Shown here one piece after another: positions 1 to 38,023 of a stretch of DNA of 38,023 nucleotides (the first letter of the stretch is position 1; every line of letters starts with the position of its first letter). The stretch spans positions 1 through 38,023 of IMG/VR virus record IMGVR_UViG_3300033984_000265, one strand, 5' to 3'. Under the pieces are notes generated by a model that worked only from the letters and a program-made list of their open reading frames with translations, was not told the origin of the DNA and ran no database searches. The position numbers were made by a program, and so were the translations under genes. The DNA is from a virus.

Positions 1-17
1 TTCAATTCTGCATTCAT
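1..17 (-). CDS. 5' end of small protein gene, cut by window edge
   Basis: These 17 bases encode the first five residues (M-N-A-E-L) and part of the sixth codon of a protein whose complete homologue is at 34577-34792. The promoter at 51-80 lies just upstream, as in the complete copy. Partial only because the window ends here. Confidence 0.7.
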
Positions 18-50
18 AATTTCTAGTTATTAGTAATTGTTATCTGAGAG

Positions 51-80
51 CAAATATATACATTATTCTTTAATATACAA
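51..80 (-). promoter_or_regulatory. Bacteroidota-type promoter, left copy
   Basis: Read on the minus strand: TTG (80-78), 19 bases, TATATTTG (58-51). This matches the Flavobacterium/Bacteroides consensus TTG-N17-23-TAnnTTTG. It points at the gene cut by the left edge and is identical to the promoter at 34826-34855. Confidence 0.75.
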
Positions 81-107
81 GCGTTTATTTAAAATAAATG
101 TAAAATA

Positions 108-138
108 AAAATAACCAAACTATTAATGAGGTTATTTT
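108..138 (-). terminator. Intrinsic terminator after recombination operon, left copy
   Basis: On the minus strand AAAATAACC (138-130) and GGTTATTTT (116-108) form a 9-bp stem with a 13-base loop, followed by a T-rich run (TATTTT). It sits just after the stop of the 71-aa gene at 146 and just before the next promoter, so it separates two transcription units. Confidence 0.6.
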
Positions 139-145
139 CAATTAG

Positions 146-361
146 TTATAAATAACATTTAAATACATTTAACACTTTCTCGCTTACTGGCATCTTATAA
201 ATAATGAATTTATTATAAGTTACTCGATTGATACTTTCTAAAACTTTCTCACGTAATGGAGATTTTGACTTCAACCCTACTATTATTCTTTGCTGAAATT
301 CAAGTGCGACAAAGCTATTTCTAACCTCGTCACACTTTTGTTGATCTACTAATAATTTCAA
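146..361 (-). CDS. Conserved small protein, 71 aa
   Basis: Last gene of the recombination operon. I do not recognise a family. The protein is 71 residues, basic, with no signal peptide or membrane segment. It overlaps the SSB gene upstream by 4 bases (ATGA), implying translational coupling. The version at 34921-35136 differs at only two residues (L3I, Q8N) despite many silent DNA changes, so the protein is under strong purifying selection. Its constant position next to the SSB and annealing protein suggests a role in recombination or replication (inference). Confidence 0.7.
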   Translation of the reverse strand: MKLLVDQQKCDEVRNSFVALEFQQRIIVGLKSKSPLREKVLESINRVTYNKFIIYKMPVSEKVLNVFKCYL

Positions 362-696
362 AATGGTAAATCTTTTGGATCTTCTAAAATTGTATTCTCA
401 ACCTTAACATCATTTGTAATTTGTTCGATTTTCCAACAATCTAATGTTAGAAAATTGCTAACTATCTGAGTAGTTGGGTTTGTCCAGTCTCTACCATTAA
501 GGTTACAGTGAACATTAACCTCGTCATTTACTTTAAACTTATCTAATAAGCTACATTTGTCTTTAGTAACTTGCACTTTATAAGTGTTTGGATATTGATC
601 CGTTGTTACAACCTTAAATTCTCTTTTTGAAAATGATTCACTTACTACGATTGTGTCGTTTATTCCTACAATCTTACCTTTAATTTCAATGTTCAT
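358..696 (-). CDS. DUF3127-type single-stranded DNA-binding protein
   Basis: 112 residues, resembling the DUF3127 family of Bacteroidota, which is predicted to adopt an OB fold and act as a phage SSB. The body (residues 1-90) is beta-rich with the Y-P-N-T-Y-K-V-Q stretch typical of the family. The C-terminus is acidic and ends D-L-P-F, mimicking the D-D-I-P-F tail by which bacterial SSBs recruit partners. Within the recombination operon with an annealing protein, a role coating ssDNA during replication and recombination fits. The start overlaps the stop of the 59-aa gene (686-865). An allele lies at 35133-35471. Confidence 0.75.
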   Translation of the reverse strand: MNIEIKGKIVGINDTIVVSESFSKREFKVVTTDQYPNTYKVQVTKDKCSLLDKFKVNDEVNVHCNLNGRDWTNPTTQIVSNFLTLDCWKIEQITNDVKVENTILEDPKDLPF

Positions 697-865
697 ACCT
701 ATTTATATTTATTTGTTTGTTAATATACTCCTCTATTGTTCCTGCTGTATCGATATAAAATGATTCTTTACGTTCATTTATACGATAGTTTTTACTTTCC
801 TTAAAGCATCGGAATTGCAAAAATACTACAATTCCGATAACTCCTGGTAATAATACTTTAAACAT
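686..865 (-). CDS. Small membrane protein, 59 aa
   Basis: A 59-codon gene that fills the apparent gap between the SSB and the 166-aa gene. It starts at ATG 865-863, overlapping the upstream stop by 8 bases, and ends at TGA 688-686, overlapping the SSB start by 11. Residues 4-18 are hydrophobic, giving a likely N-terminal membrane anchor with a polar C-terminal part carrying T-G-T-I-E-E-Y-I-N-K. The copy at 35461-35640 has exactly the same length and position and about 44 of 59 identical residues, concentrated in the C-terminal half. That conservation shows it is a real gene. Function unknown. Confidence 0.75.
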   Translation of the reverse strand: MFKVLLPGVIGIVVFLQFRCFKESKNYRINERKESFYIDTAGTIEEYINKQININRYEH

Positions 866-1358
866 TTTTAACCATTATTGAAGACTTGCTAAATGTTATG
901 ATAGGTCTTTGCAATACCTCACCCGTTGACTCATCTAAGCTAGATACTTTTGAAAGTGCAACTTGTTTATATTTTTCCTCAATTTCTTTCAAGTTATCCT
1001 TAGCAATTTTCCATTCCTCAATATCTGAATAGTCAATCATTCTACGTCCTTCAACTTTGGTAATCATTTTAGATCCATATTTAAAACTTTTTTCCGTACG
1101 ATTTTCCGCTTCTTCAATTGCTAGTTCTTGAACATCTCTATTAACTTTATCCGCTATGTCTTTTACTTCCTTAGATATAGTATAAAGACTCAAAGCATCT
1201 AGTTCTCCATTTCTAACTGCATTTACCATCATTTCAAAATGGTCTTGTAGTGTTATAACCGTAGCTTCGGTAACCACACTTAAATGAAAAGGTTTTTCAG
1301 TTGGTGTGTTTTCCCAATATGCTTGTTGATCTCTGTCGATGTCGTTTAAATTTTCCAT
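858..1358 (-). CDS. Conserved recombination-operon protein, 166 aa
   Basis: 166 residues, mostly helical and charged; residues 70-145 look like a helical or coiled segment. No recognisable motif. The allele at 35633-36133 is very similar, including the C-terminal 30 residues. It lies between small proteins of the annealing operon and the SSB, so a role in DNA metabolism is plausible, but I cannot name one. The start follows an A-rich leader. Confidence 0.7.
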   Translation of the reverse strand: MENLNDIDRDQQAYWENTPTEKPFHLSVVTEATVITLQDHFEMMVNAVRNGELDALSLYTISKEVKDIADKVNRDVQELAIEEAENRTEKSFKYGSKMITKVEGRRMIDYSDIEEWKIAKDNLKEIEEKYKQVALSKVSSLDESTGEVLQRPIITFSKSSIMVKNV

Positions 1359-1359
1359 T

Positions 1360-1584
1360 TTATTTGCTTTTTTTTATTTCTGTTTTTACTTGTTGCCAAT
1401 ATTCTTTTCTTTCTATATCATGAGACCAATATTCATCTAATATCTCATCTACTGCAATTATAGCACATTTTTCAGCATTATGATATTCGTTTTTAGCACC
1501 TTTTGCTTCATAATCCCAATCTGTTGTAAATGCATAAATTCTAAATTTTTTAACTAACTCTTTTGCTTTTTGTTCTGGTATCAT
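1360..1584 (-). CDS. Small protein, paralogue of next gene; left copy only
   Basis: 74 residues sharing a pattern with the upstream neighbour (1586-1822): P-x-x-K-A-x-x-L-V-x-K-F near the N-terminus, a central A-V-D-E-I-L, and a C-terminal V-x-x-E-I. The two are therefore tandem paralogues. The right-hand version of this operon has only one member (36146-36379), so this gene has been gained or lost between alleles. Function unknown. Confidence 0.7.
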   Translation of the reverse strand: MIPEQKAKELVKKFRIYAFTTDWDYEAKGAKNEYHNAEKCAIIAVDEILDEYWSHDIERKEYWQQVKTEIKKSK

Positions 1585-1585
1585 A

Positions 1586-1822
1586 TTATTTAGTGTTAAA
1601 ATTCATTATTTCTTTTCTTACCTCTTGATAAAATTGTAAAACATTATTTGAGTAAGTATCTTCGCATTCATTTAAAATAAATAATATTTCATCAACAGCA
1701 AATAAAGCACAAACACAAGCCCCTATTATATTTTTTTCCCATACTCTTTTATCTGGATGAAATAATATAGCTTCTTGACTAAATTTATCAACTAATTGGT
1801 TTGCTTTTTCTTTTGGTGTCAT
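1586..1822 (-). CDS. Small protein of A-V-D-E-I-L family, 78 aa
   Basis: 78 residues with two cysteines in A-C-V-C-A just before A-V-D-E-I-L. It is nearly identical at DNA level to 36146-36379, in contrast to the unrelated DNA just upstream, so it marks a conserved patch in the mosaic. It begins 1 base after the annealing-protein stop (1824). Function unknown. Confidence 0.7.
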   Translation of the reverse strand: MTPKEKANQLVDKFSQEAILFHPDKRVWEKNIIGACVCALFAVDEILFILNECEDTYSNNVLQFYQEVRKEIMNFNTK

Positions 1823-1823
1823 C

Positions 1824-2336
1824 TTATTTGCTTTTTTCGATTAATAATTTTTCTATTTCGTTACTTACATTATACTTTGCTTTGATCTGTTCAATCGTTC
1901 CTTTGCCCTCTTTTAAAGCATCTACGCAACGGATAAAGTTAGTTGAACCAACTTGTAAAACTTCTTTAACTATTGGTTGTGGTTGGCTTGCTTTTTGTCC
2001 GTCGTCGTCGTCTGCTTGTAAACTCATTAAACTTTGCAAAGTATAACGTCTATAATAAGTAACTTGACTACCCAAAGCCTGTGCTGTTAAATTTGGGCTT
2101 AAGTCAATTGCACTTTCTACCATCTCAAATGTTTCAATGTCAATTATCTGTGTGAATACCTTACCGTCTTTAATAGGTTGTAACATAATTAAACCTTTCT
2201 CTAGTAGTATCGGTTCAACCGCTTCAATTAATGCGTTTAAATCGGCATAAGTATTTTTGAAATGCGGATTAGTTTTTGTTTTCTTAACTACTCCAATTTC
2301 TTTTTTAGCCTCGTGTATTTTTGCGTAAATTTTCAT
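1824..2336 (-). CDS. ERF-type single-strand annealing protein
   Basis: 170 residues with the ERF-superfamily signature: an N-terminal helical region with K-x-N-x-x-F-K-N-x-Y-A-D-L (22-33), then G-S-Q-V-T-Y-Y-R-R-Y-T-L-Q-S (89-102) and an acidic D-D-D-D-G (109-113). Proteins of this family anneal complementary ssDNA in phage recombination. After a short linker the last 50 residues (121-170) form a separate tail that recurs, 39 of 50 identical, on a different core in 36381-36974. It overlaps the 67-aa gene upstream by 4 bases. Its partner in the operon is the DUF3127 SSB. Confidence 0.8.
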   Translation of the reverse strand: MKIYAKIHEAKKEIGVVKKTKTNPHFKNTYADLNALIEAVEPILLEKGLIMLQPIKDGKVFTQIIDIETFEMVESAIDLSPNLTAQALGSQVTYYRRYTLQSLMSLQADDDDGQKASQPQPIVKEVLQVGSTNFIRCVDALKEGKGTIEQIKAKYNVSNEIEKLLIEKSK

Positions 2337-2536
2337 AATTGTTCTGATATTAAAAGTTTAATGTAATCTATTTTGTCAAAAAGTAAGTCCAGAATGTCAA
2401 CTTCGCTATCTTCTAGCTTAATACTATCAACCCAAAAGTTTCCGTTAAGGTTTAAATACTCCTCTTCAAATGTTGGGGCCGTGAACTCAATTTCACACCT
2501 CAATTTTAATTCTCTAAATACTACTGTAATTTCCAT
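2333..2536 (-). CDS. Small protein, 67 aa
   Basis: 67 residues, acidic C-terminal half ending I-S-E-Q-L. It is a distant match to 36971-37174 (both start M-E, have L-R-C-E near residue 12 and end x-x-E-Q-L), in the same position upstream of the annealing protein. Function unknown. Confidence 0.65.
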   Translation of the reverse strand: MEITVVFRELKLRCEIEFTAPTFEEEYLNLNGNFWVDSIKLEDSEVDILDLLFDKIDYIKLLISEQL

Positions 2537-2540
2537 AATT

Positions 2541-2747
2541 TTAGTTGTTTAAAAATTCTTCAATTTTATAATCTAATCTTTCAGCAATTAATTCATTTTT
2601 TGCTTCACCTTCTAAGTCACTCCATTGATCGAATAACTGGCTATCAGTTGTGAACACTTTGAACATTTGCCCATCTGTAAACTCAATGTTAATTGTCCAT
2701 TGTCCATACCCTTTGCGAGTGAATTCTGTGTTGTAAATCGTTTTCAT
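2541..2747 (-). CDS. Small protein, 68 aa; left copy only
   Basis: First gene after the promoter at 2773-2802. 68 residues, no recognised family; beta-rich N-terminus with aromatic residues and an acidic C-terminus. The right-hand version of the operon has no counterpart: there the 67-aa gene comes directly after the promoter. Confidence 0.65.
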   Translation of the reverse strand: MKTIYNTEFTRKGYGQWTINIEFTDGQMFKVFTTDSQLFDQWSDLEGEAKNELIAERLDYKIEEFLNN

Positions 2748-2772
2748 AATAATTTGTTTTAGTTATATAGGA

Positions 2773-2802
2773 CAAATATACAAACTCTTTTTAAATAAAC
2801 AA
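2773..2802 (-). promoter_or_regulatory. Promoter of recombination operon, left copy
   Basis: On the minus strand TTG (2802-2800), 19 bases, TATATTTG (2780-2773); start codon of the first gene is 26 bases further on. Agrees with the Bacteroidota consensus and with the promoter at the same place in the right copy. Confidence 0.75.
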
Positions 2803-2826
2803 TAGTAAATTTAAATTATTTTAATT

Positions 2827-2860
2827 AAAAAAAGCGAGATAGTTTTAATTACCTCACTTT
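2827..2860 (-). terminator. Intrinsic terminator after endolysin, left copy
   Basis: On the minus strand an 11-bp stem (2860-2850 with 2841-2831, two G-U pairs) and an 8-base loop are followed by seven Ts. It ends the late transcript downstream of the endolysin, immediately before the recombination-operon promoter. Confidence 0.8.
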
Positions 2861-2904
2861 TAATAACTTAACTAAAAACTAAATATTATGAGTTATAAAG
2901 ATAG

Positions 2905-3312
2905 TTATTTTATTGACAATATTTGTTTTCTATTTGTCTTTTTTTCGGTATAACTAATATGCACCCACTCACCTCCATACTCCCAGATTAATTGATCAAA
3001 ATCTAAATTAGCTTTGCACCACTCAAATAGTTTCTTATTTTCCTCAATAGAACCGCCGTCCATATCGATTGCTTCACCTTTGCAATGTTGACTTGATAAA
3101 CTACCTTTAACAGCTTTATTGAGCTTAGATCCTCTGTAAAATGAATTAATCTTAATAGGTTTTTTATACCATTCTCTTAATGGTTCAAAGCATTTTTCAG
3201 CAACTAGTTTCATACAAGCTAAATGTTCATCTGTTGGTATGTTATCTATGCTTAATCTAGTAGCCGTAGCACTAAATGTAGCTTCTTTAAGACTTATATG
3301 TTTGCTAATCAT
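2905..3312 (-). CDS. Endolysin, M15-type peptidase (version A)
   Basis: 135 residues, the full length of a single Peptidase_M15 domain. Zinc-site residues are visible: H76 and D83 in S-x-H-x-x-G-x-A-x-D (74-83) and H118 in W-V-H-I-S (117-120). Family members cleave peptide cross-links of peptidoglycan (L-Ala-D-Glu or D-Ala-D-Ala type). There is no signal peptide, so export would depend on the holin encoded next to it (4-base overlap). The right copy has a clearly different M15 enzyme at the same place. A terminator follows. Confidence 0.85.
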   Translation of the reverse strand: MISKHISLKEATFSATATRLSIDNIPTDEHLACMKLVAEKCFEPLREWYKKPIKINSFYRGSKLNKAVKGSLSSQHCKGEAIDMDGGSIEENKKLFEWCKANLDFDQLIWEYGGEWVHISYTEKKTNRKQILSIK

Positions 3313-3497
3313 ATTTTGGTAAGTTTAGCAATTGCCGTTGCTGTAGCTCCGATCGTAACCATTACCCCACCGATAACCGCAGTAGCAGGTACTGAAATTA
3401 AACCTGTCCCAATTAAACCAACAATTATACCTAAGTGTATAACTTTCTTAAAAAAGTGAGGTGTCTCAGCATTCCATCGTTTATTTATCTCTCTCAT
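3309..3497 (-). CDS. Holin-like protein, 62 aa
   Basis: 62 residues with a charged N-terminus (1-17) and two hydrophobic segments (about 19-36 and 39-58) separated by a short turn with T-G. Size, topology and position directly before the endolysin fit a two-TM holin. The version at 37740-37928 is almost identical in protein although the endolysins differ. Named by context; no specific holin family recognised. Confidence 0.7.
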   Translation of the reverse strand: MREINKRWNAETPHFFKKVIHLGIIVGLIGTGLISVPATAVIGGVMVTIGATATAIAKLTKI

Positions 3498-3499
3498 TA

Positions 3500-4012
3500 T
3501 TATATTGTTTTTAATTTATTTTGATATGCATTACTTGCTTCTTCTTCATTATCAAAGTAACCTAAATGTACTTGTTTTAATCCAATTTTAATATATGCTC
3601 TCCATTTTTTATTAGCTTTAAACCAATATACTCCCGTAAAATTTGAAGTTTTATTTTTTTGGTCTTTACTTGCGTTTTCTCTTTGAGTTATAATTTGTAA
3701 ATTATCTATTCTATTATTTAATGAATTATTATCTATATGGTCTACAACTAATTTCATTCCATTAGGATTATGACCTAAAAAAGCCATAGCGACTAATTGG
3801 TGGGGCTTATAAGTCTTTCTAGTATTATTTTTGTTAAGACTTACAGTATAATAACCATTCTTATCTTTTGCTAATCTTAATAATTTTTCTTTTAAATAAA
3901 ATGGAAATTTACCTTTATTTAATTTTATCCTTTGCAAACTTTTAATATTACCTAAATTACTTACTTCATAAATTCCTTCATAACTAGGAACTGCTCTAAA
4001 TTCTTCTACCAT
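3500..4012 (-). CDS. HNH homing endonuclease, NUMOD4-HNH-AP2
   Basis: 170 residues in three parts: a NUMOD4-like DNA-recognition region (about 3-50, Y-E-G-I-Y-E-V-S-N-L-G), an HNH_3 core (68-115, H71 and D-H-I-D-N-N at 91-96) and an AP2-like DNA-binding domain (122-168, F-T-G-V-Y-W through A-Y). This is the domain order of free-standing phage HNH endonucleases, selfish genes that cut sites in related genomes. It sits between the membrane GAF-like protein and the holin with structured DNA upstream. Its 3' end recurs at the right window edge. Confidence 0.85.
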   Translation of the reverse strand: MVEEFRAVPSYEGIYEVSNLGNIKSLQRIKLNKGKFPFYLKEKLLRLAKDKNGYYTVSLNKNNTRKTYKPHQLVAMAFLGHNPNGMKLVVDHIDNNSLNNRIDNLQIITQRENASKDQKNKTSNFTGVYWFKANKKWRAYIKIGLKQVHLGYFDNEEEASNAYQNKLKTI

Positions 4013-4015
4013 TGT

Positions 4016-4112
4016 TTTTTACGTTTTTATTCACGTTGTTAAAAAAGAATGGAGCAGGAACGTGAACCTTTTGCATAAGACCGCTAAGTCTTAACTCCTT
4101 TATAAAGATACT
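4016..4112 (-). other. Structured intergenic segment, weakly tRNA-like
   Basis: 97 bases without a gene. Two inverted repeats are visible: TAAGAC/GTCTTA (4076-4081 with 4088-4093, 6-base loop) and TTCACGTT/AACGTGAA (4030-4037 with 4059-4066). Read on the minus strand, a GGAG and CTCC pair brackets the first hairpin and a stretch GGTTCACGTTCC, resembling a tRNA lacking a D-arm, then CCATTCTTTTTT. The T-arm lacks the conserved A58 and C61 and the anticodon loop has 6 bases, so I do not call a tRNA gene. Could be a decayed tRNA or a processing hairpin. Confidence 0.3.
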
Positions 4113-4114
4113 AA

Positions 4115-4726
4115 TTATTCACTTAACATCCTACCAATTTCATCTGTTTGGTATTTAAATTCTTTATAATCAAAGTTTAAATGATTACTTTCTTTTACAT
4201 AATCAATGCCAATATACCCAACAAATTTATTATCTGTAAATATAGGAGCTATCATTAATGATTTTATACCTTGATTTTTTAGTGATATTTTTGTCGCATA
4301 TTCTTTTATTTCATCAACGTCTGAATAAACCATTCTACAAAGCATAACCTCTTGAAGAAATGTAGGGAAAAGACTTGTAGGTAAATTTTGTAGGTTTGAA
4401 TTTACAAAAGAAATACCTCTATTACACACCTCGTTGGTTAATGACTGATGGTTTTTATGTTTACCATCGTAGAACGAAACACCGTTGTGGAATCTAAAAA
4501 TATATGCCCTATCCGCTTTATATTTGAACATTAAATTATTTAACATTTGTTGAATTAGTACATTGTCCGTGACATCCTCTTTAATTGGGTCGTTTTCAAT
4601 TTTATTTTCAACTACCTTAGTTATTAAGGGTTGGTATGAATAAAGCACTAACCCCACGAATAGAAGGATTAGAGCTATATTTTTCATTTTGCGTAGTTCT
4701 GCTAGGATTAACTTAATATTATTCAT
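4115..4726 (-). CDS. Membrane-anchored GAF-like protein
   Basis: 203 residues. Residues 15-31 are a single hydrophobic membrane segment after a basic N-terminus; residues 55-200 resemble a GAF fold (A-D-R-A-Y-I-F-R-F-H-N-G near 72-83 and P-I-F-T-D-N-K-F-V-G-Y-I-G-I-D in the C-terminal half). GAF domains bind small ligands or sense signals, but I see no output domain such as a kinase or cyclase. Located between fibre genes and lysis genes; overlaps the 78-aa gene by one base. A role in lysis timing or superinfection exclusion would be speculation. Confidence 0.6.
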   Translation of the reverse strand: MNNIKLILAELRKMKNIALILLFVGLVLYSYQPLITKVVENKIENDPIKEDVTDNVLIQQMLNNLMFKYKADRAYIFRFHNGVSFYDGKHKNHQSLTNEVCNRGISFVNSNLQNLPTSLFPTFLQEVMLCRMVYSDVDEIKEYATKISLKNQGIKSLMIAPIFTDNKFVGYIGIDYVKESNHLNFDYKEFKYQTDEIGRMLSE

Positions 4727-4962
4727 TATGTAAAAGGATTTTCAATTATTTTAGGAAAATATTCCGACAAATTTAAAGTGTGAATAAATTGTAGATCTAA
4801 ATTTAATTCGTCAAGATACCATAGACCTAGACAATAGTAGTACTCAATTTCTGAAATTACCCAATTATCATTTAAATCTTGAATAGGATTGAAAAAACTA
4901 TCTTGTTCAAAAGTTTTTCCAATTAATATATCTTTCTGATCTGTTGTTAAAATTGCTATCAT
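4726..4962 (-). CDS. Small late protein, 78 aa
   Basis: 78 residues rich in aromatic and acidic residues (W-Y-L-D-E-L-N-L-D). No family recognised. It follows the fibre protein gene with a 4-base overlap and precedes the GAF-like gene. Could be a fibre chaperone by position, but this is not shown by sequence. Confidence 0.6.
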   Translation of the reverse strand: MIAILTTDQKDILIGKTFEQDSFFNPIQDLNDNWVISEIEYYYCLGLWYLDELNLDLQFIHTLNLSEYFPKIIENPFT

Positions 4963-5765
4963 ACTTGACGAGATAAAGTTGTTTGCATATTTTGAACTAA
5001 ATTGTAAAAAGCTGTTGAATCTGTATTAGATAAGCCACTACCAATAGAAGCAAAAGCTTGCTCTCTAGCACTAAATAGAGATCCACCATTAATGTTTAAA
5101 CTAGCTAAATACACATTAAAAGTATCAGGAGTAGAACCAGTGCCTACATTTGCGGTATTAGTGTTGAGAATTGTGCCATTTCTAATTATTTTATTACTTA
5201 CATTGCTTTCTCTATTTGCTATAAAAAAACCAATTGATGGATTAGAAGAAAAATTAGCAGCGTATTGCGAAGATATATTAGAAAACCCATATATACCTGA
5301 AAGATTTAAATCAGCAGAAAGTGTTAAATTGTTCAATACGCTAACACCTACATCAACCCCACCTCTTATTTGTGTTCTTGTGTATGCGGATAAATGAACA
5401 TTTAACATTGAGGGTAAGTTAATTGAAGGCTTAAAAAAAGTATCTGCAGAAGCATTAACTCCATTTGGCTTGTACCCAGTAGAAGAAAATGTACCTCCGC
5501 CAAAAAATTGAAGCCTAAACGCAACATCTAAATCTCTAGCATCCATAAAGTTATACTTACAAGTTGTGCTAGTTCCCCCAACCATTGGATATATAGCATA
5601 CATTTTAGTGTCTAAACTATTTGAAATTAATCCTAAATCAAAAGTATTTAAAGCACCCAAAATAGTTACGTCAGTTATTCCCGTTGCACTTGCGAAAGCG
5701 GTTGTTCGTGCGGTGTAACTAGATACAACCGCCCTATTCATACTATTTATTAGTCCGTAGTACAT
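4959..5765 (-). CDS. Tail fibre or receptor-binding protein candidate
   Basis: 268 residues, rich in S, T, N, G and A, with many short beta-prone stretches and few charges. Composition and position directly after a collar-like fibre protein fit a distal fibre or receptor-binding protein. No enzyme motif seen. It overlaps the 505-aa gene by one base (TAATG). Proteins of this shape occur at the tail end of Bacteroidota siphophage modules; the specific assignment is inference. Confidence 0.55.
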   Translation of the reverse strand: MYYGLINSMNRAVVSSYTARTTAFASATGITDVTILGALNTFDLGLISNSLDTKMYAIYPMVGGTSTTCKYNFMDARDLDVAFRLQFFGGGTFSSTGYKPNGVNASADTFFKPSINLPSMLNVHLSAYTRTQIRGGVDVGVSVLNNLTLSADLNLSGIYGFSNISSQYAANFSSNPSIGFFIANRESNVSNKIIRNGTILNTNTANVGTGSTPDTFNVYLASLNINGGSLFSAREQAFASIGSGLSNTDSTAFYNLVQNMQTTLSRQV

Positions 5766-7282
5766 TATGCTTGAATATTATAACCGATTATATCAAATTT
5801 GCTATCTGTACTATTGTAGATAATCCCTAAGTACATAGTCTTACTAATTACCGTTGTTGTCGGTAGTGTTACTCCTATCGCTCTATAATTAGTGTCAAAT
5901 GCTATTGTTCTAGCAGTTGCGTTGTCTTTAATACGAATCATTAAGGCTTGACCCTCTGTAAATGTTCCCGTTGGATTTGCTAAGGTTAAACCAACCGCTT
6001 GTGCAGTAATAATTACTAAATCGTTTGTAGAAGTTGGTGTTACTGTTGCTGAACTTGTTACTGTTTGAACTCGTGCATTTAAGAAAGTTTGGTCACCTGT
6101 ATTTGTTCCACTTGTATTACCTATAACAGTTAAATTAGCATCCGTTACATATCTTTTATTTAAGCTGTCTGCAATATCCGCTGTTGTTATTGTTTGTAAA
6201 ACCCATACAGCAGTCGCAGTTGTTGTATCTGTACAAATATATAGACTACCATCGTCTAATATCCATCTACTACCAACAATAAAACCTTTTGTGTTGTCAT
6301 CTGTAGCACCAGGTGTAGTTGTGAAATTGTGACTTACTTCTCTAATTGTTGTACCACCATCACCCATTACGTATAAACGACCAGCTTCCCATTTTAACTC
6401 ATAACCAACTGAGCAAATCTGTGCAATACCTTTAGCACCACCGTAGCCAGCGTCAATTGTACCCTTTCGTAATGTCGAAGTATTATCGAATAGTACACCA
6501 ACACCGCCAGTAAATTGAATATTATCAGTAGTTGTATTTCCAACCGTTGTAACGTCTTGTAAATCTTGTGCTACAACTCCACCCAAAAAAGTTTCAACTA
6601 AAGGCGGAACTTGTGCTGTTAAATAAGTATCAACAGCCTGAGTAGTTGGATAAAGTGTGTCGTTTATTGTTGTAAAATCAGTTACTTTATTAGTTACGTC
6701 TTCTGCACTTAACGACTCCAATGTTTGATCGCCTGTGTTTATTCCGCTTAAATTGTCAAGTTTTACTTTATCCGTAGCATTAAGTAACCCAGCTTCCTCA
6801 AAATTAGCTTCTGGCAATGTGACATCTGCACCCGTTGAGCTTTCAATTTTGAAACTATATGGAGTTTTCGTAGATAAACTTAAATTAGTTGTACTTGTTA
6901 AACCAGCATCAATAAAAGCTCTAATTTCAGCAACCGTTGTTTCGTTAGTTCCGCCCTCATCTAATATAGTATCTTTGTTTTTTTCGTGAGCTAAAACAGA
7001 AGGGAAAATATCATTCCATTCAAAGCTATCAATAGTCGGTGCAACACCAGTGCTTTCAGTTGTTGCAACCCATAAACGACCGTTATAAGTAGCGTATTCG
7101 CCAGTTAAATAGCTTGTACCTGAATTAAATGTTAACGTTGGATCACTAACATAATTATTAGCTAATAAATCATTGTAGATTTTGATTATATTTTGATCAA
7201 ATTCAGCACTCGTAAGTGTGTCTTCTTTATTTATTAACGGTGCATTGTCCGTTTGTCTTAATATTAAATTATCACTATTCAT
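5765..7282 (-). CDS. Tail fibre protein with T-G-D-Q-T repeats
   Basis: 505 residues, low complexity, rich in T, N, D, G. It carries two N-T-G-D-Q-T elements (near residues 200 and 395) typical of repeat shafts in phage fibres, a Y-P-T-T-Q-A-V-D-T-Y-L motif in between, and a beta-rich C-terminal domain from about 420 common at the end of Bacteroidota fibre proteins. Likely part of the adsorption apparatus. It shares a one-base TAATG junction with the connector gene upstream (start at 7282). Confidence 0.7.
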   Translation of the reverse strand: MNSDNLILRQTDNAPLINKEDTLTSAEFDQNIIKIYNDLLANNYVSDPTLTFNSGTSYLTGEYATYNGRLWVATTESTGVAPTIDSFEWNDIFPSVLAHEKNKDTILDEGGTNETTVAEIRAFIDAGLTSTTNLSLSTKTPYSFKIESSTGADVTLPEANFEEAGLLNATDKVKLDNLSGINTGDQTLESLSAEDVTNKVTDFTTINDTLYPTTQAVDTYLTAQVPPLVETFLGGVVAQDLQDVTTVGNTTTDNIQFTGGVGVLFDNTSTLRKGTIDAGYGGAKGIAQICSVGYELKWEAGRLYVMGDGGTTIREVSHNFTTTPGATDDNTKGFIVGSRWILDDGSLYICTDTTTATAVWVLQTITTADIADSLNKRYVTDANLTVIGNTSGTNTGDQTFLNARVQTVTSSATVTPTSTNDLVIITAQAVGLTLANPTGTFTEGQALMIRIKDNATARTIAFDTNYRAIGVTLPTTTVISKTMYLGIIYNSTDSKFDIIGYNIQA

Positions 7283-7818
7283 TAGCTCCCTATATTTCTA
7301 ATTTTTATACCATTTGTAAAGTTAGCATTTTTATCGCACTTAAATAGTGGATAAGTAGATTTATTTCTTTCTAAATATTTCTTAATATTTTCCTCGCAAA
7401 ATGTAGCTCCTGAACGTGCTTGAGATACTAATCTACTAATTGTTTTTTCTTCTACTTTGTCACTATATTGGTTTGTCTTGTGAACTAATCCAGTTGCTGT
7501 AGATATTACATTAGAATTAGCTAAATACCTTGCGTAAGTTGAATAAACTAAATACTGTTTTATGCCGTCCAAATAATACACCTCATTTTGGTAGGTATAT
7601 TGACCACCGTTAAACAATAAAGGGTACTTAACTAGTGAGGGTAAAGCCGAAAAGTCTGCTATTAAATCTAAGTAAAAAGCATCGCCAATTAATTCCCTTA
7701 GATCAAAGTTTTGAGATTCTAAAATATGGGGGGTTAATTGCTTAATTTCATTAACATTCAAAGAAATTGACTTAACCGCCTGAATATTTGCGAGTGTTAT
7801 AAGTTTTGTTGTTATCAT
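7282..7818 (-). CDS. Head-tail connector, DUF6712-like
   Basis: 178 residues, mainly helical, with L-R-E-L-I-G-D-A-F-Y near residue 40 and a Y-L-D-G-I-K-Q-Y-L-V-Y-S-T-Y-A-R-Y middle segment. This resembles DUF6712 proteins of Bacteroidota phages, which occupy the head-tail adaptor position next to the portal. It overlaps the portal gene by 4 bases, supporting a neck role. Confidence 0.65.
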   Translation of the reverse strand: MITTKLITLANIQAVKSISLNVNEIKQLTPHILESQNFDLRELIGDAFYLDLIADFSALPSLVKYPLLFNGGQYTYQNEVYYLDGIKQYLVYSTYARYLANSNVISTATGLVHKTNQYSDKVEEKTISRLVSQARSGATFCEENIKKYLERNKSTYPLFKCDKNANFTNGIKIRNIGS

Positions 7819-9152
7819 AATGTCAACATTTGATTAGTTTGTTCATCACTTAAGCCAAATAATACCTTCAATGTGCCTTGTTTTTGTGAAATTGTAAGGT
7901 TTGGATCAGCTAAAATACTAGTTAAGGCTTGCGTACCACCGACACCCAAAGTAACTGCTAACAAAGTAGTATCCGCCTTTAAATCAGTCGCTTCTTCATC
8001 TCCATTTGCTATACGAATTTCATTTTTAGTATAGTATGATAGGTATTCAGGTGCAATTGCTTTGCTATATTTCAAGGGCAAAATAGAATAATCATTTGAT
8101 GGGCAAATATTGTAATAATAATTGCTAAATATTTCAGTTAAAATTTCTTCAACTACTAATCTGTCATCACTTGTTATACCATTATAATAGTCGAATGCGT
8201 CGCTAATCTCTTTTGACGTTCCTAAACTACCAGCCACACGTAAAAGTAAAACGGGAGGTATCAAAAACATTTTAATTATTGCATCTCTAGAACTATTTTC
8301 AGTGTATTCATAAAGACCGTCGTAATTTTGAATGTCTAATTTTTTCAGTTCAATTTCTTCTTCGTTGCTTTCACGTTCAATTACCATGATACGTCCAGCG
8401 CCCTCACCACCCTGAAATGCTCGCATATTTTCATCAAATAATTCCGCATCTTTATCACTTTCTGTTTTACCCATTACCAATAAATGACTAGCCAAAAAGT
8501 TATCCGTTGCCGTAGAATGTTTGAATTTTTTTAGTTGACCTTCCGTTAACATGTCTTCCAATACTGCATCAAAAGGAGCTAATGGATATTCGTTCATTGG
8601 TGAATAGTAGATTTGACCTTTATAATTTTCCCAACCGCCAGCTTCTTCAACCTCTAGTTCTACATTTGCAGGATTGTAAGGATTAATGTAAACAATATCA
8701 GTCTTATCAAACTTTTTGTGTTTAGTCATTCCCCAATCGTCGTACACTTCAATCATTCCATAACGTGAATCACCCTCAGGAACTAAACGACAAAATTCAA
8801 ACGGTATTAAACTAACTTCTCTTTTTTGGTAAAGTCCGTTATAATTAACGTGAATAGCAACTCCGCCAAATTTACCGAAATCTTTAACTAATTTTCGTAC
8901 AAACTTATCAGTAGTTTCACCCTTAGAATTTATCTTACTTTTATAGAAATCGGTATCTTTTAACCCGCCACCAAAAACAAATTTTTCGTATAATTTTAAA
9001 CAAGTTTTCGCAGTTCCTGAATCATTGACAATATCAGTTACCCTTTGCGGATATTTATTATCAAAGTCGTATTTCTTTACAAAAAAACCAATATTATCAA
9101 TAACATCAATCCTTTGCGTGACCTTTTGGGCCGTAGATTTAACTTTCGCCAT
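7815..9152 (-). CDS. Portal protein
   Basis: 445 residues, the usual portal size. Central features fit the portal fold: an alpha/beta wing (60-190) with F-G-K-F-G-G-V-A-I-H-V and D-I-V-Y-I-N-P-Y-N-P, and a long helical stem region around 270-340 with S-R-D-A-I-I-K-M-F-L-I-P-P-V-L-L and S-K-E-I-S-D-A-F-D-Y-Y-N. The dodecameric portal would be the DNA entry channel and packaging motor dock. Unusually it lies downstream of the capsid gene instead of next to the terminase. Followed by the connector gene. Confidence 0.75.
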   Translation of the reverse strand: MAKVKSTAQKVTQRIDVIDNIGFFVKKYDFDNKYPQRVTDIVNDSGTAKTCLKLYEKFVFGGGLKDTDFYKSKINSKGETTDKFVRKLVKDFGKFGGVAIHVNYNGLYQKREVSLIPFEFCRLVPEGDSRYGMIEVYDDWGMTKHKKFDKTDIVYINPYNPANVELEVEEAGGWENYKGQIYYSPMNEYPLAPFDAVLEDMLTEGQLKKFKHSTATDNFLASHLLVMGKTESDKDAELFDENMRAFQGGEGAGRIMVIERESNEEEIELKKLDIQNYDGLYEYTENSSRDAIIKMFLIPPVLLLRVAGSLGTSKEISDAFDYYNGITSDDRLVVEEILTEIFSNYYYNICPSNDYSILPLKYSKAIAPEYLSYYTKNEIRIANGDEEATDLKADTTLLAVTLGVGGTQALTSILADPNLTISQKQGTLKVLFGLSDEQTNQMLTL

Positions 9153-9154
9153 TA

Positions 9155-9616
9155 CTATTTACGTTTAGCCCTAGTTTTCTTAACTAACTGAATTACTTCT
9201 TTAATTTCTTCAGCTAATTCTTTAACGTCCTCAACTATACCAACTATTTTTTTCCAATTCTCAGGAACTTTATCAAAAAACTTAATCAATACTGGATTGT
9301 GCTTAAGTGCTGAAATACATTGTTTATCAGTTGAATGTTCTGTAATTGTATCAACCCCGAACGACATGATAACCGCTCCTTTTTTAACGTGAAATTGTTT
9401 TTCCATTTTTTCTATTATTTTATTTGTTATGTTTGGACGTTTTAGTGCGAAAAATAAGTCTTCTATACATTCGCACTTTTGAGCCTTATTTAGACTTATT
9501 CCAAATAAGGTAATGTTTAATTTATTAGCTTCTTGCCATTCCGTAGATAGATGGTTTCCCCTCCATATACTTTTAGTTTTTTCGTAGCTTAAAACTTTGT
9601 CAATTTCGTTTTGCAT
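9155..9616 (-). CDS. Head-module protein of unknown function, 153 aa
   Basis: 153 residues, basic C-terminus (K-K-T-R-A-K-R-K) and a predicted amphipathic helix at 110-145. No family recognised. It lies between the tail-tube candidate and the portal. Its start codon follows the T-run of a terminator by a few bases, so its expression depends on read-through. Confidence 0.6.
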   Translation of the reverse strand: MQNEIDKVLSYEKTKSIWRGNHLSTEWQEANKLNITLFGISLNKAQKCECIEDLFFALKRPNITNKIIEKMEKQFHVKKGAVIMSFGVDTITEHSTDKQCISALKHNPVLIKFFDKVPENWKKIVGIVEDVKELAEEIKEVIQLVKKTRAKRK

Positions 9617-9628
9617 ATCTTAAAAAAA

Positions 9629-9654
9629 AAGGGTATCAAATAAATGACACCCTT
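9629..9654 (-). terminator. Intrinsic terminator after tail-tube candidate
   Basis: On the minus strand AAGGGTGTCA (9654-9645) pairs with TGATACCCTT (9638-9629), 10 bp with one G-U, loop of 6, then about nine Ts (9630-9622). Probably partial, reducing transcription into the next gene and raising the relative yield of structural genes upstream. Confidence 0.85.
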
Positions 9655-9677
9655 AAAATTAATCAAAATTTTTGAAT

Positions 9678-10250
9678 TTACAATAAACTATCTACAACCG
9701 CTTTAGACGCTGCATAAGAAGTAATAAATAAAGAGTTCGGTAAACGAGGTTCTTTATTATTAATTGTAGTAAAAGTAAAATCAAACGCTCCTTGAGTATC
9801 CGCATTGTTTGGGTCACGTTCCAAAACTGACATTTCAAGTCCAGTTGTTAATCCGTATATCTCAAATGAAGCATTACCAGCAACACCTTTAAAATAGTTT
9901 TCTGTTATAATAACAAAACGTCCATCCTTCATTGAGTTAAGTTGTTCTTTAATCTCTGGCGAAATATCAAAACCTTTCATCATAACAGAATGATCAAACA
10001 TATTGTTGAAACCAACTTTAACCATCGAAGCTTTCGGGGCAATAGAGTTATTTTTACCATCAATTTGATAAGCTAATTTACCAGCCGCTAAAACGATGTC
10101 CTCTACCGTGTTTATATTTACAGCGTCGAAAACTAAAGATGAAATGTCATCAAAGTTAAATATTACTGCTCTGTCACGAGTACCACCTTGCATAGGAGTA
10201 TCACAACTTATTAAAATGTTTGAAGCTATAGCTCCACATACTACTGACAT
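9678..10250 (-). CDS. Major tail (tube) protein candidate
   Basis: 190 residues, beta-rich, no signal peptide. Size, position next to the major capsid gene, and own strong terminators before and after fit an abundantly made tail-tube protein of a siphovirus. The C-terminal half has F-D-F-T-F-T-T-I-N-N, an alternating pattern typical of tube beta strands. No domain recognised with certainty; other structural roles such as a head decoration protein remain possible. Confidence 0.5.
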   Translation of the reverse strand: MSVVCGAIASNILISCDTPMQGGTRDRAVIFNFDDISSLVFDAVNINTVEDIVLAAGKLAYQIDGKNNSIAPKASMVKVGFNNMFDHSVMMKGFDISPEIKEQLNSMKDGRFVIITENYFKGVAGNASFEIYGLTTGLEMSVLERDPNNADTQGAFDFTFTTINNKEPRLPNSLFITSYAASKAVVDSLL

Positions 10251-10279
10251 ATTTTTATTTTTTTAAAGTGAGTAAAAAA

Positions 10280-10302
10280 AAGGGAGGTTTTACGCTCCCC
10301 TT
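10280..10302 (-). terminator. Intrinsic terminator after major capsid gene
   Basis: On the minus strand AAGGGGAG (10302-10295) pairs with CTCCCTT (10286-10280) with one bulged G, followed by eight Ts (to 10273). Sits 5 bases past the capsid gene stop. Confidence 0.8.
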
Positions 10303-10307
10303 AATAT

Positions 10308-11384
10308 TTAGTAAGCAACTTGAATTTCGTAATCCAATACTACTTTTGCATCGATATTAAAAGCAAAATCAATAAAGTTTTTCTTAGATTTCTTATCGTT
10401 GAAAACATCCATTCCAGACATTGCAGTTACTTCTTCAGTACCAACTTGTAAGTTTGTAGGAGTAACTAAAATAGCTCTGTGAGGTAAATGGTAAACAGTT
10501 CCATTTGAGTAGTAAGAACGGATAATTCTGTCCCAAAGATTGAAAGAATAAACCTCAATACCACCAGACTTAAGCAAAGTAATACCATTTTCTAATCTTT
10601 CAGTTGTGAAAGCTACGTTATAAGCTAACAATTCTCTTTCGTATTGATCAGCAACCGATTGAGTAACTACATAAACCAAACCAGCTTGTTCTCTTAATCT
10701 GTAATCAGCACCGAAACGCATATTTTGTAAAGCGTTTGAAACAACTTTGTTAGTTGTATCCGTAGACGTGAATGCTTGAAGCGCAAATGACGCTTGTCCA
10801 TTTCTAGAAGCCAAATCAGTTGTTTTTCTAGTTGCATCAGCAGTTACGATAGCGAAAATTTGTTTCCAAAAACCATCAATTTTATTGAAATAAGCTAAGT
10901 CAGTTCCGTTAGTTATAACACCACCGTCAACAACATTTTCAGCTGTAGTATCTCCAAACCATGCAATTCTGTAGATAGCTTCTTGAATAGCATCAGTCAC
11001 CAATTCTTCAACAAAATTCAAGAAATCTGTACCTGTTAAATCGTATTTTTCAATTCCTTTTTTAGTACCGTATAAAAAGAAAGTTTCTTTCAAATCTGAC
11101 CAACAACTTTCGAAACGATCAGAAACAACTGCAGGATTCCAAAATTTCTCTGTGTTTACAATTGCGTTAGTTGCTGAAGTTGGATCACAAGAACCAGTTC
11201 CTTTACCTACTAATCCATTCAATCTACCCAAGATTGCAATTTGTTTTTTAGCTACAATTCCATTTACTACTGAATGAAATTTTGTTAATTCAGGTTTCGA
11301 AAAAGCACTTTCAAATACCGCTTCTGATACTGCTTTAATCTCTTCTCCGTTGAACGTTAAGTCCGTTACATCTATTAATGCCAT
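10308..11384 (-). CDS. Major capsid protein
   Basis: 358 residues, length and composition of an HK97-fold capsid protein as found in Flavobacterium phages. Residues 1-60 are helical, followed by a mixed alpha/beta body; F-W-N-P-A-V-V-S-D-R-F near 85 and the I-R-S-Y-Y-S-N-G segment near 285 look like shell-domain strands. It directly follows the protease/scaffold gene, the canonical order, and has its own terminator, consistent with very high expression. Confidence 0.8.
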   Translation of the reverse strand: MALIDVTDLTFNGEEIKAVSEAVFESAFSKPELTKFHSVVNGIVAKKQIAILGRLNGLVGKGTGSCDPTSATNAIVNTEKFWNPAVVSDRFESCWSDLKETFFLYGTKKGIEKYDLTGTDFLNFVEELVTDAIQEAIYRIAWFGDTTAENVVDGGVITNGTDLAYFNKIDGFWKQIFAIVTADATRKTTDLASRNGQASFALQAFTSTDTTNKVVSNALQNMRFGADYRLREQAGLVYVVTQSVADQYERELLAYNVAFTTERLENGITLLKSGGIEVYSFNLWDRIIRSYYSNGTVYHLPHRAILVTPTNLQVGTEEVTAMSGMDVFNDKKSKKNFIDFAFNIDAKVVLDYEIQVAY

Positions 11385-11400
11385 GTTTACTATTTATTTA

Positions 11401-11958
11401 TTATTTGTTTTTACTAATTAATTTTCTTTCTTTCATTTGTTCTTTGATAGTCTTAGGAGTTTCAATTTCTCTAAAAACCGTCGCTTGTGCAGGAGGCGTA
11501 TAATTACTCCCAACTTTTGCTAGTTCTTCCATTTTAGCCACTACAGTTTCAGCAACACCATTTGCTTTATCTAATTCCAATTTTAACGCTTCAATTTCAG
11601 CTTTTAAACTTTCATTTTCTGCTGTTAAAGCGTCCATTTCTTCTTGCGTAGGCATTGCAGAAAGTTCAACTTCCAATTCTAGTTCAGGTGCTTCAGCTTC
11701 CATGTATTCAGAAACTAGACCGTCAAGAATAACTATTGTAGCACCTTCAAGAGTTAAGTAAGTACCGTCTGTTGGAACTGTACCGTCTTCCAATAAAACT
11801 GCATCTCCAACTTGAATGTCATCAAATGGTAATTCTAAATTACCCTTATCCGTTTCAACCATCATTGCTAATTGGTTACGTTCAACCGTAGCAACAATTT
11901 CTTCACCTTTTAAAATCGACATTGCTAAGGCAACACGCTCCATTAATGGTTTCTTCAT
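11401..11958 (-). CDS. Nested scaffold protein (possible internal start)
   Basis: Within the protease gene, ATG 11958-11956 is preceded on the minus strand by AAAACAAACAAAT, the A-rich leader seen before many starts here. It would give a 185-residue protein beginning M-K-K-P-L-M-E-R, containing the acidic region and coiled coil but no protease. This mirrors nested scaffold genes such as lambda Nu3 inside C. Inferred from leader and domain boundary. Confidence 0.4.
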   Translation of the reverse strand: MKKPLMERVALAMSILKGEEIVATVERNQLAMMVETDKGNLELPFDDIQVGDAVLLEDGTVPTDGTYLTLEGATIVILDGLVSEYMEAEAPELELEVELSAMPTQEEMDALTAENESLKAEIEALKLELDKANGVAETVVAKMEELAKVGSNYTPPAQATVFREIETPKTIKEQMKERKLISKNK

Positions 11959-12534
11959 ATTTGTTTGTTTTTGATTATAAATTAGAGCCACCGCTCTTTG
12001 TTGCTGTTTTGGAACTATTGCACTTGCAAAATTCAATTTCAAACATTGATCAGTTGTTAATGAAGTTTCAATTTTCATCAAACCACTCAAAGCTTCTTTA
12101 CTAACACCAGTAGCTTTTGAATAGTTGTTAATCATTTCACTTTCAGTTTCCTTAATATTTTTCGACATTTCCTCAAGTGCCGAAGCATCGCCGGTTACAT
12201 TCATTAAGAATGGATTGTGAATTATGTATGCCGTTCCTTCTTGAATAAATCGGTTATTAAGTGGAACTGATAAATGTATTTCAGTTGCTATCGAAGCGCA
12301 AAGATTTTCGGCTATTGTATTCACATTACCTAGTGAAGAAAGAAATTGAGCAATTGAACGACCTACCTCAACGTAACCACCTTCACTATCAATATGTACA
12401 TTAATAGTGTCAACCTCACCAAGTCCTTGAACTTGCGAAACTACATCAATTAATTCAACACCCATTTTGGTAACTATACTATTTTCATCGTATGAATTAC
12501 CAATTTGACCTTTTATATAGACATTCCCTATCAT
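11401..12534 (-). CDS. ClpP-type prohead protease with scaffold-like C-terminus
   Basis: 377 residues. The N-terminal part (1-185) is an S14/ClpP-like protease: I-D-S-E-G-G (48-53), the nucleophile S81 in C-A-S-I-A, and H106 in I-I-H-N-P. The C-terminal part has an acidic region and a coiled coil (about 290-345) typical of scaffolding proteins. It probably assembles the prohead and then removes scaffold. An internal in-frame ATG at 11958, after an A-rich leader, could make the scaffold alone (185 aa). Confidence 0.85.
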   Translation of the reverse strand: MIGNVYIKGQIGNSYDENSIVTKMGVELIDVVSQVQGLGEVDTINVHIDSEGGYVEVGRSIAQFLSSLGNVNTIAENLCASIATEIHLSVPLNNRFIQEGTAYIIHNPFLMNVTGDASALEEMSKNIKETESEMINNYSKATGVSKEALSGLMKIETSLTTDQCLKLNFASAIVPKQQQRAVALIYNQKQTNMKKPLMERVALAMSILKGEEIVATVERNQLAMMVETDKGNLELPFDDIQVGDAVLLEDGTVPTDGTYLTLEGATIVILDGLVSEYMEAEAPELELEVELSAMPTQEEMDALTAENESLKAEIEALKLELDKANGVAETVVAKMEELAKVGSNYTPPAQATVFREIETPKTIKEQMKERKLISKNK

Positions 12535-12588
12535 ATTGTAAATTTAAGTTATTGTTTTTGTGTTAATTTGACTTTAAAACGTCAAAGA

Positions 12589-12825
12589 TTATAAGTAATA
12601 ATTGACCGCTATTTCAGGATAATAAGTTTCTAAGACATTAAATATCTCAGGTTTGTGAATTTCAATTTCACCCACCAAAGTTTCTTCAATCGTTCCGACT
12701 ATTGTATCATCGTGACCATACAATAACAAGTCTTTTAAAGCTAAATTAGTTGGTGACAATTCATAATAAAATGTTCCGTTATGATTGTCTACTATTCTGT
12801 GAATTTCTACGTTAAACTGTTCCAT
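12589..12825 (-). CDS. Small late protein, 78 aa
   Basis: 78 residues, acidic, ending A-V-N-Y-Y-L, with no recognised family. It lies 3 bases after the large fibre gene and before the protease gene. The 54 bases after its stop contain a short TTGAC/GTCAA inverted repeat but no T-run. Confidence 0.6.
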   Translation of the reverse strand: MEQFNVEIHRIVDNHNGTFYYELSPTNLALKDLLLYGHDDTIVGTIEETLVGEIEIHKPEIFNVLETYYPEIAVNYYL

Positions 12826-12828
12826 AAT

Positions 12829-14805
12829 TTATAAAGCATATCCTATTAAATGTGACCATTGAGTAACCGTTGCTAATGCACTTGCTCCGTTTGTTCTAAT
12901 TGATTGACACGCTAATAAAGTTGTTACGTCTGGCAAGTCAGTTGAAAGTGTTCCTTGAGCTGTAATTCCTGTTTCTCGATTTGTTATTCTATACTTTACC
13001 TCCGTTGTGTTAGGTTCATTGTATAAATCAAAAAAGTAAAAAGCATTTAACGAAGCTCCAACCGTTCTATTTGCGGGAAAATCACTACCCAAATCTATTT
13101 GACTTGCCACACCACTTGCATCGTTGTAAAATATCTGTAGGTTTAAATCACTTGCATCACTTCCCACACCAATAAAGTTAACCAAACTTGAAACATCAAC
13201 TAAATTGTTTATCGTACTTAGTGTACTTGTAGGTAGTAATCCGTGAAATTGTTTAGCACCAGTCACAAAAGAAGCGTCTTGAATACACCAACCAACTGAA
13301 AAGCTGAAACCTTGACCAACTGAATATCTTAAAGATGCAGTCCTAATACTAGCTTTTGACCCTGCGGTTGAACTTGTCGGAATTTGCGTTCTAATTGTAC
13401 GTGTTAAATTGTTTGTATTTGTTATTGAAACTCCTGAAGCCGTACCACTTAATGCGGCTGTTGAAACGTTGCCCAACACTGAAAATGTAGCCGAACCATT
13501 ATTTGAATAATAACCTCCCGGAATATCACTTGCCGAATGTGAGGGAATAAACGAACCACCAACAACTGAAGGCTGTTTATTTTCCCAAAGTAAAGTTGAA
13601 CTATTGTATTGAATTATGTCGTTATTTGCTAATGTGCCACTATCAATTTTAACATTGTGTAACTCATCTAATTCATATCCATTATCTACTTTTACAAAGA
13701 TTGTTCCTTGCGTAATGTGTGCCGAAACAACATATCCAATTATAATTAAATGATTGGGTGCTATTGGTTTAATATTAGTTATATTTCCAGCTGTTGTTGG
13801 GCTTAAATAAACAATATCTCCATCTAGCCAAGTTTCACTTTGTAAAGAACCAGTTGTATTAATGCCCCTAACTAATCCACTTGTAGTTATAAAACCCTCT
13901 TGATTATTTAAAATATTTTCTGTTACAAGTCCAATTGTTTCAGCACTTAATAAATCATTTGTCGCTTGTGCCAAGTCAACTTTCAATCTTTGCCCTTGCG
14001 AACCTGTTACCCTTACGGCTTGATAATTTGCTTCTGATAATGTTACATTTGTATATGTTTTATTTACTACTCTTAAAACTTGCTCTTGACCAACTTGCAA
14101 AGTAACATTGCCACCTTTTAATTTTAAATCTAACGTTCCGTCAGTATCATTCCATACCATTGATCCAACCGTAGTTGGTATATCAGTAGGTGTATTATCA
14201 AATTCTAAGTTGCCTAATTGAACACCAAACTCACCCAAATTAACATCACTTGTCGCACCCGTATATGGAACTTTTGTAGTCCATTTAGTAGCATTCTCAA
14301 ATGTCGAAGGAGTTAGATACTTATCTGTTAATGTACCAGTATTTACCTCGCTTTGTGTTGCCGTTGTTGGTGCATCTATATACTCCCAACTTGTACCATT
14401 TGAGTAATATAAACCATTTGATTTATAAGTCCCTAATATTCTATATCCTTGTGTACTTGAAACCCAATAGAAATCGTTTGAAACTAGTGTTGCATCTGGC
14501 AAACTTGCATAATTTGAAACAGTATTTATAACTGTTCCTGCCCCACTACCTCCTGAGGCTGGGTTAAAACCCGTGTTTTCAGCGTACCAAAGTTCAAAAG
14601 CCGAAACACTAGCATAAGCCGTTCCATTCTCTTGAGTTAATTCACTAAATGTTACATTGTTTACACCTAAGTCATCTGAATAGATACTATAAGTTTCGTT
14701 TGCGACATTTGTTTTTGTAATCTTAACCTCATTTGCGTGGTCTTGTTTAATATCTCCACTAGCATTTACTAGATAAATGTAGTTCCCTTTTTTGTAGATT
14801 TTCAT
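12829..14805 (-). CDS. Large tail fibre protein
   Basis: 658 residues, rich in T, S, N, G. N-terminal region 1-80 (Y-K-K-G-N-Y-I-Y-L-V) is a compact beta domain probably attaching to the tail tip; the middle holds collar/shaft-like beta repeats (D-T-P-T-D-I-P-T-T-V-G-S-M-V-W-N-D-T-D-G-T-L-D-L near 210-240); the C-terminal 200 residues look like a lectin-type beta sandwich. It follows the tape measure and an HTH-like gene, with a 4-base overlap. Specific receptor unknown. Confidence 0.7.
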   Translation of the reverse strand: MKIYKKGNYIYLVNASGDIKQDHANEVKITKTNVANETYSIYSDDLGVNNVTFSELTQENGTAYASVSAFELWYAENTGFNPASGGSGAGTVINTVSNYASLPDATLVSNDFYWVSSTQGYRILGTYKSNGLYYSNGTSWEYIDAPTTATQSEVNTGTLTDKYLTPSTFENATKWTTKVPYTGATSDVNLGEFGVQLGNLEFDNTPTDIPTTVGSMVWNDTDGTLDLKLKGGNVTLQVGQEQVLRVVNKTYTNVTLSEANYQAVRVTGSQGQRLKVDLAQATNDLLSAETIGLVTENILNNQEGFITTSGLVRGINTTGSLQSETWLDGDIVYLSPTTAGNITNIKPIAPNHLIIIGYVVSAHITQGTIFVKVDNGYELDELHNVKIDSGTLANNDIIQYNSSTLLWENKQPSVVGGSFIPSHSASDIPGGYYSNNGSATFSVLGNVSTAALSGTASGVSITNTNNLTRTIRTQIPTSSTAGSKASIRTASLRYSVGQGFSFSVGWCIQDASFVTGAKQFHGLLPTSTLSTINNLVDVSSLVNFIGVGSDASDLNLQIFYNDASGVASQIDLGSDFPANRTVGASLNAFYFFDLYNEPNTTEVKYRITNRETGITAQGTLSTDLPDVTTLLACQSIRTNGASALATVTQWSHLIGYAL

Positions 14806-15029
14806 TGTTCAAATCGTTTAATTATTCTGTATACTATTCTTTCACTAACTCCAAAAACATCAGAAACATCTGTAATAGATTGAGTTTTTTTAACTCCCTT
14901 TTCCATTTGAAATTGGTATGCTTTGTAAATTTTAAACCAAGTTAGTACGTTTACAGAAATTAAACCTGAACGTAGTAAGTCATGAAGCTCACCGCTATCA
15001 TGTAATTTTTCTAGTAATTTTATAGACAT
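14802..15029 (-). CDS. Small HTH-type protein in late operon
   Basis: 75 residues. The C-terminal half (about 45-73, S-I-T-D-V-S-D-V-F-G-V-S-E-R-I-V-Y-R-I-I-K-R-F) reads as a helix-turn-helix in the style of resolvase or Trp-repressor-like domains. It could bind DNA and regulate late expression, but sits inside the tail module between the tape measure and a fibre, so a structural role cannot be excluded. Overlaps the fibre gene by 4 bases. Confidence 0.65.
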   Translation of the reverse strand: MSIKLLEKLHDSGELHDLLRSGLISVNVLTWFKIYKAYQFQMEKGVKKTQSITDVSDVFGVSERIVYRIIKRFEQ

Positions 15030-15041
15030 AATATAAAGGTA

Positions 15042-17840
15042 CTAAAAATTTGCTCTATTTTCAACCGTTGCCAAATTTCCTTGAGCGTCGTTTATATCCT
15101 GAACAATAACAACTGGCTTCGGCATTAATTCAATCATTCTAAGCAATTGGTTTTGAGCATTCAATTGATTGTCTAAATTGTTTGATAAACTACTCGCCAC
15201 CGCTCCACCGTTTTGAAATTTAATTGCTCCACCGTTTGCCATTAAAGGTACACCGCCCGTAGCCATATTAATGTTAGATAATTGACTAATTAACGGAGTA
15301 GCTCTTTTGTTTAGAATAAAAAAACTTTCATCTTTTTCAACCTCAATTTGCGTACCGTCACTAAATACTCCTTTCGTGCCACCGTTCGCATGACTATTTC
15401 CACCAAATAAACCACCTTTTGCAAACTTAGGTGTAGGTTGACTAGCAATTAACCCAACTTGAACTGCTCCTAAAACACCAGCTAAAATAGATAAAGGTAC
15501 ATTAGGCAAAGAAGCCGTTACACTAACCGCTGTATTCATTATTGCTTTAATTATATTAGCTTGTTTTTCCTTTTCAAATGCTTCTTTTTTTAGTTTACTT
15601 TCAGTCGCTTTGAATTCAACGTCCATTGCACTCTTTTTAACATCATATTCAGCTTGCGTTATTAAATTAGCATCTAATTGAGATTGTAATTGTTTTTGAT
15701 TTTCATCGTTCTTATTTTGTTCCGCTAGTAATTCATTTGCTATTCTATTTTGTGTTATTTGTGAAAGTGCATCCGTCAATTGAGTAGCACTTTGTAATGT
15801 TATTTCTGCTGTTTTTTGTGCTTTTAATTGTTCTTTTGTTAATGTTTTTTCAACATCCTTTTCATCTGTTTTTTCCTTTTCTTTTAATTCTTCATTTTGA
15901 ATTTTTTTAGTTTCTAAAGCTAATTTTGAATTTACAGCATCCGCTTCAACACCTACTAATTTATTTAACTCAATTTCTAGTTTTGCATTTTCTTGAAGAA
16001 CTTTAATTTTTTCGTTTTGATAATCTAAAAAAGCCTGTTTTTCATTATCTGTACCTTTTGATTTAAGATAATTTAATTCAGCATTTATTAACCCTATTTC
16101 TTGCTTTGCTTTACGTTCGCTTTCAACTTTAGCCTTGTTTAAATTTTCGGTATCTTTTAATTGTTGGTTTTCTCGATCTTTTTGTTTATTGTCAAAATCA
16201 ATATTTATTTTATCAATTTCTGTTTGGTTATTTATCTTTAATTGAGCTAATAATTTAGCGTTCCCTTTTGCATCATCTTGTTCACGTTTATAATTTTCTT
16301 CTTGCCTAGCTATTGTATCGTTATAAATGTCTAAGTCTAGTTGAGTTAATTTATTATTTTTTTCTTCTTGAATTTTTAATAATTCTTCTACATTCCCTTC
16401 TGCTGTATCTTCCAAGTATTTATAATGGGCTTCAATAATTTTAGATTGATTTTCATTTTTTAAATCTTCATTGTCTAAAATCAAATCTTTAATTTTATAA
16501 GCAAGTGCTAAACGGTCTTCTTCTGCTTTTTTATTGTCTGCTAATATTTTTTCATTATTAGTCTTATTTTCATCACGAATAGCATTATTAGTTTCAATGA
16601 TTAAATTAGTTCTTTTATCCTCATAAAGTAAATTTTCATTATACAAATCAATAAATGACTTTTCGGCATCTTCTTTTTTATCTTCCAAATCATTTTTTCT
16701 ATCTTCATTCCCTTGTCTTTCAGCTATTGCAATTTGTTCTGTTAAATCACTAGATAATTTATTAAACGCTTTTTGTTCTTCAATTTGTTTTTTATTCGTT
16801 TCGCTTAAATGTCTTAATTTTATCTTACCTAATTCTTCAGCACTTTTTCCTTCTAACTCCGCTCTTTTTAATTCTAATTCTTGACTTCTTTCTAGTGTTT
16901 TTTGTTGTGTTTTAATCGTTTCAATATTTCTTTCTAATGCTTTTGTATGCTTATCTTGTGCTTTAACCGCCTGTTCTGCTGAATAATCACTCCACATTTT
17001 TAAAGCACCTACAATTGCAACTATAGCTCCAACCATTAAGAATAAAGGATTTGCTAAAATAGCTTTACCTAAACTAAGTAAAGAACTACCCATATTTTTT
17101 AAGCCACCAATAACCTCTTTAAATGTCATTCCCTTAGAAATAACAGCCATTTGTTTCATCTTTTCCGAAACTCCAGCAAAATCTAAGTTCATTAAGTCAT
17201 CCTTAACAAGACCTAAATTGTTGGATAGTTTTTCAAAGCCTGTTCCACCACTCGAAGCCTTAACATTCTCGTTAACCTCTTTAATTTTATCACCTAAAAC
17301 CCCCGCTTTCTCGCTCGCTTGTTGGTATTCCTTAGAACCCGCATCTAAGCCAACCATTTGAGATTTAAGGTCTTTTAATTCGGCTTTTAACCCTCTAATA
17401 CCTTTGTCATAATTACCTACCTCACGTTGGTTGTCTCCGTATGCTTTTTCGCTATTTTTTAAACTTTCATTTAAATCGTTTACCTCTTTGTTTAATTGCC
17501 TTCCACTTTCGGTATTTGCAATTTGATCAGCTGTTAAATTTCTTAAAGCAACCTTGCCAGCACTTAGGATGTCCGCTTGTTCTTTTAATGTTAGATTTTG
17601 CTTATTGCCTAACCTTTCATTTATCTCAATTGCTTTACTAGATTGATTTAATATTGCATTTTGTGCCTTAATTTCAGCACTTAATTTTGCATATTCCGCC
17701 GTGCCTTGCTTATTTTCGCCTCTTAAAATAGCTTGTTTAGTCTTTAGTTCTTCTAATTTCTTTGAAGCTTCTTCACTATTCTTTTTTAAGTCTCCAGTAT
17801 CTAATTTAATAGATAATAATACTGTTTTTTCTTCACTCAT
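15042..17840 (-). CDS. Tape measure protein
   Basis: 932 residues, the longest gene here, dominated by K/E/Q/N-rich coiled coil (about 20-200 and 290-700). One strongly hydrophobic stretch (252-281) may insert in the host membrane during DNA entry. The glycine-rich F-A-K-G-G-L-F-G-G segment near 805 and A-T-G-G-V-P are common near the C-terminus of Bacteroidota tape measures. By the usual rule of about 1.5 angstrom per residue the tail would be roughly 140 nm (inference). It overlaps the upstream tail gene by 4 bases. Confidence 0.85.
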   Translation of the reverse strand: MSEEKTVLLSIKLDTGDLKKNSEEASKKLEELKTKQAILRGENKQGTAEYAKLSAEIKAQNAILNQSSKAIEINERLGNKQNLTLKEQADILSAGKVALRNLTADQIANTESGRQLNKEVNDLNESLKNSEKAYGDNQREVGNYDKGIRGLKAELKDLKSQMVGLDAGSKEYQQASEKAGVLGDKIKEVNENVKASSGGTGFEKLSNNLGLVKDDLMNLDFAGVSEKMKQMAVISKGMTFKEVIGGLKNMGSSLLSLGKAILANPLFLMVGAIVAIVGALKMWSDYSAEQAVKAQDKHTKALERNIETIKTQQKTLERSQELELKRAELEGKSAEELGKIKLRHLSETNKKQIEEQKAFNKLSSDLTEQIAIAERQGNEDRKNDLEDKKEDAEKSFIDLYNENLLYEDKRTNLIIETNNAIRDENKTNNEKILADNKKAEEDRLALAYKIKDLILDNEDLKNENQSKIIEAHYKYLEDTAEGNVEELLKIQEEKNNKLTQLDLDIYNDTIARQEENYKREQDDAKGNAKLLAQLKINNQTEIDKINIDFDNKQKDRENQQLKDTENLNKAKVESERKAKQEIGLINAELNYLKSKGTDNEKQAFLDYQNEKIKVLQENAKLEIELNKLVGVEADAVNSKLALETKKIQNEELKEKEKTDEKDVEKTLTKEQLKAQKTAEITLQSATQLTDALSQITQNRIANELLAEQNKNDENQKQLQSQLDANLITQAEYDVKKSAMDVEFKATESKLKKEAFEKEKQANIIKAIMNTAVSVTASLPNVPLSILAGVLGAVQVGLIASQPTPKFAKGGLFGGNSHANGGTKGVFSDGTQIEVEKDESFFILNKRATPLISQLSNINMATGGVPLMANGGAIKFQNGGAVASSLSNNLDNQLNAQNQLLRMIELMPKPVVIVQDINDAQGNLATVENRANF

Positions 17841-19828
17841 ATCTCTATTATTTCACAACTTGTTAAACCGCCTTTGTAATTTTCTATTTTATTAATGTAA
17901 AAGTAACCACTTATATTTAAGTCTGGTCTTTGAATCTGAATAGGAATGCTAAAATCTAGATCTGAAATATCATTAACATCTAATTTAGCAACTATTTTAA
18001 GCACTTTTGGAGCTTGCAATATTGATTGTATAGTTGAATAGTATTTAGGTACTAATGTTTCAAAGCCTATAACTTCACAAAATGGAATATTACTTGTTTT
18101 TACTGTTGTTGTCGCTCCATCTGTATAGTTAACATTAAAAGCTGTAGATTGTATTTTTAAATTTAATAACCTCCAATCACTTTTTAACCATTCGTTTGTA
18201 CTATCTTTTAAACCATCTATTTTAGGTATTATAAAACCGTTATATCTATTCTCTAAAACAGTAGATGGGTGAGCTAATTTAACAACACTTTTTTCAGGTT
18301 CTAAATTTTCACCCGTTAAATTGAAATAATAATCATTTTTAGTGTCTGAATTAAATACTTTGTCGGTATCTAATTTGAATAAAAAGTTGTTTTTCTTCGC
18401 ATAGTTTCCAAATTTAAACCCCATTTGATTTTGGTTCTGAATCTTATTACTCCAATCTTTTGCTATTGATTTGTTTGAATTCACATCCTCAAATGAATTA
18501 AACGATATTGTTTTTGTAAAATTATCGGTTTGAATTATAATAGCTCGTAAATTTAGAATGTCTTTTAAAACATCACTCACTTTCATTTTAAATAAATTTT
18601 CAAAATACAAAGCATTTCCGAAAGTTATTTTTGGACTTGGAGTAAATTCTAGATAGTGAGGAAAAACAACTGAAGGGCTTTGAGAATTAACACTCCCCAT
18701 TGCACCTAAAAAAGTTGTTACTGTTTGATAATCAGTTAAATTAACTATTTGATTTCTATTTGTTTGTGGAACTTCCAATGTTAATGTCACTTTATATACA
18801 GTATTTGCAATAAATGTCATTTCAGGTGTTTCAATATCTATAACAATTCTAGTTAAACCGTAAACACTAGGCCCGTAAATAATAGGCCCGTAAAGAGCAA
18901 TAGTGCCAGTAACATCTGAAATTGAAACATATACTTTAACTGTTTTGGGTGAAGGTGTAGCTATACTACCACCAGTATTTGTAAGTGAAAAAAACAAATC
19001 ATATTCACCTGCAAATCTTAATTTTCCAACTTTACCAGTTGTTGGTTTAAAAATCCCTAATGCAAAGTCAGGGTTATTGTTTTCATTTCTGAAACTAGGA
19101 AAATAATTTATCCAAGACGTAGAACTCCCACTTGGTATATTAGTATAAGTGCTTAATGTAGATATTAAAGGTTGACTACTTTTAACCGCTTCAGTTTGTG
19201 GAATTAAAAAATTATCAGGGCTTAAAATCATGTTTAAATGATCTGAACTAGTCAAATAATTACCACTAAAATTATAACCTATTTTCTCACTTAATCTATT
19301 GAATATTCCTTTCATTGTTAAACAAGGGAGTAACTGTCTAACATCTACATTTGCCGTTGTGAATAAAGTATCTATATCAGATCTCCAATCAATTAAAGGA
19401 AAAATAAAATAATTAGTAGTATTCATGACATTATACATGTTCCACCAATCAGCATCATTTTTGTACAATTCACCCACTGATATATCGCCAATTGCTTCAA
19501 TTAAATCTAAATTTCCCGAATAAACATTAACATAAAAGAAATCGTTATCAGTAGATTGAATTTCAGCTACTCCGTCACTAACTATCTCAACTCCATTTTG
19601 CTTGTAAGTTGCTTTTAGCTTTTTATAAGGCATTAAACTAGCCGTAGTTTGCAAGTTTGACCACTCAAATATTTCTCTATTTGTTTTTGTTATTGGTAGC
19701 TTAAAAGTATTCGAAAAATTTCCTTGTCTATTTTGCAACTCACCGATATTATTAGCACAAAACGTTAGTCCGATATTGGTATTTTCGCTTAAATCTACCC
19801 TTCTATCATTGATAATTAGCTCGTTCAT
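17837..19828 (-). CDS. Large tail structural protein
   Basis: 663 residues from the start at 19828 (M-N-E-L-I-I-N-D), which forms a one-base TAATG junction with the upstream gene. A longer frame to 19939 exists but its extra 37 residues are just the other frame of that gene. The N-terminal region contains N-R-Q-G-N-F-S-N-T-F-K-L-P, a motif often seen in Bacteroidota phage tail proteins; the rest is beta-rich. Position directly before the tape measure suggests a tail-tip or baseplate protein. No enzymatic motif seen. Confidence 0.65.
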   Translation of the reverse strand: MNELIINDRRVDLSENTNIGLTFCANNIGELQNRQGNFSNTFKLPITKTNREIFEWSNLQTTASLMPYKKLKATYKQNGVEIVSDGVAEIQSTDNDFFYVNVYSGNLDLIEAIGDISVGELYKNDADWWNMYNVMNTTNYFIFPLIDWRSDIDTLFTTANVDVRQLLPCLTMKGIFNRLSEKIGYNFSGNYLTSSDHLNMILSPDNFLIPQTEAVKSSQPLISTLSTYTNIPSGSSTSWINYFPSFRNENNNPDFALGIFKPTTGKVGKLRFAGEYDLFFSLTNTGGSIATPSPKTVKVYVSISDVTGTIALYGPIIYGPSVYGLTRIVIDIETPEMTFIANTVYKVTLTLEVPQTNRNQIVNLTDYQTVTTFLGAMGSVNSQSPSVVFPHYLEFTPSPKITFGNALYFENLFKMKVSDVLKDILNLRAIIIQTDNFTKTISFNSFEDVNSNKSIAKDWSNKIQNQNQMGFKFGNYAKKNNFLFKLDTDKVFNSDTKNDYYFNLTGENLEPEKSVVKLAHPSTVLENRYNGFIIPKIDGLKDSTNEWLKSDWRLLNLKIQSTAFNVNYTDGATTTVKTSNIPFCEVIGFETLVPKYYSTIQSILQAPKVLKIVAKLDVNDISDLDFSIPIQIQRPDLNISGYFYINKIENYKGGLTSCEIIEI

Positions 19829-20268
19829 TAACCTTGAATAAATATGTAAGGTAATTCTAATGTTATTTGTATTGTTGCTCTTACATCCGTTGTATCGTAT
19901 AGCTTGAATGATCCAACTTGAGGTCTTACCGTTTGCCACATAATTGGGTTATCAGAAACTAACATTTCCACACAAGGTGAGTATAGCATAGTTTTTAAAC
20001 CTTCTATATCCTCAATGTCAACCGTAGCATTTACTATTAATAAAGGTGTTGCATTCTTAGATATATCAGTTATTTGACCTCTTGCAATTGAAAGATCAGA
20101 AATATAAGGTTCGTAAGTTCCAGCATTTGAGGTAACTATTCCCTTAGTTTGCACTTTGTGAAATAACCAATGTTCACGGCCACCTAAAGTATTTAACCAT
20201 GAAACGAAAATAGGATTTTCCTTACATTCTCTATCTATTTTAATTGTCTTTTTTTCTGTAACTCTCAT
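19828..20268 (-). CDS. Tail module protein, 146 aa
   Basis: 146 residues, mixed alpha/beta, with L-G-G-R-E-H-W-L-F-H near 28-37 and a beta-rich C-terminus. It lies between two large tail proteins. A family name cannot be given; a baseplate or tail-tip role is likely from context. Confidence 0.6.
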   Translation of the reverse strand: MRVTEKKTIKIDRECKENPIFVSWLNTLGGREHWLFHKVQTKGIVTSNAGTYEPYISDLSIARGQITDISKNATPLLIVNATVDIEDIEGLKTMLYSPCVEMLVSDNPIMWQTVRPQVGSFKLYDTTDVRATIQITLELPYIFIQG

Positions 20269-20271
20269 ATC

Positions 20272-21402
20272 TTAAGAAAAACCTTGTTCATATCCATATT
20301 CATATCCATTATGCTTAGTATATGGCTGATAATAATCCATTACATATTGATCATTCGGATCATATTCAACTGGGAAACCATCTCCTTCGCCCCATATATA
20401 AGGGTCAATTTCTGTTGGCAAAGCTTGTGTATCTAACCAAACATCTATATATTTAATATTGCTAGTATAACCTTCCTCTAACATTAATCGATTAGCCAGT
20501 TCACGTTGTGAAAGATTAAGTAAATAAGAAGAAGACGTTATAATTGTACCGTTAATGTCTTTTTGGTCTTCTAAACGATAAATGTCAAAATTTTCAAGTT
20601 GGTTCGAATAAATGAAATTTAAACTGAATGGATAATTAACAAAATATGTAGGCCTTTTAAATACACTTTGAAATTTAGCTTCTCTTGTTGTGTCGGTGTT
20701 TGGCTCATATTCAGCCATATTATAACCATATTGATTTTGAATTTGATTTGCTGAATTCGTATAATAAAATACATTTGAGTCAACTAGATTGCTATAGTTG
20801 TTAGTGGCATTTGGAGTTGTTATTGTTATATATAACCATTGCCTTATCTGAACATTAAACCTAGTACCTTCACCCCATTGACCTTCATTTATTTTATTAT
20901 AAAGAAAATCATTTTGATTAATTGTTTTTGTTGCTAGCAATTCTTGAACATTAAATCTAGCTATTCCATTGCTATCAGTTTTCGCTTTTAAAGTGCCTAT
21001 TTCTTTATATTGAAAGTTATTCTCAGTATAAGAAACTTTCATTTCTAAATAATATAAGGCATCCATAAAATTCAAGGTACTGCCTATATTAGGCACTTGA
21101 CTACCAATAGTAATATTTACATCAAAAGTATAATCGTTTATAACATTAATTATTGTATAGACTATTGTAGACGGAGTAAATATAGATACTCTACCGCCTT
21201 TTTTCACATTAAAATAGCTTAACGGTGCATTAATAGTTAATCTAGTTGCCGATATTTGACCACCTGAAAATAATGCTTGAACTTTTGCAATTGTTGCATC
21301 TCTTCTTTCAACCTCAAATGTTATAGGCTGATGAGCAGGTAACCATTTAAATGAATTACCATTTATTATTTGAACTGGTCTTTTAATTATTGCAAATCCC
21401 AT
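20272..21402 (-). CDS. Tail module protein, 376 aa
   Basis: 376 residues, beta-rich and aromatic (many Y, F, W), without signal peptide. The C-terminus is unusually rich in Y, G and E/D (Y-E-Y-G-Y-E-Q-G-F-S). It sits one base from its upstream neighbour and three from the downstream one, in the tail block before the tape measure. Likely virion protein; function not recognised. Confidence 0.6.
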   Translation of the reverse strand: MGFAIIKRPVQIINGNSFKWLPAHQPITFEVERRDATIAKVQALFSGGQISATRLTINAPLSYFNVKKGGRVSIFTPSTIVYTIINVINDYTFDVNITIGSQVPNIGSTLNFMDALYYLEMKVSYTENNFQYKEIGTLKAKTDSNGIARFNVQELLATKTINQNDFLYNKINEGQWGEGTRFNVQIRQWLYITITTPNATNNYSNLVDSNVFYYTNSANQIQNQYGYNMAEYEPNTDTTREAKFQSVFKRPTYFVNYPFSLNFIYSNQLENFDIYRLEDQKDINGTIITSSSYLLNLSQRELANRLMLEEGYTSNIKYIDVWLDTQALPTEIDPYIWGEGDGFPVEYDPNDQYVMDYYQPYTKHNGYEYGYEQGFS

Positions 21403-21879
21403 TTATTTTACTATTACATTAGTTATTTGAACATAGTACCTTTGTCCTATCAAATTTAACAAATTATCTATTCTATTTGTAGTCAAAATCGGTTCAAAAA
21501 TATTTTGTTTTCCTCCTTGTTGGTATAGCTTAGTTCCATTTAAGTGAATAGACTTAGAAATACCCCAACTTAATTGTTCACTTGTTGGAACATTACCGTC
21601 TTTATTTGCTTTGCCTGAAATACCTTTTTTCTTTATCCAACTTAAAATGGCTTTTTGCAAAGTAGGTGAACCAGTTTTTGCACCCATTGATGTCGGTTTT
21701 CTACCATTCCATAAAACCGATATAAATGGAGAAGCATAAATAGTCATACTATTTTCTGTATTTTCAGCATACATTGTAGAACCCAAAGAACCACTAACCT
21801 TTTTAAGTTCAGGAATAATAGTGTTGGTAAATTGATCGAAAATCTCTTTATTTGTTGACATAATAAATAATTGACCCAA
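21403..21879 (-). CDS. Tail completion-like protein, 158 aa
   Basis: 158 residues. Position and size (between terminase-side genes and tail proteins) and the basic central segment (W-I-K-K-K-G-I-S-G-K) fit a neck or tail-completion protein of the HK97 gp10 type, but no diagnostic motif is visible. A second ATG at 21861 (M-S-T-N-K) has a good A/T-rich leader and may be the true start, giving 152 residues. Confidence 0.55.
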   Translation of the reverse strand: MGQLFIMSTNKEIFDQFTNTIIPELKKVSGSLGSTMYAENTENSMTIYASPFISVLWNGRKPTSMGAKTGSPTLQKAILSWIKKKGISGKANKDGNVPTSEQLSWGISKSIHLNGTKLYQQGGKQNIFEPILTTNRIDNLLNLIGQRYYVQITNVIVK

Positions 21880-21937
21880 TTAATAACCAACTAACTACGG
21901 TAATTATCCAAAGATATTTTTTAGTATTTAAATGCAT
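21848..21937 (-). CDS. Possible 29-aa membrane peptide
   Basis: A 29-codon frame from ATG 21937 to TAA 21848 bridges the short gap between two tail genes, overlapping both. Residues 8-26 are a continuous hydrophobic segment (Y-L-W-I-I-T-V-V-S-W-L-L-I-G). Such single-TM peptides occur in phages, but overlap and small size leave this uncertain. Confidence 0.3.
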   Translation of the reverse strand: MHLNTKKYLWIITVVSWLLIGSIIYYVNK

Positions 21938-22371
21938 ACACCATCTGAATTAATCATTCTTAAGCTAAATGGCATCATAACACCACTCATATTAGTATCG
22001 AATAAGTTTTGAACCTGAACGCAAGTTTCAACCTTTAAATCACGTACATTATCTACATCGTTTTCTAGTAATATTTGAAATTCACGTTGAGCATTTTCAG
22101 CCTTTACAAAGATACTTTCTTGTTGCGTATCATTGTCATCTAGTTCAGACTTGAATAAGAATAAAGCTACACAAATATAAGTACGTTGAAACGCTCCTGT
22201 AATAGCAATAGTTGGAGTATATTTCATAGGCATATCTAAATAAACAGCGGGTAAAATTTGTTCATCAGCCATTAAATTTTGAAATTGAGTTTCGCTATGT
22301 AGAAAGGTATAACTTTCACTATTTGATGTCATGTTATTAACGTGACCATTTACTAATTGTTTAATTGTCAT
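21928..22371 (-). CDS. Neck or tail protein, 147 aa
   Basis: 147 residues, mixed alpha/beta. Size and place in the row (terminase, 216-aa, this, completion-like) resemble a tail-terminator or neck protein, and the N-terminal helix with following strands would fit. Overlaps the 216-aa gene by 4 bases. No motif recognised, so the role is inferred from context only. Confidence 0.55.
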   Translation of the reverse strand: MTIKQLVNGHVNNMTSNSESYTFLHSETQFQNLMADEQILPAVYLDMPMKYTPTIAITGAFQRTYICVALFLFKSELDDNDTQQESIFVKAENAQREFQILLENDVDNVRDLKVETCVQVQNLFDTNMSGVMMPFSLRMINSDGVCI

Positions 22372-23018
22372 TTGTCTTTTATTATTTCTGAATAGTTCTT
22401 CTCAAATTTAGTACTTATATTTTGTTTTAATAGTATTAAAAAGATTAAATTATACGGTAACTGCTCCACTTGTTCGTGTGTATAGTTGTATTTTTCCGCT
22501 ATCATATCAATAGTATTGAAATCACCTAGTTCATTGAAGCTATCAATACCAGCCATTTTTTGCTCTATTGTTATTTCAGATTTTAACCGTTCATTATCTC
22601 GTTCAATTATCTTTGTTAACCTATTTAATAGATAGCAATAGGCTTGAAATACGACCTCGCAATCTAATTCTAAACAATCTACACCTGAATACAATTTGAT
22701 AACCTCATAAACGTTGGATATGTCCCTACATGCTAATATTTTTTTCTCATAGCTTTGTTCACCCAAATCAAAAGGTAGTTCAACATTATCTATAAAATTA
22801 CTTTCTTCAAACTTTGTAGGGTCATCCTGGAGAAATTCTAAATAGGGAGTAATTACCTCAATATCTAACATCAATATTTCAACCTCATTTAACCCTGTCA
22901 ATATCTGAATAGCTTGTATCTCGTTTGAACTTTGAAGTTTCAAATAATCTTTGAATTTAATATCACTCCAGCTAGTAGGTATATTGAAATCCTTTATTTG
23001 CGTATTAAATTTTATCAT
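22368..23018 (-). CDS. Morphogenesis protein, 216 aa
   Basis: 216 residues, mostly helical and acidic, with a central cysteine cluster (C-L-E-L-D-C near 130) and no recognised domain. Directly follows the large terminase gene (4-base overlap). Helical acidic proteins of this size in Bacteroidota phages are often chaperone-like tail assembly proteins, which is one possibility here. Confidence 0.55.
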   Translation of the reverse strand: MIKFNTQIKDFNIPTSWSDIKFKDYLKLQSSNEIQAIQILTGLNEVEILMLDIEVITPYLEFLQDDPTKFEESNFIDNVELPFDLGEQSYEKKILACRDISNVYEVIKLYSGVDCLELDCEVVFQAYCYLLNRLTKIIERDNERLKSEITIEQKMAGIDSFNELGDFNTIDMIAEKYNYTHEQVEQLPYNLIFLILLKQNISTKFEKNYSEIIKDK

Positions 23019-24184
23019 AGTAAACGGCTTCGAGGTGCTTTTGCTTTTGGTTTTGACGTAAAGAAATACCGAATTCCGTCGATTGCGTGGTTAAAATTAT
23101 CGATTGGTTTATTTAGTTTATTACCTTCACGATCAACAGCCCACGTGTAAGCTCGTAATTCTTTGATTATATTCAAACTATTTGAGGTAACGTAAAAGTT
23201 ATTCTCTTGCATTCTTTGAATACCATACATAATTGAATCAGCTCCCTTAGTTGCACCGATTATTTTCATACCTAAACTAGATAATTCTTGTATTGATTTT
23301 GGCTCGGCACTATCCGCAATAGTGTAAATTGAATTATCAATATTTAAAGACTTAAATTCTCTCCATATTTCGGGGTTGGTTAAACCAGTACGATATATTC
23401 GTTCATCAAAAATATATTCGTTATTCCATTGATAAATATCAGTAATTGTCGTAGGGTCGTTAGTATAACCGAAATCCATTCCACGTCCCACAAGTTTAGC
23501 ATCTAAAGGTATTTTGTCAAGTTGTTTCCACTCTTTAAAAATTACACCTTCTAAATTACCGATTTGACCTAAGCCGTAAACTTTCCACCAATTCTCCCAA
23601 TATGAAGACGTTTTTGCTTTCTCCCTTGCACTTTCTATCTCTTTAATAATTGATTGTTCTAAGGCTTCATTATCCTTATAAGTTAAGACAATAAAGTCTG
23701 TATCCTCGTGACCTATTAACTCCTTATCCACCCAAAACTCTGCGACTGGGTTGTAATCCAAATAAATGAAATCACGTGTACGAATAGCTAATTGATAATA
23801 ACTTTCCCAATCTACATTATTGCACTCGTTTATAAATAAAACATCACGTCTTGCACCTCTCAACTTGTTAGGTTGGTCCGCACTAAAAAATTCAATGTAA
23901 GAACCGTTTGAAAATTTATAAGTTAACGACGATTTATTCCAATTATTATCGTTGTACATTCCTATCATATCCATTATTTTAAGAAAGTCACGAATAGCAC
24001 CCCTTCTTAAATGCGGTATAGTTTCTGAAACAACTGATATTTCCTTCTTTGGGTTTTTAACTGCGTAGTCTATTAAAAAAGGTATAATCGTAAAGGTTTT
24101 ACTCGCTGAAGTTCCACCCCGTACAACTCTAATCCTCTTTAATAGTTTCGCTATCTTCTGCTGTGCTGTCGTTTCTTGTAACAT
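23015..24184 (-). CDS. terL: Terminase large subunit
   Basis: 389 residues with the full ATPase-nuclease layout. Walker A is G-G-T-S-A-S-K-T (23-30), Walker B with catalytic glutamate is D-V-L-F-I-N-E (114-120), and coupling motif Y-L-D-Y-N-P follows at 141-146. The RNase H-like nuclease starts around G-M-D-F-G-Y-T-N-D-P (235-244, D237) and ends with an N-H-A-I-D-G-I-R-Y motif near 370. Best fit is the PBSX/Terminase_3 type. It powers DNA packaging into proheads. The start overlaps the small subunit gene by 56 bases. Confidence 0.92.
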   Translation of the reverse strand: MLQETTAQQKIAKLLKRIRVVRGGTSASKTFTIIPFLIDYAVKNPKKEISVVSETIPHLRRGAIRDFLKIMDMIGMYNDNNWNKSSLTYKFSNGSYIEFFSADQPNKLRGARRDVLFINECNNVDWESYYQLAIRTRDFIYLDYNPVAEFWVDKELIGHEDTDFIVLTYKDNEALEQSIIKEIESAREKAKTSSYWENWWKVYGLGQIGNLEGVIFKEWKQLDKIPLDAKLVGRGMDFGYTNDPTTITDIYQWNNEYIFDERIYRTGLTNPEIWREFKSLNIDNSIYTIADSAEPKSIQELSSLGMKIIGATKGADSIMYGIQRMQENNFYVTSNSLNIIKELRAYTWAVDREGNKLNKPIDNFNHAIDGIRYFFTSKPKAKAPRSRLL

Positions 24185-24533
24185 TGATATTTATTCCGTT
24201 AAATATAGGTTTTTCAATCTCTTCTGTTACTTGATGATTCATTGATAATTTTCTTAATTCCTCTGGACTTGCAATCAATTTCATCAAAGCCATTTGAAGA
24301 GCAGGAGCATTTGACTTGTACCATTTAGAACGCATCGATACTTTTAATTCAATACGATTAGTTTCTAGCAATCCTTTTAGCTCGTTCGATTCGTTTGAAT
24401 CCAATGGAAAAAAATCATAATAAGTTGTCTTATTACAGGGTAAGAACGCCACAATATCCTCAATGAAAAACAACTTATGCTTAACTATCATTTCCTTTGC
24501 TTGCTCAAATATCTTTTGTTTATCGTATGCCAT
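24129..24533 (-). CDS. terS: Terminase small subunit
   Basis: 134 residues, helical; N-terminal HTH-like part (1-45, with C-N-K-T-T-Y-Y-D-F-F as likely recognition helix) and a conserved M-R-S-K-W-Y-x-S-N-A-P-A-L-Q-M-A-L-M-K-L stretch (67-86) characteristic of small terminases in Bacteroidota phages. It would recognise the packaging site and load the large subunit encoded next. Shares a one-base TAATG junction with radC. Confidence 0.75.
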   Translation of the reverse strand: MAYDKQKIFEQAKEMIVKHKLFFIEDIVAFLPCNKTTYYDFFPLDSNESNELKGLLETNRIELKVSMRSKWYKSNAPALQMALMKLIASPEELRKLSMNHQVTEEIEKPIFNGININVTRNDSTAEDSETIKED

Positions 24534-24967
24534 TATATAATTCCATTATCAGCAAATGAATAAAAATTGTCAACTGTTAGAATAATATGATCCAATACAG
24601 TTACATCAAATAATTTCATAGCTTCTTTTATTTTTTTTGTTATATCAATATCTTGTGAGCTTGGGGTTAAATTACCACTTGGATGGTTGTGAGCTAAAAT
24701 AATTCCAGTTGCCAAACTATCTACTACATATTTAGCAACTATTCTAACATCAACGACTGTTCCTGTTATTCCTCCTTGACTTATTTTAGCATATCCTAAT
24801 GTTTGATTTTGATTATTTAAAAGTAATAAAAAAAAACTTTCATAAATTTCAATATCATCTGAATAAAATTGTCTTATAAATTCAGTTGAAGTAAATGAAT
24901 TAATAATTTTCGTTTTTGGAAAATCAGTTTGATTTTTTCTTAATTCGTAAAGTGTTGCTGTTTTCAT
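24533..24967 (-). CDS. radC: RadC-like JAB/MPN-domain protein
   Basis: 144 residues covering the RadC/DUF2466 domain without the usual N-terminal HhH part. Metal-site residues are present: H93-x-H95 in A-H-N-H-P-S-G (92-98), S97 and D106, with E43 upstream. RadC-like domains are predicted metallo-isopeptidases or nucleases and are common in mobile elements; no role in repair is established. First gene of the late operon, right after the promoter at 24984-25013 and coupled to terS. Confidence 0.85.
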   Translation of the reverse strand: MKTATLYELRKNQTDFPKTKIINSFTSTEFIRQFYSDDIEIYESFFLLLLNNQNQTLGYAKISQGGITGTVVDVRIVAKYVVDSLATGIILAHNHPSGNLTPSSQDIDITKKIKEAMKLFDVTVLDHIILTVDNFYSFADNGII

Positions 24968-24983
24968 AATCTTAGTTTTTTTA

Positions 24984-25013
24984 CAAATATGGCAATATTT
25001 TTATATTAAACAA
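24984..25013 (-). promoter_or_regulatory. Candidate late promoter
   Basis: On the minus strand TTG (25013-25011), 19 bases, CATATTTG (24991-24984), one mismatch to TAnnTTTG. It is 17 bases before the radC start and is the only promoter-like element I found ahead of the terminase and virion genes. The weaker -7 box would allow dependence on a phage activator (inference). Confidence 0.55.
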
Positions 25014-25027
25014 TTTTTTTGTAAATT

Positions 25028-25816
25028 TTAATCTAAATTTTTAAATGCTTTTAAAGGGTAAAAAACAAGTGAATTTCTATAACCATTTTCGTGTGTTGGT
25101 ATAATTGGAGTTACTCCATGAACATTTCTCCAAGCGGGATAAACTAACATTGAATTATCACAACTATCCATTGTAGCTCCATAATCTGGTACAGTAGTAT
25201 TTCCGCCTTTTGCGTTCATTTTTTTAGCTATAATAACATTTACACATCCTTCTAAATTACCAGCGTCTCTATGGAACGGAGCTGAAATATTATAATTAGA
25301 AATAGAACTTGTAAATAAATCTCCAAAACGATATTTTTCAGAAGTGTTTTTTTGTATTATTTCTTTTTGTTTTTCGTAAATATGTGGAGTTAATTCTTTT
25401 ATTATTTTCTCACTTTCTTTAGCTAATAAAAACATAGCTTTTATAAATGTTTGAGCGGATTTAACAGAGTGAACACTTGAAACAGTAGGGTAAGGTCTAC
25501 GCATATGTGGTTTTGGTGGTACACCTCCTAATATTGTGCTATATTGTAAAACTTCCTTTTCAGAATTACCATCACCAAAACCGCTTGACCTTTTCATTGT
25601 GCTTTTTGGTACATTCTTACTCCTTAGTTCCTTATCAGCTAAATCAGCTAATTTAGATGCTTTTTCTGAATGTTTTGAAATATCTTTAATATAGAAACCT
25701 ATAGCTTCATTATTAAAATAAAACATACTATCCTCAGTTATATTTGGTTCTATATCCCCACAAACATCGCCAATTTTAACATTGTGTTCTATTTTCACTA
25801 AATCAATTCTTTTCAT
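25028..25816 (-). CDS. TET/JBP-type 2-oxoglutarate dioxygenase
   Basis: 262 residues. The C-terminal double-stranded beta-helix shows the Fe(II)/2-oxoglutarate site: H182-R-D184 in A-P-F-H-R-D-A-G-N, distal H233 in N-V-H-G-V-T-P, and R247 in Y-R-N-S-L-V-F-Y for 2-oxoglutarate. The sequence around these and an upstream G-G-V-P-P-K-P segment (98-103) match phage TET/JBP dioxygenases, which oxidise 5-methylpyrimidines in DNA, typically 5mC to 5hmC. It overlaps the glycosyltransferase gene by 4 bases, so the pair probably makes glycosylated hydroxymethyl bases. No methyltransferase is visible to provide 5mC. Confidence 0.85.
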   Translation of the reverse strand: MKRIDLVKIEHNVKIGDVCGDIEPNITEDSMFYFNNEAIGFYIKDISKHSEKASKLADLADKELRSKNVPKSTMKRSSGFGDGNSEKEVLQYSTILGGVPPKPHMRRPYPTVSSVHSVKSAQTFIKAMFLLAKESEKIIKELTPHIYEKQKEIIQKNTSEKYRFGDLFTSSISNYNISAPFHRDAGNLEGCVNVIIAKKMNAKGGNTTVPDYGATMDSCDNSMLVYPAWRNVHGVTPIIPTHENGYRNSLVFYPLKAFKNLD

Positions 25817-26544
25817 TTTATTATTCTTTTATAATTTAAAGCAAGTGATTTTATATCTGTTTTCATATCTATTCTGTCACCTTTCTTTTTTAAAGTAACA
25901 AATGGATGCCATTCATAACACATTTTCCTTGCACTTTCTTCATCTTTTTTTGCCTTGTATTCACTTTGTAACCCTCCAACATTAGTTGATACATCAGGAC
26001 AGTTATAAAAATATTTATTAAATCTTAAAATTCCGTTACCGTTTTTAATAGTTTGTAGGGCGAAATCCCTATCCTCTTTTAAATTAAATTCAGGTCTGTA
26101 ATTCCATTTAATTTTAGATATATTCATTAACACACAAACTTCTGCAAATTTTTTATTAATTGAATAACTTGTTTTTTCAGTCCAAGCTAATTGCCTATAA
26201 TTTATGCCTACTAATTCAAATGGTAAATCTTTAACTTTATTAAAAATATCTAACCATATACTAGCATCTTTTTTTATATTGCCATTGTCATATATTCCAA
26301 AATGGTCTACATCATCATCACAAATTATAACCCAATCATAATTATTTTTACGTGCATAATTTAGCATAAAATTACGAACATATCCTATTCCTTTATCATT
26401 TTCTAAAATAGATATTTTATTAGGAACTTGATACTTTTCTATTTCTTGTGGTTCAATAAAATGTCTTACCTCAATTCCAACAAGTTGGAATAATTTATAA
26501 GTTTTTGTGTTTAACCTACCTTTTGTTGGTATAAAACAAATCAT
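25813..26544 (-). CDS. TET-associated-type glycosyltransferase
   Basis: 243 residues with a GT-A-like fold: I-P-T-K-G-R at 5-10 for nucleotide binding, a G-Y-V-R-N-F-M-L segment (54-61), metal-binding D-D-D at 76-78 in I-C-D-D-D-V-D, and E-D-R-D (157-160) as likely catalytic region. This is the pattern of TET-associated glycosyltransferases described from comparative genomics of phage DNA modification. Expected to add a sugar to the hydroxymethyl base made by the next gene's product. It overlaps both neighbours by 4 bases. Confidence 0.8.
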   Translation of the reverse strand: MICFIPTKGRLNTKTYKLFQLVGIEVRHFIEPQEIEKYQVPNKISILENDKGIGYVRNFMLNYARKNNYDWVIICDDDVDHFGIYDNGNIKKDASIWLDIFNKVKDLPFELVGINYRQLAWTEKTSYSINKKFAEVCVLMNISKIKWNYRPEFNLKEDRDFALQTIKNGNGILRFNKYFYNCPDVSTNVGGLQSEYKAKKDEESARKMCYEWHPFVTLKKKGDRIDMKTDIKSLALNYKRIIK

Positions 26545-27107
26545 AATAAATCCTTTTCATATTTTAATTTCTCAACTAATAAAGCACCTACATAAACTTT
26601 TTTATCTCTAAAAAATTTAACTAATTGTTGAGCATCTTCATAATGTTCAGCTTCGAACTCAATTTGTATAGCTTTTTTAACTCCGTTTGTCATATCCTCT
26701 AATTGGTCGGAAATATCATCATCGTCTAATATTGAATAATCTACATCGGTATCAAAAGTAGGCACGTCTAACCCCCATTCTTCTAACATATCAACATCCC
26801 ATTCATTTAATAAATCCCAATCCCATTCACCGCCTGAAACATTATCTTTTATTAGAAACTCCTTTTGTTGCTCTTCAGTTAAATCGGTTACAATAACTGG
26901 TATTTCTTTTAACCCGGCTTCTTTACAAGCCTTGTATCTCATATTACCACCTAGAATAATCATATCCTGATTAACTACAATAGGTCTAATATCTAACATT
27001 TCAGGAAAGTCTTTAATAGACTGAACTAGTTTTGTAAACTTATCATCCTTAATTATTCTAGGGTTATTTGGGTTGAGTTTTATCTCGTTTATTTTTAAAT
27101 ATTTCAT
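26541..27107 (-). CDS. ParB/sulfiredoxin-like nuclease-domain protein
   Basis: 188 residues. Residues 1-110 form a ParB N-terminal domain with N-P-R (15-17), the G-G-N-M-R motif (53-57) and the helix after it. The C-terminal part is acidic (D-D-D-D-I near 130) and unlike the DNA-binding domain of partition ParB, and no parA is present. Phage proteins of this kind often sit next to base-modification genes, as here with the glycosyltransferase and dioxygenase; a DNA-recognition or nicking role is inferred. Confidence 0.75.
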   Translation of the reverse strand: MKYLKINEIKLNPNNPRIIKDDKFTKLVQSIKDFPEMLDIRPIVVNQDMIILGGNMRYKACKEAGLKEIPVIVTDLTEEQQKEFLIKDNVSGGEWDWDLLNEWDVDMLEEWGLDVPTFDTDVDYSILDDDDISDQLEDMTNGVKKAIQIEFEAEHYEDAQQLVKFFRDKKVYVGALLVEKLKYEKDLL

Positions 27108-27316
27108 AAAATAAGTGTCATTTGTTTATTAAACATTGCATCTACAACCGTACTACAACCGTATCTTTTAACTGCTAAGTCTATAAAGTAAGGTTCTTTC
27201 CTAACTCTATAATTTGACTTTACTACAGGCAAAGGGTCAATTAAGATACCATCTACAAATGTAGCTTTGATATTCCTAACTTTACAGTATTCCTCTAATT
27301 TCTCTAGTTGTAACAT
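27104..27316 (-). CDS. Small protein, 70 aa
   Basis: 70 residues, mixed, no recognised family (Y-C-K-V-R-N-I-K-A-T-F-V-D-G). It is joined by 4-base overlap to the ParB-like gene and may belong functionally to the modification cassette, but only position supports this. Confidence 0.55.
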   Translation of the reverse strand: MLQLEKLEEYCKVRNIKATFVDGILIDPLPVVKSNYRVRKEPYFIDLAVKRYGCSTVVDAMFNKQMTLIL

Positions 27317-27402
27317 ATTCTTTCATAAAGATAATAATATTTCTCACATCTTATATTTTCGTAGACTACTATTTCAATCCACTGGAATAGTTCTTTTGTC
27401 AT
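27304..27402 (-). CDS. Tiny ORF, 32 aa
   Basis: 32 codons from ATG 27402 to TAG 27304, rich in aromatic residues (Y-Y-Y-L-Y). It starts on a 4-base ATGA overlap with the 60-aa gene upstream and overlaps the next gene's start by 13 bases, closing the apparent gap in a chain of coupled genes. Function unknown. Confidence 0.45.
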   Translation of the reverse strand: MTKELFQWIEIVVYENIRCEKYYYLYERICYN

Positions 27403-27581
27403 TTTTTAGTTTTAAAAGTACTGTAATTGTTTACAATATAAATGACAAATTCACGCATAAAAACACTGTCCTTCTCAGACTTGTACCATTCAATAGCAAC
27501 CTTATGTAAATCACTTAGGACACCGTGCTTTGTTATTATATTTTTTCTATTGGGCAAATCTAAAATTGGCTGTATTAACAT
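27399..27581 (-). CDS. Small protein, 60 aa
   Basis: 60 residues with a helical C-terminal half (F-M-R-E-F-V-I-Y-I-V-N-N-Y). No recognised family. Overlaps the MazG-like gene's end by 7 bases. Confidence 0.55.
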   Translation of the reverse strand: MLIQPILDLPNRKNIITKHGVLSDLHKVAIEWYKSEKDSVFMREFVIYIVNNYSTFKTKK

Positions 27582-28003
27582 AGTTCTTTTATTTTAGCTT
27601 GTAACTTATTAAATTGATCTAATAATTCATTGTATCTACCTAATAATAGAAAGTAAGTATCTTTTTGTTCCTTAATCTTTTCCAAATAAAGCAAGGCATC
27701 CATTAATTCCTCACTTAAATGATTATGAAAGTCATCCGTATTATTATCTTTTAAAGTAGTTCCATATTTTTTTATGCCAATTTTAGACCGCTCTTGAAAT
27801 TTATTTACAACTTTCTGAACTATATCATCTTTTTTAGGTTCGTTGTTTGATATGTTAAATGTAGCCGTTGCAACGCTTATAAAGTCGCCTACTTTAGTAG
27901 TATTGTCTGCTACTAATACTCTACCCTTAAAATATTCGTCATGCATTTCTTCCACTTGTACAATTAAGCTTGTATGTTTACTTTCTGCTATTATATTTTT
28001 CAT
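27575..28003 (-). CDS. MazG-like all-alpha NTP pyrophosphohydrolase, second type
   Basis: 142 residues. The C-terminal domain (60-112) shows R-S-K-I-G-I-K-K-Y-G (72-81) and E-E-L-M-D (98-102), the metal-binding pattern of all-alpha NTP-PPase-like phage proteins acting on dNTPs or alarmones. The N-terminal 55 residues are a separate beta-rich segment not typical of the family. It lies next to another MazG-like gene, so the phage may manipulate the nucleotide pool in two ways (inference). Confidence 0.6.
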   Translation of the reverse strand: MKNIIAESKHTSLIVQVEEMHDEYFKGRVLVADNTTKVGDFISVATATFNISNNEPKKDDIVQKVVNKFQERSKIGIKKYGTTLKDNNTDDFHNHLSEELMDALLYLEKIKEQKDTYFLLLGRYNELLDQFNKLQAKIKELC

Positions 28004-28107
28004 CTTTGTTCTAAGTAAATTTTAATCATTTTTTCAATTGGCTTATCGATATGTTTTTCTCCATTTTCACGAAACCACATAAAGAAATCTAGTAATTCTT
28101 TTTCCAT
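28000..28107 (-). CDS. Tiny ORF, 35 aa
   Basis: 35 codons from ATG 28107 to TGA 28000. It shares one base with the upstream MazG-like stop (TAATG) and four with the downstream start (ATGA), so it fits perfectly in the coupled chain. Helical and charged (E-K-E-L-L-D-F-F-M-W-F). Function unknown. Confidence 0.5.
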   Translation of the reverse strand: MEKELLDFFMWFRENGEKHIDKPIEKMIKIYLEQR

Positions 28108-28400
28108 TAGTCCTTAATAAAATTTCCATTAATTGTTTGTCCTGTTCTGTTTTTTATTTCATCATAAGCTGACTTTAAACATTCGTCTATATCAAAACCT
28201 AACTGATTAGCTAAAATTATTAATACTACTTGTATGTCCCCTAAAGCATCTATAATTTCGTACGGGTCTTTATTCAATATTCCAATTAACAACTCATTAC
28301 TTTCTTCTTGTAGCTTTGAATATTGCTTTAAAGCGTTTTCGTTGTGTAAAAGGTTACGTTCGTTCGCCCACTCTAATACTTTTTCTTTTATATTTTTCAT
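28107..28400 (-). CDS. MazG-like nucleotide pyrophosphohydrolase
   Basis: 97 residues, the size of a single MazG/PRA-PH-like helical domain. Metal-site residues: E32-E33-x-x-E36 and D51-x-x-x-D55 in D-A-L-G-D. Such enzymes hydrolyse (d)NTPs or (p)ppGpp; in phages they are thought to clear non-canonical nucleotides or modulate the host stringent response. Located after the resolvase gene, with 30 bases between them. Confidence 0.8.
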   Translation of the reverse strand: MKNIKEKVLEWANERNLLHNENALKQYSKLQEESNELLIGILNKDPYEIIDALGDIQVVLIILANQLGFDIDECLKSAYDEIKNRTGQTINGNFIKD

Positions 28401-28430
28401 AATCTATTTTATTTTTCGGTGCTAATATAC

Positions 28431-28757
28431 TTATTTTTTTTCTACAATATCAAATTTTATAAATTCTTTTCCTTTTTCTACATTAAATTTTTGAGCTTGT
28501 AATTCATATATGTCACGATCATTAAAATCATATTTAATTGTTAAACAATCCTGAAATACTTTAATACAATTATCTAAGTCTTGAAGTTTAGAAGATAAAC
28601 CAAATTCTAGTATCAATTTATAAGGTGCTCGACCAATAAATTTAATCGGTAACTGGCTCAAAACCTCTTTAACATAGTCTTTATGTACTTGATTTTTAAA
28701 TCGTTTCCCCTGATAACAACTATTAACCGATAATGCTTTTATATTTATTTTTTCCAT
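28431..28757 (-). CDS. rusA: RusA-family Holliday junction resolvase
   Basis: 108 residues, close to the usual RusA size. Catalytic acidic residues lie in D60-L-D62-N and D70, with F-N-D80-R downstream, matching the D-x-D-N-x-x-K...D...N-D-R pattern. It resolves branched DNA arising during replication and recombination before packaging. Its start overlaps the end of the HNH gene by 35 bases. Confidence 0.85.
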   Translation of the reverse strand: MEKINIKALSVNSCYQGKRFKNQVHKDYVKEVLSQLPIKFIGRAPYKLILEFGLSSKLQDLDNCIKVFQDCLTIKYDFNDRDIYELQAQKFNVEKGKEFIKFDIVEKK

Positions 28758-29097
28758 TTTTTCTATCTTTTATATTATTGTAAGCCATTGACACTATTTG
28801 TAAGTTATCAATATTATTATTTAAAGGATTATTATCAATATGATCTATAACCGTTTTTCTATCTGTTTTAATATAATTTAAAAAACATAGTGCCATTAAT
28901 GAATGTATTCTAAATGTTTTTCTTTTACCATTTTTATATAAACTTATTTGAGGATAATTCCTTCTTAAAACTCCACTCATATGATAATTTATTATTCGTT
29001 CATTAAATTCACCATTTTTATAAAATCCTTTAATTATACCGTAAGAACTTATCTCATAAAGTCCTTCATAATCTTTTATTTTTACCCAAGTTTCCAT
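28723..29097 (-). CDS. HNH endonuclease, NUMOD4-HNH without AP2
   Basis: 124 residues: NUMOD4-like start (Y-E-G-L-Y-E-I-S-S-Y-G, 10-20) and HNH_3 core (H65, D-H-I-D-N-N 85-90). Compared with the 170-residue HNH at 3500-4012, it stops after the HNH core and lacks the AP2 domain. It reads straight into the resolvase gene, so insertion here may have replaced the original upstream sequence. May be functional or a shortened form. Confidence 0.8.
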   Translation of the reverse strand: METWVKIKDYEGLYEISSYGIIKGFYKNGEFNERIINYHMSGVLRRNYPQISLYKNGKRKTFRIHSLMALCFLNYIKTDRKTVIDHIDNNPLNNNIDNLQIVSMAYNNIKDRKNGKNKYKSIIG

Positions 29098-29099
29098 AA

Positions 29100-29387
29100 T
29101 TATATCATTTTTATTAGTTCTTCGTTCTTTTTAATCTGATTATTTGTTTCTGTTTTTGCTAGTAACCAAAGTTTCTCCAAATCAAAACTTCTTTGTCTTG
29201 AAATATTATATTCCATCTCTAACTTTTTAATCGTTTCTAAGCAATATTTTAAGTCATTTGATATTTCTACTAGTCCAACCTTTTTAAATTCACTAGTCGT
29301 GCTTAAATTAGCCTTTACAATCATTTTACTCATCGTTAATAAAAGATTTGTTTTTGAAACGCTAATCATTAAATCTATTTTATCCAT
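29100..29387 (-). CDS. Helical small protein, 95 aa
   Basis: 95 residues, almost all predicted helix, with no recognised domain. It lies directly after the helicase-like gene (one-base overlap). A helicase loader or partner would fit the position, but no loader motif is visible. Confidence 0.55.
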   Translation of the reverse strand: MDKIDLMISVSKTNLLLTMSKMIVKANLSTTSEFKKVGLVEISNDLKYCLETIKKLEMEYNISRQRSFDLEKLWLLAKTETNNQIKKNEELIKMI

Positions 29388-30283
29388 TAAAAATCTGTAT
29401 TTGGTTGAATTGCTTCGTTAGCCATTATTATATTTTTTCTCTTTATGCAATCAATACCACCAACTTTAAACCCTAATCCTTTGTTATAATCTAAAAGAAC
29501 TGGACTATTTAATTTTGTTGGCATACCACCAGTATCGGTATCTTTTACCTTTACAACTTCACACATTGTTAAATTCCACATATCAGGGTGTTGTGTCATT
29601 CTATGTATTACAATAAAGTCATCAGCTTTATTCGCAAAAGCTTTTCCACCTTCTATATCACTTTTTAATGGTGGCATAACGTGACCTGCCCAAGCGTGTT
29701 TATCTGGAAAAATTGCTGAACGTCTACCACTTGCTGAACTAGGGTGAGTATTTACATAAATTGTTTTTCCTGTTTTTGTAAAATGTTTTAAATCATTTAA
29801 TACATCGTAATTACTAGAATAACTCATTGCAGTTTTTAAACCATTGAAAGGGTCAATAAGATAATTATCTGTATCTGAACTATGGAAAACATTTAACAAT
29901 TCATCTGGAGTATATCTTTTTTGATTATCTACAAACTTAAAATAATGTTCCATTTTCATTTCTCCCTTTCTTAATTCTGTTGGAGTTAAATCTTTGAAAG
30001 GCTTACCAGCATACATTTGTATTAAATCTCTCATTACCTTACCTTGATAGTTTTCGTCCATAAATAAAGTAAATGTTAAATCATATTGACTTGCTAAAGC
30101 TAAAAAGTACCATTCCATAAAATAAGTTTTACCAACATTATCGTGTCCTAGAATTATATTTAATTGCCCTGTTTTCCAAGTTAAATGGTCATCTAAATAA
30201 CAACCTATTCCTTTACCAAATTGAATTTTACCATTTAAATAGTCGTGTAAATAATCTGTGCTATGTCCTGAAGGTAGTATCAT
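29387..30283 (-). CDS. DnaB/RecA-fold replicative ATPase
   Basis: 298 residues, a RecA-type ATPase core. Walker A is G-H-D-N-V-G-K-T (46-53); Walker B is in D-N-Y-L-I-D-P-F (about 138-145); Y-V-N-T-H-P-S-S (about 175-182) is the sensor strand and the segment G-G-K-A-F-A-N-K-A-D-D near 215 resembles the DnaB arginine-finger region. It is smaller than host DnaB because the N-terminal primase-binding domain is missing. Probable phage replicative helicase, coupled by 4 bases to the initiator gene. Confidence 0.75.
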   Translation of the reverse strand: MILPSGHSTDYLHDYLNGKIQFGKGIGCYLDDHLTWKTGQLNIILGHDNVGKTYFMEWYFLALASQYDLTFTLFMDENYQGKVMRDLIQMYAGKPFKDLTPTELRKGEMKMEHYFKFVDNQKRYTPDELLNVFHSSDTDNYLIDPFNGLKTAMSYSSNYDVLNDLKHFTKTGKTIYVNTHPSSASGRRSAIFPDKHAWAGHVMPPLKSDIEGGKAFANKADDFIVIHRMTQHPDMWNLTMCEVVKVKDTDTGGMPTKLNSPVLLDYNKGLGFKVGGIDCIKRKNIIMANEAIQPNTDF

Positions 30284-30927
30284 AATAATTTATTTGCGTT
30301 AACTTGTTTCATAACATTTGCAACGTACTCATCTTCGTTACTTAATTTTGTTTCTATGGTTTTTAAAGAATATTTATCTAATGTTTGTGAACGAGATATA
30401 AATTCAGGTGTACAATATTGATAACCGTTATCTTTATGGTATTGATTTTCTTTTAAATTATCAATACAGTTTTTAATATCCTCTATTTCATATCCTTCTT
30501 TTATTCTAGATTTATATTTAGCTTTTATATTATCATTTACTTTTAAAAAGTTTCTTCCAAATGAATTATTAATGTATTTAAGTAAACGATCAAAGTCGAT
30601 AGGCTTTGCAATAGTGTATTCTACTTTCTCTTTCTCTTTCTCTTTCTCTTTTACTTGTAGTGAAGGGTCTACCATAGGGTGTATGTCACCCCCTACCATA
30701 GGGTCAAATAAAGTCTTTTTTGTTTTGTCTTCCCATCCTTTAACTTGCTTATCAATACTGTGTTTTTGAGATATATAAGCAAATTTTACCATTCCGTTTA
30801 ACTTAGGTTCGCACCCAGTAAATTGACGTTTAATTAAAGCATCATAGAAAGTTAACCTATCTTTATCATTAAGCTCCTGAGCAACCTCAAAATAACTTAA
30901 ATAAAACTTAAATAATAGCCTTTCCAT
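30280..30927 (-). CDS. Replication initiator / replisome organiser, DUF6291 type
   Basis: 215 residues in three parts: an N-terminal DUF6291-like winged-helix region (1-75, S-Y-F-E-V-A-Q-E-L-N-D-K-D-R-L), a charged linker with repeated K-E (93-101), and a C-terminal domain like phage replisome organisers (112-185, N-x-x-F-G-R-N-F...R-I-K-E-G-Y-x-I-E-D-I). Domain order and position before the helicase fit an initiator that opens the origin and loads helicase. The linker DNA carries two 12-base repeats, a possible origin. Confidence 0.75.
   Translation of the reverse strand: MERLLFKFYLSYFEVAQELNDKDRLTFYDALIKRQFTGCEPKLNGMVKFAYISQKHSIDKQVKGWEDKTKKTLFDPMVGGDIHPMVDPSLQVKEKEKEKEKVEYTIAKPIDFDRLLKYINNSFGRNFLKVNDNIKAKYKSRIKEGYEIEDIKNCIDNLKENQYHKDNGYQYCTPEFISRSQTLDKYSLKTIETKLSNEDEYVANVMKQVNANKLL
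30625..30648. repeat. Hexamer tract (TTTCTC)4 in initiator gene
   Basis: Four perfect TTTCTC units on the plus strand, encoding the K-E linker. Changes in unit number would keep the frame and alter linker length only. Confidence 0.9.
30669..30704. other. Candidate replication origin: two iterons
   Basis: CTACCATAGGGT occurs at 30669-30680 and again at 30693-30704, exactly 24 bases apart; the second is part of the near-palindrome CCCTACCATAGGG (30691-30703). They lie in the linker of the initiator gene beside a pyrimidine-rich tract, an arrangement like the lambda origin inside gene O. The repeats encode D/H-P-M-V twice. Confidence 0.4.
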
Positions 30928-30929
30928 AA

Positions 30930-31139
30930 CTAATCTAATAAAGCAATTTGTTTTCTTAACTCTCTACTTAATCTAATGGCTGTAGGTTTGTCTAATGCTA
31001 TAAATTGTTGGTTATAATCGTGTTCACAATCTGTATCAGTTATTAATACCACAATTTCATTATTACCTACATAACATTCTAATTCTCTTAAATCAGAACT
31101 TGATCTTTGTGTTCCTTGGAACGATAATTTTACTGCCAT
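30930..31139 (-). CDS. Small protein heading replication operon, 69 aa
   Basis: 69 residues with a beta-rich middle (I-V-V-L-I-T-D-T-D) and a basic helical end (R-L-S-R-E-L-R-K-Q-I). No recognised family. It is the first gene after the structured leader at 31184-31277, so it is the immediate target of any attenuation there, followed after 2 bases by the initiator gene. Confidence 0.65.
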   Translation of the reverse strand: MAVKLSFQGTQRSSSDLRELECYVGNNEIVVLITDTDCEHDYNQQFIALDKPTAIRLSRELRKQIALLD

Positions 31140-31183
31140 AATTTGTGAATGTTTTACTAAACAAACAAAAGTTAGTTAAACGT

Positions 31184-31234
31184 AAAAAAGCCATTTAAAA
31201 AAGGACGCTCGACTATCCTTTGATAAATGACTTT
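31184..31234 (-). terminator. Intrinsic terminator or attenuator in replication leader
   Basis: On the minus strand AAAGTCATTT (31234-31225) pairs with AAATGGCTTT (31196-31187), and inside it AAAGGA (31221-31216) pairs with TCCTTT (31205-31200); six Ts end it (31189-31184). The inner hairpin also has its own T-run. It lies between the promoter-like box and the first gene, so it could attenuate the operon or end a short RNA. Confidence 0.7.
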
Positions 31235-31266
31235 ATAATAATTTTTTTGGAAGTGTCGAGCTTCGA
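31184..31266 (-). ncRNA. Candidate ~80-nt leader or small RNA with two hairpins
   Basis: The transcript expected from the box at 31270-31277 starts with hairpin GAAG/CTTC (31264-31261 with 31253-31250) whose 7-base loop holds CTCGAC, then an A/U-rich linker, then the terminator hairpin whose apical loop holds GTCGAG. The two loops are complementary over six bases (31260-31255 with 31213-31208), a kissing-loop arrangement. It would either be a free RNA or a regulated leader of the replication operon. Structure read by eye only. Confidence 0.4.
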
Positions 31267-31269
31267 GTA

Positions 31270-31277
31270 CAAATATA
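31270..31277 (-). promoter_or_regulatory. Promoter -7 box before replication leader
   Basis: TATATTTG on the minus strand matches TAnnTTTG. No TTG lies 17-23 bases upstream, so the -33 element is weak or absent and the promoter may need an activator. It overlaps no gene. Confidence 0.45.
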
Positions 31278-31469
31278 CTAAATATATTTGTTATAAACTC
31301 TTTTTTTATAAACTTTCACTCTTTTTTTCCTACTATCTCTAATTTTCTGCTGTTCGTTCCTACTTTTTTGGTCAAATTGTAGCATTGATTTTTGTTGTTG
31401 AACTAAATTAGCTTCGTGGACGCTGTATGTTTGGCAAGAAAATAGTAAGAAAATTATAAGGTATTTCAT
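31278..31469 (-). CDS. Small lipoprotein, 63 aa
   Basis: 63 residues: a short hydrophobic signal (3-11) followed by lipobox L-L-F-S-C with C12 as likely lipid-attachment site, then a K/R/Q-rich tail ending Y-N-K-Y-I. It would be a small, very basic surface lipoprotein. Overlaps the GP88-like gene by 4 bases. It could act in superinfection exclusion or as a spanin-like part, but it is far from the lysis genes, so I give no function. Confidence 0.65.
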   Translation of the reverse strand: MKYLIIFLLFSCQTYSVHEANLVQQQKSMLQFDQKSRNEQQKIRDSRKKRVKVYKKRVYNKYI

Positions 31470-32155
31470 TTTGAATAATCGGAAAAGTTTTTTTCACCCA
31501 TTCTTTTAATAAAATGTTTAATATTATTTCTGAATAAACCTATTTTTTTGTTTGGACTAATTGCTGAAAGTAAATCATTTTCTTCAATATCAATATAACC
31601 AGCTTCAATCATTTTATCATAATCGTGAAATACATCTGAATGTCTATCGTTTTCTTTATCAATAAATTTATCTTGTTTACCTCCATACGAATAAATGACT
31701 ACAAAATTAGTTGGTATCTCATCTTTTAAAGTTTCTTTAAACAAAATAACTTCCTTTGTATAAGCATAAAAAAATACTTCAGGATTTGCATTCATAATTG
31801 AAAACCATTCACGTGTATATTTTACATTAAAAAAGTCTCCAGCATCGTGAACACGAATGTTTTTGTTTAAATATTTCTTTTTTGATAATTCTAAATTCAT
31901 CATTTGTAACCATTTTTCTGAATGATTTAACACCAAATCTAGTTTATCTAAGTGTGCTTTCCTAACATTTTTAAATAGGTAAGTACCATTTTTAGCATAA
32001 CAAAATGCACCACATACTCCAGCGTTAGGACACGTATTAAATTTTTTACCATCATTGGTAATTACGTTATGTGCAGGTAATGTCCAGCCGAATATTCCTG
32101 TTTTTTTTAAATCACTATTTTGAGTGAATAAATTTATTTTTTCGAAGTCTATCAT
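31466..32155 (-). CDS. GP88-like protein with CX5CX3C motif
   Basis: 229 residues resembling the phage GP88 family: a short start ending T-G-I-F-G-W-T-L-P-A (19-28), then T-C-P-N-A-G-V-C-G-A-F-C-Y-A with C42, C48 and C52, and conserved H-D-A-G-D-F-F downstream (about 103). Family function is unknown; the cysteine spacing suggests metal or Fe-S binding, perhaps radical-SAM-like. Expression may be controlled by the leader ORF and terminator immediately upstream (ATGA overlap). Confidence 0.65.
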   Translation of the reverse strand: MIDFEKINLFTQNSDLKKTGIFGWTLPAHNVITNDGKKFNTCPNAGVCGAFCYAKNGTYLFKNVRKAHLDKLDLVLNHSEKWLQMMNLELSKKKYLNKNIRVHDAGDFFNVKYTREWFSIMNANPEVFFYAYTKEVILFKETLKDEIPTNFVVIYSYGGKQDKFIDKENDRHSDVFHDYDKMIEAGYIDIEENDLLSAISPNKKIGLFRNNIKHFIKRMGEKNFSDYSK

Positions 32156-32235
32156 TTTGTAAAGATAAAAAAAACCTCGCTACTAATAACGAGGTTAAAA
32201 CGATAATTTTTTAAGGATTGAATAGGATTATTCAT
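32152..32235 (-). CDS. Leader peptide ORF through terminator, 27 aa
   Basis: A 27-codon frame from ATG 32235 (after A-rich leader AAAACAAAACGGTAAA) to TGA 32152, beginning M-N-N-P-I-Q. Its codons include both arms of the terminator hairpin at 32166-32195, and its stop overlaps the GP88-like start by 4 bases. Translation would melt the hairpin and deliver ribosomes to the next start, a classical attenuation or coupling layout. Inferred from arrangement. Confidence 0.45.
   Translation of the reverse strand: MNNPIQSLKNYRFNLVISSEVFFIFTK
32166..32195 (-). terminator. Intrinsic terminator before GP88-like gene
   Basis: On the minus strand AACCTCG (32195-32189) pairs with CGAGGTT (32178-32172), loop of 10, followed by Ts to 32166. 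It closes the early operon but lies only 10 bases before the next start codon. Confidence 0.85.
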
Positions 32236-32278
32236 TTTACCGTTTTGTTTTAACTATTCAGGTCCGTACGATACGCAA

Positions 32279-32407
32279 CTAGAATAGTGTTAATTGTTTG
32301 CTTAATTTTAATTCAATTGATATTTTTTTGCACCACTTTATAGCTTTTGGATTTGCAATTTGCCATTGCTCAAATGTAAATGGATATGTCAACTTAATTT
32401 TCTTCAT
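32279..32407 (-). CDS. Small ORF, 42 aa
   Basis: 42 codons from ATG 32407 to TAG 32279, overlapping the upstream gene by 14 bases. Basic, with F-T-F-E-Q-W-Q-I-A-N-P-K-A-I-K-W, a pattern that looks like a real helical peptide. Function unknown. Confidence 0.5.
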   Translation of the reverse strand: MKKIKLTYPFTFEQWQIANPKAIKWCKKISIELKLSKQLTLF

Positions 32408-32615
32408 TATTCACGTATTTTTTTCTGTAATTGGTAATATTAAATGAAAAGTATTCTTTCTTACAATGTTTTAACACTATCCTAGCTTTAATCTTGCTTG
32501 ACTTACAGAATAAAGTTTTAAAATCTTTACGTCGCATATAAGCTAGTCTGTGCTTATTCCTAATTAACGATTTACGTTTGACGTAATTTTCGTCTTTAAT
32601 TTCTTGGTCCATCAT
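32394..32615 (-). CDS. Basic small protein, 73 aa
   Basis: 73 residues, strongly basic with many K and R throughout, likely nucleic-acid binding by charge. No recognised family. Overlaps the upstream gene by 4 bases. Confidence 0.55.
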   Translation of the reverse strand: MMDQEIKDENYVKRKSLIRNKHRLAYMRRKDFKTLFCKSSKIKARIVLKHCKKEYFSFNITNYRKKYVNNEEN

Positions 32616-32950
32616 TCAAATTCAGTTTTTATTATTTCTCTACCATTATCTAACATTCTATAACCTACATTTGCAAGTGCTGAATATTCATCTACTATAT
32701 TATTTTTATCTTTATCTTCATTTAAGGTTATAACTGGCTCATTATTCCAATCATTTAAGGCATTGTAAAGCCTTTTTAATAGATAGTTAGGATTGACTTT
32801 CATTTGAGTTTCTAACAAGTCTAAAAAAGGTATCTGTAAAGATATTAATAAAGCAGTTTCACATTCGTAATATTCAGGATTACTTTTATATTCGTTTGCG
32901 TATTCTAGTTTTTCCAATTGTCTTTTTAATTGTATTTCTTTCTTATTCAT
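32612..32950 (-). CDS. Early protein, 112 aa
   Basis: 112 residues, acidic and helical, with L-K-R-Q-L-E-K-L-E-Y near the start. No recognised domain. Coupled by 4-base overlaps on both sides in the early operon. Confidence 0.55.
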   Translation of the reverse strand: MNKKEIQLKRQLEKLEYANEYKSNPEYYECETALLISLQIPFLDLLETQMKVNPNYLLKRLYNALNDWNNEPVITLNEDKDKNNIVDEYSALANVGYRMLDNGREIIKTEFE

Positions 32951-33384
32951 TTTCTTAAAAATTTAGCATTTGCTATAAACTCATCCGCCATTATAATAGC
33001 ATCTTGTTTAGATATAGTTGTATATTTACCTCTTTTATCTGTTATATAAATTTCTTCAGAAAAATCATATAATCTTACAATATATCCATAAATTGTTGAC
33101 TGTATATTAGCTCCGCTTTCCTTTTTTGATAATATCTTTAAAGTATTTGCGAAATCAATTAAGTCATGTTTTTTAATAAAAAATACTGAAGCTCTATCAA
33201 CTATATGGGTGTATTCTTTGTTTTGGTAACCATAGTAAAAATAAGTCATTGTGTCTTTAGAATTTTCTATATCCATTGATATATCCCAACCACCTGTTCC
33301 AGTAGCTAATTTTTTAGTTTCAGTCATTTGAGAGAAAACATTTGATGCTATAAACATCGCTACACTAATTGCTAATTTTTTCAT
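32947..33384 (-). CDS. Secreted protein, 145 aa
   Basis: 145 residues with a typical signal peptide (K-K-L-A-I-S-V-A-M-F-I-A-S-N-V-F-S, cleavage expected before Q19). The mature part is beta-rich with aromatic residues, about 126 residues, without lipobox or membrane anchor. An early phage protein placed in the periplasm could block superinfecting phage or protect the cell; this is speculation. No family recognised. Confidence 0.6.
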   Translation of the reverse strand: MKKLAISVAMFIASNVFSQMTETKKLATGTGGWDISMDIENSKDTMTYFYYGYQNKEYTHIVDRASVFFIKKHDLIDFANTLKILSKKESGANIQSTIYGYIVRLYDFSEEIYITDKRGKYTTISKQDAIIMADEFIANAKFLRK

Positions 33385-33494
33385 TTCTTATCAATTTTAA
33401 ATTTTGAACTATCTTTTTTTAAACTTACTAAATAATATTCAAGGCTTTCGTAATGAATAAAGTAAGTTGTTTTGTCTATTTTAATTGTTTTCAT
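33381..33494 (-). CDS. Small ORF, 37 aa
   Basis: 37 codons from ATG 33494 to TGA 33381, joined by 4-base ATGA overlaps to both neighbours, which fills the gap exactly. Basic with Y-F-I-H-Y-E-S-L-E-Y-Y. Function unknown. Confidence 0.5.
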   Translation of the reverse strand: MKTIKIDKTTYFIHYESLEYYLVSLKKDSSKFKIDKK

Positions 33495-33721
33495 AACCAG
33501 TCTGAATTTAAGTTTCCTAAATAATATTCTTGATTTTCTTTTAAAGGCCATTTATTGTCTAAAAATTTCAAGGCTTCTATTCTAGTTGTAAAATGTTCAT
33601 CTAATTGATCTATACATTCGCCATTTTCAAAAAGCATTATATAAATAGGTTTATTATTGTAATTATCTCCCAATGCTTCCTGGTAGTTACCTTCTCTGAT
33701 TAATTGTTTATCTGATTTCAT
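33491..33721 (-). CDS. Early protein, 76 aa
   Basis: 76 residues, mixed alpha/beta with acidic patches (E-N-G-E-C-I-D-Q-L-D-E). No recognised family. Confidence 0.55.
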   Translation of the reverse strand: MKSDKQLIREGNYQEALGDNYNNKPIYIMLFENGECIDQLDEHFTTRIEALKFLDNKWPLKENQEYYLGNLNSDWL

Positions 33722-33830
33722 ATTCTTTTAGTATTTCTTTTAATGTTGGTGCAATATATTCGTAATTTTCTCCTTCAAAATAAGGTTCTTCCTTGCTCCC
33801 AATTTCAGCTTGTTTAATGTAATAAATCAT
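33708..33830 (-). CDS. Small ORF, 40 aa
   Basis: 40 codons from ATG 33830 to TAA 33708, overlapping both neighbours (by 4 and 14 bases). Acidic with Y-F-E-G-E-N-Y-E-Y-I. Function unknown. Confidence 0.5.
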   Translation of the reverse strand: MIYYIKQAEIGSKEEPYFEGENYEYIAPTLKEILKEYEIR

Positions 33831-34171
33831 ATTGTTTTAAATTTTCCTATTCTTGTAATTTCTTGTAAATCTTCCATTATGTTAATGTTTATCTCTTTGT
33901 ATTTTGTATCATTTTTTAAGATTTCGTGTTGCTTAACATTATAAATGACTTGTGCGTGATGTCGTCTAATTAGCAATCCTACCTTTTCTAGCTGAATACC
34001 TAACTTATTGACCATAAACTCGCAAAAAATCATTCTATTATACACATTTGTTTGCTTTCGGCTTGTGCTATCCAAATCATATCTAAGTATGATCTGGCTA
34101 ACATTATGTTTCATTATATCAAATATACTATTCAATATAAGGTCTTTTGAATAAGAATGTCTCTGATTCAT
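33827..34171 (-). CDS. DnaA domain IV-like DNA-binding protein
   Basis: 114 residues. Residues 40-82 resemble the C-terminal DnaA box-binding domain: helices leading to L-I-R-R-H-H-A-Q-V-I-Y-N-V-K (67-80), comparable with the DnaA signature G-x-R-D-H-x-T-V-x-x-A. No AAA+ domain is present, so it cannot oligomerise or use ATP as DnaA does. It may bind DnaA-box-like DNA to act as a regulator, compete with host DnaA, or mark the phage origin. In the early operon, coupled to the 77-aa gene. Confidence 0.6.
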   Translation of the reverse strand: MNQRHSYSKDLILNSIFDIMKHNVSQIILRYDLDSTSRKQTNVYNRMIFCEFMVNKLGIQLEKVGLLIRRHHAQVIYNVKQHEILKNDTKYKEININIMEDLQEITRIGKFKTI

Positions 34172-34401
34172 AACACTGGTTTATCAATTAATGCAATTGT
34201 AATATTTTCACTTTCAAATCTATAGTTCTTATAGTCTTCATTCCATTGCACCTGGTAACCTTTATCGAATAAAAACTTTTCAAGTTGATCCGTATTCCAA
34301 GCTAGCAATTGAACTCTGTAGTCAGTAATTTCAACACTAAAAAAGTTATCTAAATTCAATTCAAAATGTAATCTCCAGGCATTATCTAAATTTGTTTTCA
34401 T
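34168..34401 (-). CDS. Early protein, 77 aa
   Basis: 77 residues, mixed alpha/beta with many aromatic residues; no recognised family. Lies directly before the DnaA-like gene with a 4-base overlap. Confidence 0.55.
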   Translation of the reverse strand: MKTNLDNAWRLHFELNLDNFFSVEITDYRVQLLAWNTDQLEKFLFDKGYQVQWNEDYKNYRFESENITIALIDKPVL

Positions 34402-34402
34402 C

Positions 34403-34564
34403 TTATTTTGTTTTAATTGTGTATGTATTTCGTTCCCAACTTTTAAGGTTTTTTACCCTATCCATTTCTTTACCATATAATCCCCAAAAGTACATTGCCC
34501 ACTCGTTAAAATCTTTTGGTTTATCTTTTGGAAAAATTGTTTTGCTAATTCTTAAAGTTTTCAT
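34403..34564 (-). CDS. Small ORF, 53 aa
   Basis: 53 codons from ATG 34564 to TAA 34403, one base from the next gene, fills an otherwise empty 175-base gap. Basic, tryptophan-rich (E-W-A-M-Y-F-W-G-L-Y and K-S-W-E-R). The start has an A-rich leader. Function unknown. Confidence 0.6.
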   Translation of the reverse strand: MKTLRISKTIFPKDKPKDFNEWAMYFWGLYGKEMDRVKNLKSWERNTYTIKTK

Positions 34565-34576
34565 AATTTCTAGTTT

Positions 34577-34792
34577 TTAAATTTTAGTTATTAAATATCC
34601 TGCAGTATACAACCAACCTAATGGTGTATTACCTCTTTGACTGTAAATTGTGTTTTCGTCTGCGGAAACAAGGTAGCAATTTCCTCTTATTTCGCTAATA
34701 AAGGCATTTTCACAAAAATATTTTGTTTGCCAATTTCTAGTGACATTTGTTTCAACGTTTACTCGATCTCCAATTTTCAATTCTGCATTCAT
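34577..34792 (-). CDS. First early gene, 71 aa
   Basis: 71 residues with an SH3/KOW-like beginning (L-K-I-G-D-R-V-N-V-E-T) and beta-rich body. No certain family. It follows the promoter at 34826-34855. Its first 17 bases recur at the left window edge, indicating that the same gene would continue there in a circular genome. Confidence 0.65.
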   Translation of the reverse strand: MNAELKIGDRVNVETNVTRNWQTKYFCENAFISEIRGNCYLVSADENTIYSQRGNTPLGWLYTAGYLITKI

Positions 34793-34825
34793 AATTTCTA
34801 GTTATTAGTAATTGTTATCTGAGAG

Positions 34826-34855
34826 CAAATATATACATTATTCTTTAATATACAA
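34826..34855 (-). promoter_or_regulatory. Early-operon promoter
   Basis: On the minus strand TTG (34855-34853), 19 bases, TATATTTG (34833-34826), full consensus. Drives the 71-aa gene and the following early genes. Identical to 51-80. Confidence 0.8.
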
Positions 34856-34882
34856 GCGTTTATTTAAAATAAATGTAAAATA

Positions 34883-34913
34883 AAAATAACCAAACTATTA
34901 ATTAGGTTATTTT
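34883..34913 (-). terminator. Intrinsic terminator after recombination operon, right copy
   Basis: Same 9-bp AAAATAACC/GGTTATTTT hairpin as at 108-138, differing by one loop base. Confidence 0.6.
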
Positions 34914-34920
34914 CAATTAG

Positions 34921-35136
34921 TTATAAATAACATTTAAATACATTTAACACTTTCTCGCTTACTGGCATCTTATAAATAATGAATTTATTATAAGTTACTC
35001 GATTAATACTTTCCAATACTTTCTCCCTTAATGGTGACTTTGACTTCAACCCTACTATTATTCTCTGTTGAAATTCAAGTGCGACAAAGCTATTTCTAAC
35101 CTCGTCACATTTGTTTTGATCTACTAAAATTTTCAA
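34921..35136 (-). CDS. Conserved small protein, 71 aa (right copy)
   Basis: Allele of 146-361 with two amino-acid differences and the same 4-base overlap with the SSB gene. No family recognised; basic, soluble. Followed by a terminator. Confidence 0.7.
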   Translation of the reverse strand: MKILVDQNKCDEVRNSFVALEFQQRIIVGLKSKSPLREKVLESINRVTYNKFIIYKMPVSEKVLNVFKCYL

Positions 35137-35471
35137 AATGGTAAATCTTTACTATCTTCTAAAATAGTGTTTTCAACTTTAACCTCGTTTGTAATTGGTT
35201 CAATTCTCCACGCATCTAATGATACAAAATTGCTTACTATTTGAGTAGTTGGGTTTGTCCAATCTTTACCGTTTAGATTACAACTTACATTAACCTCGTC
35301 GTTAACTTTGAATTTGTCTAATAAACTACATTTATCTTTCGTTACTTGAACTTTAAATGTGTTAGGGTACGTTTCATCCGTTAATACTTTAAACTCTCTT
35401 TTAGAGAATGATTCACTTACTACGATTGTGTCGTTTATTCCTACAATTCGACCTTTTAATTCAATGTTCAT
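35133..35471 (-). CDS. DUF3127-type SSB (right copy)
   Basis: 112 residues, same length as the left copy, with differences scattered at roughly one residue in seven, mostly conservative. The acidic end with D-L-P-F is preserved. Predicted OB-fold ssDNA-binding protein working with the annealing protein encoded upstream. Confidence 0.75.
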   Translation of the reverse strand: MNIELKGRIVGINDTIVVSESFSKREFKVLTDETYPNTFKVQVTKDKCSLLDKFKVNDEVNVSCNLNGKDWTNPTTQIVSNFVSLDAWRIEPITNEVKVENTILEDSKDLPF

Positions 35472-35640
35472 ACCTGTTTGTTTTTATTTGTTTATTTATA
35501 TATTCCTCAATTGTTCCTGTTGTATCAATGTAAAATGATTCATTACGTTCATTTACATTGTATGTTTTACTTTCTTTTTGTGATCGGAATTGCAAAACTA
35601 GTACAATTCCGATACAAGGCAATATTAATACCTTAAACAT
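35461..35640 (-). CDS. Small membrane protein, 59 aa (right copy)
   Basis: 59 codons from ATG 35640 to TGA 35461. Hydrophobic N-terminus (4-18) and conserved polar C-terminal half with S-F-Y-I-D-T and G-T-I-E-E-Y-I-N-K. Same frame, length and overlaps as at 686-865. Confidence 0.75.
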   Translation of the reverse strand: MFKVLILPCIGIVLVLQFRSQKESKTYNVNERNESFYIDTTGTIEEYINKQIKTNRYEH

Positions 35641-36133
35641 TTTTAACCATTATAGATGACTTGCTAAATGTTATTATTGGTCTTTGTAATACTTCACCCG
35701 TTGACTCATCTAAGCTACTAACTTTCGATAATGCCACTTGTTTATATTTTTCTTCAATTTCTTTTAAATTATCCTTTGCAATTTGCCACTCCTCAATGTC
35801 TGAGAAATCAATTAGTCTACGTCCTTCAACTTTGGTAATCATTTTACTACCATATTTAAAACTTTTTTCAGTACGGTTTTCCGCCTCTTCAATTGCTAGT
35901 TCCTGTACTTCCCTATTAACTTTATCCGCAATATCTTTTACTTCCTTAGAGATAGTGTATAGGCTTAAAGCGTCTAGTTCTCCATTTCTTACAGCATTTA
36001 CCATCATTTCAAAATGGTCTTGTAAAGTAATTACAGTTGCTTCGGTTACTACGCTTAAATGAAAGGGATTTTCCGTTGGTGTATTTTCCCAGTATGTTTG
36101 TTCTTGTTGGTCGATGTCGTTTAAAATTTCCAT
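35633..36133 (-). CDS. Conserved recombination-operon protein, 166 aa (right copy)
   Basis: Allele of 858-1358, same length, few substitutions concentrated near the N-terminus (residues 3-22). Helical, charged, unknown function. Here it follows the 78-aa homologue directly because the 74-aa paralogue is absent. Confidence 0.7.
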   Translation of the reverse strand: MEILNDIDQQEQTYWENTPTENPFHLSVVTEATVITLQDHFEMMVNAVRNGELDALSLYTISKEVKDIADKVNREVQELAIEEAENRTEKSFKYGSKMITKVEGRRLIDFSDIEEWQIAKDNLKEIEEKYKQVALSKVSSLDESTGEVLQRPIITFSKSSIMVKNV

Positions 36134-36145
36134 TATAATTTATTT

Positions 36146-36379
36146 TTAATTGTTAAAATTTATTATTTCTTTTCTTACCTCTTGATAAAATTGCAAAACA
36201 TTATTTGAGTAAGTATCTTCGCATTCATTTAAAATAAATAATATTTCATCAACAGCAAATAAAGCACAAACACAAGCCCCTATTATATTTTTTTCCCATA
36301 CTCTTTTATCTGGATGAAATAACATAGTTTCTTGACTAAATTTATCAACTAATTGGTTTGCTTTTTCTTTTGGTGTCAT
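36146..36379 (-). CDS. Small protein of A-V-D-E-I-L family (right copy)
   Basis: 77 residues, almost identical at DNA level to 1586-1822. This high-identity patch between diverged flanks suggests recent exchange or a preferred crossover point. Only one member of this family is present in the right copy. Confidence 0.7.
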   Translation of the reverse strand: MTPKEKANQLVDKFSQETMLFHPDKRVWEKNIIGACVCALFAVDEILFILNECEDTYSNNVLQFYQEVRKEIINFNN

Positions 36380-36380
36380 C

Positions 36381-36974
36381 TTATTTTGATTTTTCGATTA
36401 ATAATTTTTCTACTTCACTACTTACATTGTACTTTGCTTTGATTTGTTCTAGTGTGCCTTTACCCTCTTGCAATGCCGTTAAACATCGTAAAAAGTTACC
36501 ACCACCAAATTGTAAAACTTCTTTAATAATAGGTGGTGCAAATTCTTTTTTCATTTCTTCAATGTATCTAACATCGTCAAATTTACCCATGAAAATATCA
36601 GCATTAAAACCTAACTTTGATATTGCTTTAGTAAGTGCATCTGTTTCTATTTTCTTTGCAAAATTGTCATCTACCATTGTATTTGCTCTATCCATAAATA
36701 ATTTACAGGAATTTATGATCTCAAACTCCCCGTTCGGAAAAAAGAAAGTACCTTTAAATACTACTAGATTACATTTTTCAACTAAATCATAGCTTAGCGA
36801 TATATCTTTAAATCCCCACTTTTGACCATAAACTCCAAACTGTTCAGTAACTTGCATAATTTGGTATTGCGGTGCTATAGAGGTTATTTCACGACCTCCT
36901 AGCTTTGCGTTTTTTGTGTACTTTGGGTTTGTTTTTTCAACTTTATTCCAAAGAATTAAATTTTCATTACTCAT
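36381..36974 (-). CDS. Rad52-like annealing protein candidate with shared tail
   Basis: 197 residues. The core (1-145) differs from the ERF protein at the same place in the left copy. It has G-V-Y-G-Q-K-W-G-F-K-D (47-57), a beta strand G-T-F-F-F-P-N-G-E-F, and T-D-A-L-T-K-A-I-S-K-L-G-F-N-A-D-I-F (111-128), the pattern seen in Rad52/Sak-type phage annealing proteins. The last 50 residues (148-197) are 39/50 identical to the tail of the ERF protein. Function assigned by motif and by positional equivalence. Confidence 0.7.
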   Translation of the reverse strand: MSNENLILWNKVEKTNPKYTKNAKLGGREITSIAPQYQIMQVTEQFGVYGQKWGFKDISLSYDLVEKCNLVVFKGTFFFPNGEFEIINSCKLFMDRANTMVDDNFAKKIETDALTKAISKLGFNADIFMGKFDDVRYIEEMKKEFAPPIIKEVLQFGGGNFLRCLTALQEGKGTLEQIKAKYNVSSEVEKLLIEKSK

Positions 36975-37174
36975 AATTGCTCGTAAATTAAATCTTTAAT
37001 ATCATTTATTTGTTTTTCAACTAAAATATCTAGTATTTCAGTATCTTGAACGTACACGAATAAATCGTAAATAGTTCCTCCCTCCTCAGGTTGCCAATAA
37101 GTAGCTGGCTCATAATTGTCAATGCTAAACTCACATCTTAGAGTTACATCTTTGTAATTGATTGTTCTTTCCAT
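36971..37174 (-). CDS. Small protein, 67 aa (right copy)
   Basis: Distant homologue of 2333-2536 with L-R-C-E near residue 12 and a similar C-terminus (x-x-E-Q-L). It is the first gene after the promoter here. Function unknown. Confidence 0.65.
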   Translation of the reverse strand: MERTINYKDVTLRCEFSIDNYEPATYWQPEEGGTIYDLFVYVQDTEILDILVEKQINDIKDLIYEQL

Positions 37175-37199
37175 AATTAATTTGTTTTAGTTTGTGATA

Positions 37200-37229
37200 C
37201 AAAGATACATATTCTTTTTTAATATACAA
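37200..37229 (-). promoter_or_regulatory. Promoter of recombination operon, right copy
   Basis: On the minus strand TTG (37229-37227), 19 bases, TATCTTTG (37207-37200). Same place and spacing as 2773-2802. Confidence 0.75.
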
Positions 37230-37253
37230 CAGTAAATTTAAATTATTTTAAAT

Positions 37254-37288
37254 AAAAAAAGTGAGATAGTGTTTAATTACCTCACTTT
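37254..37288 (-). terminator. Intrinsic terminator after endolysin, right copy
   Basis: AAAGTGAGGTA (37288-37278) pairs with TATCTCACTTT (37268-37258) on the minus strand, followed by Ts to 37254. Equivalent to 2827-2860. Confidence 0.8.
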
Positions 37289-37338
37289 TAAACTATTAAC
37301 TAAAACTAATTATTATGAAATATAAAGATAGTTATTAT

Positions 37339-37743
37339 TTATGGAAGAAAAAACCTATTTCCTGATTTTGGTGGGTTTATTTGAAAGTGACACCAAGTCT
37401 TAGTCGCTGAGAAATCCTCCATCCACAAGCCAATCTCCTCCATTAGCTTAATATTATCTTTAACCCACGCTTTTAATTTACCATCTGCATCCGAAAAATC
37501 AACTGCTCTACCGCTTAAATGGTTACTTTTCATAGGTACTTTTGGAGGGTAAATTCCTTTTCTTGCGTATATCTCTAAATGATGTTTAGTTGTACGAAGT
37601 CCTGATGTTACTATCATAGGTTTTCCATACGCTGAACGAACGATATTAATACGTTTATGAAGCTCTTTTAAGTTGTCTTGTACTTTTTTATCTAAACTAT
37701 CAAAACTTGCTTGATTGCTTAATAATTCATCTATAGTAATCAT
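37339..37743 (-). CDS. Endolysin, M15-type peptidase (version B)
   Basis: 134 residues. Zinc-site residues H75 and D82 in S-N-H-L-S-G-R-A-V-D-F (73-83) and H119 in W-C-H-F-Q (117-121); S-G-L-R-T (47-51) is the typical strand before the site. Outside these motifs it is not alignable by eye with the enzyme at 2905-3312, so it belongs to a different M15 subgroup while sharing the same holin and terminator. Overlaps the holin gene by 4 bases. Confidence 0.85.
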   Translation of the reverse strand: MITIDELLSNQASFDSLDKKVQDNLKELHKRINIVRSAYGKPMIVTSGLRTTKHHLEIYARKGIYPPKVPMKSNHLSGRAVDFSDADGKLKAWVKDNIKLMEEIGLWMEDFSATKTWCHFQINPPKSGNRFFLP

Positions 37744-37928
37744 ATCTTAGTTAGTTTAGCAATTGCAGTAGCAGTAGCTCCAATCGTTACCATTACTCCG
37801 CCAATCATAGCAGTAGCTGGTAAAGTTATTAAACCACCACCAATTAACCCTACAATTATACCTAAGTGAATAACTTTCTTGAAGAAATGTGGCGTCTCAG
37901 CGTTCCATCGTTTATTTAGTTCTCTCAT
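37740..37928 (-). CDS. Holin-like protein (right copy)
   Basis: 62 residues, nearly identical to 3309-3497 (changes such as I4L, T31G, S35T). Two hydrophobic segments after a charged start. Works with whichever M15 endolysin is present. Confidence 0.7.
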   Translation of the reverse strand: MRELNKRWNAETPHFFKKVIHLGIIVGLIGGGLITLPATAMIGGVMVTIGATATAIAKLTKI

Positions 37929-37930
37929 TA

Positions 37931-38023
37931 TTATATTGTTTTTAATTTATTTTGATATGCATTACTTGCTTCTTCTTCATTATCAAAGTAACCTAAATGT
38001 ACTTGTTTTAATCCAATTTTAAT
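37931..38023 (-). CDS. 3' end of HNH-AP2 endonuclease gene, cut by window edge
   Basis: 31 codons identical to the end of 3500-4012, covering most of the AP2-like domain (I-G-L-K-Q-V-H-L-G-Y-F-D). Incomplete only because the window ends. Confidence 0.75.
   Translation of the reverse strand: MKIGLKQVHLGYFDNEEEASNAYQNKLKTI

Follow-up and report, generated by a model that had tools for sequence, protein, structure and literature searches.

The annealing-protein gene of the phages studied here is built from a core and a short C-terminal tail, and the core is switched between separate families over a near-constant tail. The stretch of DNA that we analysed (the window) comprises 38,023 bases and is a linear IMG/VR record in its entirety. 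It contains two alleles, almost certainly of one gene slot, which encode an ERF protein (protein A, 1824-2336) and a Rad52-like candidate (protein B, 36381-36974). The last 50 residues of the two proteins align without gaps and, as the first-pass annotation had stated, are identical at 39 of 50 positions. A BLASTP search with one tail finds the other with an E value of about 1e-24, far beyond chance, and AlphaFold models place three short helices in both tails, with a pLDDT of about 90 for tail A. We regard modular exchange of a tail that is maintained by selection as very nearly certain. The features concerned are as follows.

36381-36974, minus strand: allele B annealing protein, 197 aa, putative Rad52-like core plus tail 1 (phrog_7838, E 9e-35; AlphaFold model)
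36534-36974, minus strand: core B, residues 1-147, putative Rad52-like annealing domain
36384-36533, minus strand: tail 1 of allele B, residues 148-197, predicted short helices 159-169, 175-181 and 186-196
1824-2336, minus strand: allele A annealing protein, 170 aa, ERF core plus tail 1 (PF04404; phrog_2324)
1977-2336, minus strand: core A, residues 1-120, ERF annealing domain
1827-1976, minus strand: tail 1 of allele A, residues 121-170, predicted short helices 132-143, 148-154 and 159-169
358-696, minus strand: DUF3127 SSB of allele A, ends KDLPF (PF11325, E 4e-20)
35133-35471, minus strand: DUF3127 SSB of allele B, ends KDLPF (PF11325, E 4e-20)
858-1358, minus strand: 166-aa protein of allele A, no family match, conserved companion of tail 1
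35633-36133, minus strand: 166-aa protein of allele B
1586-1822, minus strand: small gene adjoining the tail in allele A, 78 aa (phrog_21441); other genes take its place in many relatives
36146-36379, minus strand: small gene adjoining the tail in allele B, 77 aa
2905-3312, minus strand: M15 endolysin of allele A (PF08291)
37339-37743, minus strand: M15 endolysin of allele B, a different M15 protein (PF08291)
1-127, no strand: terminal 127 bp, identical to 34776-34902, an assembly overlap signature
34776-34902, no strand: second copy of the terminal 127 bp
37921-38023, no strand: last 103 bp, identical to 3490-3592

Protein A matches the Pfam ERF family (PF04404) with an E value of 1e-18 and 68 bits against a cut-off of 25, and it matches the ERF protein Gp77 in sequence with an E value of 5e-17. 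In structural comparisons, the model of protein A aligned with Gp77 over 108 residues (Z 11.2, rmsd 3.7), the next matches being Mgm101, RAD52 and Sak with Z values of 5.7-6.3; Foldseek alone gave no useful match for this model, and Gp77 and RAD52 were recovered only by VIA realignment. These matches agree with published work in which ERF, RecT/Redβ and Rad52 were unified (PMC9870868). Protein B, in turn, has no Pfam match and belongs to the family phrog_7838. Its core is modelled as a β-hairpin, a helix, a three-stranded sheet and a further helix, which is the element order of the Rad52 topology (PMC9870868). The best structural matches of this model were RAD52 of humans (Z 8.0), Mgm101 of yeast (7.7) and Sak of phage 80α (6.5). 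The first 14 VIA rows were all RAD52, Mgm101 or Sak (Z 6.4-8.0) and the next row fell to 5.3, but the pLDDT of the model is only 71, so that we assign core B to the Rad52-superfamily fold, as a putative single-strand annealing protein (SSAP), with moderate confidence. The models therefore agree with the earlier description of this gene as Rad52-like and, judged by them, both cores have the Rad52-superfamily annealing fold. PHROGs labels phrog_7838 an ‘exonuclease’. This label is doubtful because the core B model has the Rad52 element order and annealing proteins as its best matches; no nuclease occurred among the fold matches listed, of which the leading ones were annealing proteins, and the name is probably wrong. 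The label also appears with phrog_2489, and several phage records, F116 and PMG1 among them, use the name.

The proteins and the tails were each used as queries against viral contigs, and the contigs fetched were arranged in a matrix of cores against tails. As these contigs are those that share short exact peptides with the queries, the matrix samples the core-tail pairings and does not list them exhaustively. The ERF core A is joined to tail 1 in 15 proteins and to tails 2 and 3 in 22 each, whilst core B has tail 1 in three proteins, tail 2 in six and other tails in 37. Tail 1 (KEVLQ...LIEKSK) occurs on core A, on core B (in the window and in contigs L003 and L014) and on a divergent ERF core, core C (L041/L098 and L099). 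Core C is also found with tail 3 (PICS...ELDVFDKL; L100/L161). Tail 2 (IDNARFEKAL...ELQxKALLLL) is present on core B and in the four ERF groups A, D, E and F. Group F also bears tail 3, as do cores A and C, and tail 3 ends one AAA_24 protein as well. The proposal made from the window, that the tail is portable and the core exchanged, is thus borne out by three tail families distributed over several cores, and by a protein with another fold that ends in tail 3. Moreover, the search of phage proteins with the tail alone, which had been suggested as a check, placed tail 1 on three cores and so refutes the view that it never occurs on other cores.

The AAA_24 protein that ends in tail 3 (L194/L199) matches PF13479 with an E value of 1e-15 and 58.5 bits against a cut-off of 27. 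PF13479 is the Pfam family used for Sak4 (PMC8093625), and by this Pfam match the carrier is a Sak4-family protein. This family has the RecA-type P-loop fold, that is, another fold than the Rad52-type cores. The tail-3 match in L194 scores 33.3 bits (E 2e-6 per million sequences), the best of 2000 shuffles of the C-terminus reaching 6.7 bits. Searches of Pfam, PHROGs and PDB sequences gave no convincing match for the tail family, and tail 2 had none in the phage collection. Tail 1 was absent from bacterial genomes in a GTDB scan and from 295 genomes belonging to the same class as the F. caseinilyticum genome, both searched with a short profile that had no positive control there. An unrelated protein of Parabacteroides phage PF672P1 (2608-3141 of its contig; phrog_21613), which is a non-SSAP and adjoins a YqaJ nuclease, has an end 40% identical to tail 1 (E 3e-3). 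The likeness is weak; if real, it would suggest a more general recombination-complex adaptor.

How the window pair arose can be read in more than one way. One record contains both copies, as it would if a single phage genome had two paralogous operons with different annealing proteins. However, the record begins with a sequence that is repeated at 34776-34902, with the identity ending after exactly 127 bases, and 127 is the usual largest k in metagenome assemblies of this kind; the last 103 bp of the record likewise recur at 3490-3592. In 11 related contigs the SSB gene could be located, and each has one copy of it; the single operon of the relatives is flanked on one side by sequence matching the window at 2.7-7 kb and on the other by sequence matching it at 32-35 kb. 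Because of the terminal repeats, the single copies and the flanks drawn from both sides of the window, we rejected two real operons in one genome, a reading that we regard as highly improbable. Almost certainly, a mixed phage population supplied both ‘operons’, as two alleles of a single slot. The window itself is almost certainly an over-extended population contig, most likely one in which assembly went a full turn round a genome, circular or circularly permuted, before entering the allele of a second strain. Thus, the earlier statement that the two genes occupy the same slot holds, whereas its phrase ‘both operons’ should be corrected to two alleles. The second question is whether the cores belong to a single family that underwent gradual divergence in place whilst the tail was conserved, in favour of which it can be said that Rad52-superfamily structures match both models. 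This we consider scarcely credible, since cores A and B have no sequence similarity even between family profiles, the profile-profile comparison aligning the tails only. Among tail-1 phages, core A proteins are at least 81% identical to that of window A and core B proteins at least 93% identical to that of window B, with no intermediates, and each core family is also found with unrelated tails. The dissimilarity of the cores noted in the first-pass annotation is therefore confirmed, and of the possibility it raised against its own reading, a common fold with gradual divergence, the models support the common fold but the lack of intermediates contradicts the divergence.

On the window pair alone, a retained module cannot be told from one carried over passively, because homology continues downstream past the tail, where the two alleles are 97% identical. 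The shared tail might accordingly be a functionless passenger of the downstream DNA, or a mere DNA anchor for recombination. In 14 other pairs of tail-1 loci, however, homology is confined to the 150 nt of the tail, which are 75-90% identical, and the 300 bases on either side cannot be aligned. The median dN/dS of the tail is 0.12 despite change at about half of the synonymous sites. The tail is under purifying selection, since the protein has been retained whilst the synonymous sites are heavily changed. In addition, three different tails have been shuffled over many cores. Carry-over with the downstream flank, although possible for the window pair taken by itself, was rejected on account of these islands of homology together with the selection on them, and we judge a functionless tail to be very unlikely. 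Modular exchange of a selected tail is also consistent with the comparison of the three genes that combine core B with tail 1. Between window B and L003, synonymous sites had changed in a fraction of 0.65 in the tail and 0.31 in the core (p 0.002); the values were 0.54 and 0.25 between L003 and L014 (p 0.006), and 0.46 and 0.32 between window B and L014 (p 0.19). Tails are more synonymously changed than cores, and therefore related cores sit on older, diverse tails. In L014, the SSAP is followed by a small gene (4594-4818) with the end QLLIEKSK, the same residues as those that close the SSAP tail; this looks like a scar left where DNA was inserted at the tail's 3′ end.

The two alleles differ in further respects. 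They are unlike in the upstream 67-aa gene and in the M15 endolysin, and an extra small gene (1360-1584) is present in allele A only. The M15-type endolysins differ behind a near-identical holin-like gene, which makes the lysis gene another site of exchange, at a distance of a few hundred bases from the SSAP. The window encodes two HNH endonucleases (3500-4012 and 28723-29097), the former at the edge of the allelic region, where shared sequence resumes. Elsewhere, at 25028-27107, a TET/JBP-type oxygenase (PF12851), a TET-associated glycosyltransferase (PF20691) and a ParB-like protein are encoded in a row, in what looks from its domains like a 5-methylcytosine hypermodification cassette; the PHROGs name ‘queuine tRNA-ribosyltransferase’ for the oxygenase conflicts with Pfam.

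From these results we propose that the gene encodes a two-part SSAP. An N-terminal core from one of several Rad52-superfamily families would anneal DNA, and would be joined through a proline-containing linker to a three-helix C-terminal module of 45-50 residues. Phage recombination would swap cores and tails at this linker, independently of each other. The tail would bring the annealing core to ssDNA by docking, most likely via the C-terminal tip of the phage DUF3127 SSB, the host SSB or both (each of which ends in D-L-P-F), by analogy with the C-terminal domain (CTD) of Redβ, which binds E. coli SSB. Taken as a whole, this explanation (a core with an exchangeable tail, alleles of one slot and an SSB-docking tail) is the best that we can offer, and we lean towards it with some confidence. 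That the tail is a protein-docking module of some kind appears from the combined analysis to be quite probable.

The identity of the docking partner is less clear. The DUF3127 SSB lies beside 23 of the 24 tail-1 loci that have room downstream, and its D-L-P-F end, described beforehand as conserved, is present as KDLPF in both copies in the window. Across the tail-1 loci the tip is DLPF or, in L041, L042, L044, L046 and L049, EEPPF. Both tips fit the SSB-tip pattern, so that an SSB-docking tail is the most likely single reading, although we would give the SSB tip as partner slightly less than an even chance. Precedent comes from Sak4 of HK620, which requires the NDYPPF tip of its SSB (PMC5928155), and from recombineering, where recognition of the SSB C-terminus by the SSAP is held to set host range and to account for the poor portability of SSAPs between hosts (PMC10711431). 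In a Flavobacterium genome with a core B relative, the SSB ends NDLPF. On the other hand, the tail may dock to another fixed partner, such as the 166-aa product, whose gene lies between those of the SSAP and the SSB, an undetected nuclease or a host protein, with the SSB co-travelling only. The 166-aa gene accompanies tail 1 just as regularly as the SSB does (23 of 24 loci) and is present at seven of 35 tail-2 and 11 of 32 tail-3 loci, some of its loci having no nearby DUF3127 SSB; the Redβ CTD also binds an exonuclease (PMC8303780). In addition, the SSB tip varies without a matching change in the tail: we looked by eye for covariation between the two and saw none, DLPF and EEPPF accompanying nearly identical tails, and the tails of window A and L049 (EEPPF) are 96% identical in DNA. 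Tips of D-L-P-F or similar sequence also lie beside SSAPs with quite different tails. Against such a partner, there is no YqaJ exonuclease in the window or in the tail-1 relatives tested. The 166-aa gene is missing near many tail-2 and tail-3 SSAPs, and its product has no family match in Pfam or PHROGs that would hint at an interaction. Overall, we regard a partner other than the SSB as possible, with a chance well below even. In tail-2 and tail-3 records, which may be fragments, the DUF3127 SSB is often absent and no canonical SSB was found. The 166-aa protein (858-1358 and 35633-36133) may occupy the position that Gam/DUF1351-type proteins have next to ERF in phages of Firmicutes.

The phages carrying these SSAPs probably infect Bacteroidota, for which, to our knowledge, few recombineering tools are known. 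We tentatively suggest that Bacteroidota phages might keep a limited number of interchangeable C-terminal docking cassettes for annealing proteins of unrelated fold (ERF, Rad52-like and Sak4/RecA-type), and that the cassette, rather than the core, might set which SSB, and hence which host or replication machine, is addressed. SSAPs drive phage mosaicism and serve as recombineering tools. Cores that recur with different tails, and tails that recur on different cores, amount to a natural set of domain swaps with which to ask whether core or tail sets partner and host specificity.

Several known systems resemble the one described here in part. The ERF family (PF04404), with the Gp77 structure (9y6u), includes core A by both Pfam and structure, the tail lying outside the Pfam ERF match. 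Core B, which has no Pfam match, models with the same fold as Rad52, Mgm101 and phage Sak. The Nonlabens phages P12024L and P12024S (Inhavirus) share a flavobacterial host, the order ERF - (nuclease) - DUF3127 SSB and a nearby endolysin; unlike the window, they have a YqaJ nuclease between ERF and SSB. Their ERF tail has the pattern ALKxGxxTIEQLKxxY in common with the tail here, but is otherwise only loosely similar. As a functional precedent for the tail, the nearest is the CTD of λ Redβ, a bundle of three helices that recombination requires and that binds both SSB and λ exonuclease (PMC8303780). Like tail 1, as modelled, it is a small three-helix C-terminal module behind a Rad52-superfamily core; it is longer (residues 193-261) than the tails, we found no sequence similarity between the two, and no YqaJ exonuclease was found in the window or the tail-1 relatives tested. 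The closest parallel is found in Firmicutes, where SSAP families reported to include Sak4, RecT and Erf/Sak3/Rad52 share a C-terminal HTH-like domain, for which shuffling between phages has been proposed (PMC8093625). As with the window tails, one C-terminus is found across different annealing families. That domain is described as remotely homologous to the Redβ CTD and ParD (PMC8093625), whereas the window tails have no sequence link to the Redβ CTD. In contrast to the Firmicutes domain, the tails described here are 45-50 residues long, fall into at least three families and are exchanged at the level of near-identity in related phages. The sharing of a tail among annealing proteins is therefore already known from Firmicutes (PMC8093625); what is new here is that the tail families are short, that they are exchanged combinatorially in phages probably of Bacteroidota, that near-identity alleles coexist in one population and that one case extends, by its Pfam assignment, to a Sak4-family protein.
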